This document shows, piece by piece, positions 1-64,000 of a stretch of DNA of 64,000 bases. This DNA is from Pirellulales bacterium (GTDB lineage: Bacteria > Planctomycetota > Planctomycetia > Pirellulales > JACPPG01): assembly GCA_035546535.1 (NCBI GenBank), contig DASZWQ010000057.1, positions 1-64,000 on the forward strand, written 5' to 3'. The notes under the pieces were generated by a model. It had not been told where the DNA came from. It saw only the letters and a program-made list of their open reading frames with translations, and ran no database searches. The position numbers and the translations under genes are program-made. The first letter of the stretch is position 1. The number at the start of each line of letters is the position of its first letter.

Positions 1-2
1 AC

Positions 3-119
3 CACCCGACGTTGCACCTCGAACGACTACGCTTCAAACGCATGCTGGATTGGATCGTCCACCAAATCGTCGCCGTACTCCACGACGGCTCAACACCTTG
101 CGTTGAAACCGGACCTTAA
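3..119 (+). CDS. Possible 3' end of a gene running in from the left edge
   Basis: An open frame enters from the left edge and ends at TAA (117-119), giving about 38 residues of basic, amphipathic sequence (for example LERLRFKRMLDWIVHQIVAV). The other two plus-strand frames also stay open for about 100 bases, so openness alone is weak support; this frame is preferred only because its residue composition is the most protein-like. No family is recognised. It could equally be non-coding. Confidence 0.25.
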   Translation, partial: HPTLHLERLRFKRMLDWIVHQIVAVLHDGSTPCVETGP

Positions 120-236
120 CACGTGACTTGGCACTACTGAATTACAAAATATGGCCGGTCATGGGCCAGGCCGAGTCCGCGTCGGGATCGCAGCAAGCCG
201 TTGACGACAAAGATGGTTGCGACGCGGAAAGAAAAA

Positions 237-309
<73 letters not shown>

Positions 310-1173
310 GCGAGGGACCTATCAGTTTAGCCGCTTGGCGAGGTTGGGAAAAGCCGCCCGCTTCCTACGCGAAGTTCGGCAGGAAAACGACCGCTCAGCT
401 TTTGTATTGAGCTTGGCGCAAATGTCCGTGGAAGCTTGCGGTGAAGCATCGAACGCGGTGCGCGTCATTGTTCCCGACTGCTGAAGAGATCAAGCGGTTC
501 GCGAAGTAGTCGTTCACAACGCCCAGTCCCGGCGCCTGCCGCGCGGGGAATTCACATCAACATTATCGCGAGAACACTGACAGCGCAAATTGCCACCACC
601 AGCACGATCGCCGCAAGGGCGATGCGCCTCTCATATTCATTCCTCTGCAACGCCCGGCCCCTTTCTGTTCCACGTAGGGCAAAGGACCACCATAGGGATG
701 AGTCGAAAAACCCGCAACAAATACGTCGCGGGGAGCTTAAAGACACCATGACATCCAACGTCGCCATCGAAAGAACTCTCCGACGGCCCACAACATGGGG
801 GGCAAGTCGGCCAAAATGCAAGCGCCGCGACTCCGAGGTGACGGTCACCTTCAGTAGCGGCGGGTATTGAGTTCACAGCGACGTCGACGGCCGGGCCTAT
901 ACCTATCCTGAAAGCCGCTATCCTGAATCTGCTCCGATCATTCGCGAGCAGTCCGCGAAGGCATGGACCGGTTCTCGGCCTGGCACGTCGAGGTTGGGCG
1001 CTTTGCTGTGCAGATGGGGAGTCTCAATGGGAACATCGACCGGCCGCAACACACTGTCAGGATCGTGCTTGTCCGCGCCAATAGCCTAGTGGGTGGACAG
1101 GCGCTGCGGTTATCGCCTTCGCAGTTGGCCCTGGCATGTTACATCCAATCATGGCGAGTGGGGGGTAAAAGCT
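310..1173. other. Long intergenic stretch between tRNA-Lys and a PEP-CTERM gene
   Basis: About 860 bases with no convincing gene. Open frames exist on both strands at 552-876 but overlap one another and have the arginine/proline-rich look of chance translation. The one feature worth noting is a hydrophobic C-terminus in the minus frame (listed separately). No palindromic repeat of the types found elsewhere in the window was seen here. Confidence 0.5.
552..656 (-). CDS. Possible very small membrane protein
   Basis: The minus-strand frame ending at 552 finishes with a strongly hydrophobic stretch (IALAAIVLVVAICAVSVLAI) preceded by charged residues NEYERR, as in a single-span small membrane protein of about 34 residues. 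The suggested start is a TTG near 656, following a purine-rich stretch; no ATG lies close in this frame. The longer version of this frame, starting near 848, is arginine/serine-rich and unconvincing. It may be chance. Confidence 0.2.
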   Translation of the reverse strand, partial: RALQRNEYERRIALAAIVLVVAICAVSVLAIMLM

Positions 1174-1914
1174 ATGCTATGTGGCAATAGACGGGTGAGG
1201 ACGCACTTGGCAGGTCTTACCGTTTTCGGCTACGTCATGGCGTTCGTTGGCGGCGCCGCAAATGCCGGCCTGATCACGGAAAACCTGAGCGTGGTTTTCA
1301 CACACGGTGCGTCCATCAATCCCACGAACAATGCGCTCTATCTAACGGCCACCATCGCTGACACCGGGCCAAATGCCGTGCAATTAACGCTGACAAGCAA
1401 CTTGGGAAATCAGGGATACAACCTCCCGAGTTACTACGTTGGGAACTTCTGGCTCGAATACTTATCAGCTTCGAACGGCTACACGGCCTCCTCGGATTTG
1501 AACGTAAGCTACGTCAGCGGTGCTAACGCCACCGTTACCCTCCACAATGCCAGCGATCAACAAGCTGATGGCGCCAACCGATACGACATCAACTTGAGTT
1601 TCGCCACCGCGCTATTGGGCAATAACGGCACTGCGGTCTTCAACATCACTGCGAAAAACGGCGCCACTTTCTCGGCGGCGAACTTCGCACAGCCTGGAAC
1701 CCTTGGCGGGGCGAACAGCGCCGTGCCAGGTTATGTCGCCGCAGCGGCCGTGTTCGACAATCCTACCGGCGGCCAGATCAACGACAGTCAGACCTTTCTC
1801 ATTGGCGCTCCCGTGCCCGAGCCAACTTCCTTAGTCAGTTGGACCGCACTGGCTGCACTCGTCGGGCTATGTGGGGCCATACGCCATCGCAAATCGAACA
1901 AAAGATTGGGATAG
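1174..1914 (+). CDS. PEP-CTERM sorting domain protein
   Basis: A secreted protein of 246 residues. The N-terminus (residues 1 to about 32) has basic residues, then a hydrophobic stretch ending in GGAANA, a likely signal peptide. The middle is rich in Asn, Thr, Ser and Gly, as in a beta-sandwich exported protein. The C-terminus has VPEPTS, a hydrophobic segment and a basic tail (RHRKSNKR), the PEP-CTERM signal that is processed by exosortase and tied to exopolysaccharide or surface sorting. The ATG at 1174 is chosen because GTGGGGGG lies just upstream and the signal peptide begins there; the frame extends further upstream without making biological sense. It converges with a second PEP-CTERM gene downstream. 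The central domain is not recognised. Confidence 0.85.
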   Translation: MLCGNRRVRTHLAGLTVFGYVMAFVGGAANAGLITENLSVVFTHGASINPTNNALYLTATIADTGPNAVQLTLTSNLGNQGYNLPSYYVGNFWLEYLSASNGYTASSDLNVSYVSGANATVTLHNASDQQADGANRYDINLSFATALLGNNGTAVFNITAKNGATFSAANFAQPGTLGGANSAVPGYVAAAAVFDNPTGGQINDSQTFLIGAPVPEPTSLVSWTALAALVGLCGAIRHRKSNKRLG

Positions 1915-2030
1915 CCCCTTACGCAGTAGAGCGTAACAGCATGGTTTTGCTGGAACTGATATCATCTAAGCTTCTCAGACGCTTGCGGAACTGCTCGATG
2001 TTCCCGGCCTAGCGCAGAGAGACTTGCGGG

Positions 2031-2681
2031 TTATCGCCACTTTCGCCGGCGCATCTTAAGCAACGCCACACCGCCAATCGCGGCCAGCGCCAAGGTCGGC
2101 GGCTCAGGCACCGACACAAACGTGCGAAACCCGGCGTCCTGCGCCGCAGACCATCCCCACTGATTGAACGACGACGAAGCCCAACTCATACCACCGGGAT
2201 ATTGCGGAGCCGGCGGCGTGGCGGCTGAGTCCGACGTGGTCCACAGGTACCAGTCCGGATAGTTGCCTGTCTGCGAGCTGAGCACGATCGCCAATTGTTC
2301 TCCGGCGAAGACGTGGAAGGCTTGCGCGCCGAGGTCCTTACCGGTAAACGTCGTCGTATACAGCGTGGTCGGCAGGGAGGCCGCATCGAGCGAGTAGCTC
2401 GCGAGAACACCCAGGGAGGGCGCACCGTTGAAGGTGCCATGAATTTCCACGACGAGCGGTTTGTTCGTGGTCGGTGTCCGCGACACGGTAACTTCGACGC
2501 GATCCAGGATGCCCGTCTGACCGACCGTGAAGGTCTGTGCCAAACTTTGGCCCGAATAAAATGCCGCACCGAAACGATATTGCGGCGGCTCCCACACCTG
2601 GTCAACGACGCCGGCGCCCGCATATGTGTGCGTCGACAAGAAAACCGCGATCGTGATCGCGAACGTAACTAGTCTGCCCAT
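2031..2681 (-). CDS. PEP-CTERM sorting domain protein
   Basis: A 216-residue exported protein. Residues 1 to about 23 form a signal peptide (hydrophobic, ending TYAGAG). The body resembles the beta-sandwich choice-of-anchor type proteins (residues about 30-185, with TFTVGQTGILDRVEVTVSR and FHVFAGEQLAIVLSS). The tail is SVPEPPTLALAAIGGVALLKMRRRKWR-like: PEP motif, hydrophobic span and basic end. A GGGAG ribosome site lies about 10 bases before the ATG. It is convergent with the PEP-CTERM gene at 1174-1914, but the two middle domains do not look alike. The target is probably the cell envelope or extracellular matrix, by analogy with exosortase substrates; no exosortase gene is in this window. 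Confidence 0.85.
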   Translation of the reverse strand: MGRLVTFAITIAVFLSTHTYAGAGVVDQVWEPPQYRFGAAFYSGQSLAQTFTVGQTGILDRVEVTVSRTPTTNKPLVVEIHGTFNGAPSLGVLASYSLDAASLPTTLYTTTFTGKDLGAQAFHVFAGEQLAIVLSSQTGNYPDWYLWTTSDSAATPPAPQYPGGMSWASSSFNQWGWSAAQDAGFRTFVSVPEPPTLALAAIGGVALLKMRRRKWR

Positions 2682-2942
2682 CTTAGTTACTCCCGAGGCT
2701 GGAGGTGCTCCTGGTTCGTGAAGGTCACTCCTGTGAAAAAACGCGGCTGCTCCAACGGCAGCACGCTAATCCGCTACTCACTCAGCACGAAAGCTAGTGT
2801 TCGTCCGGAATGTGCATCGGATATCCCATGCAGGCTCGAGCGTCCTTGTAGCCTACGACGCCTGCAACATTCCCAGCAGCAGGCTCGGCCGTGACGTCAG
2901 GTGGCACGGCCGCGGACGATCGAGCGCAAGACGCGCGCGCCA

Positions 2943-3440
2943 TTACTTCGGCACGATGAAGCTCATGTGCATGGCCGAGTGGTTCAGCATCAGCTTGTCC
3001 CATTCGGCGGGCGTGAGCTTGCCGAAGAATCCGTGCGGATGACGTTGCGGCTCGCTCTTCCAGCGGCGCACCGCGGTACGCAGCGCCTCGATCCCCTCCG
3101 CATCGCCGGTGGTATCGGGAATGAGCGCCGCCGCGAATTTTGGCGGCAGCTTGAACCCGGGTCGCATCGGTCCCTTGATCACCTTCTTCTTGAAGAGCAG
3201 CTGCGCCGCTAGCCGCATCGGCAAGGCGACACGGCCGGGAAAGCCGTCAAGCGCGGTCGACATGGCGTTTGCCAGATGCTTGGCCACTTGCCCCAGCGAC
3301 CAGTTGCCCAACTGGCGATAGCCATTGGCGGCAAAGCGCTCGCACTCGGCCAGCACTTCGTCGTGCGATTGATACTGAACTCTGCGGCGGCCGTGAACGT
3401 GCGCCGTATCGACCGGACTCGGAGCTGTGGTCGTAGCCAT
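2943..3440 (-). CDS. DUF1569 family protein (DinB-like four-helix fold)
   Basis: A 165-residue soluble protein. The central part (LAECERFAANGYRQLGNWSLGQVAKHLANAM) and the C-terminal part (HPHGFFGKLTPAEWDKLMLNHSAMHMSFI) match the DUF1569 pattern seen widely in Planctomycetes. The conserved His residues (KHLANA, LNHSAMHMSF) resemble the metal site of the DinB/YfiT superfamily. GGGAGG lies about 10 bases before the ATG. It stands alone between a PEP-CTERM gene and a peptidase gene. Its biochemical role is unknown; members are suspected metal-dependent transferases of the bacillithiol/mycothiol type, which is inference only. Confidence 0.75.
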   Translation of the reverse strand: MATTTAPSPVDTAHVHGRRRVQYQSHDEVLAECERFAANGYRQLGNWSLGQVAKHLANAMSTALDGFPGRVALPMRLAAQLLFKKKVIKGPMRPGFKLPPKFAAALIPDTTGDAEGIEALRTAVRRWKSEPQRHPHGFFGKLTPAEWDKLMLNHSAMHMSFIVPK

Positions 3441-3658
3441 ACGAAAGACCTCCCATAAGCCCGAACTGGAAGCGAGACACCGGCCGCCACGCCGAAATGG
3501 TCGTTCCGGATTATACCCGTCGCGCGACGCAAGGAAACCAGCGGAGCGCAGCGGCGGAAGGGGTTTCTGTAGCGAGGTCGGGACCGTAGGGTGCGCTCTC
3601 GCGCACCAGGAGCCCGCTCACAAGAGAATTGCATGACCTCGACTGCAAGGCGCAAAGG

Positions 3659-5746
3659 CTATTTCCCGCCCGGCGCCACGTACTGCTTCAGCCAATCAAA
3701 GATCTGCTCGTGCCAGTACAGGCTGTTGGCCGGTTTCAGGACCCAATGCCCTTCGTCGGGGAAGTTGATCATCTTCGACGGCACGCCCAGCCGCTGCAGC
3801 GTGGTGAACAGTTGGTGCCCTTCGCTGATCGGCACGCGGAAGTCGAGATCGTTGTGAATGATGAGCATGGGGGTCTTGAAATTCTGCGCGAAGCGATGCG
3901 GCGAGAACTTTTCGTACGACTCGCGGTTCTTCCACGGCGCGCCGCCATGTTCGAATTCGTCGAACCATAGTTCGTCGGTCGTGGCGTACATGGCGTCGAA
4001 ATTGTAGACGCCGCAATGGGTGATCAGCGTCTTGAACTTATCGGTATGCCCCTCGAACCAGTTCATCATATAGCCGCCGAACGAGGCGCCGGCCGCGGCC
4101 ATGCGCGCGGTATCGATATAAGGCTGCTTCTCCATGTAAGCCACGCCCGCCATCAGGTCGTCAAAACACTTGCCGCCCCAGTCTCCGCTGATCTCGTTGG
4201 TGTATTGCTGGCCAAAGCCGGTGCTGCCGCGTGGATTCGGCAATGCGATCACGTAACCCTGCGCGGCCCACACTTCGGGGTTCCAACGAAAGCTCCAGGC
4301 GTCTTCCCAGGCGCCCTGCGGACCGCCGTGTACGAGATACACCAGCGGCCATTTCTTGCCCGGATCGAATCCGGGCGGCTTCAAGATCCACATCTGCATC
4401 GGCGTCCCGCCCGCGCCTTTGACCTCCACGCTCTCCGGCTTGGGCAGGTCGAGCTGCGCGAGCAACTCGGTGTTGGCCTGGCTGATGTTCTTCGCCTGCT
4501 TATTGGCATCGACCGCCAGAATCTCGGGCGGCGTGCGCATCGACGCGCCGGTGCAGGCCATCATTTTGCCGTCACTCGAGCGGCTCAGCGCGCCGTACGT
4601 CCGACCATCGAGGAATGGCGTGACCCGCCCCTCGGCCGCCGAAACGCGCGAAATCGTCGTCATGCCGCGCTGATCGGCCAGAAAGAACAGGCTCGCACCA
4701 TCGGCCGCCCACAGGAATTGATCGACCGACGAATCAAAATCTTTCGTCAACACGCGCGGCTGCGCGCCGGCGCCCTGCGCAGGCATCACGCTCAACTCCC
4801 ACTGATCCGCTTCGAAGCCCGGCACTTTCTGCGCGCGGTAGGCCAATTGCTTGCCGTCGGGCGAGTAGCGCGGATAGCTGTCGGCGGCCGGGTTCGCGGC
4901 GGTGAGATTCTCGGCCTTGCCGCCACCGACCGGCACGCGCCAGATGTCGTAGTTGGTGCTCCACGCCTCGTCGCGCTCGGGCGGAGCCGTGTAGACCAAC
5001 GACTTGCTATCCGGGCTGAACGTGAAATCATCCCCGACGGAAAACGTCGTCGACGTCGGGTACGCGTCGCGATCGCCCGGCGTCATGTCGCGCGGCTCGC
5101 CGCCGGCGGCCGGCATCACGAACAGGTGCTGCCGCTTGTCCTCGACCCACGAGTCCCAGTGCCGATAGAACAGCCGCGTGAACGTCCGCGCCTTGACGGG
5201 GCTTTTGGCGATCTCCTCAGCCTTCTTCTTGTTCGCCGCGTTGCTCTCGGCGTACGGCTTGTCGGAGAACTCGGGATAAACGGCCGATACGAAGGCGATC
5301 AGCTTGCCATCAGGCGAAAAGATGCCGGTCGAAGCCTCGGTCGCGATCGTGGTCAACTGCCGCGCTTCGCCGCCCGCCAGGTCGATGATCCACAATTGGT
5401 TGTCGCCCGAGCGGTTCGATTCAAACAGAATGCTTTTGCCATCAGGGCTGAAGCGCGGATGGCGGTCTTTCTTGGTCGTGGTCGTCAGTTGCCGCGGCGC
5501 GCCGCCGGCCGTTGGGGCGAGCCAGATCGTCGACGAGCTCGAATTCGCCTCCAAGTCCACTGCGCCCACGACGTACGCCACTTGCTTGCCATCAGGGCTG
5601 ATCTGCGGATCCGAGAGCCGCTTGAACTGAAACAAATCGCGGACGGTCATGGGCCGCGTCTTGGTCTCGGCAGCGGTCGCGTACCCGGCCTCGACGACGG
5701 CCAGAAGAATCAACAGCAATCCGAGCGGCCTGCGAGAGTTGTGCAT
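3659..5746 (-). CDS. S9 family peptidase (prolyl oligopeptidase / acylaminoacyl-peptidase type)
   Basis: A secreted serine peptidase of 695 residues that probably releases short peptides or acylated residues in the periplasm. Residues 1 to about 27 are a signal peptide (LGLLLILLAVVEAGYATAAE). Residues about 35-420 carry repeated propeller blades with phrases such as ISPDGKQVAYV, FSPDGKSILF and YSPDGKQLAY. The C-terminal alpha/beta hydrolase domain has the nucleophile in GASFGGYMM (Ser about 555), Asp in NDLDFRVP (about 633-635) and His in PDEGHW (about 667). The frame is open for another 106 codons upstream, but AGGAA lies 8-12 bases before the ATG at 5746 and the signal peptide starts there. 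It follows, in the same direction, a small gene with a propeller-like fragment; a repeat element separates them. Confidence 0.92.
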   Translation of the reverse strand: MHNSRRPLGLLLILLAVVEAGYATAAETKTRPMTVRDLFQFKRLSDPQISPDGKQVAYVVGAVDLEANSSSSTIWLAPTAGGAPRQLTTTTKKDRHPRFSPDGKSILFESNRSGDNQLWIIDLAGGEARQLTTIATEASTGIFSPDGKLIAFVSAVYPEFSDKPYAESNAANKKKAEEIAKSPVKARTFTRLFYRHWDSWVEDKRQHLFVMPAAGGEPRDMTPGDRDAYPTSTTFSVGDDFTFSPDSKSLVYTAPPERDEAWSTNYDIWRVPVGGGKAENLTAANPAADSYPRYSPDGKQLAYRAQKVPGFEADQWELSVMPAQGAGAQPRVLTKDFDSSVDQFLWAADGASLFFLADQRGMTTISRVSAAEGRVTPFLDGRTYGALSRSSDGKMMACTGASMRTPPEILAVDANKQAKNISQANTELLAQLDLPKPESVEVKGAGGTPMQMWILKPPGFDPGKKWPLVYLVHGGPQGAWEDAWSFRWNPEVWAAQGYVIALPNPRGSTGFGQQYTNEISGDWGGKCFDDLMAGVAYMEKQPYIDTARMAAAGASFGGYMMNWFEGHTDKFKTLITHCGVYNFDAMYATTDELWFDEFEHGGAPWKNRESYEKFSPHRFAQNFKTPMLIIHNDLDFRVPISEGHQLFTTLQRLGVPSKMINFPDEGHWVLKPANSLYWHEQIFDWLKQYVAPGGK

Positions 5747-6138
5747 CGTGTTGTATTCCTGAAGCGAGAATAAGCGGCGTGCAACCGTCGAACGCGCGAT
5801 CGACCGGCGGTGTGAGGCGCCCGGGCACCGCACCGCCTGCCCGTACGTTATACGCAAGCAGCCGCGAGTTGCCAGTTCGCGCTGTCGCCGACAGTGGGGT
5901 GATTTAGCGTGTGATGCATGGACACATAAAAACGTCCCCTCTCCCTTCGCGAGAGGGTTAGGGTGAGGGCATTTAAGGCCGAAGCCGATTGCCGATCCCC
6001 TCACTCCGGCCCTCTCCCGAAGGGAGAGGGGACTCGCGGCACGCGGGTGAAAGCCTGCACACACTAATTACCCACTATCCCGCCATGCGGCCCGCACGCC
6101 TCGCGATGTCGCGGGCGTCGGCCCGTCGGCAATGTAAG
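5747..6138. other. Intergenic spacer containing an inverted-repeat element
   Basis: The 390 bases between the small propeller-like gene and the S9 peptidase gene. They contain the CCCTCTCCC-type palindromic pair at 5934-6034 (listed separately) and otherwise no gene-like frame. The spacer may hold the peptidase promoter, but no clear -35/-10 pair was identified. Confidence 0.5.
5934..6034. repeat. Inverted repeat element, GTCCCCTCTCCC type
   Basis: The left part reads CCCCTCTCCCTTCGCGAGAG followed by GGTTAGGGTGAGGG. The right part, about 25 bases on, reads CCCCTCACTCCGGCCCTCTC followed by CCGAAGGGAGAGGGG. Each part is itself a hairpin, and the two parts are complementary to each other, so the whole can fold as one long hairpin. 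A related CTCTCCCCTGAGGGGAGAG unit recurs at 8066-8077 and 10480-10500. Confidence 0.8.
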
Positions 6139-6414
6139 CTACCGCGACCAGGCCGGCATGAAACAGTGCTTGTCGGCGGGGCTGATGGCGCGCGCGGTGC
6201 CTCCCTCGACGGGCACGACAAAGATGCGAGAGATGTCATCCCGCTCGACGGCGTAGGCCAACCCTGAGAAGGAGCTGCGCGCGTCGGTCACCTGGCAATA
6301 GAGTTTGCCCGTTGGTGCAGACGGTTCCTCGGCGGCGACGGCCGTGCTCGTGCGGGCAGCGAGTGCGAGTATCACGGCCGCGACGAAAAAGCGTAGAGCG
6401 GTTCTCGGCGCCAT
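6139..6414 (-). CDS. Small secreted protein with a propeller-like C-terminus
   Basis: A 91-residue protein. The ATG at 6414 is chosen because CGGAGGGAG lies 8-15 bases upstream; the frame also extends 12 codons further. Residues 1 to about 28 are a signal peptide ending STAVAAEE. The C-terminal 45 residues (ISRIFVVPVEGGTARAIS, then HCFMPAWS) read like a single blade of a TolB/PD40-type propeller, the same type of repeat found many times in the S9 peptidase next door. It may be a stand-alone blade protein or a relic of a larger propeller gene. Function unknown. Confidence 0.65.
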   Translation of the reverse strand: MAPRTALRFFVAAVILALAARTSTAVAAEEPSAPTGKLYCQVTDARSSFSGLAYAVERDDISRIFVVPVEGGTARAISPADKHCFMPAWSR

Positions 6415-6553
6415 GCTGGGCTCCCTCCGTGCGATGGGCTCGTCCGCCATGGCCCGATACAGGTCGGCCGATGAGCGTGCTACCGAGGATCGTACGAAAG
6501 GAGGTCGTGAACAGGCAAGGCGAGTTCAGGCTCGCACAGCGGCGCCCCAGAAA

Positions 6554-6595
6554 TAAAAACGCGGCGCTCGACCTGAGGGGGCGAGCGCCGCGTTT
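6554..6595 (-). terminator. Intrinsic terminator downstream of csrA
   Basis: A near-perfect hairpin with 15-base arms (AAAACGCGGCGCTCG / CGAGCGCCGCGTTTT) and a short loop. On the minus strand the 3' arm is followed by TTTTTATTT, placing it as the terminator of the csrA transcript, about 105 bases after the csrA stop. The arms begin and end with A/T runs, so it could work in both directions. Confidence 0.85.
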
Positions 6596-6701
6596 TGGGC
6601 GCGAAAATGACTATGTTATCGCCGGGCATTGGCGGCCGAGCCGCCGAGGGGACACCCAGCATCAGCTGGCAGCCGACCGATCAGCCGGCGCCGTTATGGG
6701 C

Positions 6702-6947
6702 CTAGCGGGTCGGCGAGTCGGGGGATTTATTCGGCTTGCCGATGCCGCGCGTGTCTTTGGGGTCGAGCTGGCTGGCGCGAAGGTTCTCGCGCTGGATCGC
6801 CTCGTACACCTCTTGCCGGTGGACGGGGATCTCGGTGGGGGCGCTGATGCCCAAACGCACTTTATCGCCGCGTATATCGACGACGGTGATGACAATGTTA
6901 TCACCGATCATGATGCTTTCGTCGCGTTGTCTCGACAGGACTAGCAC
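6702..6947 (-). CDS. csrA: Carbon storage regulator CsrA
   Basis: An 81-residue RNA-binding translational regulator. It binds GGA motifs in mRNA leaders as a domain-swapped dimer and blocks or alters translation. The N-terminus begins (M)LVLSRQRDESIMIGDNIVI and continues VRLGISAP, then IPVHRQEVYEAI, matching the family along its full length; a hydrophilic tail of about 20 residues follows. The start is a GTG at 6947, because family members begin MLVLSR and AAGGAG lies about 8 bases upstream. The upstream extension of the frame is not protein-like. fliW lies 301 bases upstream on the same strand, the usual pairing in flagellated bacteria, where FliW sequesters CsrA. Confidence 0.97.
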   Translation of the reverse strand: MLVLSRQRDESIMIGDNIVITVVDIRGDKVRLGISAPTEIPVHRQEVYEAIQRENLRASQLDPKDTRGIGKPNKSPDSPTR

Positions 6948-7248
6948 CTGTGGCTCCTTCCTTTGTTGCGACCTTCGGTGGGGGCGGTGGTGGCAGCCCG
7001 CCCTCCGCGATGTCGTTCCCGGCAAAGGTCCGTATTGTTATTCCCTGCGCCTAACGGACGTCCAGTGAGACGCGGCGAAATCGGGGGGACTTCGTCGCTT
7101 CACCGCGCGTCTTGTCAGTTGCCCGTTGTGCGTCTGGCGCCTCGTCGTCTCGCGATTGCTTGTCGGGCAGGCCTGGCATGCCCGAGCGCGCGGCTCGACA
7201 TGATCCAGCCGGGTGTCGGAATCGCGATCCGGACGAAACTCGGTTTTC
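6948..7248. other. Spacer between fliW and csrA
   Basis: About 300 bases with no gene. The spacing is long for a co-transcribed pair, so csrA may have its own promoter here. A short palindrome GGGCAGGCCTGGCATGCCC lies near 7169-7187. No U-rich terminator follows fliW, so read-through remains possible. Confidence 0.4.
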
Positions 7249-7683
7249 TTAGGCGGTCTTTCGCAATGCGGTCGTCGTCAGCTCGTATTGCAAAGGCATC
7301 TCGCCGTTGGCGATCACTTGCCGTCCCAGGCGCTTCTCCAGGTTCATCAGGATCGGCGCTTTCAGGTTCAGCGTGATGCCGCGTTCGTTCTTGGACATGA
7401 TCGACAGCACTTGGGCGTCTTCCGGCCGCGCCAATTCGAGTGAAGCAAGTTCACGTCGAAACACGCGCAGCTGATAGTCGGGCACGAAGCGCCGCGGGCT
7501 GACCACGGCCAGCGCAACGCTGGGGCGCGTCGTGCTTTGCAACCAGCCAATCGCTTCGTTCTGAGCGTCGGCCAAGAGCACCCAGGAGTGACAATCGTCC
7601 AGCCCGAGCATCCCTTCCGGAAAACGGATCAGATCCTCGGCCGGCACCTCAACGTTGGCAAAACGAGTCGTACGGACTAGCAT
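7249..7683 (-). CDS. fliW: Flagellar assembly factor FliW
   Basis: A 144-residue protein of the FliW family, which binds flagellin and CsrA and so couples filament assembly to CsrA-dependent repression. Recognised by the N-terminal pattern RFANVEVPAEDLIRFPEGMLG and the central VVSPRRFVPDYQLRV, followed by an ILNL-type strand near LNLKAPILMN. The ATG at 7683 has GGAGG about 9 bases upstream; the frame runs further upstream but without family similarity. It precedes csrA on the same strand. No flagellin, hook or motor gene lies in the window, so the pair stands apart from any flagellar cluster here. Confidence 0.95.
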   Translation of the reverse strand: MLVRTTRFANVEVPAEDLIRFPEGMLGLDDCHSWVLLADAQNEAIGWLQSTTRPSVALAVVSPRRFVPDYQLRVFRRELASLELARPEDAQVLSIMSKNERGITLNLKAPILMNLEKRLGRQVIANGEMPLQYELTTTALRKTA

Positions 7684-8362
7684 CGCACACCCTCCGTGGA
7701 AATCGTGCATCCAGCTTCCTCTCACTCGCGAGAGAAAACGCACATAGGCATGATCGGCCGCACTCGTTCTGAGTGAATAGGAAAAGTGGCGGCGGCTGTT
7801 CAGATGATTGGATTTGGGGAACCTTGGCGGACGCGCATAGCGAGTATGCCGAGCATGCGGCGCCGCGCCGTTAGAATCGTCAGGGTCGAAGAGCACCTCC
7901 CTCCCTTTGCAGCCGCATCAAACGGTTTTCACAAAACGCAAAAACCTCCCTCCCTTTCAGGGAGGGACCGAGGGAGGGTCAACGCGTTCAAAACATCAAC
8001 GCGTGGGCATGAGGCAACGCATCACCCCTCACCCACACGTCACCCCTCACGCGGACCTCTCCCCTGAGGGGAGAGGAGTCAGGCGGAACGACCATCGAAC
8101 GAGGGGCAACGCATCAAACCACTGCAGGCGCAGTCGACGAAATGATGATCGCACCTGGCGAAACTTTCGTCGGCGATCCGCTCGGTGTCGCGCGATTCCG
8201 ATGCCGTTTGCGATGCTAAGCTCTTCGCAAGCCCTAAGTTCCGTTCGGTATCCGCATTCGTTACGTGCGCGGCATGACGCTTGCTTGGAATAACGCGACC
8301 TTTGACGTTCCGGATCAACGTCGAGCCAGATATCCCCCGCGCGTACGAGCAAGGAAGACCGA
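7684..8362. other. Intergenic region upstream of fliW and of the DUF1559 gene
   Basis: A divergent spacer of about 680 bases. It contains a composite inverted-repeat element at 7936-8080 and no convincing gene; overlapping frames on both strands are short and rich in Arg, Ser and Pro. Promoters for fliW (minus) and the DUF1559 gene (plus) should lie here, but no clear consensus was seen. Confidence 0.5.
7936..8080. repeat. Composite inverted-repeat element, copy 1
   Basis: It starts with AAAACCTCCCTCCCTTTCAG and GGAGGGACCGAGGGAGGGTC (a hairpin), continues through a spacer with CAACGCG words, and ends with CACCCCTCACGCGGACCTCT and CCCCTGAGGGGAGAGGAGTC (a second hairpin). The same order of parts with diverged spacer is found at 10381-10510, so it behaves as one mobile or copied unit of about 135-145 bases. 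No coding capacity. Confidence 0.85.
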
Positions 8363-9409
8363 GTGAGCTGCTCCATATCGACGACTCTCAGCAGGCGCCG
8401 CGCCGGGTTTACCCTGGTCGAAATCCTCGTGGTAATCGCGATCATCGGCATTTTGATCGCCCTGCTGTTGCCTGCCGTCCAAGCCGCCCGCGAAGCGGCG
8501 CGCCGCACGCAATGCATCAACAATCTGAAACAGTTGGGGCTAGCCTGCCAGAATTACGCCGGAGTCCACGGCGGTTTTCCTTTACTCTACTCGTCGTCGA
8601 ACCAGCCAGGCTGGATCACCCAACTGCTCCCCTATTTCGAGCAGGAGAACCTGTTATCGCAATACAACTACAAGCAGCCTTGGTTTGACGCCAGCAATGC
8701 GAATACGGTGTCGCAGCGGATTCCCATTCTCGAGTGCCCGACGAGCCCTCTCGATCATCTCTTCACGGCCACCGATCCCGCATTTGCCGGACAGAGCGCG
8801 AACCCGCTGACGACGTTCACCGTGGGTGCGACGGACTACTTTGCCCTCGCGGGCGCCTCGACAACAACGACGCTGAAAGCCCCGAGCACCATTCCCGCGG
8901 GTTACTTCGCCGCTTATCCGAATGTCCCGACCACCACGGATGTGTCGGGAGCTTTTGGCCCGCAGAGCACGACGCCCACGCTGTACCGTTTGGCCCAGGT
9001 GACCGATGGCCTTTCGAATACGGCGATCGTGACCGAGATGTCGGGCCGGCCGTATCTGTATCTGTCGAACGGGCGGCAAATCCCGACGGCCGGATTCCCG
9101 TCTTATGTCTCGCCTGGTTCGGTCGACGCGGCCGACAATATTCCCCTGTATTACGGTTGGGGTTCCTGGGCGCAGAATGATAATTTCAACGTGGGCACGT
9201 GGAGCGCCGACGGCTCGATGCAGGGGGGCACGTGTTCCGTGAACTGCAGCAACTACCGCGGCGTCTATAGCTTTCACACCGTCGGCGTCTATGCCACGTT
9301 CGGTGACGGTTCGGTTCACATGCTCAGCCAGCAGATCAGCCCGGCCGTGTTTTTTGCCGTAATCACGGCCCGCGCCGGCGAAACTATTCCCGACGTTAAC
9401 AGCCTTTAG
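8363..9409 (+). CDS. DUF1559 family protein with type IV pilin-like N-terminus
   Basis: A 348-residue protein of the DUF1559 family, greatly expanded in Planctomycetes. Residues about 13-40 form a prepilin cleavage and methylation motif ([18 protein letters not shown]) followed by a hydrophobic helix and [14 protein letters not shown], the diagnostic DUF1559 phrase. The C-terminal part ends in the usual [14 protein letters not shown]. The protein is probably processed by a prepilin peptidase and assembled in a pseudopilus or anchored in the membrane; the substrate is unknown. The start is GTG at 8363, with AAGGA about 7 bases upstream. No pilus or type II secretion genes lie beside it. Confidence 0.93.
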
Positions 9410-9452
9410 TCGGCAGCGGAAACAAAGACTCTCGTTTTCTGCGGAGGTACTC

Positions 9453-10379
9453 GTGCCATTCTCGTTGCGTCTTTCGCCCGCGATGATCGTTGCGACAGTG
9501 GGCCTGTTCGCCATTTTCTGCCAGGCGAGCTCGGCCGGCGCCCAGCAAACCGAGCCGAAAAAGGACCGGCCGCCGCGACCGTCGCAAGATGCCGTGGTGT
9601 CCGCCGATAGCGTCGTCAAGCGCGACGTCGCCTATGGCGACAAGGAATTGCAGAAGCTTGATATCTATGCGCCGGCAGGAGCCAAAAACGCACCGATCGT
9701 CCTGTTCGTTCACGGAGGAGAGTGGACGCGGCACGATAAATCGGAGGTGAGTTTCAAGCCCAAGTTTTTCAACGAGCACAAAATCGTGTTTGCGAGCACC
9801 AACTATCGGCTGTCGCCCGCCGCGACGCATCCGGCGCACGCGAGTGACGTCGCTGCCGCGATCGGCTGGCTGCACAAACATGCCGGCGAATTCGGCGGTG
9901 ACCCCCGAAAAATCTTCCTGATGGGGCATTCGGCCGGTTGCCACCTGGTGACCTTGGTATCGCTCGACCCGCGCTACCTGGCGGAAGTCGGCCTGCGGCC
10001 CGCGGACCTGGCCGGCGTCGTGGCCTGGAGCGGGGGGGCTTATGATCTGGTCGACAAAGTCGCGCAAGGCGGCGCTTACGCCGACTACATCAAAAGCGCC
10101 TTCGGCGATTCACCTGACGTGTGGCGGCAAGCGTCGCCGGTTGCCCACGTGAGCGGAGCCAAGGCCGGCCCTCGATTTCTTTTCATCTCGATCGAGCCCG
10201 GCAACGCCTCGCATCAAGCGGCCGAGCGCCTTGCGAAGCTGATCGAGGAAAACGGCGGCCGCGCGACCTCGAAACTGATCGAGGGACGCGACCATTTCGG
10301 CGCCAATCACTTCCTGGGCGCGCCCGACGATACGACGGGCCAGATATTCCTGCAATTCATCCGCGACGCTGCCGACTAA
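9453..10379 (+). CDS. Secreted alpha/beta hydrolase (esterase/lipase-like)
   Basis: A 308-residue exported hydrolase. Residues 1-30 are a signal peptide ending SSAGAQQ. The oxyanion motif is VHGGEW (about residue 90), the nucleophile elbow is GHSAGCH (about residue 155) and a likely catalytic His is in GRDHFGANH (about 277). The HGG and GxSxG motifs and the YRLSP phrase place it near BD-FAE/kynurenine-formamidase-like and carboxylesterase families (esterase_3 type). The start is a GTG with GCGGAGGT about 7 bases upstream. It is 43 bases after the DUF1559 gene on the same strand but need not be functionally linked. A repeat element follows directly after the stop. Confidence 0.88.
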   Translation: MPFSLRLSPAMIVATVGLFAIFCQASSAGAQQTEPKKDRPPRPSQDAVVSADSVVKRDVAYGDKELQKLDIYAPAGAKNAPIVLFVHGGEWTRHDKSEVSFKPKFFNEHKIVFASTNYRLSPAATHPAHASDVAAAIGWLHKHAGEFGGDPRKIFLMGHSAGCHLVTLVSLDPRYLAEVGLRPADLAGVVAWSGGAYDLVDKVAQGGAYADYIKSAFGDSPDVWRQASPVAHVSGAKAGPRFLFISIEPGNASHQAAERLAKLIEENGGRATSKLIEGRDHFGANHFLGAPDDTTGQIFLQFIRDAAD

Positions 10380-10380
10380 G

Positions 10381-10510
10381 CGCAAAAACCTCCCTCCGTT
10401 TCAGGGAGGGATCGAGGGAGGGTCAACGCATTCAAAGCAACAACGCCTTGGATCAGGCAACGTCCCACCCCTCACCCTGACCTCTCTCCTGAGAGGAGAG
10501 GAGTTAGTCG
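10381..10510. repeat. Composite inverted-repeat element, copy 2
   Basis: It has the same layout as the element at 7936-8080: CAAAAACCTCCCTCCGTTTC and CAGGGAGGGATCGAGGGAGG, then a spacer, then CACCCCTCACCCTGACCTCT and CTCCTGAGAGGAGAGGAGTT. It begins immediately after the stop codon of the hydrolase gene and could act as its transcription end. Confidence 0.85.
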
Positions 10511-10721
10511 GATGACCATCGCGTGAAACCATCCTGAAGCTACCGAGCCCGGCTACAGAGGATAAGACCGGAGTCGGGAACCTTTCTTCTCGCTGCGCGC
10601 CTGCCTAGAATGCCGACTTGGCGCGCGACTGTCGGGCATGGCCGGACCTGAGTATCCAGGCCGATATTCACCGAACGAATCGCGCGCTCCAGAATTGCCT
10701 TCAGTCTTGGAGCCCGGCCCG

Positions 10722-12248
10722 ATGCTTTCCGCCCGCACGCGTTTGTCCGCGATGATGTTCCTGCAGTATTTCGTGTGGGGCAGCTGGGCCGTCTCGGCCG
10801 GCGGCTACATGGGAAAGGCGTTGCACTTCAGCGGGCAGAGCATTGGGCTGGTCTACTCGACCACGGCTATCGGCGCGATCTTTGCCCCGCTGTTCGTTGG
10901 CTACATCGCCGACCGGCTGTTCGCCACCGAACGCATCCTGGCCACGCTGCACATCGTCGGCGGGGCCCTGTTGGTGGCGGCATCTTTTCAAAAGACGCCG
11001 AACGGACTGTTTCTGGTCATGGTCGCTTATGCCCTGTGCTACATGCCGACCCTGGCATTGACGAACTCGATTTCGATGGCCAACGTCGGCGATCCGGAAA
11101 AGGAGTTTCCGCGCATTCGCGTATTCGGCACCGTCGGCTGGATCGCCGCCGGACTGATCGTCGGCATCTTGCTGGGCGAAGAGAATGAGCGCTTCTTTCA
11201 AATGGCGGGCGGAGCTTCGGTCCTCTTGGGACTGCTGTGCCTGACGCTGCCGCATACGCCGCCGCGCGGTGCGTCGGGGGGCGACGCCCTGGGGCTGGGC
11301 GCGATCGGCTTGTTCAAGGAACCATCGTTCACGATCTTTGCCCTCTGCTCGTTCCTGATTTGCATCCCGCTGGCCTTTTATTACGGCTTCGCCAACGCCT
11401 TCCTGGTAGAGACCGATCGCCCGTCGCCGACGGCGCTGCAAACCCTCGGGCAGATCTCCGAGGTCTTCTTCATGGCGGCCATGCCGTGGTTCATCGTCCG
11501 GCTTGGGATCAAGAACATGCTGCTCGTGGGCATGGCGGCCTGGGTGGCACGATACTTGTGCTTCTCCACGCTCGATTTCTCGCTGGTCCTCGTGGGCCTG
11601 GTGCTGCACGGCGTGTGCTACGACTTTTTCTTCGTGGCCAGCCAGATCTACGTCGACAAAAAGGCTCCCCGCGACATGCGGGCGAGTGCCCAGAGTCTGA
11701 TCGCCTTCATCACGCTGGGGCTGGGCATGTTCGTCGGATCGAACGTCAGCGGCTGGATCGTCGAGAAGTATCCGGCCGTGACGATCGAGGCGACCAATGC
11801 CGAAGGGAAGGCGATCACCGCGGCCTTGCCCGACTGGGCCGGCGCCGGCGCCGACGATTCGGTGTGGAAGTATCTCGATCTGAAGAGCACGCTGGGCGGG
11901 ATGATCTTTGGCGAGCAGCACGTGGAATCGAAACACGGTCCCGACTTCGCCGCGGCCAACGACGCCAATGGCGATGGTCAGCTGCAGCTCAACGAAATAC
12001 CCGACGGGTGGGTCGAGCGGCCCAACGTCGACGATCCAGCGCAAGACGTGACCTACTCGGGCACCGCCTTGCGGGCAGCATTCGCCCAGCTCGATCCGAA
12101 CTCGACAGGTATCATCACGCGGGCCCAATGGCGCGCGGCACAGGCGCACGATTGGTCGAAAATCTGGATCTGGCCCGCCCTCATGGCCGGCGCCACGTGC
12201 CTGCTCTTCTGGCTAGGCTTTCACGACCGCGTGAAAGCGGTCGATTAG
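10722..12248 (+). CDS. MFS transporter of the nucleoside:H+ symporter (NupG) type with an EF-hand-like insert
   Basis: A 508-residue inner-membrane permease. From residue 1 it reads LSARTRLSAMMFLQYFVWG, the usual beginning of NupG/XapB-like MFS proteins; about 12 membrane spans can be seen. Between the penultimate span and the last one (IWIWPALMAGATCLLFW) lies a hydrophilic insert of about 130 residues. It contains DANGDGQLQLNE (residues 414-425), which fits the 12-residue EF-hand calcium loop, and DPNSTGIITRAQ (458-469), a degenerate second loop lacking the final acidic residue. The ATG at 10722 has GGAG about 9 bases upstream; an upstream ATG at 10638 would add 28 residues with no membrane character. 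The natural substrate is probably a nucleoside or similar small molecule (inference). Confidence 0.85.
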   Translation: MLSARTRLSAMMFLQYFVWGSWAVSAGGYMGKALHFSGQSIGLVYSTTAIGAIFAPLFVGYIADRLFATERILATLHIVGGALLVAASFQKTPNGLFLVMVAYALCYMPTLALTNSISMANVGDPEKEFPRIRVFGTVGWIAAGLIVGILLGEENERFFQMAGGASVLLGLLCLTLPHTPPRGASGGDALGLGAIGLFKEPSFTIFALCSFLICIPLAFYYGFANAFLVETDRPSPTALQTLGQISEVFFMAAMPWFIVRLGIKNMLLVGMAAWVARYLCFSTLDFSLVLVGLVLHGVCYDFFFVASQIYVDKKAPRDMRASAQSLIAFITLGLGMFVGSNVSGWIVEKYPAVTIEATNAEGKAITAALPDWAGAGADDSVWKYLDLKSTLGGMIFGEQHVESKHGPDFAAANDANGDGQLQLNEIPDGWVERPNVDDPAQDVTYSGTALRAAFAQLDPNSTGIITRAQWRAAQAHDWSKIWIWPALMAGATCLLFWLGFHDRVKAVD

Positions 12249-12254
12249 AGGAGT

Positions 12255-12445
12255 GCACCACGGAGACACGGAGGCACGGAGAAGAGAATGCAAAAGTAAA
12301 AATGCAGAATATGCAGAATGATGAATCAAGAAAGAGACGGAATCAATGGCCGATTGACCAATTTGAACGCCCCAACGCTCATCGCTTCTTTAATTCCTCA
12401 TTTTGCATTCTGCCTTCCCTCTGTGTCTCCGTGCCTCCGTGGTGC
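12255..12445. repeat. Inverted-repeat element with ACGGAG-repeat ends, copy 1
   Basis: The left end is GCACCACGGAGACACGGAGG followed by CACGGAG; the right end is its reverse complement (CTCCGTGCCTCCGTGGTGC). Inside, AAAATGCAGAATATGCAGAA on the left is mirrored by TCATTTTGCATTCTGCCTTC on the right. No open frame lies inside. It sits between the convergent ends of the MFS gene and valS and could end both transcripts. The same termini surround a small gene at 23043-23752. Confidence 0.85.
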
Positions 12446-12459
12446 AGACTGTTCCTCGG

Positions 12460-15400
12460 TTACTTCCCGCGCTGGGCGATCAGCGCTGCCAGCGCCGCAT
12501 CGGTGGCTGCCAGGCGTTCGTGCTGCTCGGTCAGTGAGCGGCGTTCGGCCTCGACCACTTCGGCCGGCGCCCGCTCGACGAAGTTGGCATTCGCCAGCTT
12601 TTTTTCCTTGGTCGCGATCGCGCCGAGCAGCCGTTCGCGCTCTTTCTGATTCCGCGCGATTTCGGCTTCGACGTCGATCAAGCCGGCCAGGTCCACGAAC
12701 AGCTCTCCGGCGCGGAGCACGGTGTTCGCGCTCGTGGCGGGCGCGGTGACCGCCGGCCCCCACTCGGTTCCCTGCGCCTTGGCCATCGATTCGAAATAGC
12801 CGGCCATCGGCTCGAGTAGCGCGGCCACGTCCGGCTCGCACCGCAACGAGAAGCGGATCTCGGTGCGCGGCGGCAAATTCTGCCGGCTGCGAATCTCGCG
12901 CAAGCCGCCGAGCACTTCTTGAAACCGCGCGAAACGGGCTTCGCTCGCCGCATCTTGCCGGGCGCGGTCCACCTCGGGCCACGTCGCGATCATCACGCTC
13001 TCGGCCGGCGGCTCTTGCTTCGTAAGTCCGCGCAGCGGCGCCGCCTCGTTCAACAACTGCCAAATCTCCTCGGTGATGAACGGAATTACCGGGTGCAACA
13101 GCCGCAACAAATTATCGAGCGTGTGCGCGAGCACGCGCTGCGCCGTCGGGCGGCTGGCCGGATCTTGCAGCCGCGCCTTCACCATTTCCAGGTAAAAGCT
13201 GCAGAATTCGTCCCAGGCGAATTCATACAACAGCCGCGTCGCGTCGGCAAAGTGATAAGCGTCCAGCGCCGCGGTCACGCCGTCGGTCACGGTCGCCAAC
13301 CGGCTGAGGATCCATCGATCTTCGGTCACCAGCTGCGTGTCGTCGACTTTGCCCGGCGTATACCCTTCCAGGTTCATCAGCACGAACCGTGCGGCATTCC
13401 ACAGCTTGTTGCAGAAATTCCGCGCCAGCTCGAACCGATCGCTCACCACGGCGCCGCGCGGCAGGGCCACGTCGGCCGCCTTTTCGGCCCATTGCGTGGC
13501 GAACTCCTTGCCGCACTGCTTGCACGGCACGCGCGGCAGCACGCGATTCTTCTTCGTCTGCTCGACCAGCGCTCCGCAGTGCGGGCATTCGAATTCCACC
13601 GGCATCCGCACGTCCTGCGTTTCGGTCGTGAGGTACGCCAGCCCGAACCGCAACGCGTCAGCGCCGAACTTCTCCATGATGTCGACCGGGTCGACGCCGT
13701 TCCCCTTCGACTTGCTCATGGTTTCGCCATAGCCGTCGAGGATCTTCGGATGGATGAACACCTCGCGGAACGGCACATCTCCGACGTTGTGCAGCCCGGT
13801 GAGCACCATGCGCGCCACCCACAGCGTGATGATGTCCCGGCTCGTCACTAGCGCGCTTGTCGGGTAGTAGTACGCCAGCTCTGGAGTTTTCTCCGGCCAG
13901 CCGAAGGTCGAGTGCGGCCACAGGGCCGAGCTGAACCAGGTATCGAGCACGTCGGCCTCGCGCGTCAGTTTGCAGCCCGGCACCGCGTCCTCGGCCAGAT
14001 CCTCTTCGCGTGCGCAGATGAGCCAGCGGTCATGCTCCGGATCGCGGTGCCACACGACGTCATCACGACCGGCGAAGGCGCGCTTCAAATCCGCTTCGCT
14101 CGCGCCCGGCGCGTACCAGATCGGAATCTGATGCCCCCACCACAATTGCCGGCTGATGGGCCAGTCGCGCTTCTCCCCCAGCCAGTCGAGATAGCCGCTT
14201 TTATATCGTTCGGGCACGATCTTCACGCGGCCGTCGCTCACGGCATCCATCGCCGACTGCGCGAGGTCCTGCATGCGCACGAACCATTGATCCGCCAAGA
14301 GCGGCTCGATCGGCGTCTTTGAACGGTCGGAGTGCGCGAGCTCGATCTCGCGATCCTCGACCTCGGCCAGCAGGCCGGCCGCTTCCATGTCGGCCACGAC
14401 GCGCTCGCGCGCTTTGAGAATCTTCAGCTTCGCGTACGGGCCGGCATTTTCGTTCAGCGTGCCGTCGATGTTTAACACATTGATCATCGGCAAAGATTGC
14501 CGCTTACCCACCTCGTAGTCGTTCGGATCGTGGGCCGGCGTAATTTTCACGCAGCCGCTACCCAGCTCAGGCTTGGCCCACTCGTCGGCCACGAGCGGAA
14601 TCTCGCGATTCATGAGCGGCAACATCACTTTGCGACCAGCCCGCGCCATGTCGCGCAGCTTTTCCAGCCCGGCGAGCATCGTGCGGCGACGATCGGCCAG
14701 CGCGTCGAGCTGCGTTTGGATCTCGGGGCGTTGCTTCTCGGCGGCCTCGGCCAGCTTTTGCCGCAACTCGGCTTCGGCCGCGTCGAGCGCGCGCGCCGGG
14801 TCGGGATGCACCGCCACGGCCGTATCGCCTAGCATCGTCTCGGGCCGGGTCGTGGCCACGGTCACGTGCGTCGGCTCGCCGGGCTGCGGATCGATCACCG
14901 GATAGCGCAAATGCCAGAAGTGCCCGGCTACCGCCTCGTGAAACACTTCGTCATCGCTCACCGCGGTTTGCAGGAACGTATCCCAGTTCACCATCCGGCG
15001 ACCGCGATAGATCAAGCCTTCCTGGAAGAAGGTAAAGAACGTATGCCGCACGGCCCGGGCGCACACTTCGTCGAGCGTAAAGCGCGTTCGCTGCCAATCG
15101 CAGCTACAGCCCAGCCGCTTGAGCTGCCCGAGAATGCGCCGCTCGTATTCGTTCTTCCAATCCCAGATACGGGCCACGAGCTTTTCGCGCCCCAGGTCGT
15201 GCCGCGATAGCTTCTCCTCTTCCAATAGCCGTCGCTCGACCACGGCCTGCGTGGCAATGCCCGCATGATCGGTGCCCGGCATGTACAAGGCATTGAAGCC
15301 GCGCATCCGCTTGCTGCGGATCAAAATATCCTGGATCGTGTTGTTCAGTGCGTGGCCCAGGTGCAGCGCGCCGGTCACGTTCGGCGGCGGGATGACGATC

Positions 15401-15534
15401 GCGTAGGGCTTGCGCTTGGGGTCAGGCTCGCTGTGAAAATACTTGCGCTCTTCCCAAAACCGGTACCAGCGCTGCTCGGGCCCCGCGTGATGATACTGCT
15501 TGGGCAGTTCTTGCTCCGTCGTCGTGGTCGACAT
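12460..15534 (-). CDS. valS: Valine-tRNA ligase
   Basis: ValRS of 1024 residues, charging tRNA-Val with valine; class I. The HIGH-type motif is in PPNVTGALHLGHAL (about residues 48-62) and the KMSKS motif is TMSKSKGNG (residue 606 on). The C-terminal coiled coil (residues about 955-1024, LIDVEAEIARNQKERERLL and onward) is the tRNA-binding arm typical of ValRS. Unusual is a segment at about residues 645-675 with CPHCG and CKQCG, four cysteines in a zinc-ribbon spacing, placed between the KMSKS loop and the anticodon-binding domain (which begins near RNFCNKLWNAARFVL). The gene lies 187 bases downstream of cimA on the same strand, so both may share the leader-controlled transcript. Confidence 0.97.
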   Translation of the reverse strand: MSTTTTEQELPKQYHHAGPEQRWYRFWEERKYFHSEPDPKRKPYAIVIPPPNVTGALHLGHALNNTIQDILIRSKRMRGFNALYMPGTDHAGIATQAVVERRLLEEEKLSRHDLGREKLVARIWDWKNEYERRILGQLKRLGCSCDWQRTRFTLDEVCARAVRHTFFTFFQEGLIYRGRRMVNWDTFLQTAVSDDEVFHEAVAGHFWHLRYPVIDPQPGEPTHVTVATTRPETMLGDTAVAVHPDPARALDAAEAELRQKLAEAAEKQRPEIQTQLDALADRRRTMLAGLEKLRDMARAGRKVMLPLMNREIPLVADEWAKPELGSGCVKITPAHDPNDYEVGKRQSLPMINVLNIDGTLNENAGPYAKLKILKARERVVADMEAAGLLAEVEDREIELAHSDRSKTPIEPLLADQWFVRMQDLAQSAMDAVSDGRVKIVPERYKSGYLDWLGEKRDWPISRQLWWGHQIPIWYAPGASEADLKRAFAGRDDVVWHRDPEHDRWLICAREEDLAEDAVPGCKLTREADVLDTWFSSALWPHSTFGWPEKTPELAYYYPTSALVTSRDIITLWVARMVLTGLHNVGDVPFREVFIHPKILDGYGETMSKSKGNGVDPVDIMEKFGADALRFGLAYLTTETQDVRMPVEFECPHCGALVEQTKKNRVLPRVPCKQCGKEFATQWAEKAADVALPRGAVVSDRFELARNFCNKLWNAARFVLMNLEGYTPGKVDDTQLVTEDRWILSRLATVTDGVTAALDAYHFADATRLLYEFAWDEFCSFYLEMVKARLQDPASRPTAQRVLAHTLDNLLRLLHPVIPFITEEIWQLLNEAAPLRGLTKQEPPAESVMIATWPEVDRARQDAASEARFARFQEVLGGLREIRSRQNLPPRTEIRFSLRCEPDVAALLEPMAGYFESMAKAQGTEWGPAVTAPATSANTVLRAGELFVDLAGLIDVEAEIARNQKERERLLGAIATKEKKLANANFVERAPAEVVEAERRSLTEQHERLAATDAALAALIAQRGK

Positions 15535-15721
15535 CGTTCAATGCTCCGGTCAGGCATGTCTGGCCCGACACTTGTAGGAGGGGGGAGGGTTAAATCCGTT
15601 TTGCCGAGCGATGAACGAGGAGTGCTGAGTGCTGAACTGAAGAATCTCATTGGGCGTTCAACGATTACCATCGCATTCCGCTCATCACTTAGCACTCATC
15701 ACTCCGCGCTTCTTCCATTCA

Positions 15722-17305
15722 TCATTTTGCATTTCCTGCACTTCTCGTCTCGTCCTTGCACAGCTTGTATTCGAAGCTGTCGACCAGCGCCATCCAACTG
15801 GCCTCGATGATGTTCTCGCTCACGCCCACCGTGCCCCATACGTCGTGATCGTCGCGGCTTTCGATCACCACGCGTACGCCGGCGGCCGTGGCCGCTTCGG
15901 AGTTGATAACCCGCACTTTGTAATCAACCAGGTGCATTTTGGCGAGACTCGGATAGGCCGCGGCCAGCGCCTTGCGCAGCGCCGCGTCGAGCGCATTGAC
16001 CGGGCCGTCTCCTTCGGCCACTTCGTGGCGCACGGTATCGCCGACGCGGATTTTCACCGTGGCCTCGGTCGTCACTTCGCCGCCGGCGTCGGCCTCGACC
16101 GACACGTGAAAATTCAACCGCTCGAAGTGCGGCGTGAACGTGCCGGCACAGCGCCGGACGAGCAAATCGAACGACGCTTCGGCCGCTTCGAACTGGTAGC
16201 CGGCGTTCTCCATCTTCACGACTTTGTCCAGAATCTTCTCGGCGAGCGCCCGATCGTGCTGCAGGTTGTGCTTCGTGGTGAGCGCCTGGATGTTCGAACG
16301 GCCAGACAGCTCGCTCACCAGAATGCGGCGTTCATTGCCGACTTTTTCCGGCGTGATGTGCTCGTAACTGGCCGTCGCGCGATTCACGGCATGGGCGTGC
16401 ATCCCGCCCTTGTGCGCAAAAGCGCTCGAACCCACGAAGGGCTGGCCGTTGCGAAAGTTCATGTTCGCCAGCTCATAGGCGTAGCGCGACAGCTCGGTCA
16501 GCCGCTGTAAGCTCTCGGGCCGCAGGACTTCGTAGCCCGACTTCTTCAGCGCCAGGTTCGCCACCACCGCGATCAGGTCGACGTTGCCGCACCGCTCCCC
16601 CACGCCATTGATCGTTCCCTGCACGTGATCGGCACCGGCGTCGACGGCCGCCAGCGTGTTGGCCACGGCCAGTTCGCAATCGTTATGGCAGTGAATGCCC
16701 ACCGGCACCTTCAGCGACTCGCGGGCCGCCCGCGTCAGCTCGGCGATTTTCTCCGGCAGGTTGCCACCGTTGGTATCACACAGCACGACGGTTCGGGCAC
16801 CCGCCTCGGCCGCGGCCTGGATCGTGCGGCGCGCGTAGTCAGGGTTCGCCTTCCAGCCGTCGAAAAAATGTTCGGCGTCGTAGATCACCTCGCGCCCCAT
16901 GCGGCGCAGGTAGGCGATACTATCGGCGATCATTTCGACGTTTTCATCGAGCGTGGCGGACAATACCTCGGTGACGTGAAAGTCCCACGTTTTGCCCACC
17001 ATCGTGATGATCTTCGCGCCCGAGTCGACCAGGGCCTTCATGCCCGGGTCTTGATCGGCCGAGATCCCCTTGCGACGCGTCATGCCGAACGCGCACACCC
17101 GGGCGTGAGCCAGATTCAGTCCGCCGACGCGCTGGAAATATTGCGCGTCCTTGTCGTTCGACAGCGGATAACCCCCTTCGATGTAATCGAAGCCCAGGCT
17201 GTCGAGCCGCTGGGACAAGAGCAGCTTGTCCTGCAGCGAGAAGTTGACCCCCTCGCCCTGGCTGCCATCGCGCAGTGTAGTGTCGTAGATTTCGATGCGG
17301 CGCAT
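15722..17305 (-). CDS. cimA: (R)-citramalate synthase
   Basis: A 527-residue enzyme that condenses pyruvate and acetyl-CoA to (R)-citramalate, the first step of the threonine-independent route to isoleucine. The N-terminus IEIYDTTLRDGSQGEGVNFS carries the DRE-TIM metallolyase signature, and GIHCHNDCELAVANTLAA supplies the HxH metal ligands. GAGTINGVGER-type motif is read as QGTINGVGERCGN. The C-terminal 130 residues (from about 395) form the LeuA-type allosteric domain. Length and the phrase YIEGGYPLSNDKD fit the cimA/aksA-like branch (citramalate synthase) rather than isopropylmalate synthase. A GAGGAA ribosome site lies about 11 bases before the ATG. Upstream are an intrinsic terminator and a Val/Ile-rich leader ORF (listed separately), a strong sign of attenuation control. 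Confidence 0.93.
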   Translation of the reverse strand: MRRIEIYDTTLRDGSQGEGVNFSLQDKLLLSQRLDSLGFDYIEGGYPLSNDKDAQYFQRVGGLNLAHARVCAFGMTRRKGISADQDPGMKALVDSGAKIITMVGKTWDFHVTEVLSATLDENVEMIADSIAYLRRMGREVIYDAEHFFDGWKANPDYARRTIQAAAEAGARTVVLCDTNGGNLPEKIAELTRAARESLKVPVGIHCHNDCELAVANTLAAVDAGADHVQGTINGVGERCGNVDLIAVVANLALKKSGYEVLRPESLQRLTELSRYAYELANMNFRNGQPFVGSSAFAHKGGMHAHAVNRATASYEHITPEKVGNERRILVSELSGRSNIQALTTKHNLQHDRALAEKILDKVVKMENAGYQFEAAEASFDLLVRRCAGTFTPHFERLNFHVSVEADAGGEVTTEATVKIRVGDTVRHEVAEGDGPVNALDAALRKALAAAYPSLAKMHLVDYKVRVINSEAATAAGVRVVIESRDDHDVWGTVGVSENIIEASWMALVDSFEYKLCKDETRSAGNAK

Positions 17306-17323
17306 GCTTGTTCCTCAGAAAAC

Positions 17324-17399
17324 AAAAAAACCCTGCCGGCCATCGAGCGGCCTCAGGGCTTGCGATCGTGCGGATTAAACGCCCTCGACGCCCTAGGCC
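17324..17399 (-). promoter_or_regulatory. Transcription attenuator of cimA (antiterminator/terminator pair)
   Basis: Minus-strand order: segment 2, GGCCTAGGGC (17399 to 17390), which contains the leader stop codon TAG; segment 3, GCCCTGAGGCC (17359 to 17349); segment 4, GGCCGGCAGGG (17341 to 17331); then seven T (17330 to 17324) and GTTTT. Segments 3 and 4 form a terminator (CCCTG/CAGGG outside, GGCC/GGCC inside, 7-base loop). Segments 2 and 3 can pair instead over 10 bp with one bulged G. A ribosome held at the Val/Ile codons leaves segment 2 free and favours the antiterminator; a ribosome that reaches the stop codon covers segment 2 and lets the terminator form. The cimA ATG follows 18 bases after the T run. 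Confidence 0.8.
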
Positions 17400-17506
17400 T
17401 GCGCCCCCTGAATAATCGCGATAATAACGCCGACGACCGATCGGGCAGCGTAACCGCCCCCGCCGTAGGAATTCCGGCCGTCGCTCATCAACTTCGCGCT
17501 TGTCAT
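17393..17506 (-). CDS. cimA leader peptide (branched-chain amino acid type)
   Basis: A short ORF of 37 codons from ATG 17506 or 31 codons from the in-frame ATG at 17488, ending at TAG 17393-17395. It is too short for routine gene calling. The C-terminal part reads ARSVVGVIIAIIQGAQA: three Val and four Ile codons within nine, followed five codons later by the stop. This is the composition of ilv-type attenuation leaders, and cimA makes the isoleucine precursor. Neither start has a strong Shine-Dalgarno sequence; the second ATG has only GCGAAG upstream, and leaderless or non-SD starts are common in Planctomycetes. The ORF end overlaps the antiterminator segment. Clustering by chance is possible but unlikely given the position. 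Confidence 0.7.
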   Translation of the reverse strand: MTSAKLMSDGRNSYGGGGYAARSVVGVIIAIIQGAQA

Positions 17507-17668
17507 CGGAGGCACTTTGCCAGGACCAAAGGTCTTATTCAGTCAAAAGATACGCCGCAAAACAGGGGGTGTCAATCGCCGCTTGTTCGGCGTGTGCAGC
17601 TCCTAATTCCGACACGCCGGTCGGCGGAAAGGTTCCAGGCCCCTGGCGTTATTGGATATTGTCCAGTA

Positions 17669-17741
17669 CCAGCCCGAAGCGCCAGCGAGGGATCTTTTGC
17701 AAGGGCGTCGCAACCAAAGCCTCGCTCGCGCTTCGGGCTGG
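17669..17741. repeat. Palindromic repeat, AGCCCGAAGCGCCAGCGAGG type, copy 1
   Basis: The left arm is CAGCCCGAAGCGCCAGCGAG and the right arm CTCGCTCGCGCTTCGGGCTG, with about 27 bases between. Further copies are at 18825-18896 and 58741-58818. All three lie between genes, and the arms are conserved while the loop is not. Confidence 0.9.
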
Positions 17742-17781
17742 TGATGAGAATCGCGAACCGGAGCTTCGCACGTTCGGCGCG

Positions 17782-18174
17782 TCAGCTATCCAGGTCCACG
17801 TTCTGCCCGCGCGATTTGCACAGCTCCTTCAAGATCTGGATCCGCACGCGCTGCGTGTCGGTGGGGCCGACGTTGCCGACCTTGCGTGGATTGTCCTGCA
17901 CCCATTTAAGTGCCTTGGCCACGATCTTGACAAAATCACGGCTATCGCCGATTCGCGCGGCGATCGCCTTGGCGTCGATACTGTCGGCGATCGCACTATC
18001 CATCCAGTGCGGCGGAGCATCCAGGTTGTTCATAGCCAGTTCACTGCCCGCGAGTTCACTGCCCGCCAGTTCATTACCTAATTGCGCACAGCATTCGCCG
18101 CGCGCCGTCGCGGTCAGCGACGCCGTTCCGAGGCCGACCGCGACCAGGGCGGCCCGTCGTGTGATTCTTGCCAT
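17782..18174 (-). CDS. Small secreted protein of unknown function
   Basis: A 130-residue protein. Residues 1-26 (ITRRAALVAVGLGTASLTAT) look like a signal peptide with paired arginines close to a Tat pattern. Next comes the tandem sequence ELAGSELAGSELAMNN, coded by a 15-base direct repeat (18036-18075). The remainder (FVKIVAKALKWVQDNPRKVG, then TDTQRVRIQILKELC) is helical and soluble. A CGGAG site lies about 10 bases before the ATG. It is divergent from the GyrI-like gene. No family recognised. Confidence 0.65.
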   Translation of the reverse strand: MARITRRAALVAVGLGTASLTATARGECCAQLGNELAGSELAGSELAMNNLDAPPHWMDSAIADSIDAKAIAARIGDSRDFVKIVAKALKWVQDNPRKVGNVGPTDTQRVRIQILKELCKSRGQNVDLDS

Positions 18175-18290
18175 CGCGATTGCTCCGTATGAGTAGATGT
18201 CGACCTGGAATTTGAAAAATACTGGCGCGACAGGCGCAGCGGCGCGCCGCCCTCACTATATTCATTTCAGGTCAGATCACGAAAGCGCAT

Positions 18291-18318
18291 TCTGTAGCCG
18301 GGGTCCGTGACCCCGGTG
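18291..18318. repeat. Short palindrome TGTAGCCGGGGTC...GACCCCGG
   Basis: A hairpin CCGGGGTCcgtGACCCCGG preceded by TCTGTAG, just before the GyrI-like gene. An almost identical unit lies at 30108-30132, and less similar TGTAG-led units at 3570 and 34590. It may be a small repeat or a hairpin in the mRNA leader of the gene that follows. Confidence 0.7.
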
Positions 18319-18339
18319 CATCACCAACGGAGGGCAGCG

Positions 18340-18783
18340 ATGCAATACGACGTCCACGTCCAAACTCTAGCCCCGCGCCCTGTGGCCGTGCTGCGCTTCC
18401 AGGCGGCGCAAAGCGAGCTCTCGAAAAAAATCCCCTGGGCGTGCGGCGAGGTGTGGAACTTCCTCCGCGCCGCGCAAGTAAAAACGGCCGGTCGCCACGT
18501 GGCGATTTACTACGACTGCGAAATCAATGTCGAATGCGGCGCCGAAGTCGACGAGCCGTTCGTTTCCGATGGCCGCGTGGTCGCGTCGGCCACGCCAGCC
18601 GGCCGGGTCGCCACGGCGGCGCACATCGGTCCGTATCACTTGCTCGGCGGCGCGCACCAGGCCATCACGCAAGCCTGCCAAGCGCAAGGCCACTGCCTGG
18701 CCGGCCCGAACTGGGAAATCTACGGCCACTGGACCGACGACCCCACGCAACTCCGCACGGATGTCTTCTATTTGCTGAAGTGA
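18340..18783 (+). CDS. GyrI-like small-molecule-binding domain protein
   Basis: A 147-residue soluble protein that reads like a stand-alone GyrI-like/AraC effector-binding domain: an N-terminal strand YDVHVQTLAPRPVAVLRF, a middle region AIYYDCEINVECGAEVDEPF, VASATPAGRVATAAHIGPYH, and a C-terminal YGHWTDDPTQLRTDVFYLL. The domain is a SOUL-like duplicated fold that binds hydrophobic ligands. The ATG at 18340 follows CGGAGGG by about 6 bases. There is no DNA-binding domain, so this is a single-domain member. It is not obviously linked to the neighbours. Confidence 0.82.
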   Translation: MQYDVHVQTLAPRPVAVLRFQAAQSELSKKIPWACGEVWNFLRAAQVKTAGRHVAIYYDCEINVECGAEVDEPFVSDGRVVASATPAGRVATAAHIGPYHLLGGAHQAITQACQAQGHCLAGPNWEIYGHWTDDPTQLRTDVFYLLK

Positions 18784-18824
18784 GGCAGCGTCGCACTAGT
18801 TGCGACTTTAGGAGTGATCGTACA

Positions 18825-18896
18825 CCAGCCCGAAGCGCTAGCGAGGGATTTTCGGCGTCTCATCTTCAAGGCATACCTCGCTGGCGCTTCGGGCTG
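18825..18896. repeat. Palindromic repeat, AGCCCGAAGCGCCAGCGAGG type, copy 2
   Basis: The left arm is CAGCCCGAAGCGCTAGCGAG and the right arm CTCGCTGGCGCTTCGGGCTG, with about 30 bases between. It is downstream of the GyrI-like gene, where it could end transcription, although no T run follows. Confidence 0.9.
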
Positions 18897-19065
18897 ATAT
18901 CATGTCCTAACATCTTCTGCGTAATCTGTGGACGTATTTGGGCTTTAGGTGTTTGAATTTCGGCATCAACCATTGCAGCGCATCGTTCCTCTGTGTGCTA
19001 CAATCAAAGCCCGCCGGCAGCCCGCCCTAAGCCAATCGCTGGTAAGCAAACCCTCGGCAAATCGC

Positions 19066-20193
19066 ATGAAGATCACGCACGTCGTCTGCCAGATTCTGCG
19101 AATCCAGAACGTGCAGGCGAAGACCGCCAGCAGCCAGGATTCGGTCCTCGTTCGTGTTCGCACCGATAACGGACTGGAGGGGATCGGCGAGGCCGACTCT
19201 TCGCCCGAGGTTGTCAAAGCGATCGTCGACGCTCCGTTCAGCCACAACATCGCCTGCGGATTGCGCGAATTGCTGATCGGCGAGAATCCCTTGGAAACGC
19301 AGCGGCTGTGGCAAAAGATGCTCCGCCGCACGATGTACTTCGGCCGCACTTCGGCCACGGTCACGGCCATGGCCGCCATCGACATGGCGCTGTGGGACTT
19401 GAAAGGAAAGCATTTCGGCGAGCCGATCCATCGGCTGCTGGGGGGCAAGCAGCACGACCGCATCAAGGCGTACGCCTCGATTCTCTTCGGCCGCGACGGC
19501 AAGGAAACCGCCGACATCGGCCGCCGCTGGCGCGAAGCCGGCTACCGCGCCGTGAAATTCGGCTGGGAACCGATGGGCCCGTCCGAGGCGGTTGATATCG
19601 ACCTGGTGCGCGGCGCCCGCGCCGGCGTGGGCGACGACGGCACCGTGCTGATCGATGCCGGCTGCGTGTGGGATGCCCGAACGGCGTTGCGCCGCGCGCA
19701 CGCGTTTGCCGATTTCAAAATCGAATGGCTCGAAGAGCCGCTCCGGCCCGAGGATTACGAAGGCTATGCCTGGCTGCGCGATCGCTCGCCCGTGCCGATC
19801 GCGGCGGGCGAGGAAGAATGCGGCCGCGAAGCCTTCCGCCCGCTGATCGATCGCCGCGCGGTGGACGTCTATCAGGTCGACCTGGCCCGCAACGGCTTTA
19901 CTGACGCCGCTTATATTCGCGACCGTGTCGAAGAGATCGGCGCCCGGCTGTGCAATCACTGCTATACGAGCCCGGTCACGGTCGCTGCCGGCCTGCACTG
20001 GCTGGCCACCTGCCGCGACGCCTTCATTTACGAGGATTGCGTCGAGGATTCGCCCCTGCGGCACGAGTTGACAATCGAGCGCGTGCAAGCCGAAGATGGG
20101 TGGATCGCGATCCCGGACCGGCCCGGGCTGGGCGTGACGTTGGACGAGGATTTCGTCCGGCGCACGCTGGTGGCCGAATCGGGTGCGAAATAA
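19066..20193 (+). CDS. Mandelate racemase/muconate lactonizing enzyme family protein
   Basis: A 375-residue enzyme of the enolase superfamily, which abstracts a proton next to a carboxylate and stabilises the enolate on Mg2+. Residues 1-120 form the capping domain (SVLVRVRTDNGLEGIGEADS). In the barrel are the metal ligands: Asp in LIDAGCVWD, Glu in IEWLEEPL and Glu in AAGEEECG. The second-strand Lys is in YRAVKFGWEP, where only one Lys of the usual KxK is seen. A likely acid/base region is LCNHCYTSPVTVAAGLH. The substrate is not predictable; sugar acids are common for such proteins in Planctomycetes. The ATG at 19066 is used because it starts the family domain; no ribosome site is obvious. 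A DUF1549/1553 gene follows. Confidence 0.88.
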   Translation: MKITHVVCQILRIQNVQAKTASSQDSVLVRVRTDNGLEGIGEADSSPEVVKAIVDAPFSHNIACGLRELLIGENPLETQRLWQKMLRRTMYFGRTSATVTAMAAIDMALWDLKGKHFGEPIHRLLGGKQHDRIKAYASILFGRDGKETADIGRRWREAGYRAVKFGWEPMGPSEAVDIDLVRGARAGVGDDGTVLIDAGCVWDARTALRRAHAFADFKIEWLEEPLRPEDYEGYAWLRDRSPVPIAAGEEECGREAFRPLIDRRAVDVYQVDLARNGFTDAAYIRDRVEEIGARLCNHCYTSPVTVAAGLHWLATCRDAFIYEDCVEDSPLRHELTIERVQAEDGWIAIPDRPGLGVTLDEDFVRRTLVAESGAK

Positions 20194-20246
20194 ACAAGTG
20201 ATTGTGCGGCGGACGTCACCCGCCGACAACGAATGTCGAAACTCAA

Positions 20247-23036
20247 ATGTCTAAAGAAAACCAAAACACCCGAGTGACGAACGGGTGCGGTGACACCACC
20301 GCCTTCGGCTTGCTGCCGTCTTTCCTGCTTCGACATTTGCAAAGGTTGCTCCGGTGCCACTGGTGGCTTGCCCACCAGTGCCGAACCGAGCGAGCGATCA
20401 CTGGTGGACGAGCCACCAGTGGCACGCAGGGCAATCGATTCGGCCTTTGGCATTTACTGCCCTCTGCCCTCTGCCTGCTGCCGGCTCTTTTCCGTTTACT
20501 GCCCGCTGCCCTCTGCCTGCTGCCGGCTCTTTTTGCCGCTCCCGTCGCGGCCGCGCCGCCGGACCTGAAGCACGACATCCTGCCTCTCTTGCGTGCCCGT
20601 TGCGTCAAATGTCATGGGCCGATGAAGCATGAGAGCGGCTTGAATCTCAGCACGCCGCGCAGCATCGCCCGCGGGGGCGAATCGGGCGCGAGCGTCGAGG
20701 CGGGCCATGTCGAGAAAAGCCTGTTATGGGAGCGCATCGACGCGAACGAGATGCCGCCGGAGGCTCCGCTGGCTGCCGAGGAGCGCGCCCTGTTAAAGGA
20801 GTGGATCGCGGCCGGCGCCCCCGGTCTGCCGAGCGCCGAAGAGGCCGCGCGGCCCGGCCCCGACCATTGGGCTTTCGTTCCGCCCGCACGTCCCGCCATG
20901 CCATCGGTCGCGCACAGCGAACAAGTCCGCACCGACGTCGATCGATTCATCCTGGCCGAGCTTGAGCGCCGCGGCGGGCAACTCGCGCCGCAGGCGCCGC
21001 CGCTCGTGCTATTGCGGCGCGTGGCCATCGACCTGACCGGCCTGCTGCCTACGCCCGAGGAGATCGCGACGTATCTCTCGGACATTTCTCTCCCTGAGAC
21101 GGCCGCCGGCGCGTACGAGCGGATGGTCGAGCGCTACCTGGCCAGTCCACGTTATGGCGAGCGGTGGGGGCAGCACTGGCTGGACGCGGCCGGCTACGCC
21201 GACAGCAATGGCTACTTCAACGCCGACACCGATCGGCCGCTCGCCTATCGTTATCGCGATTACGTGATCGCGGCCGTTAGCGCCGATAAGCCATTCGACC
21301 AATTCTTGCGCGAGCAGATCGCCGGCGACGAGCTTTCCGGTTACACGCCCGACGGCGACGTCACGCCCTCGATGGTCGAGCCACTGGTGGCGACTCACTT
21401 TCTGCGCAACGCTCCGGACGGCACCGGCGAAAGCGACGGCAACCCCGACGAGCAGCGTGCCGATCGCTTCACCGTGCTGGAAGGAACCGTGCAGATTCTC
21501 GGTTCCAGCCTGCTGGGAATGACCGTGCAATGTGCCCGCTGCCACGACCATAAATTCGAGCCGATCACGCAGCGCGAATACTATCAACTGCAAGCGATCT
21601 TCTGGCCGGCCTATTGCCCGGACGATTGGCGCAAGCCGAACCAGCGTCGCGTGTCGGTCGCCCGTAGCGACGAGCGCCGGGAACACGCCGAGCGCACCAA
21701 AACGCTCAATGAACAAATCAAAACCGTGCGCGACGCGCTGGAAGAAAAGGCCAAAAGCTTTCGCGAACAATTGGCCGCCGAACATCGGGCCAGCCTCGAC
21801 GAAGAAACGCGGGCGAAGCTGGCCGAGGCCGAGAAGCACGACAAGAAGGAGCGCAGCCCCGACGAGAAGAAGCTCGTCAAAGCCCTGAACGACGCCACGG
21901 AGTTGCCGCACGACGCACTGGCCGAGAAATTCCCCGACTTTGCCACGGCACGTGACCAGGCGAACACGCAAATCGACGCACTCGAATCGCAGCTTCCCAC
22001 GCCGCTGGCCGAGCTGTCGATCCTGGCCGACGTGCAAACCGAGCCGACGCCGCATCATCTGCTCGTGCGTGGCGATTATCGGGCTCTCGGCTCCGAAGTC
22101 GCGCCCGGGGTGCCGCAAGTGATGAACGCGGCCGGCCAATCGTACGAAGTCGTCGGGGCCGCCACGCCCGCCGGCGGGCGGCGCACGGCCCTGGCCCGCT
22201 GGCTCACCGATCCTCGGCATCCGCTGGTCGCGCGGGTGACGGTCAACCGCATCTGGCAGCAGCATTTCGGTCGCGGCATCGTGGCCACGGCCGACAATTT
22301 CGGCTACACCGGCGCGCCCCCGTCGCACCCCGAGTTGCTCGATTACCTGGCCACCGAGTTCGTCGCGTCGGGCTTTAGCACCAAGGCGCTGCACCGGCTG
22401 ATCCTGAACTCGGCCACGTACCGGCAATCGAGCGCCGCCAACGAGGAAGTGCGGGCGGCCGACCCCGAAAACCTGCTGCTCGGGCGGTTTCCGCTCCTAA
22501 GGCTCGATGCCGAATCGATCCGCGATTGCATGCTCCGCGCCAGCGGCGAACTCGATCTGGCCGTCGGCGGCCCGTACGTGCCGACCAAGCGCACCGACAC
22601 CGGCGAAGTGGTCGTCGCCGAGGGCGGCGCCGTCGCGCGGCGCTCGATTTATTTGCAACGCCGCCGGACCCAGCCCGACAGCATGCTCGACGTCTTCGAC
22701 GTACCGCAAGGGGGGAACAACTGCACGCGGCGTAATGCCTCGACGATCGCACTGCAATCGCTGAGTCTGCTGAACTCGGAATTCGTCACGGCCCGCGCCG
22801 CGGCGCTCGCCGCGCGTTTGGAAAAATCTGCCGGCGACGATCCGGCAGCTCGCGTCGCGCAGGCGTTCCTTGTCACGTACTCGCGCCCGCCAACGGCCGA
22901 GGAGGCCGCGGCCGCCGAACAGTTCCTGGCGACCCAACCCGCGAACTACGCCGGCCAGCCCGACGCGACTGAGCGCACTTGGCGCGATTTCTGCCAGATG
23001 CTGCTGGCCAGTAGCGCGTTTTTGTATGTTGAGTAG
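20247..23036 (+). CDS. Planctomycete cytochrome c-type protein with DUF1549 and DUF1553 domains
   Basis: A very large exported protein (929 residues from ATG 20247; the start is uncertain). A single heme motif CVKCH sits near the mature N-terminus (planctomycete cytochrome C domain). DUF1549 follows (LRRVAIDLTGLLPTPEEI; YGERWGQHWLDAAGYADSNG), then a charged coiled coil (nt about 21660-21990), then DUF1553 (TDPRHPLVARVTVNRIWQQH; FSTKALHRLILNSATYRQSS). A second CxxCH, CARCHDHKFEP, lies at about nt 21533. Such proteins pair with DUF1501 partners, as here (23778). The N-terminal 100 codons run through a repeat patch (20353-20426), and the only signal-like stretch (nt 20450-20550) is a 42-bp tandem duplication; the true start may be a TTG between 20290 and 20350. 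The role, probably sulfated-polysaccharide or redox-related, is unproven. Confidence 0.85.
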   Translation: MSKENQNTRVTNGCGDTTAFGLLPSFLLRHLQRLLRCHWWLAHQCRTERAITGGRATSGTQGNRFGLWHLLPSALCLLPALFRLLPAALCLLPALFAAPVAAAPPDLKHDILPLLRARCVKCHGPMKHESGLNLSTPRSIARGGESGASVEAGHVEKSLLWERIDANEMPPEAPLAAEERALLKEWIAAGAPGLPSAEEAARPGPDHWAFVPPARPAMPSVAHSEQVRTDVDRFILAELERRGGQLAPQAPPLVLLRRVAIDLTGLLPTPEEIATYLSDISLPETAAGAYERMVERYLASPRYGERWGQHWLDAAGYADSNGYFNADTDRPLAYRYRDYVIAAVSADKPFDQFLREQIAGDELSGYTPDGDVTPSMVEPLVATHFLRNAPDGTGESDGNPDEQRADRFTVLEGTVQILGSSLLGMTVQCARCHDHKFEPITQREYYQLQAIFWPAYCPDDWRKPNQRRVSVARSDERREHAERTKTLNEQIKTVRDALEEKAKSFREQLAAEHRASLDEETRAKLAEAEKHDKKERSPDEKKLVKALNDATELPHDALAEKFPDFATARDQANTQIDALESQLPTPLAELSILADVQTEPTPHHLLVRGDYRALGSEVAPGVPQVMNAAGQSYEVVGAATPAGGRRTALARWLTDPRHPLVARVTVNRIWQQHFGRGIVATADNFGYTGAPPSHPELLDYLATEFVASGFSTKALHRLILNSATYRQSSAANEEVRAADPENLLLGRFPLLRLDAESIRDCMLRASGELDLAVGGPYVPTKRTDTGEVVVAEGGAVARRSIYLQRRRTQPDSMLDVFDVPQGGNNCTRRNASTIALQSLSLLNSEFVTARAAALAARLEKSAGDDPAARVAQAFLVTYSRPPTAEEAAAAEQFLATQPANYAGQPDATERTWRDFCQMLLASSAFLYVE
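20353..20426. repeat. Palindromic repeat pair, CCACTGGTGG...CCACCAGTGG type
   Basis: Two hairpins in a row: GTGCCACTGGTGGCTTGCCC + ACCAGTGCC, and CACTGGTGGACGAGCCACCA + GTGGCAC. Similar single units lie at 29241-29266, 53684-53713 and 60041-60068. This copy lies inside the open frame at the 5' end of the DUF1549/1553 gene, the only case where the repeat overlaps a gene call. Confidence 0.85.
20453..20536 (+). repeat. 42-bp tandem duplication in a signal-peptide coding region
   Basis: Two copies of a 42-base unit, TTTACTGCCCTCTGCCCTCT and so on, then TTTACTGCCCGCTGCCCTCT and so on, ending in GGCTCTTTT. They encode LLPSALCLLPALFR and LLPAALCLLPALFA, the hydrophobic core of the signal peptide of the DUF1549/1553 protein. 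Confidence 0.9.
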
Positions 23037-23042
23037 GGGACG

Positions 23043-23752
23043 GCACCACGGAGGCACGGAGACACGGAGGGAAGGCGAGAAGAACTGCAGAATGATGAGC
23101 CGGAGAAACGCTTAGCGATGAGTGCTGAGTTATGAACGAGCCTTGCATGTCCCCAACCCCACACATCCGTGGAAGATCGTTCGGAACTGAACTGGCCCTT
23201 TCCGCGGCACTTCTTATTGGCGCTTATGGGTGCGGAGAATATCGCGAAACTCCGCCCCCAACGGCCACTAAAGCAGTTCGCCTCAGGAGTCAATGGCCCG
23301 GCCGGATCATCGAACTTGTCGATGACGCGGGACGCAACGGCATCGATCTGAAAAGCGCAACGGTTTATCAATACATCACCGACGAGTACTATTTTGAATC
23401 TGTGGACGTTCCCGGACTTCTCGATTTTCTAAATGACCGCTGGAGCTTGCGACAAATCGGCGCCGACGAGTGGGCTGCAAACAGAATTCGGCAGCGCGCT
23501 CCCGTCGGGCTAATAGGCGAATCCGACTGGACGTATTACGTCTCAGACCGCTATGCGCCGGGGCAGAAGGGCGATTCGTTCATCCTTGCCGTTGACGATC
23601 GTAAAGGAAAAATTGTCCTTAGGTACTATTACAACTTTTGATCGTCTGCGAAGGCGTAGCGATCCTTATAGCAACAATGAGTTACTCCCGTTCGTCACTC
23701 ATCACTTCGCACTCATCGTTTGTTTCCTCCGTGTCTCCGTGCCTCCGTGGTG
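23043..23752. repeat. Inverted repeats with ACGGAG-repeat ends flanking a small gene, copy 2
   Basis: The left end is GCACCACGGAGGCACGGAGA + CACGGAGGG, and the right end CCTCCGTGTCTCCGTGCCTC + CGTGGTG. These are the same termini as in the gene-free element at 12255-12445, here 710 bases apart, with decayed inner words (CTGCAGAATGATGA; GATGAGTGCTGAGT; CACTCATCACTTCGCACTCATC) next to each. A 169-codon gene fills the inside. No transposase; the ends look like a short non-autonomous element. Confidence 0.8.
23132..23641 (+). CDS. Small lipoprotein-like protein inside an inverted-repeat element
   Basis: A 169-residue protein from ATG 23132 (or 155 from ATG 23147). A hydrophobic stretch ALSAALLIGAYGC ends in a Cys that could be lipidated, although the lipobox AYGC is weak. 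The soluble part includes WPGRIIELVDDAGRNGIDLK, SVDVPGLLDFLNDRW and a C-terminal GDSFILAVDDRKGKIVLRYY, consistent with a small mixed alpha/beta fold. No family recognised. Its base composition is slightly more A/T-rich than its neighbours. It sits between the DUF1549/1553 gene and its DUF1501 partner, which are usually adjacent, and between inverted repeats, so it may be an insertion. Confidence 0.6.
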   Translation: MNEPCMSPTPHIRGRSFGTELALSAALLIGAYGCGEYRETPPPTATKAVRLRSQWPGRIIELVDDAGRNGIDLKSATVYQYITDEYYFESVDVPGLLDFLNDRWSLRQIGADEWAANRIRQRAPVGLIGESDWTYYVSDRYAPGQKGDSFILAVDDRKGKIVLRYYYNF

Positions 23753-23777
23753 AAATGTATTTAACGGACAGTCAGCC

Positions 23778-25172
23778 ATGCAAAACCACTTCCACCTGAA
23801 CCGTCGAGCATTTCTTGGTCGTTACGCGGGCGCGCTCGGCAGCCTGGCGCTGGCCGAGATGCTTGCCGCGCCGCGCGTCGCGCGTGCGTCATCGACGGCG
23901 CTAGCAAACGCCGGCAAGGCCAAGGCTGTCATCTGCTTGTTTCAGCATGGCGGGCCGAGCCAGATGGACCTGTTCGACGAGAAGCCGGAGCTGACACGCC
24001 ATGACGGTCAGCCCTATCCGGGCGAGCTCGAAGTTCACTTTCATGAGCAAAAGGGGAACCTGCTCGCGTCGCCCTTCAAGTTCGCGCCGGCGGGCCAGTG
24101 CGGCATGCCGCTCTCGGAGATTCTGCCGCACACGGCCGGCGTGGCCGACGAGCTGACGTTGGTCCGCTCGATGACCACCGAAAGTGTCGATCACGAGGCG
24201 GCGCTGCGGCTGATCCACAACGGCAAGATCATGCCCGACCGGCCGGTGCTCGGCTCCTGGGTCGCGTACGCGCTGGGCACCGAAAACCGCGATCTGCCGT
24301 CGTACGTCGTGCTCTCCGATCCCGGTGGATTGCCGGTCGACGGCATCCGCAATTGGCAAAGCGGCTGGCTGCCGGCGCTGTATCAAGGCACTCCGTTCCG
24401 CGCGAAGGGATCGCCCGTTTTGCACCTGGAATCGCCGTCGGGCGTGACGGCCGCGGCGCGGCGCGAAGAGCTGACGTTCCTCAACGCGCTCAATCGGGCG
24501 CACCAGGCCCGGCATCCCGGCTATACGGAGCTCCAGGCGCGGATCGCGAACTTCGAAACCGCCGCCCGCATGCAAACGGCCGTGCCCGAGATCCTGGACC
24601 TGTCGCGCGAGAGCGAGGCCACGCGGCGGATGTACGGCCTCGACAATCCGGCCACGGCCGAATACGCCGGCCGGTGTCTCTTGGCCCGCCGCCTGGTCGA
24701 ACAGGGCGTCCGCTTCGTGCAGGTCTTCATGAGCGGGCAGCCGTGGGACACGCACTCGAAGAACTCGGACAATCTGCGCGGCCTGTGTGCCCGAACGGAT
24801 CAACCGTCGGCGGCGCTCGTGGCCGATCTGAAGCAGCGCGGCCTGTTGGATTCGACGATCGTGCTGTGGACGGGCGAGTTCGGCCGGCTGCCCATTTCGC
24901 AAAAGGCCGACGGCCGCGACCACAACCGCCACGCCTTCAGCCTGTGGCTGGCCGGCGGCGGCTTCAAGCGCGGTTATGTACACGGCGCGACCGACGACTT
25001 CGGCTACAAGTCGGTGACCGACGTCGTAAACGTCCACGACCTGCACGCGACGATCCTGGCGGCCCTCGGCCTGGACCACGCCGAGCTGACTTTTCCCCAC
25101 GACGGCCGCGCCGACAGCCTGACCGATCACGAAGTGACGAAGGCCCGCGTGGTGCGCGAACTGCTGGCGTGA
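23778..25172 (+). CDS. DUF1501 domain-containing protein
   Basis: A 464-residue exported protein. Residues 1-40 have the Tat-like motif NRRAFLGRYAG and a hydrophobic region ending RVARAS. The DUF1501 body includes ICLFQHGGPSQMDLFDEKP (alkaline-phosphatase-like metal motif), LVRSMTTESVDHEAALRLIH, LARRLVEQGVRFVQVF, and the terminal part TGEFGRLPISQKADGRDHNRHAFSLWLAGGG, in which RDHN holds conserved ligands. The family is linked to sulfatase/phosphatase folds. It forms the usual pair with the DUF1549/1553 gene upstream; the two products are thought to work together outside the cytoplasm, in an unknown reaction. The ATG is as called; no strong ribosome site. Confidence 0.9.
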   Translation: MQNHFHLNRRAFLGRYAGALGSLALAEMLAAPRVARASSTALANAGKAKAVICLFQHGGPSQMDLFDEKPELTRHDGQPYPGELEVHFHEQKGNLLASPFKFAPAGQCGMPLSEILPHTAGVADELTLVRSMTTESVDHEAALRLIHNGKIMPDRPVLGSWVAYALGTENRDLPSYVVLSDPGGLPVDGIRNWQSGWLPALYQGTPFRAKGSPVLHLESPSGVTAAARREELTFLNALNRAHQARHPGYTELQARIANFETAARMQTAVPEILDLSRESEATRRMYGLDNPATAEYAGRCLLARRLVEQGVRFVQVFMSGQPWDTHSKNSDNLRGLCARTDQPSAALVADLKQRGLLDSTIVLWTGEFGRLPISQKADGRDHNRHAFSLWLAGGGFKRGYVHGATDDFGYKSVTDVVNVHDLHATILAALGLDHAELTFPHDGRADSLTDHEVTKARVVRELLA

Positions 25173-25303
25173 GCGAATGAGTCGGCAGAGGGCCGCCGGC
25201 AGTAAATGACGAATGTCGCAATGCAATTGTCCGAAACGCCGGGCGAGCGCGGCGGCTAATAGTCACTGCCGGCAGCCCACTGCCCACTCCCTTCCCGCTA
25301 CCC

Positions 25304-28300
25304 TCACGCCGCTTCGTCAGGATAGATCGGCATTCCGGGTCCTTGGTGTCCGACCATCTCGCTCAGCGGCGTGCCGCTTTCGTCTTGCAGCAGCTTGCGA
25401 TCGCCGGACAACCTGGCGAACACGTAGTACAGACCGGGAATGAGCAACACGCCGATGATCGTGCCCAACAGCATGCCGCCGACGGCGGTGGTGCCAATCG
25501 TGCGGTTTCCGATGGCCCCGGGGCCGTTGGCGCGGACGAGCGGAATCAAGCCGGCGATGAAGGCGAAGGAGGTCATCATAATGGGCCGGAAGCGCAGTTT
25601 TCCGCCTTCGATGGCCGCGTCCTTGATGTTTACTCCCTCGTGGTGCCGTTGCACTGCGAATTCAACGATGAGAATCGCGTTCTTGCCCAGCAGACCGACG
25701 AGCATGACCAGACCGATCTGGGCGTAGACGTCGTTGGCCAGGCCCATGACTCGCAGGAACAGGAAGGATCCGAAGACGCCGACGGGCAGCGACATGATCA
25801 CGGCCAGCGGCAGGATGAAGCTCTCGTACTGCCCGACCAACACCAGGTAGACAAAGCCGACCACGATCAAGAAGATGTAGATCGCCAGGTTCCCCTTTCC
25901 CGCTTCGTCATAAGCGAGGGCTTCCCAGCCGATGCCGTAGCCCGGGGGCAGCGTGTCGGCGGCGACCTCGCGGATCGCCTTGATGGCCTGGCCGGTGCTG
26001 TAGCCGGGCGCCGGCGAAAGCTGAATGGGAGCGGCCGGATACAGATTATAGCGGTCGACTTCGTTCAGACTCTGCTGCTTCTTGAGCGTCATGAACGAGG
26101 AGTAAGGGACCATGTCTCCCTTATCGTTCTTGACGAACATGTTCTCGAAATCCTCGGGATACCGGCGAAACTCGGGCAAGGCCTGGACAAAGACCTTGTA
26201 AAACTGGTTGAAGCGGATGAAGCCCTGCTCCCACGTGCTGCCGACCACGATGGACAGGTTGTCCATCGCGTCTTTGATCGTCACACCCTTCTGCATCGCC
26301 ACGTCGTTGTTGATGATCAGTTCATATTGCGGATAGTTATTGGCAAAAAACGTGAAGATGCTCGTCAGCTCGGGCCGTTCCTTCAAGGCGCCCAGGAACT
26401 TTTCTGCCTCTTCTCCGAGGCGCTTGTAGTTCATCGTGTTGGTCTTGTCCAAAAGACGGAACGAAACGCCGCCGGCCGCCCCAAAGCCCGGCACCGCGGG
26501 CGGCTCGAAGAACTCGAGCTTCACGTTCGACATCTTGCGGCATTTATGCTCGAGTTCCTGAATGATCTGCTTCGAAGACATGCGGCGCTCGGACCAGTTC
26601 TTCAAATTGATCAGACAGGTCCCCGCGTTCGATCCGCGCCCCTCGGTCAGAACTTCGTATCCGGCCAAGGCTGAGACCGAGTTGACGCCCTCGATCGATT
26701 TCGCGATGGCCTGCAAGTCGCGCGATTTGGCGTTGGTGTACTCCAGCGTCGAGCCTGGCGGCGTCTGTAGAACCCCGTAAATCATTCCCTGGTCTTCCAA
26801 CGGGATAAACCCGGAGGGCAGCCCCCGGTTTACCAGGAAAATACCGATGCTGAAGCTGCCGATGACCACCATCGTCAGCATGCGGCGGGTAACGATGGGG
26901 CGCAAAAAGGCCGCATAACCGCCGGTAACTTTCTCCACGCCACGGTCAAACAGATACAGGAAGTAGGCCAGCGGCCCACGCTTTCGCGCGCCCGTGTGCG
27001 GCTTGAGGATCATCGCGCACAAGACGGGCGTTAGCGTCAGGGCCACGATACCCGAGAGAACGATGCTCGTGGCCATGGTGATGCCGAACTGGCGGTAGAA
27101 CGTGCCCACCGGACCGGTCATGAAGGTGACGGGCACGAACACGGCGGTCATCACCAGCGTAATGGCAATGATCGCTCCGCTGATTTCATTGATGACTTCC
27201 CTGGTGGCCCGATAGGGCGACAGGTGTTTGTCGTGCATCTTGGCGTGTACGGCTTCGACAACCACGATCGCGTCGTCGACGACGATACCGATGGCCAACA
27301 CCAGGGCGAACAGCGTGATCAGGTTGATCGACAGGCCCAGCAACTGCATGAAGAAGAAGGTCCCGATCAGCGATACCGGAACCGCCAGGGTCGGAATCAG
27401 CGTGGAACGCCAATCGCCGAGGAATAGAAAGACCACCAGAGAGACCAGCACGAAGGCCTCGAACAGAGTGTGGTACACCTGGTGGATCGAAGCCTCGAGG
27501 AACGTAGACACATCATAGCTGACCTCATAGGTCATGCCCGCGGGAAACGAACTCTCCTTGATGCGCTCGAGCGTTTTCTTGACCTCCTCGATCACGGCCG
27601 CGGCGTTGGTGCCGGGGATTTGCTTCAACACGATGGCCGCCGAGGGATGGCCGTCGATGTTCGAGTAGATGTTGTAATAGGCAGGCCCCAGTTCGATTTC
27701 TGCCACGTCCCTGAGGCGCAGTACCTCGCCATCAGGGTTCGCTCTCAAAATGATGTCTTCATACTGCTCCGGCTTGTTGTAGCGGCCCACCCACGTCAGC
27801 ACGTACTCGATGGTTTGCGACGTTCGGCCCGTCGCCTGGCCAAGTCGTCCAGGCGAGCCGATCATGCTCTGCCTGCCGACCGCCTTCATGACGTCGTCGG
27901 AGCCCACGTTGTAGGCCCGCATTCGATCGAGATTCAGCCACACCCGCACCGCATAGGCACGGCTACCAAGGATATTGGCGCTGCCGATGCCCCGCACCCG
28001 TTTGACCTCGGGCACGACGTTGACAAACGCGTAGTTGTAAAGGAAATCCTGGTTGTGGCTGGGATCCGTGCTGTAGACGTTCAAATACATCAGCATGCTC
28101 GTCATGGACTGGAGGACGACGATACCCTCCAGTTCCACGATGGGCGGAAGCCTTTGCTTCACGGTTTGGATGCGGTTCTGCACATTCAAGACGCCGACGT
28201 TCGGGTCCGTGCCGGGTTCGAAGACGACCAGGATCGTCGCCTCGCCGGCGCTGGTACCGGCCGAGATCAAATAGCGCATGTCCGGTACGCCGTTGATCGC

Positions 28301-28501
28301 CTGCTCCAAAATGACCAGGACCGAATCGACCAGAACGATGGCGCTAGCGCCGGGGAAAGCGACCGTGACCACGACGCTCGGCGGCGCGACGTTAGGGAAT
28401 TGCGAGATGGGCAGCGTCTTGATCGACAATCCGCCCAGGAAGAGGATGATGATCGAGATAACGATCGCCAACGCCGGTCTATGGAGAAATCTTGAAAACA
28501 T
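25304..28501 (-). CDS. RND efflux transporter permease (HAE1/AcrB family)
   Basis: A 1065-residue inner-membrane pump. The N-terminus MFSRFLHRPALAIVISIIIL is the first membrane span. A large periplasmic domain follows with the AcrB-like phrase VPDMRYLISAGTSAGEATI. Spans 2-6 include LAIGIVVDDAIVVVEAVHAKM (residues about 395-415), whose Asp-Asp pair is the proton relay site. The second half repeats this plan (LAIYIFLIVVGFVYLVLVGQYESFILP; GLLGKNAILIVEFA with the Lys). Substrates of this family are drugs, dyes, bile acids or solvents. There is no membrane fusion protein or outer-membrane channel gene beside it, so partners must be elsewhere. It converges with the DUF1501 gene. Confidence 0.95.
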   Translation of the reverse strand: MFSRFLHRPALAIVISIIILFLGGLSIKTLPISQFPNVAPPSVVVTVAFPGASAIVLVDSVLVILEQAINGVPDMRYLISAGTSAGEATILVVFEPGTDPNVGVLNVQNRIQTVKQRLPPIVELEGIVVLQSMTSMLMYLNVYSTDPSHNQDFLYNYAFVNVVPEVKRVRGIGSANILGSRAYAVRVWLNLDRMRAYNVGSDDVMKAVGRQSMIGSPGRLGQATGRTSQTIEYVLTWVGRYNKPEQYEDIILRANPDGEVLRLRDVAEIELGPAYYNIYSNIDGHPSAAIVLKQIPGTNAAAVIEEVKKTLERIKESSFPAGMTYEVSYDVSTFLEASIHQVYHTLFEAFVLVSLVVFLFLGDWRSTLIPTLAVPVSLIGTFFFMQLLGLSINLITLFALVLAIGIVVDDAIVVVEAVHAKMHDKHLSPYRATREVINEISGAIIAITLVMTAVFVPVTFMTGPVGTFYRQFGITMATSIVLSGIVALTLTPVLCAMILKPHTGARKRGPLAYFLYLFDRGVEKVTGGYAAFLRPIVTRRMLTMVVIGSFSIGIFLVNRGLPSGFIPLEDQGMIYGVLQTPPGSTLEYTNAKSRDLQAIAKSIEGVNSVSALAGYEVLTEGRGSNAGTCLINLKNWSERRMSSKQIIQELEHKCRKMSNVKLEFFEPPAVPGFGAAGGVSFRLLDKTNTMNYKRLGEEAEKFLGALKERPELTSIFTFFANNYPQYELIINNDVAMQKGVTIKDAMDNLSIVVGSTWEQGFIRFNQFYKVFVQALPEFRRYPEDFENMFVKNDKGDMVPYSSFMTLKKQQSLNEVDRYNLYPAAPIQLSPAPGYSTGQAIKAIREVAADTLPPGYGIGWEALAYDEAGKGNLAIYIFLIVVGFVYLVLVGQYESFILPLAVIMSLPVGVFGSFLFLRVMGLANDVYAQIGLVMLVGLLGKNAILIVEFAVQRHHEGVNIKDAAIEGGKLRFRPIMMTSFAFIAGLIPLVRANGPGAIGNRTIGTTAVGGMLLGTIIGVLLIPGLYYVFARLSGDRKLLQDESGTPLSEMVGHQGPGMPIYPDEAA

Positions 28502-28633
28502 CGTCCGCCCAACGTGTCTTCGAACGTATGGTAAGTCTGCCGGCCAGATCGCTCTGGAAAGCAGACATGCGCGCTCAACGCTTCCGAGTTCCTACGGCCT
28601 GCCCACCGCAGCCGCGCTCCCGCGCGGGACTCT

Positions 28634-28888
28634 CTATTGCATATGGCTGCCGGTGTACGGGTTGAAATGGAAACTCGGCTGCGACGCCGCATGGCGAGTC
28701 GACGGACTCACACCGTATGACGAAAGCGACTGATCGAGCCGCGGATAAGCCAATGGGTAAGCATGGCGGACGGACGCCACGGCGGGCGGCTTGCCCGGCG
28801 CCTGGGCCTGCGCGCCCCTCGGGTCAGGCGAGCGCGCGGAGGGAGCCATCCGTAGCGCAGCCACTGCGCAAAAAAGGGCATGCACCAT
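28634..28888 (-). CDS. Possible small secreted protein
   Basis: An 84-codon frame from ATG 28888, with a G-rich stretch GGGGGGGCG just upstream. The N-terminus MVHALFCAVAALRMAPSARS could be a weak signal peptide, and the C-terminus ends FNPYTGSHMQ, a phrase reminiscent of Tyr/Asn/Pro-rich tails (NPYTG) of some planctomycete exported proteins. The middle is rich in Ala, Pro and Ser. It lies in the spacer upstream of the RND gene on the same strand. May be chance. Confidence 0.25.
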   Translation of the reverse strand: MVHALFCAVAALRMAPSARSPDPRGAQAQAPGKPPAVASVRHAYPLAYPRLDQSLSSYGVSPSTRHAASQPSFHFNPYTGSHMQ

Positions 28889-29240
28889 CGCGCCCCCCCA
28901 AGAACTTCCCCCGAGCGCGCACCCTGCGCTCTGAATTGCCCAAAAAAGGAATCCCCCCCGGGCTTCCCTACGTGCGCCTGCCGGCACGCGTTATCAGTAT
29001 ACGTCGCGGGACCAATACATGCACTACCGCTTGCAAAAAAGTCGCCCGTGGGCGGTAGACCAAGGGAGGCCCGCAGCGACCAGCCGCCAATGAGCTGCGA
29101 TCATTTAGCCGGGCAAGCCCGGCGGGCGTTACGCGGTTGTAAGCAAAGGGCCAATGTCGAACTGCAAATGTCGAAAGACACAAGTCGGCGGTCGGCAGTA
29201 GGCAGCCGACTTCGCGCTCCTCACTCCGCGTTCAGCGCTT

Positions 29241-29266
29241 CACTGGTGGACAAGCCACCAGTGGCA
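29241..29266. repeat. Palindromic repeat, CACTGGTGG type
   Basis: A hairpin CACTGGTGGACAAGCCACCA + GTGGCAC, almost identical to the second unit at 20399-20425. Confidence 0.85.
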
Positions 29267-29299
29267 CACGCGAGACGCCTGTGGCGAGCGTCGACGCCA

Positions 29300-29440
29300 A
29301 AAGCCCCGCAGGGGCGATATCGTGTAGCCGTGGGTGCCAATCCACGGTTAGCGGCGAAACGAAACGTCGAAAGCCCTGAAGGGGCGACATAGGACAATTG
29401 TTCGACCCTCGCAATCTCGATATCGCCCCTGCGGGGCTGA
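29300..29440. repeat. GCCCCGCAGGGGC repeat array, locus 1
   Basis: Alternating palindromes: AAGCCCCGCAGGGGCGATAT, GTAGCCGTGGGTGCCAATCC + ACGG, AAGCCCTGAAGGGGCGACAT, and ATATCGCCCCTGCGGGGCTG (inverted). The same alternation of two hairpin types is found at 44093-44294. Non-coding. Confidence 0.85.
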
Positions 29441-29576
29441 ATCGGATGTACCCACCAAATCGAATGCAGGATGATGAACGAACAGCGAGGACGCCGAAGC
29501 GGGCGAGAGCCCATTCATCATTTTGCCTTCTGCCTTCTCCTGCCCGTTCATTACTCATCGATCAGCGATCCGCGCT

Positions 29577-30011
29577 TCAGTAATATCCAATCTCCGGCGT
29601 GAGCTGGATGCGGCTGCGGGTGAAGGTGCCGCTGCCGCGGCCGATCTCCTTGCCGTCGCTGTCGCAGACCACGCTTTCGGCCACGAAGAAGCTGCGGGCC
29701 GCGTGGACCACGTGCCCCCGGGCGTGCATCGCGCCGTCCGAAATCGGGCCGGTCAGATAGGTCGTGAACGTGACGGTTAGAACAAACACGTCTTCGACCA
29801 GCGAATTGACGGCGAAGAATGCGGCGTCGTCGAGCGCCTTGAAATAGACCGAGCCGTGCGCCCCGCCGCCGCTGTGATAAAAACGCCGGTCGATCGGAAT
29901 CACAAGCTCCGCCGCGCCGTGCGCGATCGACAGCCGCGGAGCGTAAAAGTCGTTGCCTGGCGCCCGGACGTACATCCGTTCGAGCTTTCGAAAATGTTCT
30001 TCGTGCGACAT
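29577..30011 (-). CDS. Hotdog-fold thioesterase (PaaI-type)
   Basis: A 144-residue protein of the hotdog superfamily, which hydrolyses acyl-CoA or related thioesters. The pattern HSGGGAHGSVYFKALDDAAFFAV (with the conserved His/Gly and catalytic-helix Asp in LDDAAFFA) and TTYLTGPISDGAMHARGHVVHA followed by AESVVCDSDGKEIGRGSGTF fits PaaI/YdiI-like thioesterases. It starts at ATG 30011, since the protein reads MSHEEHFRKLERMY; the frame continues upstream without meaning. No ribosome site seen. The gene is followed downstream by repeat elements and preceded by a TGTAGCCGGGGTC palindrome. The substrate is unknown. Confidence 0.88.
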   Translation of the reverse strand: MSHEEHFRKLERMYVRAPGNDFYAPRLSIAHGAAELVIPIDRRFYHSGGGAHGSVYFKALDDAAFFAVNSLVEDVFVLTVTFTTYLTGPISDGAMHARGHVVHAARSFFVAESVVCDSDGKEIGRGSGTFTRSRIQLTPEIGYY

Positions 30012-30107
30012 GGGGAAGTGTGGGTGAATCGTGCCTGACGCTAATGCTGATTCGTGCAACGACGTATCAGCGTACCAGCGCGCCGTACCGATGGGTAATT
30101 GCACCTT

Positions 30108-30173
30108 CTGTAGCCGGGGTCTCTGACCCCGGAAGCGATACCAAAAGACCCGGCCTCATAGAGGCCGGCTGCA
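30108..30173. repeat. TGTAGCCGGGGTC palindrome and adjacent hairpin
   Basis: The palindrome CCGGGGTCtctGACCCCGG, preceded by TTCTGTAG, matches the unit at 18291-18318. It is followed by CCCGGCCTCATAGAGGCCGG, a second hairpin, and GCTGCAGAAG. Confidence 0.75.
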
Positions 30174-30219
30174 GAAGAAGGCGATGGCGCGCATTTATCG
30201 AAGTAGGTAACGGCCGCAG

Positions 30220-32256
30220 TCACCCGATCAAAATCCTCGGCTGCCGCTCCTCGGCCGGCTTGGCTTTGCGCACCAGTTCGCGCACCATCCACGGGACGTT
30301 TCCCTCGCCCAGCAGCAGGAAGTTCAAGTTCGCGGCCAGCGGCGGCTCGTTCGACCAGCCGAAGATGATCTCCGGCGGTTCGCCGTCGTCGCGACACAGT
30401 TCCAGGCAGATCGACGCCAGCACGTGGGCTACGCTCACGCACCGCGACACGCGAATCACTTCCAGCCCTTCTTCGCGCTCGATCTTCATGAGCGGGCTTT
30501 GATAGAAATTGCTCGGGTCACCCAGGAACACCTCGACGAAAATGATCGGTATGGCCGGGTCGAGGCGGTAGTCGCGATGCAGTTCAAGGCTCTTTTGCGT
30601 GAGCGAGATCAAGCCTGGTCGATGCGGCGCGAGCACTTTCGGACCCGATCGGCACAGTTGATTCCAGCGCCCGCGCGTCTCTTCGTCGGCGAACTCAAAA
30701 CCTTCGAACCGCGGCTCGGTGCTGCGAATCCAGCGGGAAATGATCGAGCTGCCGAGAATCCCTACGACGAACGACAGGGCAATGGCCAGGCCCGACTGAT
30801 TGATCGCCACGGTGAGCCCCGTCATCACGAGAAAGAACCCGCCCGCCAACGCGAACAAGGCCAAGAGCGGCAGCCGCGCGGACCGGGTCCAATCGCGCAT
30901 GCCCAGATCCTTGGCGGCAGCCAGCGCCGCGCCGGCCAACAACACCAGCACCGACGTGGCGTAGGCCCATTGTTGCGACGAGGGACTGGCGCGGAACACA
31001 ACCGTGACCAGAAGGACGATCGCGTTCAGCACGAGCAAGATCACGCCCAACCGTCCGGCCCAACTGACTTCCATGCCCAGCCGGTTCAGGTAATGCGGCA
31101 ACATGTTTTGCAGCCCCATGGTCACCGTAGCGCCGGCGAGGCAGAGGATGATCGCGGTGGAAAGGTCGAACAAATCGCCGAAGCGATGGTCGAACATCGG
31201 ATTGAGCGCGGCGCCGGTCGCCAACGGCGAGCCGTGGGCGATGTAAGCGAGAGCCCGGTTCTCGGCCGCGCCGCCATGCTCCAACTGTGAAAAGGGAACA
31301 AACCACGTCGTCACCGCCACGGCGCTGACCAGGTACACGGCCATGATCGAGGCGGCGATGAGCATCAGCTTGCGCGTGTGGCGCACGCGCCGCGCGATGC
31401 GTTCCTCTTCGGTGCCCACGCCCCCGCTCACTTGCGGCACGACCGAGAGAATCATTTCAAAGCCGCTGAGGCCCAGCGCCATCTGCGGAAACGTCCACAA
31501 GAGCATGCTCAGCCACGGCCAGAGCCAGGTAAACGACGCGCCTTCACCGGCGACAAAGTCCTGGGGCACGACTTCAAAGATCTCGGCCGTCCAGTTTTGC
31601 CAGATGTCGGGGTGTCGCGCGACCTCCGCCAGGGCGCTACCAATCACGACCGAGATTAACAGCATATACCCGACCACGGCCGCGGCCGTGACCAGCAGAA
31701 TCCGCCGCGTCAGGCCGTGCTTGAGCAACTGCCAGGCGGCAAACGAGACGATCGACAGCCCCAGCGTGATCGCGACCTGCGGCTGAATCAGGCGGACGAG
31801 CAACCGTTCCAACGGCGGCCACCAGATGTGGTCGTCGATGCGCAAGCCCGCTGGCAATCGCGCGAGTAAACGCTGCCCGTGTGGATTGTTGAGCAAGTGG
31901 ACCGTGGCGTCGGCGACCGACAAGCTGCGGGTGATGACGAAGTCGCCCGCGGCAAAGCCCAACAGAGTCAGCACGACGATCTTGCCGCGCCAGCCGGGAA
32001 TCAGATCCTCGAGCACGCCGGTGGCGCCGCGTCCGTCGGGCGCGCGACCGACGATGTACCAATAGACCGGCAACGCCAGCACGAACGTGATCAACACCAC
32101 GCCGGCGGCCGCGATCGGCGCCCACGGGCCGGCTGCCTGCACGGCCATCGACGGCAGGTAGGCCAGCGTGCTGAAATAGTCGACGCCCACCAGGCACAGG
32201 ACAAGCGGCCAGGGGTTCGACGCGTGGTTCGAGCCGTGGCGGGAATTCTCGGACAT
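30220..32256 (-). CDS. APC superfamily amino acid permease-like protein
   Basis: A 678-residue membrane protein. The N-terminal segment WPLVLCLVGVDYFSTLAYLP has the Gly-rich first helix typical of APC/KUP-type transporters; about 12 spans follow to residue ~510. The C-terminal 150 residues are soluble (RFEGFEFADEETRGRWNQLC; PIIFVEVFLGDPSNFY; PWMVRELVRKAKPAEE), a cytoplasmic domain like that of Kup-related permeases. The ATG at 32256 is used; the frame runs further upstream (about 40 codons) and no ribosome site marks the start. It lies 97 bases after a second membrane-protein gene on the same strand, so the two probably share a transcript. The substrate, amino acid or potassium, cannot be fixed. 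Confidence 0.85.
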   Translation of the reverse strand: MSENSRHGSNHASNPWPLVLCLVGVDYFSTLAYLPSMAVQAAGPWAPIAAAGVVLITFVLALPVYWYIVGRAPDGRGATGVLEDLIPGWRGKIVVLTLLGFAAGDFVITRSLSVADATVHLLNNPHGQRLLARLPAGLRIDDHIWWPPLERLLVRLIQPQVAITLGLSIVSFAAWQLLKHGLTRRILLVTAAAVVGYMLLISVVIGSALAEVARHPDIWQNWTAEIFEVVPQDFVAGEGASFTWLWPWLSMLLWTFPQMALGLSGFEMILSVVPQVSGGVGTEEERIARRVRHTRKLMLIAASIMAVYLVSAVAVTTWFVPFSQLEHGGAAENRALAYIAHGSPLATGAALNPMFDHRFGDLFDLSTAIILCLAGATVTMGLQNMLPHYLNRLGMEVSWAGRLGVILLVLNAIVLLVTVVFRASPSSQQWAYATSVLVLLAGAALAAAKDLGMRDWTRSARLPLLALFALAGGFFLVMTGLTVAINQSGLAIALSFVVGILGSSIISRWIRSTEPRFEGFEFADEETRGRWNQLCRSGPKVLAPHRPGLISLTQKSLELHRDYRLDPAIPIIFVEVFLGDPSNFYQSPLMKIEREEGLEVIRVSRCVSVAHVLASICLELCRDDGEPPEIIFGWSNEPPLAANLNFLLLGEGNVPWMVRELVRKAKPAEERQPRILIG

Positions 32257-32353
32257 AGTGATGCACAGAATCGCGCGTCGGATCAGGCTGGTGCCGCCGT
32301 GCAGCGATCGCGCCTCAAGGCGCGAGCAATCGCCGCATAAATGCCACGGCTCG

Positions 32354-33217
32354 CTACGACGAATGCGCCTTGCCCTCATCGTCGTCGTTGGTTTCCATCA
32401 CCGCACGCTGGTGCAGGATGCGATCGAGATCGTTCCAGAGAAAGAAGAGACCCAGGATGTTGTCCCACCGCTTGATGACGTTCTGGTGATTGTCGACGGC
32501 CAACAGATCGCCGCCGCCGAAGGTGAGGATCGTCTCCAGCACGTCGCGGTATTTGGTGCGGAAGCGCAAGCCCGTGCGGTCCGTCAGCTCGCTTCCTTCG
32601 CCGAAGTGGAACTCGCCGATTTCGTTGGCCGTGAATCGTTTCCGACCGTTGAGCGCCATGTGCAACAGCGACCCGATCCAGGGAAGCAGCAGCAGCCAGC
32701 TCAGCACCGTGGCGGTGCCGGGATCGAATTTCGGCTGCAGATCGGCCAGGTAGTCGAAGACCGTGCTGAGGATCATCACGTTCTTGATGTCCTCGATATA
32801 TTTCGAAGTCAGCCAGATCAGGCCGAAGATCAGCACCCACAGCGCCAGCTTGCGCGTGCTGAAGTCGTACAACAACGTCACCATGAAATACAGCAGCACC
32901 CACACATAGAGCCAGCCGAAAAAGCCGGTCCACTGCGGTTCGCGCGTGACGATCGAGGCCGACACGAACCCCACGACGATCAGCAACCACAAGAAGAAGC
33001 TCGGGTGTGCGGAATAAACCGTGACCTCTTCCAGGTTGGTGCGCCGACCGCGCACCACGACCAAGGGGAGCGTGATCATGAATTTCGCGAACTGCCAAAT
33101 CGCCTTCGCGGCCTGCCGCACGACGTGCCGCCGCGGTTCGCCGCTGTGTGGTTCCGGCTCATCACCGAACCGTGTGCCCCGATTGCCGCTATCCACATCC
33201 GTTGAGGACCTGGCCAT
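32354..33217 (-). CDS. Conserved membrane protein of unknown function
   Basis: A 287-residue protein with a charged N-terminus (residues 1-60), then four or so spans (FFLWLLIVVGFVSASIV; GFFGWLYVWVLLYFMVTLLY; KLALWVLIFGLIWLTSKYI; VLSWLLLLPWIGSLLHMAL) and a soluble C-terminal domain ending ETNDDDEGKAHSS. AGGAGA lies about 9 bases before ATG 33217. It is the first gene of a minus-strand unit with the permease. The soluble domain includes RKRFTANEIGEFHFGEGSEL and a VIKRWDNIL segment. No family recognised with confidence. Confidence 0.8.
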   Translation of the reverse strand: MARSSTDVDSGNRGTRFGDEPEPHSGEPRRHVVRQAAKAIWQFAKFMITLPLVVVRGRRTNLEEVTVYSAHPSFFLWLLIVVGFVSASIVTREPQWTGFFGWLYVWVLLYFMVTLLYDFSTRKLALWVLIFGLIWLTSKYIEDIKNVMILSTVFDYLADLQPKFDPGTATVLSWLLLLPWIGSLLHMALNGRKRFTANEIGEFHFGEGSELTDRTGLRFRTKYRDVLETILTFGGGDLLAVDNHQNVIKRWDNILGLFFLWNDLDRILHQRAVMETNDDDEGKAHSS

Positions 33218-33493
33218 TTGCAATCTCCTCGCCTGACGATTGTTTCCGCACGTAAATTTTAAAGCATGCGGCCGCGGTTGCGTAGCCGCGATGGATGTCA
33301 AAGCGTGTCGCGGTGGGTTCACATGAACGCTGTTCGGCTGCGCATACGTAGTTAGCATTCGCTTGCGCCGAGCGGTTCTTTCGTTTTTCCCCACCTGGGG
33401 CCCCTGGCTATCGCTGCGCGCCCTTCTCCGAACGGGTGATTGCCAAAGGTTTATCGCTCGGGCGGATTGACAGGAGTCGCCGCGATGGGCATG

Positions 33494-33513
33494 ATTTCAA
33501 TATCCGTTGAAAT
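33494..33513. promoter_or_regulatory. Palindromic operator-like site before the sdpR-like gene
   Basis: ATTTCAA-TATCCG-TTGAAAT, a perfect palindrome of 7-base arms, 33 bases upstream of the ATG of an ArsR-type repressor gene. A related ACTGAAATATCAA follows directly (33514-33526). Such sites are typical for self-repression by small winged-helix repressors. Inference from position and symmetry. Confidence 0.6.
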
Positions 33514-33545
33514 ACTGAAATATCAACCGCCGTGGTCGCACTCGT

Positions 33546-33875
33546 ATGAAAGGCGTCTTCAAAGCCCTGGCCGATCCGACGCGCCGCGACATACTCTCGG
33601 CGCTCGCTGCCGGTCCGCGCAATGCGGGCGAACTCGCGGATCGGCTCGGCATGGCCCCCAATGCCCTCAGTTTTCATCTGAATGTGCTGAAAGCCGCCGA
33701 TCTGATCAGTGACGAACGGCAAGGGCAGTTCGTCGTCTACACGCTCAATACCAGCGTCGTCGAAGACCTGCTGCACTTTATCTCCGAGCGATTTTTTCCC
33801 GCATCGCACCCCGCCCGCGGAATCAAGGCCACGCGCGCCACGGGCAAACCGCGCCTGCGCAGAGGGACAAGCTGA
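33546..33875 (+). CDS. ArsR/SdpR family transcriptional regulator
   Basis: A 109-residue winged-helix DNA-binding protein. It begins [20 protein letters not shown] and continues [29 protein letters not shown], the ArsR/SmtB pattern, without metal-binding cysteines. Bacillus SdpR, the autorepressor of the SdpI immunity operon, is the closest analogue because the next gene is SdpI-like. The two genes overlap by one base (TGATG), a sign of translational coupling. A palindromic site lies 33 bases upstream. The GTT/AT-rich upstream region is consistent with a promoter. Confidence 0.88.
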
Positions 33876-34555
33876 TGATTACGCGCAACCAGGGAATCGT
33901 GCTGGGCCTGTTGTGGCTCGGCGATTGGGCGCTGGGCTTCTGGGCGATCGCCACGTCGCCCGACCGCGTGCCGGTACACTGGAATTGGAAGGGAGAGGTC
34001 GATCGCTACGGGTCCCCTTGGGAACTCGGCATCCTGGCACCGCTCTTGTTCACGATCACGCTTGCGGTGCTACCCTCCCTGCCATACCTAAGCTCGCAGT
34101 CAGGGGCGCTCAAGCGATCAGGCCCCATGTACGGACGGATGATCATCATCTTTGCGATCACGATCATCGCCATGAATGCCGCGATGATCTGTTTGGGCGG
34201 TAACCACCCGTCTTATCTTTTGCGAATGGTGTTAGTGACGTTGGCTATGATGCTATTGATCGTTGGCAATTGGATGGGAAAGATCCGTCGCAACTCCGTG
34301 ATGGGCATTCGCACCCCCTGGACCTTGAAGAGCGATTACGTCTGGGAACGAACACACCGCCTCGGCGGGCGCTTGCAGGTCGCCCACGGCATTTCGGTAT
34401 TGCTGGCGGCGTTTCTGCTTCCTGTCTGGGCAGGAATTGTCGTTCTCATGGGAGGTTTGCTGCTGCTATGCGCGTGGGCAATGTTCTATTCCCGTTCGTT
34501 AGCGCGGGGAGAGTCCCGCGACCATGACCAGTCGCAGCCGGTCGTCGTGCCCTAA
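33875..34555 (+). CDS. SdpI-like membrane protein
   Basis: A 226-residue protein with six membrane spans. N-terminal region LLWLGDWALGFWAI, PVHWNWKGEVDRYGSPWELG (DUF1648-like) and the SdpI signature WMGKIRRNSVMGIRTPWTLKSDYVWERTHRLGG. In Bacillus SdpI is both immunity protein and toxin sensor for SdpC; here no SdpC-like toxin is present. It follows the ArsR-type regulator with a one-base overlap. The role may be antimicrobial peptide tolerance or envelope stress sensing (inference). Confidence 0.88.
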   Translation: MITRNQGIVLGLLWLGDWALGFWAIATSPDRVPVHWNWKGEVDRYGSPWELGILAPLLFTITLAVLPSLPYLSSQSGALKRSGPMYGRMIIIFAITIIAMNAAMICLGGNHPSYLLRMVLVTLAMMLLIVGNWMGKIRRNSVMGIRTPWTLKSDYVWERTHRLGGRLQVAHGISVLLAAFLLPVWAGIVVLMGGLLLLCAWAMFYSRSLARGESRDHDQSQPVVVP

Positions 34556-34769
34556 GCCGCGCGCGCCACTTTGGGAAAATCGGTCCCTTCTGTAGCTTGC
34601 CTCTGCGAGGTCGGGATCTTAGGGTACCGCTTCCGAGATTGCAGACCCGGGCGGCAGCATTGCAGTTCTCCTGATCGCCCGGCCGCCTCGTGTTGATTCG
34701 AAACGAGTCGACGCTCATAGTAAACCCTTTCGAGCGTCCAGGCATGGACGTGCTCAGGACTTGCACCTA

Positions 34770-36971
34770 ATGCACGATGGTCCCGTCGAGATTCATACCG
34801 CCAACGTGCCCCGCGCTCGGGACTCGCTGGGCTACGCGCTGGTCGTCGCGGCGCTAACGATCTGCTACGTGGCGCTGGGGCTCAGTGCTTCGCTACGAAA
34901 ATCGCAAACCGGCGACGAAGGCGCACACCTCACCGGCGGCGTCAGCTATTGGGCAAGGAATGACTATCGCATTCAGCCCGAAAACGGCAACTTGCCCGAG
35001 CGCCTGGGGGGGCTGCCGGTGTGGCTTTCCGGCTATCAATTGCCTTCAACCGACAACGCGGCGTGGCGTGAGTTGCGGCAATGGGACTTTGCCGAAGAGT
35101 TCTTCTACCAAAGCGGCAACGATGCTGATCAGATGCTGCTGCGCGGCCGGGCGGTGATGACCCTGCTCGGCGTGTCATTGGCGTGGTTGATCTGCGGCTG
35201 GTCGCGGCGACTGTTCGGCCCTGCAGCCGGTCTGTTGAGTCTCACGATTTTCGTGTTCTCTCCGCCCATGCTGACGCATGGATTTCTGATTACCTCGGAC
35301 ATGGCCAGCGCGCTATTTTTCACGGCGGCGGTCGCCTCGCTCTGGCGGTTACTGCATCGAGTCTCGCCGTGGACACTGACGGCGACGTGGTTGGCGCTGT
35401 CCGGCTTGTTCCTTTCGAAATTCGCGGCCCCCATGATCGTGCCCATCGGCGGACTCTTGCTCGTGGTTCGATTGTGCAATCGCCGACCCGCCGAGCTTGT
35501 TGGCTGGGGACCGGCGCGCGAGTGTCGTGGACCGCTTCGCCAGTTCTTCCTTTACTTGGCCATCGTGCCGCTATTGGTGCTGGGCGTAGCCCTGTCGATT
35601 TGGGCGTCGTACGGCTTCCGCTACGCGATGCTTAACCCGGCGCTCGGAGCGTCCGAGGTCTCGATCGATTGGGCGGCGGTGACTAACAAATCGGCGACCG
35701 TGAACCGGTCGATCGAGATGGCGCGTGAGCAACGGTTGCTTCCCGAGGCGTATCTCTACGGTTTTTCGCACGTCCTGCGTAATTCCGCGTCGCGCAGCGC
35801 GTTTCTTAACGGCGCATACCGTCACAGAGGCTGGCGGAGTTTCTTTCCTTATTGCTTCGCCTACAAAACGCCCTTGGCCGTCTTTGTGATCTTGGTTTTG
35901 GCCGCCGCGGCCGGCTGGCGCTTCGGCCGCGCTGCGCGTAAAACAAGCGACGCATCCGCGCCAGGTAACGATGCCGCATCCCGCGCGCGTCCGGACCGCA
36001 GTCGCTTATACGAGATCACGCCGCTCATCGCGCTCCTGGCCGTGTATTGGGCATTCGCGATTACCAGTCATTTGAACATCGGGCATCGGCATTTGCTGCC
36101 GATCTATCCGGCGCTATTCATTATGGCCGGCGCGGCCGCCTGGTGGTTTGCCCCAGCAGCGTGGGCATGTCACGTCCCGCCTGTCCGCGCGTCTGCCCCT
36201 CGACAATCGGCAAGGCGGAGCGAGGCCGGCAATGTCGCGCTGCGCTGCGTGCTAGTCGGCGCGTTGCTGTGGGCCGTGGGCGACGGCCTGTGGATCTGGC
36301 CGCATTATCTCGCGTATTTCAATCCGCTGGCGGGCGGCCCCTGGAACGGCTATCGGCATCTGGTCGACAGCTCGCTCGACTGGAGTCAGGATCTGAAAGA
36401 GACGAAAGCCTGGCTCGACGCTCATCCAAACGATACCAGCGACCCGCGCCGATTGTATTTCGCGTTTTACGGGGCGCCGCCGCCTGAGTATTACGGTATT
36501 CACGCGCAACGATTGCCGTCGTTTCCTTTCAAGTGGCAGCCCCACGTGACGGAGCCACTGACCGGCGGCACGTACCTGATCAGCGCGACGACGCTTCCCG
36601 GCGTTGTGTGTCTCATGCCCGGTCGTTGGAACGAGGGCTATGAGTCCCTATACCGAAACTTGCGGCGGAGTTTCAATGTCTATCGAACGTCGTCAACCAC
36701 TGCCGAAGGACGTCGGAAATTGACCGACTACGCGCCGGAGCAGCAATGGCAGGCCATGCTCAACACGTATGAAACGGCGCGCTTCATGCGGCTGGCGAGC
36801 TATCTGCGGCAGCGCGAACCGGACGACGAGATCGGCTATTCGATCCTGGTCTACCGCCTGACAGACGAGGAAGTTGCGGAGGCGATCGATGGCCCTCCGG
36901 TGGAGTTATTGCCCGAGCCGGAATGGGAGACCGAGAATCGGCGGTACGGCATCGAGACAGAAAACCCCTAA
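34770..36971 (+). CDS. GT39-like membrane glycosyltransferase family protein
   Basis: A 733-residue membrane protein. First span LGYALVVAALTICYVALGLS, then an extracytoplasmic loop with TGDEGAHLTGGVSYW, an Asp-Glu pair in the position of the catalytic acid of GT39/PMT-type enzymes, followed by about nine spans up to residue ~440 and a periplasmic domain. Members transfer sugars from lipid carriers to lipids or proteins. Later parts include ITSHLNIGHRHLLPIYPALF and DSSLDWSQDLKETKAWL, phrases common in planctomycete proteins annotated as GT39. ATG 34770 is used, though a TTG at 34761 gives three more residues; AGGAC lies about 12 bases upstream. Substrate unknown. Confidence 0.78.
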   Translation: MHDGPVEIHTANVPRARDSLGYALVVAALTICYVALGLSASLRKSQTGDEGAHLTGGVSYWARNDYRIQPENGNLPERLGGLPVWLSGYQLPSTDNAAWRELRQWDFAEEFFYQSGNDADQMLLRGRAVMTLLGVSLAWLICGWSRRLFGPAAGLLSLTIFVFSPPMLTHGFLITSDMASALFFTAAVASLWRLLHRVSPWTLTATWLALSGLFLSKFAAPMIVPIGGLLLVVRLCNRRPAELVGWGPARECRGPLRQFFLYLAIVPLLVLGVALSIWASYGFRYAMLNPALGASEVSIDWAAVTNKSATVNRSIEMAREQRLLPEAYLYGFSHVLRNSASRSAFLNGAYRHRGWRSFFPYCFAYKTPLAVFVILVLAAAAGWRFGRAARKTSDASAPGNDAASRARPDRSRLYEITPLIALLAVYWAFAITSHLNIGHRHLLPIYPALFIMAGAAAWWFAPAAWACHVPPVRASAPRQSARRSEAGNVALRCVLVGALLWAVGDGLWIWPHYLAYFNPLAGGPWNGYRHLVDSSLDWSQDLKETKAWLDAHPNDTSDPRRLYFAFYGAPPPEYYGIHAQRLPSFPFKWQPHVTEPLTGGTYLISATTLPGVVCLMPGRWNEGYESLYRNLRRSFNVYRTSSTTAEGRRKLTDYAPEQQWQAMLNTYETARFMRLASYLRQREPDDEIGYSILVYRLTDEEVAEAIDGPPVELLPEPEWETENRRYGIETENP

Positions 36972-37099
36972 CCGTTCTATCTTCGGGGTTTGATCGCCGA
37001 TTTGCCGTGGTAATTCGCTCCCAAAGAAACACGCGCGCCGAAGCTTCCCTTTGCTCGATGCACGCTATTCAAGGCGTCCGAGCTCTCTCGGGTAGTAGG

Positions 37100-37435
37100 T
37101 CAGTCTGAATTCTGATTTTGCGGCATATCGTCGGGATTGTCGCTCGTTCGTCTCGCGAGCCTGCCTCTGACCGCCCAGCATACAAGAACAATAGGAATGC
37201 TTCGCACGATTATCGCGGCGAGAGCGAAACTAGCTGCGGTCCATCTCTTTTCTTCCAAAAGAGCTGCTGACGATACGAATCCGTATAGAACGTTCAGTCC
37301 CAAAACGAGAGACGTTATGGCGAAGAGCCACCAGCCATACCTCGCATCCCCTTTCTCTTTGGCAAGCTCGCGCGAAAGTGCAGCCACGAAGAAGAATGGA
37401 AACGCCATCATGCCCATGCTGAAAAGTTCGATCAT
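37100..37435 (-). CDS. Small membrane protein of unknown function
   Basis: A 111-residue protein from ATG 37435, with GGGGG just upstream. Spans: FSMGMMAFPFFFVAALSREL, WWLFAITSLVLGLNVLYGFV, and FALAAIIVRSIPIVLVCWAV, with a charged tail NPDDMPQNQNSD. The frame extends to 37759 upstream in arginine-rich sequence that is not protein-like. It is convergent with the GT39-like gene and divergent from moxR. No family recognised. Confidence 0.6.
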   Translation of the reverse strand: MIELFSMGMMAFPFFFVAALSRELAKEKGDARYGWWLFAITSLVLGLNVLYGFVSSAALLEEKRWTAASFALAAIIVRSIPIVLVCWAVRGRLARRTSDNPDDMPQNQNSD

Positions 37436-37697
37436 TCCCCCATGGTACCCGGCCGGATAAACCCACAAAAAACAGGGAAAACGAATTTCAGACTTACCCC
37501 CCCGCCCCTTCCTGGGAAAATTTCCCTCGCCGTGCGTCCTGTGGTATGGTGGCTTTTTGAATCGCCCGTCGTGGTCTTGGGCCAGATTGGCCGCACCCGG
37601 ACTACGATGAAGAGCTAAGAGGCCCCTCCGTCGTCGTTCGTTAGTTAATAGACGCGATCGCGTTTCTACTGCTGCACCTCTAGCGCGGAACACAGAG

Positions 37698-38726
37698 ATG
37701 GCACAGCTCTCCGAATCCCCGTCGACGGCCACCCTCAACGACGATGACGTGCAGGCCATCGATCGGCTGCGCGAAGTTTATCGTCGGCTGCGCGACGAAC
37801 TTGGCCGCGTCATCATCGGCCAGCACGACACTGTCGAGCGGCTCTCGATCTGCCTCTTTGCCCGCGGGCATTGCCTGCTGATGGGCGTGCCGGGCCTGGC
37901 CAAGACGCTGCTAGTAAGTAAAGTCGCCGAGACGATGTCACTGCGCTACAGCCGCATCCAGTTCACGCCCGACTTGATGCCGATGGACATCACCGGCACC
38001 GACATCTTGCAGGACGCGGCGGACGGCCGGCGTGAATTTCATTTCGTACACGGACCGGTATTCGCGAACATCGTGCTGGCCGACGAGATCAATCGTGCCC
38101 CGCCCAAGACCCAGGCCGCCATGCTCGAAGCGATGCAAGAGCAAAAGGTGACGGTCGTCGGCAAGACGTTCCATCTCGATTCGCCGTTCTTCGTGCTGGC
38201 CACGCAGAATCCCGTGGAACAGGAGGGGACGTACCCGCTACCCGAGGCGCAGCTCGATCGCTTTATGTTTCTGGTCGAGCTCGATTATCCCTCGGAAGAG
38301 GAAGAGGTGCTGATCGCCCGCACCACCACGGGCGACGCGCTGCCGACCCTGGATCACGTGATGACCGCGCCCGAGATCATCGAGCATCAGCACCTGGTGC
38401 GGCGCGTGCCGGTGCCGGATCATATTTATCAGTACGCGGCCCGGCTGGTGCGCAAGACCCGGCCGCGCGGCAGAATCGCGCCCGACTGGATCAAACCGTT
38501 CGTCGCCTGGGGCGCTGGCCCGCGGGCCGTGCAGTATTTGATTCTCGGCGCCAAGGCGCGGGCCGCGTTGCACGGTAGCTACATGGTGCGCCTGGAAGAC
38601 GTCCATGAAGTGGCCTTGCCCGTGCTCACGCATCGCGTGATCACGACGTTCGCCGCGCAGGCCGAGGGGCTGGACGCGAAGCAAATCGTCAGGCGGTTGA
38701 TCGAAGAGACCACGGCGGAACAGTAA
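37698..38726 (+). CDS. MoxR-family AAA+ ATPase
   Basis: A 342-residue ATPase, cytoplasmic, thought to act as a chaperone for VWA-domain proteins. The Walker A motif is GVPGLAKT (residues about 62-69), Walker B is VLADEINRAPPKTQAAMLEAM (about 130), and sensor-1 is FFVLATQNPVEQEGTYPLPEAQLDRF. The C-terminal lid domain includes KARAALHGSYMVRLEDVHEVALPVLTHR. It is the first gene of a plus-strand series with DUF58 and two BatA/VWA-like genes, the standard MoxR-DUF58-VWA arrangement. Good match along its whole length. Confidence 0.95.
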   Translation: MAQLSESPSTATLNDDDVQAIDRLREVYRRLRDELGRVIIGQHDTVERLSICLFARGHCLLMGVPGLAKTLLVSKVAETMSLRYSRIQFTPDLMPMDITGTDILQDAADGRREFHFVHGPVFANIVLADEINRAPPKTQAAMLEAMQEQKVTVVGKTFHLDSPFFVLATQNPVEQEGTYPLPEAQLDRFMFLVELDYPSEEEEVLIARTTTGDALPTLDHVMTAPEIIEHQHLVRRVPVPDHIYQYAARLVRKTRPRGRIAPDWIKPFVAWGAGPRAVQYLILGAKARAALHGSYMVRLEDVHEVALPVLTHRVITTFAAQAEGLDAKQIVRRLIEETTAEQ

Positions 38727-38801
38727 GGGCTGGACCTGGCACGCCCCGCAAGCCGGGGCAAGGACGGTGCACAATACCAAGGATGCACCGGGCGGTGGCG
38801 T

Positions 38802-39713
38802 ATGCTTTCGGACCGTCAATCGCGCAGTTTTCTCGACGCGCAGGTTCTGTCGCGATTGGCCGGCATGCCGCTCTTTGCCCGCCGGCCCATGCAAGGTAAC
38901 GTCTCGGGGCGGCACGCCAGCCCTCACCGCGGGGCCAGCGTCGAATTCGCCGAGTATCGCAAGTACGTGCCCGGCGACGACCTGCGCCGGCTCGATTGGC
39001 GCGCCTACGGTCGCTCGGACCGGTTTTACGTCAAGGAGTTCGAGGCCGACACCAACCTGCGTTGCTGCTTCATCGTGGATACCAGCGGCTCGATGGGCTT
39101 TGGCTCGACGGGCGTCAGCAAGATCGAATACGCTCGCCGCCTGGCCGCCACGATTGCTTACCTGGCCTGCCAGCAAGGAGACGCCGTCGGCCTGTCGTGC
39201 GTGGCGCAGAACATCGTGCGCAGCCTGCCGCCCAAACGGAACCCGGCCCACTTGCGGCTCCTGCTCGACATGCTCGAAGGGATGCGCCCTCGCGGCGACA
39301 CGCAGTTGGCCGCCACGTTGCACGAGCTGGCCGAAACGATCCGGCAGCGGGCGCTGGTGATCATTATCTCGGATTTATTCGTCGAGCCGGCGGTCCTCAA
39401 CAGTTGCTTTCAGCATCTGCGCTTCCGGCACCATGACGTGGCCGTGTTTCATTTGCTCGACCCCCTGGAATTCGATTTCAACTTTCGCCGGCCGATGCGC
39501 TTTCTGGATATGGAAGGGGGCCCGGCCATCTTCGCCGACCCCACGGATATCGTCGACCGCTACCAGAAAGCGCTCAATGAATACCTGACCGACCTGAAGC
39601 AAGTGGTGCTCGAATCGGCGGTCGATTATCAGCGCGTCTCTCTGGCCGACGATTACGAGCAAGTGCTCGCCCGATTCCTGGTCAGCCGCGCGGCGGGGAA
39701 GGGGCGGCGATGA
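38802..39713 (+). CDS. DUF58 domain-containing protein
   Basis: A 303-residue protein. The diagnostic region is HRGASVEFAEYRKYVPGDDLRRLDWRAYGRSDRFYVKEFEADTN, followed by a VWA-like MIDAS motif DTSGSMGFGS. DUF58 proteins accompany MoxR ATPases and are presumed to be their targets. The ATG of the next gene overlaps its stop (ATGA). The gap to moxR is 75 bases. Confidence 0.93.
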   Translation: MLSDRQSRSFLDAQVLSRLAGMPLFARRPMQGNVSGRHASPHRGASVEFAEYRKYVPGDDLRRLDWRAYGRSDRFYVKEFEADTNLRCCFIVDTSGSMGFGSTGVSKIEYARRLAATIAYLACQQGDAVGLSCVAQNIVRSLPPKRNPAHLRLLLDMLEGMRPRGDTQLAATLHELAETIRQRALVIIISDLFVEPAVLNSCFQHLRFRHHDVAVFHLLDPLEFDFNFRRPMRFLDMEGGPAIFADPTDIVDRYQKALNEYLTDLKQVVLESAVDYQRVSLADDYEQVLARFLVSRAAGKGRR

Positions 39714-41731
39714 GCTTTCTACAGCCATGGCTTTTGGCCGCGCTACCGCTCGTGGCGGTGCCGCTCATTATTCACCTGGTGAACCAGCGGCGCTTTCAGA
39801 CCATCGAATGGGCCGCCATGATGTTCCTGCTGGCGGCCCGGCGCATGGCGCGCGGCTATTCGCGGCTGCGGCAATGGCTGATCATGCTCGCCCGCATGGG
39901 CGCGATCGCGGCCCTGGTGCTGGCCGTCAGCCGCCCATTGGCCAGTGGTGTCTTGGGCCTCGCCGCGGGTGGCCGCGCCGATACGACGATCATCCTGTTG
40001 GATCGGTCGCCCAGCATGCAGGAGCGCAGCACCTCGGGGCAATCGAAGCTCGAAACCGGTCGTGGGCAACTCGTACGCGCTCTGCAAACGCTGCGCTCCG
40101 ACCGCTGGGTTTTGATCGATAGTGCCACGTGCCAGCCGCGCGAGCTGGCGTCGCCATCGGCCCTGGAAAGCGCGCCCGAAACCGGCCCGGCCAGCGCCCC
40201 CGCCGATATCCCGGCCATGCTGCAAGAGGCCTATCGGTACATTCAAGAGAACCACACAGGCCAGACTGAAATCTGGATCTGCTCGGATCTGCGCAGCAAC
40301 GATTGGGCTGCGGAAAGCAATCGCTGGTCGACCTTGCGAAACGCCTTTCTCGAGATGCCGCAAGGTGTCCGCTTCCATCTATTGGCTTACCCCAAGGCCT
40401 CGAAGGCGAACGTGTCCGTTCGTGTGACCGACGCGCGCCGCCTGGAGACCGACGACGGCGCCGAGCTATTGGTATCGCTCAAGCTATCGCGTGCCGAGGG
40501 CGTGGAAGAAAAAGTGACGCTGCCCGTTCAGTTCGAGATCGAGGGCGCCCGGTCCGTAGTACCCGTCGAGCTTTCCAGCCCGCTCACCGAGTTGAAAGAC
40601 CACCAGATTCCGCTCGAGCGGTCGCGGACGCGCGGCTGGGGCAAGATCTCGATCCCGGCCGACGCCAACCCCGCCGATGATGACTACTATTTCGTCTTCG
40701 ATCGGCCGCCGCCGCGGCGGGCAGTGCTCGTCTGCGAAGATCCGCGGGTCGAGCGCCCGCTGGCGCTGGCCACCGCGATCGCGCCGGAGCCCGGACTGGA
40801 TTGCAGCGGCCAGTCGCTCGACGCGTCGCAATTAGCCGGCGTCGATTGGGATCAGACCGCACTCTTGATCTGGCAGGCGCCGCTTCCCACCGGAGCCGTG
40901 GCGGCCAGCGTGCAAGCCTTTGTCGATCGTGGCGGGCAAGTCGTTTTCTTCCCGCCAGCCAATCCAGGCAATGAAGAATTGTTCGGCGTGCGTTGGACCG
41001 ACTGGGTCACCGACCCCGATCACGTGCCGATCGAAACCTGGCGCAGCGATGAAGACGTGCTGGCCCGCACGCTCAACGGCGCCGCCCTGCCGGTCGGCCA
41101 GTTGGAAGTCATGCGCTATTGCGGCCTCAGCGGCGAAACGACGGCGCTGGCGACGCTGCGTGGCGGCGCAGCCCTGGTCGCACGCGCGCCCACCAAGCGC
41201 GGCGGCGTCTATTTCTGGGCCACGACGCCTTCGCCCGTCGATTCGTCCCTGGCCACCAGCGGCGTGGTGCTTTATGCCTTCGTGCAGCGGCTATTGGCCG
41301 CGGGCGCCGAGGTGTTGGCCCAGGTGCGCCAGCTTGACGCCGGAGCGGCCGATGGCGAAAACGCGGCCTCCTGGGCGCGCATCGCGGATACCGACCAGGG
41401 GCTGTCGACCGAGATGATCTATCATCGCGGTGTTTATCGCGACGGCGATCGGCTGTTGGCCATCAACCGGCCCGTGGCCGAGGACGACGCCAAGGTGCTG
41501 GCCGACGAACAGGTCGGCGAGCTGTTCCATGGGCTGAACTATGCCCGCGTCGATGACGAGGCCGGCAGCGTCGGGTCGCTCGTGCAAGAAATCTGGCGCG
41601 CGTTCCTGGGAACGATGCTCGTGGCACTCGTGGTCGAGGCGGCCTTGTGCCTGCCCAAGGTTGCTCATGCTGCGCCCGCTCCAGGCGTGATGGCTAAGAC
41701 GGCGGCTCCAGGCGGGGGGGCCCCACGATGA
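39710..41731 (+). CDS. BatA-like membrane protein with VWA domain
   Basis: A 673-residue membrane protein. The N-terminus (LQPWLLAALPLVAVPLIIHLVNQRRFQTIEWAAMMFL) is the Aerotolerance/BatA N-terminal domain, with two spans. The VWA-type domain starts at IILLDRSPSMQERS, a degenerate MIDAS. The middle is a beta-rich periplasmic part, then a glutamine-amidotransferase-like stretch (LLIWQAPLPTGAVAASVQAF) and a final span near residue 630 (IWRAFLGTMLVALVVEAALC). It overlaps the neighbours at both ends (ATGA), so translation is probably coupled. Confidence 0.88.
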   Translation: MSFLQPWLLAALPLVAVPLIIHLVNQRRFQTIEWAAMMFLLAARRMARGYSRLRQWLIMLARMGAIAALVLAVSRPLASGVLGLAAGGRADTTIILLDRSPSMQERSTSGQSKLETGRGQLVRALQTLRSDRWVLIDSATCQPRELASPSALESAPETGPASAPADIPAMLQEAYRYIQENHTGQTEIWICSDLRSNDWAAESNRWSTLRNAFLEMPQGVRFHLLAYPKASKANVSVRVTDARRLETDDGAELLVSLKLSRAEGVEEKVTLPVQFEIEGARSVVPVELSSPLTELKDHQIPLERSRTRGWGKISIPADANPADDDYYFVFDRPPPRRAVLVCEDPRVERPLALATAIAPEPGLDCSGQSLDASQLAGVDWDQTALLIWQAPLPTGAVAASVQAFVDRGGQVVFFPPANPGNEELFGVRWTDWVTDPDHVPIETWRSDEDVLARTLNGAALPVGQLEVMRYCGLSGETTALATLRGGAALVARAPTKRGGVYFWATTPSPVDSSLATSGVVLYAFVQRLLAAGAEVLAQVRQLDAGAADGENAASWARIADTDQGLSTEMIYHRGVYRDGDRLLAINRPVAEDDAKVLADEQVGELFHGLNYARVDDEAGSVGSLVQEIWRAFLGTMLVALVVEAALCLPKVAHAAPAPGVMAKTAAPGGGAPR

Positions 41732-43926
41732 CCGCCGCACATTCGCTGACATTCTTGTGGCTGCCGTGGTCGATTTTCGCGGGCTTGCTCGTCGTCGCCG
41801 CTACGTCGGTGCTCAGCTTTATCGCCTGGCGCCGGAGCGGCTTTCGCGCGGACGTGGGCTTGCTCGAGTTGTTAAGGCTTGCGCTCGTGATGCTCGTCGC
41901 GGTGCTGTTCAATCAGCCGGAATGGGTCGAAGAATACCGCCCGGACGAAAAGCCCACGATCGCCGTACTGTGGGACGGCTCGACGAGCATGGATACGCGC
42001 GACGTGTCGGGCGCTACGGCGGCGCCGACGTCGGTCTCGTCGCGCCGTGAAGCGGTGCAGCCGCTGGTCGACAATACCTTCTGGAACTCGCTCGGCGAGC
42101 GCATGGCCGTCGAGGTGCAGGCCATCTCGCCGAAAGAGACCGCGCAGGGAACGAACCTTTACCAGCCGCTCGTGGATGCGATGGAAAAATACCGCAACCT
42201 GCGCGGAATCGTGCTGGCCTCGGACGGCGACTGGAACGAGGGGCAGCCGCCCGTGCAAGCGGCCACGGCGCTGCGGCTGCAGGAAGTGCCGGTGTTCGTT
42301 GTGCCCGTGGGCAGTTCGTCGCGACTGCCGGACGTCGAGCTTTTGAGCCTGGATGCCCCGACCTTCGGTATCGTCGGCAAGTCGGTCCGCATCCCGTTCA
42401 CCATCGAGAGCACGCTGCCGCGCGAGCAACTGGCGACCGTCACGCTGAAGACGTCCGACGGCGAACAACTGACCAAGGAAGTCCGCATCGCCCCCATGGC
42501 CCGCACCAGCGACTGGCTGATCTGGAAGCCGCCGGCCGTGGGCGACTATACGCTGTCGCTCGACGTGCCGGCGCAGCCCGAGGAGCTGTTGGCAGACAAT
42601 AACCACCTGGCGGCGCCAATATCGATTCGGGAGGAAAAATTGCGTGTGCTGCTCGTGGAATCGGTGCCCCGTTGGGAATACCGCTATCTGCGCAATGCCC
42701 TGTCGCGCGACCCGGGCGTCGAGCTCTCCTGTCTGCTCTTTCATCCCGGGCTGAACAAGGTCGGCGGCGGAAATAAGGATTACATCAAGCAGTTTCCGCA
42801 GGGGCTCGACGAACTATCGAAGTTCGACGTCGTCTTTCTGGGGGACGTCGGCATGGAAGAAGGGCAACTGACGAGCGAGGATTGCCGCCTGCTCAAGGGC
42901 ATCGTCGAGCATCAGGCGAGCGGGCTGGTTTTCATGCCCGGCTGGCAAGGCAGGCAAAATTCGCTCGTCGATAGCGAGCTGGGCGATCTGTGCCCTGTGG
43001 TGCTCGACCCGGCGCAGCCTGGCGGCTGGGGCTCGCGCACGCCCAGCAATCTGGAACTAACCGAAACGGGCCGCCGCAGCCTGCTCACGAAGCTGGCCGA
43101 CACCACGGACGACAACACCGACGTCTGGGAAAACCTGCCCGGTTTCCAATGGTATGCCGCGGTGAAACGGGCCAAGGCCGGCACCGAGGTTCTTTGCGTG
43201 CACAAGGATGCTGCCAATGAATTCGGCCGGTTGCCACTATTGGTGACAAGAACTTTCGGCGCCGGAAAAGTCCTTTTTATGGGGACCGACGGCGCTTGGC
43301 GCTGGCGAAAAGGGGTCGAAGACAAGTACCATTACAGGTTCTGGGGACAGGTGGTGCGCTGGATGGCGTACCAACGGAACATGGCGAAGGGGGAGACGAT
43401 GCGCATGTATTACTCGCCCGAACAGCCGCAGGTCAGGCAAACAATCGCGCTCTCGGCCAACGTCGCCGAGCGCAATGGTGAGCCGTTGACTCATGGCGAC
43501 GTCACGGCGCGCATCGTCGCCCCGTCTGGCAAATCGGAAGTCGTGCGCTTTACCTCCTCGGGCGACGAATGGGGCGCCTTCGCATCGCGCTACACGCCGC
43601 AAGAGCCGGGACGGCACGAGGTGACGCTCGCTTGCCGGCAAACCGGCGCTTCGCTCGATGCGTCCTTCTTCGTGCAAGGGACGCAAATCGAACGGATCGG
43701 CCGCGCTGCTCGCCCCGAAGTGCTGGAAGAGATTGCCCGCGTGACGCGTGGCAAGGTCGTGCGCGCCGGCCGGCTCGACGAGATCGTACAATCGCTTGCC
43801 GAGCTGCCCGACCCGCCGGCCGCGGTGCGACGCGTGCAGCTATGGTGTCACCCGGTGATGATGGGGATCCTGGTCACGCTTTTGGGCGTGTTCTGGATCG
43901 GCCGCAAAGCCGTGGGCCTGGTGTAG
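41728..43926 (+). CDS. VWA-like membrane protein, partner of BatA
   Basis: A 732-residue membrane protein with two N-terminal spans (LPWSIFAGLLVVAATSVLSF; LLRLALVMLVAVLFNQPEWV), a degenerate VWA region (VLWDGSTSMDTRDVSG), a Rossmann-like amidotransferase-type portion (RVLLVESVPRWEYRYLRNAL; GLVFMPGWQGRQNSLVDSEL) and a C-terminal span (VTLLGVFWIGRKAVGLV). It is the last gene of the tightly coupled four-gene part of the operon. The two large paralogous-style proteins may assemble in the periplasm. Substrate unknown. Confidence 0.85.
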   Translation: MTAAHSLTFLWLPWSIFAGLLVVAATSVLSFIAWRRSGFRADVGLLELLRLALVMLVAVLFNQPEWVEEYRPDEKPTIAVLWDGSTSMDTRDVSGATAAPTSVSSRREAVQPLVDNTFWNSLGERMAVEVQAISPKETAQGTNLYQPLVDAMEKYRNLRGIVLASDGDWNEGQPPVQAATALRLQEVPVFVVPVGSSSRLPDVELLSLDAPTFGIVGKSVRIPFTIESTLPREQLATVTLKTSDGEQLTKEVRIAPMARTSDWLIWKPPAVGDYTLSLDVPAQPEELLADNNHLAAPISIREEKLRVLLVESVPRWEYRYLRNALSRDPGVELSCLLFHPGLNKVGGGNKDYIKQFPQGLDELSKFDVVFLGDVGMEEGQLTSEDCRLLKGIVEHQASGLVFMPGWQGRQNSLVDSELGDLCPVVLDPAQPGGWGSRTPSNLELTETGRRSLLTKLADTTDDNTDVWENLPGFQWYAAVKRAKAGTEVLCVHKDAANEFGRLPLLVTRTFGAGKVLFMGTDGAWRWRKGVEDKYHYRFWGQVVRWMAYQRNMAKGETMRMYYSPEQPQVRQTIALSANVAERNGEPLTHGDVTARIVAPSGKSEVVRFTSSGDEWGAFASRYTPQEPGRHEVTLACRQTGASLDASFFVQGTQIERIGRAARPEVLEEIARVTRGKVVRAGRLDEIVQSLAELPDPPAAVRRVQLWCHPVMMGILVTLLGVFWIGRKAVGLV

Positions 43927-44449
43927 CAACTGCAAGTGAATTGATGCAGAAGCAAAGTGACAACACCTTGAGGGATTTCAAGAACGCCATGTCGCAACAT
44001 CTCCGGCCATGCGCCGAAGGTGTGAAACAAGCTCGCCCCGTGCAACGAACATATATGCACGCGCAATCGGACGTCGGAACCATGAGACGGCTTCCAGCCC
44101 CGCAGGGGCGGAATCATGTAGCCGTGGGCGTAAGCCCACGGAGAAGGTCTCGTAACGCGCCGGAAGCCCCGCAGGGGCGACATCGATTTCAGGACATGCA
44201 CAATGTCGCCCCTTCGGGGCTTACAACGATTCTTTTTCGAATAGTTTCCGTGGACTTGCGTCCACGGCTACGCGACAAGGCCCGTTCGGGGCCAGAATTC
44301 GCGCCCTTAAGCTCGCTAGAAATGGCAAAATGTCGAATGCCCTTCGAGATGCAGTCCATTACACATGCGTGACGCCCCTGAGGGGGGGCGCCACCAACTG
44401 ACACTAGATATCGCCAGCAAGACGGATCTCAACCCAAGGTGAGGGATTT
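43927..44449. other. Repeat-rich spacer inside the moxR series
   Basis: 520 bases without a gene, dividing the moxR-VWA part from the coiled-coil gene. It carries the repeat array at 44093-44294 and a GACGCCCCTGAGGGGGGGCG hairpin at 44370-44389. A promoter for the downstream genes may be at its right end, where a GAGGG ribosome site precedes the next ATG. Confidence 0.5.
44093..44294. repeat. GCCCCGCAGGGGC repeat array, locus 2
   Basis: Units in order: CAGCCCCGCAGGGGCGGAAT, TGTAGCCGTGGGCGTAAGCC + CACGG, AAGCCCCGCAGGGGCGACAT, ATGTCGCCCCTTCGGGGCTT (inverted), CCGTGGACTTGCGTCCACGG, and GGCCCGTTCGGGGCC. The order and content match the locus at 29300-29440. Confidence 0.85.
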
Positions 44450-47400
44450 ATGAGCATGCCCCACACGAGCAATCGGCTGCAGCTTCCCGGATCGTTGGAA
44501 ACGCAGCTTTACGATTACCGGCGCCGCGTGTGGATCATCAAATCGATCGAGGCCGCTTGCGGCGCGATCTTCGGCGTGCTCGTTTCGTACCTCACGATCT
44601 TTGGCCTCGATCGGCTGATCGACACGCCCGATGGGGCGCGTATCACGATTTTCGCCGTGGCCGTAGCGGCCTGCGCTTTCGTCCCCGTCTATCTGCACCG
44701 CTGGGTGTGGCGGCAGCGCCAGTTTGTTCAACTAGCCCGACTCTTGAGCCGGCGCTATCCCAGCCTGGGTGATCAGCTGCTGGGCGTGATCGAGCTGGTG
44801 CGCAACGAGTTCGAGCAACATCGATCGCGTGCGTTGTGCGAGGCTGCTGTCCAGCAAGTGGCCGGCGACGCCGCGCGACGCAATTTCCACGAAGCGGTGC
44901 CCAACCCCAGGCATCGCCTCTGGGCGTGGGCGGCCGCTACGCCACTGGCCGCGGCTGTGCTTTTGCTCGTATTGTTTCCGTCGGCCGCGCTCAATGCCTG
45001 GTCGCGGTTCATGGCTCCTTGGGAGCCGATCCCGCGGTACACGTTTACGGCGCTCGAAGAATTGCCAGAAACGCTCGTGGTGGCGCATGGCGAGCCGGTC
45101 ACGATCTCCGTGCGCTTGCGTGAGGATTCAAGGCGACGTCCCGCCACCGGCACCGTGCAATTGGGGAACCAGCCGCCGGTCGAAGCCGAGCTAAAGGACG
45201 GCGCTTATGAATTCTCCTTGCCGTCGCAAATCGCGGCTGACACGCTTTACTTGCGCATTGGCGATGCGCGGCAGACGGTCCACCTCGAGCCGATGCTGCG
45301 GCCCGAGTTGACGAGCGTAACCGCCGCGGTGACCCTACCAGAGTATCTCGGCCGCCCCGAGAAGTTGGAAAAGGACGTTCGCGGCGGCGCTTTGACGCTA
45401 GTCCGCGGCAGTACGGCCCAGTTCGCCATCACGGCCAGCCGCGACCTGGCCAGCGCCGCGCTCGATGCCGAGGCACTATCGCCGACCGGCGCGTCATTGG
45501 CCACGGCGCCGGTCAACGTCGACGAGTCGCGACAACTGTCGTTCGAGTGGCGCGACAAGTTCGGCCTCGCCGGCCGCGAGCCGTTCCAGATCGCGATCAC
45601 GGCCCAGGACGACGCGCAACCTTCGCTGGCGTGCGACACGCTGCCGCGGCAAAAGGTGGTGCTGGCCTCGGAAACGCTCTCCTTCAAGGTCCGTGCCATG
45701 GATGATTTCGGCGTGAAGGTCGTCGGCATCGAGTGGCAAGGGCTCGACGAGAACGCCGCCGACAAAGTTGCCCACGGCGAACGAGCTCTCGCCGCCGGCG
45801 GACATGACAAGGAATTCCTCGATATCGCGGCGACCTTCTGTGCCGAATCGCTCGAGATCGAGCCGCAGCCGTTGGCCGTGCGCTTGTACGCCGAAGATTA
45901 CCTCCCCGGCCGCGAGCGGGTTTATTCACCGACGTTCGTTTTCTACGTCCTGTCGGCCGAGCAGCATTACATCTGGCTCACCGAGCAGTTGAGCAAGTGG
46001 CATCGTCAATCGCTGGAAGTCCGCGACCGCGAGCTGCAATTGCACCACACCAACGAGCAGTTACGCGCCCTTGCGCCCGAGGAGCTCGACAAGCTCGAAA
46101 CGCGGCGGCAGATCGAAAGCCAGGCCGCGGCCGAACGCAATAATGGCCGCCGCCTGACAGGGCTGGTCAATAGCGGCGAGGATCTCGTTCGCCAGGCGAT
46201 GCGCAATCCCGAGTTCGGCATCGTCCACTTGGAAAAATTGGGCGAGATGCTGCAAATCTTGAAAGATATCTCGGCCAATCGCATGCCGAACGTGGCCGAC
46301 CTGTTGAAGCAATCGTCGCAAGCGCAAGGGGCGCTGGCCAACGCGCAAGGCAAATCACCCCCCGTGGCCGGCAACGTACACACCACGCCCACCGCCAAAG
46401 CTGGCGGTGACCCGCCCAAGCCGCAGACGCCGCAGCCGATGGTGCCCAAGGTGGTGGATAACGAATCGTCGCAGCAACCCCCTTCGAAAGACGACGACGC
46501 CGGTAAGCCAGGCAAGGGACAATCGCCCCCCAAACTGAAGCTGCCTGTCACGACCGTGGCCAGCACGCCGCCCAAGAAAGACGACAAGGACGGCGAAAAG
46601 AAAACGCCCGAGGAGCAAAAGCTCGACGAGGCCGTGGTCGTGCAGAAGGACCTGTTGGCCGAGTTCGAGAAGATTGCCGACGAGCTGAACAAGGTCCTCG
46701 CCAATTTGGAAGGGAGCACGCTGGTCAAACGCCTGAAAGCCGCCTCCCGCGAGCAGTACGTCGTGGCCGGAAAGATCGGCGACCACCTGGGAGACACCTT
46801 CGGCATGCGCGGCCGCGCGGTCGACGCCGCCGGCAAGAACCTGTTGGATCTCTCCGAGGTCGAGCTGGCCAGCAGCCAGAAAGTCTCGACCATCATGGAC
46901 GACATGCAGGCCTATTTCGAGCGCCGCCGCATGCAGCGTTTCAAGATCGTGCTTGACGAGATGCGCGAGCAGGACGCCGTCGGCAGCCTGCGCCAACTCG
47001 GTGATGACGTCCGGCTGGAAACCGGCATGTCGATCGCCCAATGCGAATTCTGGTCCGATACGCTCGACCGCTGGGCCGACAATCTCGTCGATCCCGCCTG
47101 CGCCGGCGAATGCGCCTGCAAGGGAAAAGGCTGCCTCCCGCCGGCGATGATCCTGGAAGCGATGAAGATTCTCGAAGCCGAGGTGAACCTCCGCGAAGAG
47201 ACGCGCGTCGCCCAGCAGGCCAAGGCAGCGATCGAGGCCGAAAAGCACATGGAGGAGTGCTACAAGCTCTCGACGACCCAGGATGGGCTGACCGAGCGCG
47301 TGCGCAAGTTGAACGCAGCGATCAAGGAATTGCCCGACGCCGAGCAGGATTTCGCCCTCGAGATCAAGATTCTCACCGCGGTCGAAAAGGTCATGAACGA

Positions 47401-47725
47401 AGCGACGGGCATCCTTATGAATGGCGAAACCGGCAACCCGGCCATCGCGGCCGAGACCGAGGCGATCGAACTTCTGCTGCGCTCGAAGCGCATCAATCCG
47501 AAAGGGGGCGGCGGCGGTGGATCAAGCCCCGGCGGCGGCGGACAGGGAACCACGAACGACTCGGCCTTGGCCCTGGTCGGTAACGGTATGAACGACAAGG
47601 AAGTACGCGAAGACCGCGGCGTGCAGCAATCCACCGGCGACGCCGGTACCTCGCTGCCTGAGGAGTTCCGCGCCGGTCTCGACGAGTACTTCAACCGCCT
47701 GGAACGCGAGCCCGGCTCCGACTGA
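44450..47725 (+). CDS. Giant membrane-anchored coiled-coil protein (DUF4175-like)
   Basis: A 1091-residue protein with two N-terminal spans (residues about 30-80) and a third near 165-180 (WAWAAATPLAAAVLLLVLFP). A beta-rich periplasmic part follows (LPEYLGRPEKLEKDVRGGAL; phrases like those of DUF4175 proteins). From residue about 510 it turns into long charged helices (LEVRDRELQLHHTNEQLRAL), a Pro/Lys/Asp linker (residues about 640-730), further coiled coil, a Cys cluster (C-x3-C-x-C-x3-C at residues about 880-893) and a Gly-rich tail near 1020-1030. GAGGG lies just before the ATG. It belongs to the envelope-related cluster with MoxR and BatA. The domain order, not a catalytic motif, suggests a scaffold. 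Confidence 0.75.
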   Translation: MSMPHTSNRLQLPGSLETQLYDYRRRVWIIKSIEAACGAIFGVLVSYLTIFGLDRLIDTPDGARITIFAVAVAACAFVPVYLHRWVWRQRQFVQLARLLSRRYPSLGDQLLGVIELVRNEFEQHRSRALCEAAVQQVAGDAARRNFHEAVPNPRHRLWAWAAATPLAAAVLLLVLFPSAALNAWSRFMAPWEPIPRYTFTALEELPETLVVAHGEPVTISVRLREDSRRRPATGTVQLGNQPPVEAELKDGAYEFSLPSQIAADTLYLRIGDARQTVHLEPMLRPELTSVTAAVTLPEYLGRPEKLEKDVRGGALTLVRGSTAQFAITASRDLASAALDAEALSPTGASLATAPVNVDESRQLSFEWRDKFGLAGREPFQIAITAQDDAQPSLACDTLPRQKVVLASETLSFKVRAMDDFGVKVVGIEWQGLDENAADKVAHGERALAAGGHDKEFLDIAATFCAESLEIEPQPLAVRLYAEDYLPGRERVYSPTFVFYVLSAEQHYIWLTEQLSKWHRQSLEVRDRELQLHHTNEQLRALAPEELDKLETRRQIESQAAAERNNGRRLTGLVNSGEDLVRQAMRNPEFGIVHLEKLGEMLQILKDISANRMPNVADLLKQSSQAQGALANAQGKSPPVAGNVHTTPTAKAGGDPPKPQTPQPMVPKVVDNESSQQPPSKDDDAGKPGKGQSPPKLKLPVTTVASTPPKKDDKDGEKKTPEEQKLDEAVVVQKDLLAEFEKIADELNKVLANLEGSTLVKRLKAASREQYVVAGKIGDHLGDTFGMRGRAVDAAGKNLLDLSEVELASSQKVSTIMDDMQAYFERRRMQRFKIVLDEMREQDAVGSLRQLGDDVRLETGMSIAQCEFWSDTLDRWADNLVDPACAGECACKGKGCLPPAMILEAMKILEAEVNLREETRVAQQAKAAIEAEKHMEECYKLSTTQDGLTERVRKLNAAIKELPDAEQDFALEIKILTAVEKVMNEATGILMNGETGNPAIAAETEAIELLLRSKRINPKGGGGGGSSPGGGGQGTTNDSALALVGNGMNDKEVREDRGVQQSTGDAGTSLPEEFRAGLDEYFNRLEREPGSD

Positions 47726-47763
47726 CGGACCATGGGGCACAAGAGGCAGGAGGAGCGAGAGGC

Positions 47764-48795
47764 ATGCGGTACTTTTGGCAACCATGCGCAGCCACGAGCG
47801 GGCCTTTGTTTTCCTCTTGCCGAACCGTGGCACGGAGGCTGTGCGGTTTCTTGATCCTTGTGGCGGCTATCCATGTCACGGCCAGCGCCGAGGAAATTGT
47901 CGTCTACACCGCCGACCCGAACGGTCCAGACGAACAGTTGGTGTTGCAAGACCGAATCGCGGGAGCAGACGCGGACGGCGCGATCCAGCTCGAAGTGAAT
48001 GGCGAGGGCGGAAATGCGTTCGCCGTTTGGTGCCTTCAAGCCCAAATCGACTACGCCGCACAGTTCCGGCCAACGCTCGATTGCGAGCTGGCGTTCGTGC
48101 GGCAGATTTGCGGCGACCTGACCGTCGAAGAGCGGCGCAAGATCAAGATCGCGGCCGAAATCTCGCTGCACGACGTGGCCAAGCGATACAAGAAGTGGCA
48201 GAACGAACCGCATGCTGAGCATCAGGTCGCTGTCGAGCCCGTCATTCTGATTCGCGAGGCCATCGCCGCGGCCGTGCGAAACACGGTTGATCCACAGCTG
48301 GGCGAGCGATTCGCCGCCGAGACGGGCAAGCGCGCGGCCCGCCGTAAACGCGCGGCGATTATGGGCTTTATCGCGTGCGCCGACCGGCTGCTTTGCCTCT
48401 CGACTGAGCAGCGGCAGGACTTGATGGCATCCCTCTCCGCAGGCTGGCAGAGCTCGTGGGAGGGATGGAACCGTTTGACCGATGCGAATTCGGCCTGGGT
48501 TCCTCTCGTGCTCGACGAACACCTCAAGTGCCTGCGCGAAGAACAAATGGCAGTATGGAAGATCACTCCGAAGACGGAATTCGGCATGGCAAATATCGCA
48601 CCGTTCGACATGAGCCACGACGACGACTGGTGGGGTCCCGGTCTGAGAGAATTCGTCCCGCTGACGTTGGGCCTTGTCGAAGGGCTTTGGCAAACCCGGA
48701 ACTCGACTCCTCCCGCGAAACCCGTGCGACCCATGGCCGCGGGCGTCCTGGCGGCACCGGTACTCGACGATCCTTTTGCGGACGCGGCGCCATGA
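47764..48795 (+). CDS. Secreted protein, first of a paralogous pair
   Basis: A 343-residue exported protein. A hydrophobic stretch at residues 25-40 (GFLILVAAIHVTASAEE) ends a signal peptide. The body is helical: LAFVRQICGDLTVEERRKIKIAAEISLHDV, then FIACADRLLCLSTEQRQDLM, and a WGPGLREFVPL end. The same pattern (…R(Q/R)(I/V)C.L…(K/R)LK(I/L)AA…L..(V/I)) recurs in the next gene. Its stop overlaps the ATG of the next gene (ATGA), showing a coupled pair. The paralogous helical segments and position suggest partners of the coiled-coil protein. No family recognised. Confidence 0.7.
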   Translation: MRYFWQPCAATSGPLFSSCRTVARRLCGFLILVAAIHVTASAEEIVVYTADPNGPDEQLVLQDRIAGADADGAIQLEVNGEGGNAFAVWCLQAQIDYAAQFRPTLDCELAFVRQICGDLTVEERRKIKIAAEISLHDVAKRYKKWQNEPHAEHQVAVEPVILIREAIAAAVRNTVDPQLGERFAAETGKRAARRKRAAIMGFIACADRLLCLSTEQRQDLMASLSAGWQSSWEGWNRLTDANSAWVPLVLDEHLKCLREEQMAVWKITPKTEFGMANIAPFDMSHDDDWWGPGLREFVPLTLGLVEGLWQTRNSTPPAKPVRPMAAGVLAAPVLDDPFADAAP

Positions 48796-49679
48796 GCACG
48801 GCCAGAATTTTGCGGGCACTGAGATTGTCTTTCGCAGTCGCTTGCCTGGCCGCGGCGCCGCTTCACGCTGCGCCCGATGATACAGAACTGGTTATCCAAG
48901 TTGACGAGGAGCCCGACGTTCCCGAGGTCGATCCTGCGGCCTTCGACAATTGGATTTTTGGTGGGTTCGTTAACGCGCAGTCCGCTCGGGCGCAAATCGA
49001 ATCGCGCACGGACCTGATCGTGAGCGAAGTCAGGCGCGTGTGTGACTTGAACGCCGAGCAACACGACAAATTGCGTCTCGCCGCCAACGTCGAGCTCCGG
49101 CACATCTTCGAAGAGGCGGAACGGTTGCGCGAATGCTTTGTCGCTGCGGCGAATGACCCGAATCCACAACAAGACAATTGGAGCCAGGCGGCCAGGTTTC
49201 AGAGGCGGATCTATCGCGAGCTGTTGGGCCAGGGGACCTTTTTTGCGAAGACCTTGCAATCCACGATCAATGTCGAGCAGCATGCCCGAATCGAGGAGAT
49301 CCGCGCAGAGCGGCTGGCATTTCGCCGCCAGGCCGCGATCGAGGGCGCCCTCGTGTGGTTCGAGGAAAGCGTGCCGCTCACGACCGCTCAACACGAGGCG
49401 ATCGCGGGGCTGGTTACCAAGGCGATTGCCAATGACGCGCTTGAGACTGCCGCGAGCGCCGTGCTCGAACCGTCGCCGGTCGGAGGCGATTCGTTCTATG
49501 CCTTCTATCGCGTCTTGAGTTTGCCGAGGACGCAGCTCCGACAGGTGCTGGATGACCGTCAATGGAAAATCGTCGACGGCCTGGATACGACGCGAACGGA
49601 ATACGAGCAGATGCTGATTTCGCAGGGATCGCTGACCCGCCTCGAGGCGGATGCGATCGCCCAAGCCCGCGGGCAATAG
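48792..49679 (+). CDS. Secreted protein, second of a paralogous pair
   Basis: A 295-residue protein from ATG 48792. Signal peptide residues 1-27 (RLSFAVACLAAAPLHAAPDD). The region SEVRRVCDLNAEQHDKLRLAANVELRHIF parallels the one in the gene before; later phrases (EESVPLTTAQHEAIAGLVTK) also align in type with it (LCLSTEQRQDLMASL). The two seem to be descendants of one duplicated gene with much divergence. The longer frame upstream lies inside the preceding gene. The overlap ATGA couples the two. Confidence 0.7.
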   Translation: MSTARILRALRLSFAVACLAAAPLHAAPDDTELVIQVDEEPDVPEVDPAAFDNWIFGGFVNAQSARAQIESRTDLIVSEVRRVCDLNAEQHDKLRLAANVELRHIFEEAERLRECFVAAANDPNPQQDNWSQAARFQRRIYRELLGQGTFFAKTLQSTINVEQHARIEEIRAERLAFRRQAAIEGALVWFEESVPLTTAQHEAIAGLVTKAIANDALETAASAVLEPSPVGGDSFYAFYRVLSLPRTQLRQVLDDRQWKIVDGLDTTRTEYEQMLISQGSLTRLEADAIAQARGQ

Positions 49680-49698
49680 TAACTACGACGATACATCA

Positions 49699-50814
49699 AT
49701 GGACCGTACGATGAAAAACCGTGATGAGGAGGTTACCACGCCCGACGCGACAAACCAGATCGTGCGCAATCCGGGATCTCTCGTGGTGCTGGCTATCGGC
49801 GCCTTGGTTCTTGTCCTTGGCGGCGCGTCAAGCGCCCACGCCCAGCCTCCGACGATCAAGATCGGCGAGGCCGTGCCGCGGGACGTGCGCGAGATTTACG
49901 ATCGCGGACTGCAATATCTCGTCACCTCGCAAACCGAGGCTGGCGACTGGCAAGGCGGCGGCCAGCAAGGGCCGGGAATCACCGGCATGGCACTGATGGT
50001 CTTACTGGCGTCGGGCGAGGATCCGAATTTCGGTCTCTATGCCAATAGTGTCCGCCGGGCGCTGCGCAACATCATCAGCCAGCAAAGCGCGTCGACCGGC
50101 ATCATGGGCAACAGCATGTACCATCACGGCTTTGCCACGCTGGCCCTGGCCGAGGCCTATGGTACCGTCGACGATCGCAACCTATGGACCGGGTCGGAAT
50201 CAAACCGCCGCTCGATTGGCGAGGCGTTGGAACTGGCCGTGCGCGGCGCGCTCACCTCGCAAAACAAGAACCAGGTCGGCGGCTGGCGCTACTCGCCCGA
50301 CAGCCGCGATGCCGACACCTCGGTCAGCGGCGCCGTACTGGTGGGCCTCCTGGCCGCGCGCAACGCCGGCATCGAGATCCCCGATGAAGCGATCGAAAAG
50401 GCGATCAAGTACTACACGCAGATGACGTCCGACGCGGGCCAGGTCGCGTACGCGGGGGGCTTTGGCGGCTTTGACGAATCGCTCGCCCGGGTCTCGATTG
50501 CCACGCTCGTCTATTCCGTCGCCCGCCGCAAAGATCTGCCGCAGTTCAAGGCGACGCTGCAATTCCTCACTTCTCGGCTGGAAAATAATTCCAACCAGTA
50601 CGCCGAATACACGCGCTACTACCAGGCCCAGGCTTTGTTCCAGGGGGATGTCGAAGCGTGGGAGAAATGGAACAAGCTGCTGGTGCGCCAATTGAAAGCC
50701 GCGCAAGCCGCCGACGGCAGCGTGCGTGGGCAATTCGGGCCGACGATCGGCACGTCGCTGTCGATGCTCGCCCTGGCCGTGAACTACCGCTTCCTACCGA
50801 TTTACGAGCGATAG
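49699..50814 (+). CDS. Prenyltransferase/squalene-oxidase repeat (toroid) protein
   Basis: A 371-residue exported protein. Residues 1-50 have a hydrophobic stretch SLVVLAIGALVLVLGGASSAHAQ (signal peptide). The rest reads as alpha-toroid repeats: YDRGLQYLVTSQTEAGDWQG, GITGMALMVLLASG, YHHGFATLALAEAYG, GGWRYSPDSRDADTSVSGAVLVGLLAARN, and the end FGPTIGTSLSMLALAVNYRFLPIYER. The QW-like phrases match the terpene cyclase/prenyltransferase repeat, but the DXDD or DDxxD catalytic motif is not obvious, so it is probably a non-catalytic toroid. Start at ATG 49699; a second ATG at 49711 is also possible. It lies 19 bases after the paralogous pair and 1 base before the modular TlpA gene. Confidence 0.85.
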   Translation: MDRTMKNRDEEVTTPDATNQIVRNPGSLVVLAIGALVLVLGGASSAHAQPPTIKIGEAVPRDVREIYDRGLQYLVTSQTEAGDWQGGGQQGPGITGMALMVLLASGEDPNFGLYANSVRRALRNIISQQSASTGIMGNSMYHHGFATLALAEAYGTVDDRNLWTGSESNRRSIGEALELAVRGALTSQNKNQVGGWRYSPDSRDADTSVSGAVLVGLLAARNAGIEIPDEAIEKAIKYYTQMTSDAGQVAYAGGFGGFDESLARVSIATLVYSVARRKDLPQFKATLQFLTSRLENNSNQYAEYTRYYQAQALFQGDVEAWEKWNKLLVRQLKAAQAADGSVRGQFGPTIGTSLSMLALAVNYRFLPIYER

Positions 50815-50815
50815 A

Positions 50816-53677
50816 ATGCTTAATCGATGCACTGAGGAAAGGGCGAGCGAGTTGCAACGGCGCCGCCGTTTTTGCCGAAGCGCGGGCCGCGTTGTCCCGG
50901 CGGTCGTGGCGGCCTGCTGCTTGCTCATCGCGGGCACGGGGCAACTCGCCGCAGCCGACGACGCCGCGAATGCCCAGCGGCAGCCGATGCTGCACCTGCA
51001 AGATCGCGATTCAGCAACGGGCCACCTGGCCGATTCGGTCGGCCCGGAAAAGCTGCTGTGGGCATCGCCCGCGTTTGCCGCGCCGCTCGAGTTTCCGATC
51101 GCGGCGCTGCGGACCGTGCACTTTCCGGTGAACGCTAATCTTCCCCAGCCGGCCGGCGAATACGGCGTCGAACTATCGGGTGGAGACGCCTTTTTCGGCG
51201 AGCTGTTGGAACTCGACAAGCAGCAGCTTGTCTTCGATGCCGCGGGGCTCGGCCCGTTGCACATCGATCGTAGCGTGTTGCGTCGCTTGTATCGGATGAA
51301 GGCCATCGAGCTGATTTTCGCCGGACCCAACGGGCTGGACGGTTGGAAAGTGTCGGGCAGCAACAGCGCCTGGCGCGAGGATCGAGGGCATTTGGTCTCG
51401 GACGAGATCGGCGCCGTGATCCGCCGCGATTTCGGCACGCCGGCGCTTGCGCGCTACGAGATCGAGTTGTCGTGGAAGACCAAGCCCGATTTCGATCTGG
51501 CCTTCGGCGTGGGCGAGGATCCCAAGTCGGTGCTTCGCGCGTTCCGGCTCGACGTGTGGGACAGCAAGATCGTCGCCTGGCGCGAGACCGAGCGGGAAGC
51601 GGACGTCACGGCCTTGACGCGCATCGAGCCGGGGCCCGGCCGGATTCACTTGCAGATCATGATCGATCAGGAGAACGGCCGCATGATGGTGTTGTCGCCG
51701 TTTGGCGAGAAGCTGGCCGATCTGCGCGTAGCCAGCGGCAAGCCCCAGGTTCACGGCGGCTTGCAATTGACGAACAAGAGTGGCGATATCCGCGTCGAGC
51801 GCCTGCGCGTCGGTCGCTGGAACGGCGAAGCGCCGCACGCCGTCACGGCCGAAAAGGCCCGGCTGCACATTACCGATGGGACCGTCATCTACGGCCACGT
51901 CGAATCGTTCGACGCCGCTCAAAAACAATTCCTCGTTCACACCGACGAAGGTGACAAGCAACTGGCCGAGAATCAGGTGCAAGACATCGTTCTCGCCCCG
52001 GAAGCAAAGCCCGTTGATCCCACGCAAGTGATCAGCGCCCTGTTCACCGCCGGCGGTCGCGCAAGCGGCACGCTCATCAAGATCGAACAGGGCAAGATCT
52101 GGCTGCAATCGGCAGGGATCAAAGAATCGATCGCGGCACCGCTCGATTCGCTGTACGCCCTGGTGGGGCATGCGTCGGATCAAGAGCCGCCCAAGGATTT
52201 GCCGCTACCGAGCCGCGAAGGACGCCTGGAAATCGATGGGCTGGCACTGCGCGGCGCACTCGCGAACTCGGGCGACGGCGCAGCTAATGCGCTGGTCTGG
52301 CAGCCGCGCAATACCAAGGCCGGCAGCCCATTGGCGGCCAACGTCTCGGGGCGGGTTGTTTATCGCGATCGGCCCACGCCCAAATCACTTGTCCAAAAGG
52401 GCGTGCAGCCGGCCCGCGCCGTGGGCGCCGCGGCAGCTGGTGGCGGCTTGCGAGCAGGCGTCGTGGCCCAGGCGGGTGCTCAAGCCGGTGGGCAAAAGGC
52501 CGCGCAATCCGATGCGCTTCAACCCACCGGCGGACCCAAGCCGAAAAAGGGTGAGGCCGTATTGCACCTCCGCTTCGGTGACACGATTCCGGGCCTGGTG
52601 ACGCAGATCGACGAGAACGGCGTCACGTTCAAGTCCGCGATCAGCGATGCGACGTTCATACCGCACGCACAAATCCAGGCGATCGAGTTGATGCCCGAGG
52701 CGAAGTCGACGAGCATCGCCCGGCAGAAGAAGGAGCGGCTGCTAACGGTTCCGCGCATGCAGCGCGACAATCCGCCGACGCACCTGATCCGCTCCGACGA
52801 CGGCGACTATCTGCGTTGCCGGCTGCTGACGATGAACGAGACCGAGCTCGCGGTCGAGGTGCGGTTGGAAAAGAAAACGGTGCCGCGCGCCGGCATTGCG
52901 CGGATTATCTGGTTGCACCCCGACACGGCCGAAGCCGCGGCGCCCGCGGCCGTCCTGCCTGGCACGCGCGTGCAAGCGTTACAAGGGGACGGTAATCGGC
53001 TGACCTTCTTCGCCACGCGATTCGAGGGCTCGGTCCTCTCCGGCACGAGCGAGCTTTTGGGCAATTGCCACGTCGACGTTGGGCAGATCGACGAGTTGCT
53101 GTTCGGCACGGCCATCGAGGCCGAGGCGGCGTCGCTTGTCTTCCATCAGTGGCAACTGACGGCCGCGGCCGAACCGCTCGCCAACCCCGACGGCGAAGGA
53201 GGAGAAGGCGAAGCGTCGGGGCTCGACTCCGCGCTCGTCGGTAAACAGGCCCCCGACTTCCAGCTCGACATGCTCGACGGCACGAAGTTCGTCCTGGCCG
53301 AGAACCGGGCCCACGTCCTGGTGCTCGACTTCTGGGCTTCCTGGTGCGGACCCTGCCGGCAGGCGATGCCGCAGGTCGACAAAGTGGCGCGCGAATTCGC
53401 CGACCAGGGCGTAAAGCTCGTGGCCGTGAACCTGGCCGAGACGCCGGACCAGGTGCGCACGGCACTCACGCAACTGCAGCTCGACATGCCTGTGGCGCTA
53501 GATCGGCAAGGGCGCGTCGCCGAGCAATACGGCGCAAACGCGATTCCACAAACCGTGATCGTCGGCCGCGACGGCGTGGTGCAGCGCCTCTTCGTCGGCG
53601 CCGGCAACCATTTTGATGAGCAATTACGAGCTGCGCTTCGCGCTGTGCTGACGCCGGAAGATAAAGAAGCAAAGTAG
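50816..53677 (+). CDS. Modular protein with repeated beta modules and a C-terminal TlpA-like thioredoxin domain
   Basis: A 953-residue protein. Residues about 25-50 form a signal peptide ending GTGQLAAADD. Then at least seven similar modules of about 45 residues, each with a short strand, a DGD/GGD-type turn and a closing hydrophobic strand (nt about 50985-51125, 51165-51290, 51865-52000, 52035-52175, 52560-52695, 52785-52925, 52970-53105); a lectin-like/LamG-type part lies at nt 51300-51830 and an Ala/Gly linker at about 52380-52545. The C-terminal TlpA-like domain starts near nt 53235 (KQAPDFQLDMLDGTKF) with the redox motif WASWCGPCRQAMPQV. It probably reduces or guards disulfides in the periplasm. 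It starts one base after the toroid gene's stop. Confidence 0.8.
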   Translation: MLNRCTEERASELQRRRRFCRSAGRVVPAVVAACCLLIAGTGQLAAADDAANAQRQPMLHLQDRDSATGHLADSVGPEKLLWASPAFAAPLEFPIAALRTVHFPVNANLPQPAGEYGVELSGGDAFFGELLELDKQQLVFDAAGLGPLHIDRSVLRRLYRMKAIELIFAGPNGLDGWKVSGSNSAWREDRGHLVSDEIGAVIRRDFGTPALARYEIELSWKTKPDFDLAFGVGEDPKSVLRAFRLDVWDSKIVAWRETEREADVTALTRIEPGPGRIHLQIMIDQENGRMMVLSPFGEKLADLRVASGKPQVHGGLQLTNKSGDIRVERLRVGRWNGEAPHAVTAEKARLHITDGTVIYGHVESFDAAQKQFLVHTDEGDKQLAENQVQDIVLAPEAKPVDPTQVISALFTAGGRASGTLIKIEQGKIWLQSAGIKESIAAPLDSLYALVGHASDQEPPKDLPLPSREGRLEIDGLALRGALANSGDGAANALVWQPRNTKAGSPLAANVSGRVVYRDRPTPKSLVQKGVQPARAVGAAAAGGGLRAGVVAQAGAQAGGQKAAQSDALQPTGGPKPKKGEAVLHLRFGDTIPGLVTQIDENGVTFKSAISDATFIPHAQIQAIELMPEAKSTSIARQKKERLLTVPRMQRDNPPTHLIRSDDGDYLRCRLLTMNETELAVEVRLEKKTVPRAGIARIIWLHPDTAEAAAPAAVLPGTRVQALQGDGNRLTFFATRFEGSVLSGTSELLGNCHVDVGQIDELLFGTAIEAEAASLVFHQWQLTAAAEPLANPDGEGGEGEASGLDSALVGKQAPDFQLDMLDGTKFVLAENRAHVLVLDFWASWCGPCRQAMPQVDKVAREFADQGVKLVAVNLAETPDQVRTALTQLQLDMPVALDRQGRVAEQYGANAIPQTVIVGRDGVVQRLFVGAGNHFDEQLRAALRAVLTPEDKEAK

Positions 53678-53683
53678 CACACC

Positions 53684-53713
53684 TGGTGCCGCTGGTGGCT
53701 GCCCACCAGTGCA
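53684..53713. repeat. Palindromic repeat, CTGGTGG...CCACCAG type
   Basis: GGTGCCGCTGGTGGCTGCCC + ACCAGTGCA, the same unit as the first half at 20353-20382. It lies seven bases after the stop codon of the TlpA-like gene. Confidence 0.75.
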
Positions 53714-53753
53714 ACGGTCGATTAGCTGTAAAGCCTCAAATGGTAACCGTTTG

Positions 53754-54149
53754 ATGACGGCCCACCGATCGATGCCTATCACTAGGCCCACCCGCCGACG
53801 ATGGTTCCAGTTTGGAACAGGGACAATGTTGGTCGTGGTGACGTTGGTTGCCGTATGGTTGTGTGCCATGATGCCCATCTGGGAGAGACGGGCGTATCGG
53901 CAGTGGCTAGTTGAACATGGCGGCAGGTCAAACACAGCCGCGTGGATAGCAGATCATGCGCCGGGCGAGCCGAGCAGTGCTGCGACGATACCAGTGTGGA
54001 GAGTGTGGTTAGGAGACGAAGCTATTGGAGACGTGTTCCTTCCATTTGGGGCTTCGGGGGACGATGTAGAAAGGGCCGAGGCGCTATTTCCGGAAGCGGT
54101 AAATGTTTCGGCAATCACGCTAAGCCCAGAAGCGGAGTTTGCGCCATAA
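53754..54149 (+). CDS. Small single-span membrane protein
   Basis: A 131-residue protein from ATG 53754. It has the pattern RRRWFQFGTGTMLVVVTLVAVWLCAM, the N-terminal membrane segment met in numerous planctomycete small proteins (positively charged, then FxxxTLLxxVTLVAVWL). The remainder is a soluble domain of about 90 residues ending SAITLSPEAEFAP. The frame is open upstream but without signs of coding. Function unknown. Confidence 0.65.
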   Translation: MTAHRSMPITRPTRRRWFQFGTGTMLVVVTLVAVWLCAMMPIWERRAYRQWLVEHGGRSNTAAWIADHAPGEPSSAATIPVWRVWLGDEAIGDVFLPFGASGDDVERAEALFPEAVNVSAITLSPEAEFAP

Positions 54150-54340
54150 CGGCCCCAAGCACCGCCACCAATGATTGGTTGGGGGCTTGATGCACGCGCT
54201 CCGCTAAATCCCTGTTGCTGCACAAATTAATCACCCGAGACCCACCGCACTTGTTCCAGCTCACGAATTGTGCGATCGTAAAAGACCTCGCTAGCACACC
54301 CCGCCGCTTTCATTACTCGCCCGGCACGCCTACCAAATCA

Positions 54341-55729
54341 GTGAATCGCCGCGAACTCCTACGCTTCGGACTCGCAGGGCTTGGCAGCCTGTCGCTGCCG
54401 GGGCTGTTGCGATTGCGCGCGGCGGCCGGCGCAGCCAACGCTTCGCAGCCGCGCACGGCACTGATTCTCGTCTGGCTGCGCGGCGGCGGCAGCCATCTGG
54501 AAACGTACGATCCCAAGCCCGAGGCGAGTACCGACTTTCGCGGGCCGTTCGGCACGATCGACACCCGCGTGCCGGGCTTACGGCTGGGCGAGCTATTGCC
54601 TCGTCACGCCGCGATCGCCGATCGCTTCACGATCTTGCGATCGATGGCCCATACCGGCGGCGGGCATCCGGCCGGTTCGCTGCAATTACTCACCGGTGAC
54701 CCCTCACCGGCTGACAAGCCCAAGCCCGAGTTCCCTGACTTTCTCACGGTCGCCAACTACTTGCGCTTCGACCCGGCGCGCAAGATTCCCAACTTCGTCG
54801 GTGTCAACGGCATCTCGAGCTACGACGGCTTCGTGATCGCAGGATCGGCCTACCTGGGCGCGCGGTACGATCCGTTTCGCGTCACGGGCGACCCCAGCCG
54901 CCCCGATTTTTCGGTTCCGAATATCGGCGTCCGCACCACGGACGACGCCCGCCATTTGAGCAATCGCGTGGCGCTGCGCCAGTCGTTCGACCGCATGCGG
55001 CGCGAGATCGACAGCTCGTCGAACATGCGGGCGATCGATTCGTTCGAGGCGCAAGCCCTCAGCCTGCTGACCAGCTCGGAGGCGCAGCGCGCCTTCGACA
55101 TCAGCCAGGAGGAAGATCGGGTCCGCGATCGCTACGGCCGCAACGCGTGGGGCCAGCAATGCCTGATGGCGCGGCGCCTGGTCGAAGCCGGCGTGGAATT
55201 GATCACCACCACCTTCGACGGACCGCTGTGCGGCCGCGTCGCCAACTGGGACGACCATGCGGTGAACCATCACGTCTTCGACGCGCTCGCTTTCCGGCTG
55301 CCGGTCTTCGATCAGGCCGTGACGGCCCTGGTCGAAGATATCTACGAGCGTGGGCTGGACCGCCGCGTGCTGGTCGTGGTCACGGGCGAGTTCGGCCGCA
55401 CGCCGCGCATCTCGTACGTCGCCAGCAGCGGCGGCGGCGTAGCGAGCGGCCCGCAGGGAACCGTGCAGCCGGGCCGTGACCACTGGCCCAATGCTAACAG
55501 CATGCTCTTCGCCGGGGGCGGCATACGCACCGGGCAGGTCATCGGCGGGACCGACCGCCGCGGCGAGGAAGTCATAGACCGCCGCTTCGGCGTCGGAGAT
55601 TTTCTGGCCACCATGTACCGCCACCTGGGCATCGATGCCGCGCGCGTGGCGATCCCCAATTTCGCCGGCCGCCCGATCCCCATCCTCAATGACGGCGCGC
55701 CGATCGCGGAGTTGCATCCCGTGGCGTAG
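54341..55729 (+). CDS. DUF1501 domain-containing protein
   Basis: A 462-residue protein when the GTG at 54341 is used as start, chosen because the Tat-like signal VNRRELLRFGLAGLGSL starts there; the frame also extends to 54215. Domain phrases: ALILVWLRGGGSHLETYDPKPEAS, RSMAHTGGGHPAGSLQLLTG, ARRLVEAGVELITTTFDG, VTGEFGRTPRI, PGRDHWPNANSMLFAGGG. Like other DUF1501 proteins, it is exported and has alkaline-phosphatase-like motifs. No DUF1549/1553 partner is beside it. Start codon is uncertain because no ribosome site is seen. Confidence 0.87.
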   Translation: MNRRELLRFGLAGLGSLSLPGLLRLRAAAGAANASQPRTALILVWLRGGGSHLETYDPKPEASTDFRGPFGTIDTRVPGLRLGELLPRHAAIADRFTILRSMAHTGGGHPAGSLQLLTGDPSPADKPKPEFPDFLTVANYLRFDPARKIPNFVGVNGISSYDGFVIAGSAYLGARYDPFRVTGDPSRPDFSVPNIGVRTTDDARHLSNRVALRQSFDRMRREIDSSSNMRAIDSFEAQALSLLTSSEAQRAFDISQEEDRVRDRYGRNAWGQQCLMARRLVEAGVELITTTFDGPLCGRVANWDDHAVNHHVFDALAFRLPVFDQAVTALVEDIYERGLDRRVLVVVTGEFGRTPRISYVASSGGGVASGPQGTVQPGRDHWPNANSMLFAGGGIRTGQVIGGTDRRGEEVIDRRFGVGDFLATMYRHLGIDAARVAIPNFAGRPIPILNDGAPIAELHPVA

Positions 55730-55854
55730 CGCTGAGAGACGGTATTCGCGAAGGCTGAAGAAGTCATCCACAGTGTTCATGCCGCCCGAGCGGCACCCGA
55801 AGGCATGAAAATATGCGTTGGCGGTTATGTTTCGACGTTGGCTTCCGGGCGATT

Positions 55855-55952
55855 TACTGAGCAGATTTCGCAGATTGACGCAGATTTCAGGAAAAGATCG
55901 CGCGCGATTCAGATCGTCTCATTCCCTCCGCGAAATCTGTGTAATCGGCGGA
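55855..55952. repeat. GCAGATTTCGCAGATT inverted-repeat element
   Basis: The left part is GAGCAGATTTCGCAGATTGA + CGCAGATTTCAGG; the right part is CCGCGAAATCTGTGTAATCG, its partial reverse complement, about 25 bases on. A related CTGCGTAATCTGTGG fragment lies near 18913. No coding. Confidence 0.75.
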
Positions 55953-56000
55953 TGCATTCGTTCGTCGGCGCAGCCGAGACGGCTGCACCACAAGGATTGC

Positions 56001-56849
56001 TCAGAATCGCCAGCCGAACCCGATGTTGTTGAAGAATTTCGCCGTCTGCTCGTTGAGGCCAAAGCCGAAGCGACCGCCGAGTTCGAAATTCGGCGTCAAC
56101 AGCACGTGCCCGCCGAAGCTGATGTATTGCTGGCTGGTTGATGGTTCTCTGCCGGACGTGACGACGCCGAAGTACTCGGCATGGACCGCCCAGCGATCGT
56201 TCAAAGGAATTTTCAAGACCGTCGAGGGAGCCCATTGGTTGAAGCTGTCGACGCGGTTGTCATTCAACCCAAAGCGCAGCGAAGAATTCCATTGCCACCC
56301 GTTGGGAAGGTTCCAGCCGAACACCTCGGCCAGGACCAGGCGCGAGAAGGTCGAAGGGCCCGACGTCGGCGTATAGCCCTCGAGGATCACGGAGCTTTCG
56401 GGAATCCAACCCGATTGCTGGTTCTGCTCGAACTTGAAGCCGTAGAGCACGCGCGATTCCTTCTCGGTGACGAAATCTTCGTCTCCCAGGTCACTGCCCG
56501 AGACAGCCCCGGTGGGCCCGCCCGCTTCGTAGTTCCAGCCCAGCCGGATTTCAAAGCGGTCGGTGATGCCCGTGCGCACGAGCAGCTCGGGCACGCTGTT
56601 GGCATCGGGCACGTTACGGTTGGCGATGAACGAATAGCTCGATTCGACGATCACGCGCGAGGTGCCGACCGTGCTCGTGGCGGGCGTGAACGAATCGCGG
56701 TCGGTTTCCAACTCGTTGCCGGGCGGGTTGAAAGTCGTGGGGCGTCCGCGCGCATCCTGGGCGTGCGCGCGCTCGATTCCGTCGAGAATCGTGCATGCCG
56801 CGGCAATGATCAGTAAGCTCCTGATCGGCAGGCAATTGAGCCGATGCAC
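56001..56849 (-). CDS. Outer-membrane beta-barrel protein (Phenol_MetA_deg/transporter-like)
   Basis: A 282-residue protein. Start is GTG 56849, with AAGGAAGG about 6 bases upstream; the signal peptide follows (IRSLLIIAAACTILDGIERAHAQ). The mature protein has alternating polar/hydrophobic strands (RVIVESSYSFIANRN; RFEIRLGWNYEAGG; WAVHAEYFGVVTSG; HVLLTPNFELGGRFGFGLN) and ends GFGWRF with the terminal Phe needed for barrel insertion. The length and phrases fit the PF13557 transporter group. It is divergent from the porin-like gene; the spacer is 358 bases. Confidence 0.78.
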   Translation of the reverse strand: MHRLNCLPIRSLLIIAAACTILDGIERAHAQDARGRPTTFNPPGNELETDRDSFTPATSTVGTSRVIVESSYSFIANRNVPDANSVPELLVRTGITDRFEIRLGWNYEAGGPTGAVSGSDLGDEDFVTEKESRVLYGFKFEQNQQSGWIPESSVILEGYTPTSGPSTFSRLVLAEVFGWNLPNGWQWNSSLRFGLNDNRVDSFNQWAPSTVLKIPLNDRWAVHAEYFGVVTSGREPSTSQQYISFGGHVLLTPNFELGGRFGFGLNEQTAKFFNNIGFGWRF

Positions 56850-57207
56850 GCACCCTTCCTTGCGAGAAACGGACGAGACTGCGATTCGCCAAGGGATTCT
56901 TCGACCAGCGGACGCCGGCCCGTTCGGAGTTTGCCGGCGATGATCCGGGCTGCTGGCATCGCCGGCGTGCCCGCAAAGTTTGCCGATTTTCCCCTGGCTG
57001 TGGCGCGCCAAGAGGCGAAGTGAATTTCTGTCACACCGATTCCAGCGGCACAACCGTCACCGCCGATACTGCCCTTACAACCGGCACGATCGTCATGCCG
57101 GCGGCCTGCTGTCTTCCCGCAAAGACACTCGCCGCCGGCCGGCAGCTTGATCGCGTCCGACTACTTCGCGGACTTCGGCGCTCCAGACCCACGGAGACGG
57201 CTCAGCA
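56850..57207. other. Divergent spacer between two outer-membrane protein genes
   Basis: 358 bases that should hold the promoters for both genes. A palindrome-like AAACTTTGCCGATTTTCCCC-type A/T-rich patch is near 56974-57000. No gene seen; a minus-strand extension of the left gene's frame is present but lacks a signal peptide. Confidence 0.4.
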
Positions 57208-58692
57208 ATGTCGTCGTATTTGCCCTGCTTGCGCGCGATTGTCTTTGCGTGCGGCTGCTTTCTCGCCGTCGCGCGACTGCCTGCCCAGATTGTGAATCTG
57301 GACGACGAAGCGCCACCCGAACCACCGGTCGCCGGCGCGGCGGAATTTTCAAACGATGCCCCGCCGCACGTCGACGGCGCGACCGCGCAACCGCACGAGT
57401 TCGGCGATCCGGAAATGATCGGCCCTGGTGGGCTCTCGGGCGCTCGCGCAGCGCTCGAGTACGACGGCGACGAGGGCTGCGTGGTCAGCGACAGTTGCAG
57501 CGGTGGTTGCCGGGTCGGTTCTCGTCCGGCGTGCGCGGCACGGTGCCAGTGCCCGACGTGCCGGCTAAAAGCCGTATGGACCGATCCCTACAACCGCGTA
57601 CTGCCACAAAGCGGTCCCATTCGCATTCGCGGTTGGATCGACGGCGGCATCCTCGGCAACACGTCGAATCCCGACAGTCACTTCAACGGGCCGTACAACG
57701 CCACGGAAGTCGACAACGGGCAATTGAACCAGCTTTACCTGATCGCCGATCGCCCGATGGCCGCCGACGGCTCGTGGACGTACGGCGGACGCTTCGATTT
57801 GCTGTACGGCGGCGACTACAACCTGGCCCAGTCGACGGGACTGGAAGCGGATATTAACGGTACCCCGCGGTGGAACAGCAATCAGTTCATTGGGCTGGCC
57901 TTGCCGCAGGCGTACGCCGAGATCGGCACGAAATACACTTCGGTCAAAGGCGGTCACTTCTACACAGTGGTCGGCTACGAAGGGGTGCAATCGCCGACGA
58001 ACTTTTTCTACTCGCACGCCTACAGCTACATGTTCGCCGGGCCGTTCACCAACTGGGGCGGCATGTTCAACGCCACCCGCGGCAACTGGCAGCTACAAGC
58101 CGGCATTGTCAATGGATGGAACAATCTTGTGCAGCAGCAGAACCACGGCAACTTCCTCGGTAACTTGCGATACACCGGCAAAGCCGGCTGGACGTCTTTG
58201 GCAGTGATCACGGGCGATGAGTTCAGCAACCCCGGCAATTTGCCGAACGTGGTCAACGCCTACACGAATCGCACGCGCTACAGCTTCATTGTCGATTTGC
58301 AGCCCACGTCGCGTCTGGAATATGTCTTTCACCAGTGGCTCGGCAGCCAGGCGCAAGGTGCGCCGGGCGGCGGCACGGCCCTGTGGTACGGCATCGACCA
58401 GTACGTTTACTACAAGCTGGCCGACACCGTGCGATTGGGGACGCGCATCGAATGGTTCCGCGACCAGAGCGGCACCCGCGTCGGCCTCACCGAGCAATCG
58501 AACCCCAACAAGGTGCCGCTGCCGGGCAACTTCACCTCCTGGACGTGGGGTATCAACTGGACGCCGTATCAGAACGTCATGCTGCGGCCCGAAATCCGCT
58601 GGGACAGCTACCGCGGACCGGCCAAGCCCTTCGACGATGGGCTGCGCACGTACCAGTTCCTGATCGGCATGGACGCGATCGTGCAGTTCTAA
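57208..58692 (+). CDS. Porin of the BBP2/OmpL-like family
   Basis: A 494-residue outer-membrane protein. Residues 1-26 are a signal peptide (AIVFACGCFLAVARLPAQ). Residues 30-110 are an acidic, Pro- and Cys-rich N-terminal part (CVVSDSCSGGC, then CAARCQCPTC), perhaps a wall- or redox-linked extension. The barrel domain begins near IRIRGWIDGGILGNTSNPDS with phrases typical of BBP2 (putative beta-barrel porin 2): NQLYLIADRPMAADGSWTYG, GHFYTVVGYEGVQSP, FFYSHAYSYMFAGPFT, and ends YQFLIGMDAIVQF with terminal Phe. Good overall match to the planctomycete group. Confidence 0.9.
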   Translation: MSSYLPCLRAIVFACGCFLAVARLPAQIVNLDDEAPPEPPVAGAAEFSNDAPPHVDGATAQPHEFGDPEMIGPGGLSGARAALEYDGDEGCVVSDSCSGGCRVGSRPACAARCQCPTCRLKAVWTDPYNRVLPQSGPIRIRGWIDGGILGNTSNPDSHFNGPYNATEVDNGQLNQLYLIADRPMAADGSWTYGGRFDLLYGGDYNLAQSTGLEADINGTPRWNSNQFIGLALPQAYAEIGTKYTSVKGGHFYTVVGYEGVQSPTNFFYSHAYSYMFAGPFTNWGGMFNATRGNWQLQAGIVNGWNNLVQQQNHGNFLGNLRYTGKAGWTSLAVITGDEFSNPGNLPNVVNAYTNRTRYSFIVDLQPTSRLEYVFHQWLGSQAQGAPGGGTALWYGIDQYVYYKLADTVRLGTRIEWFRDQSGTRVGLTEQSNPNKVPLPGNFTSWTWGINWTPYQNVMLRPEIRWDSYRGPAKPFDDGLRTYQFLIGMDAIVQF

Positions 58693-58740
58693 CGGACCCG
58701 CTTGGGGCAATCGCTCTGTTCGTTACGCGCAGTAACGCAC

Positions 58741-58818
58741 ACAAGCCCGAAGCGCCAGCGAGGGTGCTTTTTCGGCTTCCAGAGTAGCACGATCCCTCGC
58801 TCGCGCTTCGGGCTTGTG
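58741..58818. repeat. Palindromic repeat, AGCCCGAAGCGCCAGCGAGG type, copy 3
   Basis: The left arm is CAAGCCCGAAGCGCCAGCGA + GGG and the right arm CCCTCGCTCGCGCTTCGGGC + TTG, with 29 bases between. It lies between the porin gene and the CoA-transferase gene. Confidence 0.9.
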
Positions 58819-58939
58819 GGCCGACCGTACTGACCGCCGCCCACTCGCTGCAAAAGCGCGTGGCCGCGCCGCGATGCAGATGTTAGTGTAACGGCGTGCC
58901 CTCACTTCGAGCGCGAAGCCCTCCGTAGAGAGTTCGCCG

Positions 58940-60019
58940 ATGCCGCCGCTGTCAGGAATTCACGTCCTCGATTTGTCGCTGTTGTTGCCCGGCCCGTTGG
59001 CGACGCAAGTATTGCGCGACCTGGGGGCGCGTGTCACCAAGGTCGAGCCGCCCAGCCCTGGCGATTACATGGCGCTTTGGCCGCCGATGGTCGGTCCGAT
59101 TTCGGCGACGTACGCGGCCGTGAATCGCGGCAAGACGATCGTTTCGCTCAATTTGAAACTCGACGCGGATCGCGCCCGCTTTCTCGATTTGGTCCGTGAG
59201 GCCGACGTCGTGCTGGAAGGTTTTCGCCCAGGCGTCATCGACAAGCTGGGCATCGGCTTTCCGGTTCTCAGCAGGGTCAATCCGCGCGTGATTTTGTGCA
59301 GCGTATCGGGCTATGGGCAGCATGGTCCGTATGCGCAGCGCGCCGGCCACGATCTGAATTATCAGGCTCTGGCGGGCGTGCTGTCGATCTCGGGCGGCGC
59401 CGAAGCCTCGCCGGCGAATCCGCCGCTGCAAGTCGCGGACACGGCGGCCGGCTCGTACGCGGCCGCGATGCTGGTGCTCGCTGCGCTCTTCGAGCGACAC
59501 TCGACCGGCCGCGGACGGCATATCGACGTCAGCATGTCCGAACAGCTCCTACCGCTAATGACCACGCTGTACGCGGCGGCCGACGCGCTTGAGCGCGATC
59601 CACAGCGCGACGGCGAGCTCTTGAGCGGCGGCGCGCCGTGCTACCGCGTCTTTCGCACCAAGGACGGCCAGTTCATCACGATCGGCGCCCTGGAGCCAAA
59701 GTTCTGGGCAGCCTTGGTGACGCGGCTGGGCATGCCCGAGCTGATCGAGGCCCCCTTTCACGGTGGGCCGGACTCGTTGGCGACGCTCGCACGGCTGTCC
59801 GATGCCTTTGCGACAAGAACCCGCGCGCAGTGCGAGGCGTTGTTGGGCGACGCCGACGCTTGTTGCGAACCGGTGCTCACTTTCGGTGAAGTGCGCGAGC
59901 ATCCGCACTGGCAGGCGCGCCAGAGTTTCCTGTCGCTGCCGACGCCTGATGGTCGCACGCTGCACGTGCCGAAAATGCCCGGCTCGTTGGCCGGCTTTGA
60001 CACCGAAGAAAACGCGTAA
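58940..60019 (+). CDS. CoA-transferase family III protein (alpha-methylacyl-CoA racemase-like)
   Basis: A 359-residue enzyme of the CaiB/BaiF family. It begins LSGIHVLDLSLLLPGPLATQ and includes GYGQHGPYAQRAGHDLNYQALAG: the Asp after GH is the catalytic residue, and the pattern GHDxNYxALAG is that of alpha-methylacyl-CoA racemase rather than of formyl-CoA transferase. Later motifs: HIDVSMSEQLLPLMTTL and ITIGALEPKFWAALVTRLG. It probably epimerises or transfers a branched acyl-CoA. ATG as called, with a purine-rich region upstream; the gene follows the third palindromic repeat. No operon partner is obvious. Confidence 0.88.
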   Translation: MPPLSGIHVLDLSLLLPGPLATQVLRDLGARVTKVEPPSPGDYMALWPPMVGPISATYAAVNRGKTIVSLNLKLDADRARFLDLVREADVVLEGFRPGVIDKLGIGFPVLSRVNPRVILCSVSGYGQHGPYAQRAGHDLNYQALAGVLSISGGAEASPANPPLQVADTAAGSYAAAMLVLAALFERHSTGRGRHIDVSMSEQLLPLMTTLYAAADALERDPQRDGELLSGGAPCYRVFRTKDGQFITIGALEPKFWAALVTRLGMPELIEAPFHGGPDSLATLARLSDAFATRTRAQCEALLGDADACCEPVLTFGEVREHPHWQARQSFLSLPTPDGRTLHVPKMPGSLAGFDTEENA

Positions 60020-60040
60020 TCGCTGAAGACCCGCCCTCGG

Positions 60041-60068
60041 GTGCCACGGTTGGCTCGTCCACCAGTGC
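60041..60068. repeat. Degenerate palindromic repeat, CCACCAGTG type
   Basis: GTGCCACGGTTGGCTCGTCC + ACCAGTGC, a diverged unit of the CACTGGTGG family, 20 bases after the CoA-transferase stop. Confidence 0.5.
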
Positions 60069-60101
60069 AAAACGGAGTGCGGCCGCGTTGGTACTTTCGC
60101 C

Positions 60102-61223
60102 TCATATCCGGATGAAAATCCGCTTCGAATACATCCACCACAGGATGGCGAACTCGAGCAGCAGTTGCACCGTGATCGCGGCTACGCCCGCCCAGGGGCC
60201 TAGCCACGCCGCGATATCGCCGCCCACGAAGCGCAGCGCGATCTTATCGAACGGCACGATCTCGGCGGCAATGTAGATGAAGATGGCATTTGACCCAATA
60301 ACCACGAACGGCATGCACCAGCGGCGCAGCTGCCAGATGTCGATCAACTGATAAAACAGCGCCAACAGCAGACAGCTATAGCCGCCAGCCACGAGCGCGT
60401 AGGACGAGGTCCACATTTTCTTGTTGATCGGCACCCAGATTCCCCATACCTGACCTGCGACCAGCGCCGCCACGCCTGCCAGCGCGAGCGCCAATACCTT
60501 CCGCTGCGGCGACACGCGGTCGTTCCGCAATAGCTCACCGCTGAGAAGGCCAATCAAGCACGTGCCGATCGCGGGGATCGTGCTCAAGAGTCCTTCCGGA
60601 TCCCATCCCCACTGCCGAAACCAGGCCCGGCCCGGCAGTAGTAGTCGATCAACATGGCCGGCCAGGTTCCCTTCGGGCGTGTAGTCGCCTGCGGCGAACC
60701 CGGGTACCGGAACAAACGCCAATAAAGCCGCGTAACCAATCAACAAGGTGGCCAGCAGAACCGCCTGGCCGCGCAGCCGCAGATTCAGAAACACGATCGC
60801 GCCGAAGAAGTAGCACACGGCGATTCGCTGCAGGACACCCACCCAGCGAATCTCGCTCCAGGGGTTTGCCAGCCCGCCGTAAAACAGCACCCCCAGCGCG
60901 TAAAGCACGAGCGTGCGTCGGACGATCCGCCCGTAGAGGGCGCGGCGATCGCCCGTTTCATCGCGTCGGTTGCCCAGCGAGAGCACGATCGACACTCCGA
61001 CGACGTAGATGAACAGCGGGAATATCAGATCGTAGAACGTGAAACCGTGCCACTTGGCATGCTCGAGTTGCTCGGCGGCGAAGGTCACCGGCCGCCAGTC
61101 CGAAAGTTTGCGCAGCGCCGCGACCAGACCATCGGCCCCCATGATCCAGAACATGTCGAAGCCGCGCAGCGCATCGATCGACAGCAATCGGTTTTGCGGC
61201 GCGGCCGAGGGGAGTTGAGGCAT
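60102..61223 (-). CDS. HGSNAT-like membrane acyltransferase (DUF5009-type)
   Basis: A 373-residue protein from ATG 61223 with ten or so spans. The N-terminus RLLSIDALRGFDMFWIMGAD and WHGFTFYDLIFPLFIYVVGVSI are hallmarks of the heparan-alpha-glucosaminide N-acetyltransferase-like family, with the His of HGFTFYDLIFPLF corresponding to the active-site His. Later WVGVLQRIAVCYFFGAIVFL and INKKMWTSSYALVAGGYSCLLLALFY are also typical. Members move acetyl groups across the membrane onto sugars. It is divergent from the small ORF at 61435. The frame extends to 61571 upstream but the similarity begins at 61223. Confidence 0.85.
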   Translation of the reverse strand: MPQLPSAAPQNRLLSIDALRGFDMFWIMGADGLVAALRKLSDWRPVTFAAEQLEHAKWHGFTFYDLIFPLFIYVVGVSIVLSLGNRRDETGDRRALYGRIVRRTLVLYALGVLFYGGLANPWSEIRWVGVLQRIAVCYFFGAIVFLNLRLRGQAVLLATLLIGYAALLAFVPVPGFAAGDYTPEGNLAGHVDRLLLPGRAWFRQWGWDPEGLLSTIPAIGTCLIGLLSGELLRNDRVSPQRKVLALALAGVAALVAGQVWGIWVPINKKMWTSSYALVAGGYSCLLLALFYQLIDIWQLRRWCMPFVVIGSNAIFIYIAAEIVPFDKIALRFVGGDIAAWLGPWAGVAAITVQLLLEFAILWWMYSKRIFIRI

Positions 61224-61434
61224 GTTCAAGTCGCGAGGGGGTAGGGCCACGAATTTTGCGGAAAGCTGGCATTCTGAGCACCGTGCGGCGGCGTAACAAG
61301 CCTCTGCGGGCCACACGGGCGCATTCGCCGATTTGGCGGTGCCGCATCGGCCGGTTAAACTGGCACGCTTACTTGCGGTTGACGATTCGAGGCGGTCGAC
61401 CGCTGCATGGACATGGCTTTGGGGGAATTCTGCC

Positions 61435-61533
61435 GTGCTCTCGTCGCTCTTGGGTGTGCTCGTCGTTTTGTTCGCTCTGCTGGTTCCGATCTGGATCGTT
61501 GCCAAGTTGCTGTTCAGCGATACCTCGGCATAA
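61435..61533 (+). CDS. Very small single-span membrane protein
   Basis: A 32-residue peptide from GTG 61435, with GGGGGA 9-14 bases upstream. It reads LSSLLGVLVVLFALLVPIWI followed by VAKLLFSDTSA, one long hydrophobic span with a short tail. Too short for usual gene calling. It lies between the acyltransferase gene and a DUF1501 gene. Coding is plausible but not proven. Confidence 0.4.
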   Translation: MLSSLLGVLVVLFALLVPIWIVAKLLFSDTSA

Positions 61534-61740
61534 CGGCCCGACTGGACCTTTGTCGCGCGCGTCGCACGCATGCGTCACCGGCTGCCGGCACGCGCACGGT
61601 GGGTGTTCCCAAGCGCGCTCAGACTCGGCACAAGGGCTGCCCACGGGGCCGATTTCATTGCTCCTGGCCACGCATTGGCTTACACTGGCAGGACCTGCCC
61701 GGAGCCCTCCCCACCCCAATCATCGCGGACGCGCAGCACC

Positions 61741-63090
61741 ATGCCACGGCAATTCTCTCGCCGGCAAATGCTCGAAATCGGCGGCCTTGGACTGGCCGGC
61801 GTCTCGCTGCCGCGATTGCTGCGTGCCGAAGCGACGGCCTCGGCCGCCGGCCTTACGCCGCGTGCCGATTCGTGCATCATTATTTTCCTCAATGGCGGGC
61901 CGAGCCATCTCGACATGTGGGACATGAAGCCGCAGGCCCCCGACGGCATTCGCGGTGAATTCCAGCCCATCGATACCAGTCTGCCGGGCGTGCAGTTTTC
62001 GGAACATTTGCCGCGGCTGGCCACGCAGATGCATCGCGCGACGTTGATTCGCTCGATGCACCACAGCGTGAACAACGCTCACGCGGCCGCGGTGTATACG
62101 TCGCTGACAGGCCACGACCGCGGCGAGATCGGGGGCGGCACGCTGCCCACCGACAACCCCTCGCCAGGCTCGGTGATGGCGATGCTACGCCCGCCCAAGC
62201 AACAGATCGTGCCGCACATCACGTTGCCGTACATTACCAAGGAAGGCGCCGGCGGCCCGCCGCAGCCGGGCTTCTTCGGCGGCCTGCTCGGGCATGCCTA
62301 CGATCCACTCTTCGTGCTCCGCGATCCGAATGCTCCCGACTTTGCCGTGCCCGAGCTGACGCTGCTGGCGGACGTGTCGCTCGAGCGGTTGGCGGCGCGG
62401 CGGTCGTTGCTTTCCGAGGTCGATCAGCGCTTCGCCGGCCCGGGCCGCGCGCGGCAAGACTCGATGGACCGCTTTCAGCAACGGGCTCTCGATCTGCTGA
62501 CCTCGGAAACGACGCAGCAAGCGTTCCGCCTCTCGGCCGAACCGGACAAGGTGCGCGACTCTTATGGCCGGAACATCTATGGTCAGAGTGTGCTTTTGGC
62601 CCGCCGAATGATCGAGGCCGGCACGCGCCTGGTTACGATTTCCTGGGCGCCCGACGCGAACGCCACCTGGGACACCCACGGCGGCAACTTCAAGAAGTTG
62701 AAAAACACGCTGTTGCCGCAATTCGACGCCGCCTGCACCAGCCTGATCTCGGATCTGGCCGATCGTGGCATGCTCGATCGAACATTGGTGGCGGTGCTAG
62801 GCGACTTCGGCCGCACGCCCAAGATCAATGCCAGCGATGCCGGCCGCGATCATTGGAACTTCTGCTACAGCGTCTTTCTCGCCGGCGGCGGATTCAAGCC
62901 GGGCTTCGTGTATGGCGCCAGCGACAAGATCGGCGCCTTTCCCGCGCGCAACGCCATGACGCCGGGCGATTGCATCGCGACCTTGTATCACGTGCTGGGG
63001 ATCGACGCCGGCATGTTCATTCACGATCAATTCCAGCGGCCGCACCGCCTGGTGCCGCGCGGCGAGATCGTTGGCGAGCTGCTCGCCTGA
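61741..63090 (+). CDS. DUF1501 domain-containing protein
   Basis: A 449-residue exported protein, the third DUF1501 copy in the window. Tat-like start RQFSRRQMLEIGGLGLAGVS. Domain phrases: CIIIFLNGGPSHLDMWDMKP, RSMHHSVNNAHAAAVYTSLTG, ARRMIEAGTRLVTISW, LGDFGRTPKI, AGRDHWNFCYSVFLAGGG. The ATG at 61741 is used; the frame upstream extends but lacks signal features. No DUF1549/1553 gene is next to it. Confidence 0.9.
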   Translation: MPRQFSRRQMLEIGGLGLAGVSLPRLLRAEATASAAGLTPRADSCIIIFLNGGPSHLDMWDMKPQAPDGIRGEFQPIDTSLPGVQFSEHLPRLATQMHRATLIRSMHHSVNNAHAAAVYTSLTGHDRGEIGGGTLPTDNPSPGSVMAMLRPPKQQIVPHITLPYITKEGAGGPPQPGFFGGLLGHAYDPLFVLRDPNAPDFAVPELTLLADVSLERLAARRSLLSEVDQRFAGPGRARQDSMDRFQQRALDLLTSETTQQAFRLSAEPDKVRDSYGRNIYGQSVLLARRMIEAGTRLVTISWAPDANATWDTHGGNFKKLKNTLLPQFDAACTSLISDLADRGMLDRTLVAVLGDFGRTPKINASDAGRDHWNFCYSVFLAGGGFKPGFVYGASDKIGAFPARNAMTPGDCIATLYHVLGIDAGMFIHDQFQRPHRLVPRGEIVGELLA

Positions 63091-63914
63091 TCACTGGCGC
63101 CCAACAGGCGTTTCCGTTGCCGGCGCCGCGAGTTTGGGGCGTCCGTTCCGTAACCGTGCGGGGCGGTCATTCCGGAGCGCTCCCGTTCGGCACGTCGCGC
63201 GCGGCCCCTGCCCGTTTCACTGGCGGCGGCGGTCACGTTTTGTGGCATCGCGCTCGTCGCGGATGCCTTTTCCGAGGTCGGTCCAGCGAATTCCTTCTAT
63301 GAGCTAAACAGCCACGCGGCAAATGGTTTACGTCGCCCGTACAGCCGCGAAATCGCCGCTCCGGGAGGGCGGCTGGCATTCGGGTTGCTCTGGCGAGCGG
63401 CTCAAACGGCAAGCGCCCGGCGCTCGCTGATCAGAAGCTTTGGGGATCGATCATTCGATAGGGCAAATCGGGTTGTTTTTCAGGGGCTGATTGCGACGGG
63501 CCGGATCGCTGCCGCCTGCTATTCAGCCGCGTCGATTGCCCACCCCGAATCACACGTTCGCGATCGCGAAGATGCTTCGCGAGTTTTGATGTTCGTCTGG
63601 CTTCCGCCTAGCCAGAAGGATGCCCGGTCTCGGGCGGGCGGCGCAAGCCGCCCGCCCAGCCGGGTTTTTCACGCGGGACGGCATGCGCCGCACCTGTCCC
63701 CTTACATCCCGCTCTCCGCACAGCGTTTACGTTCCGCGGCGATTCTTGCTGCACGGCGAGTTTTTGGCGCACGCCGGCGAGTTCCTGGAACTTGCGTCGT
63801 CGGCTCCCCTTGGACTGTTGCCTGGTGCAAGGTAGCTTTGAAAGCGGCGTCGCGTCGTTGTGCCGCTGCCCTGGCGCGCCGCGCGGGCGAATTTCGCTTC
63901 TTCAGGAACAGTGC
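63091..63914. other. Intergenic region of about 820 bases
   Basis: No convincing gene. Frames at 63385-63978 and 63071-63307 on the plus strand are Arg/Ser/Ala-rich and overlap each other. It contains a strong hairpin terminator at 63623-63669 and a smaller hairpin CTGGCTTCCGCCTAGCCAG at 63597-63615. A ribosome-like AGGAAC precedes the start at 63915. Confidence 0.5.
63623..63669 (+). terminator. Strong intrinsic-terminator-like hairpin
   Basis: An inner stem GGGCGGGCGGC-GCAA-GCCGCCCGCCC (11 bp) is enclosed by CCCGG...CCGGG, followed by TTTTT and C. It lies about 530 bases after the DUF1501 gene, too far to be sure that it ends that transcript, and about 245 bases before the rhomboid start. 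Confidence 0.7.
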
Positions 63915-64000
63915 ATGCGCCAGATCGGCACAGTCCCCCAGACCGGCGATGCCCAGCGCTTGGCTGATTACCTGCTGACGCTGGGGATACGTTGCCGCGT
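63915..64000 (+). CDS. Rhomboid family intramembrane serine protease, 5' end only
   Basis: A partial gene cut by the right edge: 28 codons from ATG 63915, with AGGA about 9 bases upstream. The reading MRQIGTVPQTGDAQRLADYL + LTLGIRCR matches the small cytoplasmic N-terminal domain seen in GlpG-type rhomboids (beginning M-x-I-G-T-x-x, ..A..F/LADYL...GI). The catalytic Ser/His part is outside the window. It is preceded by an 820-base spacer. Confidence 0.7.
   Translation, partial: MRQIGTVPQTGDAQRLADYLLTLGIRCR

Follow-up and report, generated by a model that had tools for sequence, protein, structure and literature searches.

The citramalate synthase gene (cimA) of a Pirellulales bacterium is very probably controlled, likely as one unit with valS, by a ribosome-mediated transcription attenuator that responds to isoleucine and valine. 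The attenuator lies on the minus strand of a 64,000-nucleotide stretch of DNA (hereafter, the window), for which a sequence-only reading had proposed such a device in front of cimA. That proposal finds support both in the related loci and in pathway-matched leaders in front of leuA and the DAHP synthase gene. We amend it in two respects. As valS follows cimA, the two genes are likely to be regulated as one unit, and, judged from sequence, the design is not identical to that of enterobacterial trp, because no conserved 1:2 stem was found.

Organization of the cimA leader in the window

All the parts described here are on the minus strand. A consensus-like promoter site, TTGACA-N17-TATCTT (17547..17575), unmentioned in the sequence-only reading, is followed by the leader peptide ORF MTSAKLMSDGRNSYGGGGYAARSVVGVIIAIIQGAQA (17393..17506), which extends over 37 codons from the ATG at 17506 to the TAG at 17395-17393; ATG 17488 (31 codons) and GTG 17515 (40 codons) are alternative starts. 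The claimed ORF of 31-37 codons containing VVGVIIAII was present exactly at its expected place (17506/17488 to 17393), and this regulatory cluster is encoded by GTC GTC GGC GTT ATT ATC GCG ATT ATT (17411..17437). The leader TAG lies, as had been proposed, inside segment 2 (GGCCTAGGGC, 17390..17399). This segment pairs with segment 3 (GCCCTGAGGCC, 17349..17359), and the 10 bp with one bulged G described earlier were recovered, with a computed pairing energy of -20.7 kcal/mol in the window. Segment 3 is common to the antiterminator and the terminator; in the latter it pairs with segment 4 (GGCCGGCAGGG, 17331..17341), the 3' arm of the terminator hairpin (17331-17359). A T7 run directly 3' of the hairpin (17324..17330) is the predicted intrinsic termination site, and the ATG of cimA (17305), with a GAGGAA before it (17316-17311), comes 18 bases past this run; both the terminator with its seven U and this spacing agree with the earlier description. 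The gene cimA (15722..17305; TIGR00977, 671.7 bits, cut-off 450) starts isoleucine synthesis, and 3' of it lies valS (12460..15534; NF004349), which encodes valine-tRNA ligase (valyl-tRNA synthetase).

A simple terminator scan missed the terminator of the window, and it was found by folding ahead of each T run. Its stability is not unusual for its composition (z -0.38 against shuffled sequence), so the evidence for the attenuator is comparative rather than energetic. The single-sequence thermodynamic z-score for 240 nt of the window leader was also weak (-1.94).

We propose the following course of events, in which termination, stalling, the response to starvation and cimA-valS co-transcription are inferred, and the parts, their conservation, the compensating changes and the footprint geometry are taken from sequence. 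RNA polymerase would start near 17540, and a ribosome would begin the leader ORF on the nascent RNA. With Ile- and Val-tRNA charged, the ribosome would reach the TAG and cover segment 2, upon which the 3:4 hairpin would form and transcription would stop at the U run, at about 17324. A shortage of Ile- or Val-tRNA would stall the ribosome in VVGVIIAII and leave segment 2 free to pair with segment 3, and the polymerase would read into cimA and probably valS.

Upstream of the leader, the window also has a long palindrome, AGCCCGAAGCGCCAGCGAGG...CCTCGCTCGCGCTTCGGGCT (17671-17739), probably an interspersed repeat, for which Rfam gave matches at chance level only.

Leader composition, promoter and gene order in relatives

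We compared 80 named planctomycete cimA loci, together with the genus of the window and samples of its class and phylum. A terminator preceded cimA in 74/85 loci, including two duplicates. Comparison of related upstream regions had been suggested as a check on the sequence-only reading, and it showed that the Val/Ile cluster is kept in most of those with a terminator: at least five Val/Ile in nine codons of an ORF ending just before the terminator were found in 51/66 cimA loci (77%), and in 2.1% of shuffled DNA. No other residue class had a comparable excess in the leaders of these 66 loci. The peptides vary in sequence and length, even within the genus, and only their Val/Ile composition is kept. 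Their Ile codons are ATT in 74% of the cases, compared to 27% in the cimA coding sequences, and the fraction was higher in the leader in 58 of 59 loci; Val codons had no clear bias of this kind in the 59 related loci. The preference for ATT may make the leader more sensitive to the charging of tRNA-Ile or prevent the region from forming structure.

The flanking elements are also conserved. Most of the related leaders retain a stop codon next to segment 2 as well as the U run. A site of the form TTGACN-N15-19-TANNNT was observed upstream of the leader in 50/59 related loci (0.4 expected), and a valS-like gene lies downstream of cimA on the same strand in 64/74. The distance between the stop codon and the terminator is nearly fixed (mostly 29-42 nt), and that between the terminator and cimA ranges from 14 to 494 nt across the loci, which speaks for control of termination and not of the translation start. 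These distances bear on translational coupling, in which cimA would be translated by ribosomes that restart after ending the leader, the hairpin being incidental. Re-initiation from leader genes near structural genes has been put forward as a means of increasing translation, in Planctomycetes as well (PMC4833913), but many of our loci are far past re-initiation range while the spacing of stop codon and terminator is nearly fixed, and re-initiation explains neither the amino-acid specificity nor the covariation of segments 2 and 3 described below. We consider coupling of this kind very unlikely, and transcription attenuation remains our preferred reading.

Some loci differ in arrangement. The terminator is about 500-580 nt from cimA in L052, L059, L064 and L072, and a Val/Ile leader was found in L052 and L059; by eye, the intervening sequence of all four resembles a gene for a small four-helix-bundle protein inserted between attenuator and target. 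In four loci of a marine group (L023, L041, L065 and L194), cimA is directly preceded, within about 200 nt, by a promoter-like site and a strong terminator, and no Val/Ile-rich ORF was found between the two.

Competing stems covary and fit the ribosome footprint

Pairing between the segments was assessed by an alignment-free swap test, which compares how well segment 2 of a locus pairs with the terminator arm of that locus and with the arms of all the other loci. This test replaced the counting of pairs because MAFFT alignments put segment 2 out of register near the stop codon. At the 61 cimA loci, segment 2 paired better with its own segment 3 than with swapped ones (z -5.5, 0/5000 permutations, shared ancestry being ignored). 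The 3:4 swap test gave a z of -14.8, again with permutations that ignore shared ancestry. Compensated forms of the 2:3 stem include GGGCTT/GAAGCCC (L026, L033), TCGATCTTAGGG/CCCTGAGGTCGA (L009), GACC/GGTC (L020) and CGGGGTC/GACCCCG (L080). The search for covarying 2:3 and 3:4 stems in relatives, also suggested with the sequence-only reading, thus came out in its favour, as both stems are conserved in most of them with compensating changes.

With segment 2 free, the RNA of the window folded into the 2:3 form, and masking the first 12 nt from the stop switched it to the 3:4 form. If the ribosome is taken to cover 12 nt beyond its A site, a ribosome with the first regulatory codon in that site leaves segment 2 free in 61/61 loci, and one with the stop codon there covers half or more of the segment in 55/61. 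Ribosome-mediated attenuation requires both this geometry and the codon specificity.

No conserved 1:2 stem emerged among these loci: the pairing was no stronger than with shuffled upstream sequence (z -1.6), a result compatible with a weak or variable stem. The trp/ilv/leu-type layout assigned to the leader earlier stood for the ORF, the stop codon and the competing stems, and not for this element. The four-segment type of enterobacterial trp has a pause or protector stem, of which no conserved counterpart was found in the planctomycete leaders, and read-through is predicted when the leader is untranslated.

Pathway-matched leaders precede leuA and the DAHP synthase gene

We searched the window's own genome with a covariance model of segments 2-4. 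The cimA leader ranked first, followed by leaders of leuA and DAHP synthase. The leuA gene has a Leu-rich leader, MARLNLLPLRLRLLALGKR, with its own terminator (L002/L204, G000:C1:2270-2563), in which the segment CGCTAGGGTTCGTACG pairs with CATACGAACCCTAAGG. The DAHP synthase gene is preceded by a leader rich in Trp, Phe and Tyr, MTSAHTTSWFWFYFTPTGRGAGGGI, also with its own terminator (L203/L241, G000:C29:12563-12706); here segment 2 is within the ORF, about 25 nt ahead of the stop. In this genome, no matching leader with a terminator was found at trpE, ilvB, hisG and ileS. Class-wide, 19/21 leuA loci with a terminator carried the Leu leader and 16/17 such DAHP synthase loci the aromatic one, and cross-enrichment of residue classes among the three kinds of leader was nearly nil. 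The 2:3 swap tests gave z -4.7 for leuA and z -4.1 for DAHP synthase (each 0/5000, with shared ancestry ignored). These putative pathway-matched leaders serve as an internal positive control.

The same data bear on the possibility that the ORF encodes a small membrane protein or an arrest peptide with a terminator of its own, unrelated to cimA control. VVGVIIAII is hydrophobic, and small ORFs followed by terminators do exist. However, what is kept, even within the genus, is the Val/Ile content and not the peptide sequence, the corresponding peptides are aromatic at DAHP synthase and leucine-rich at leuA, Ile is encoded by ATT counter to the preference of the coding sequences, and the stop codon lies at or in the segment that covaries with the terminator arm. 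Such a gene is an extremely improbable explanation compared to a leader peptide that senses charged tRNA.

A metabolite-binding riboswitch or a T-box, with an ORF present by chance, would likewise account for a 5' leader in which terminator and antiterminator compete. No Rfam family reached the gathering score in 10 related loci, however, and the window region had chance-level matches only. Conservation is limited to a core of segments 2-4, the region upstream has no conserved pairing to segment 2, and the codon identity follows the pathway in three gene families. We give this explanation hardly any weight, and retain the ribosome as the sensor.

Relation to known attenuators

In the trp, his, leu and ilv attenuators of Proteobacteria, the terminating ribosome covers segment 2, and the leader codons match the product of the pathway. 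The planctomycete leaders resemble these in the short codon-rich ORF, the terminator competing with an antiterminator and the placement of the stop, and differ in the phylum, in the target (cimA with valS) and in having the stop inside or right before segment 2. The Proteobacterial systems were the subject of a comparative survey (Vitreschak 2004, as cited in PMC2965389). For Actinobacteria, trp and leuS attenuators and ilvB leaders have been described, with antiterminators and terminators made of complementary triples, gGCC-rGCy-GGCC for trp (PMC1262725). The GGCC / GAGGCC / GGCC of the window are similar to the trp triples, but, so far as we can judge, the planctomycete leader is not homologous to the actinobacterial attenuators. 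Altering the codons had no effect for ilvB and leuA of Streptomyces, and these are hence not classical attenuators (PMC1262725). The Rhodobacterales cysS leader uORFC-8-2 has codons for its own amino acid and was judged to act by ribosome-mediated attenuation (PMC8632094). It is alike in placing an aminoacyl-tRNA synthetase gene under a leader with matching codons, whereas here valS comes after a biosynthetic gene and the leader has both Ile and Val codons.

According to a 2010 survey, leader-peptide systems had been shown before only in Proteobacteria and Actinobacteria, to which it added Firmicutes (PMC2965389). Leader genes were counted in Planctomycetes in a statistical treatment of the re-initiation hypothesis (PMC4833913); that work also deals with short ORFs upstream of genes in this phylum, but names no amino-acid attenuator there in the part available. 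We found no earlier report of leader-peptide attenuation in Planctomycetota in the literature searched, mostly non-subscription. The mechanism is known; its occurrence in Planctomycetota and on the target cimA appears to be undescribed. The novelty lies in the biology that becomes testable, not in the mechanism: leader-peptide control is extended to a phylum for which no described case was found, and the planctomycete leaders would be ready reporters of amino-acid supply.

Spread through the phylum and transcription-translation coupling

In family f78, which we take to be Gemmataceae, a cimA leader was observed in 18 of 22 loci with a terminator. It has a different, matching sequence, for example MFTRSTPTVIMIPAVIGVVVITTG (L152); segment 2 is of the GCGGGGTC type, the terminators follow the pattern GACCCCGGAGC..GCTTCGGGGTTTT, and the 2:3 swap test of this leader gave z -3.9 (0/5000, shared ancestry ignored). 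A 9.0 Mb single-contig member of this family (G169) has both a leader before cimA (L144) and a Leu leader before leuA (L236).

Attenuation works only with a ribosome close behind RNA polymerase, and a working attenuator thus requires transcription and translation to be coupled at the leader. The recurrence of the design before cimA and two other amino-acid genes suggests that planctomycetes probably translate RNA that is still being made. We lean towards a broader conclusion, that Planctomycetota have a widespread attenuation regulon (cimA-valS with Ile/Val, leuA with Leu, DAHP synthase with Trp/Phe/Tyr) built on a three-segment switch that lacks the 1:2 stem and reads through by default when the leader is untranslated, and that in the presumed Gemmataceae the nascent RNA is translated during transcription, contrary to the separation proposed in Gemmata. 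For Gemmata obscuriglobus, transcription and translation had been suggested to be spatially segregated (Gottshall et al. 2014, as cited in PMC5394234 and PMC5287468), and proteome work on Tuwongella gave no support for a nuclear compartment (PMC8567305). With covarying attenuators of more than one pathway in the presumed Gemmataceae, the debate on coupling becomes a direct molecular test, namely whether the supply of a single amino acid alters read-through at defined terminators.

About a quarter of the cimA loci are without the leader. In family f77, presumably Isosphaeraceae, neither leader nor terminator was found before cimA (0/13 genomes sampled; L171-L183), and the leaders of leuA and DAHP synthase persist in several members; this one attenuator appears to have been lost or replaced before cimA in that family. 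The leader is dispensable, given the quarter of loci without it and one family that lacks it wholly. Other classes of Planctomycetota have Ile leaders in places, such as MNIQNIIISIIINIGGD (L107) and MTNTLIIIGRIII (L121), and one well-sampled clade among them (L101-L106, L109) has none. Family f44, of another class of the phylum, has a conserved GC-rich hairpin, GCCCTGCCGC..GCGGCAGGGTCGCCATT, without a T run upstream of cimA (L113, L114, L116, L118).
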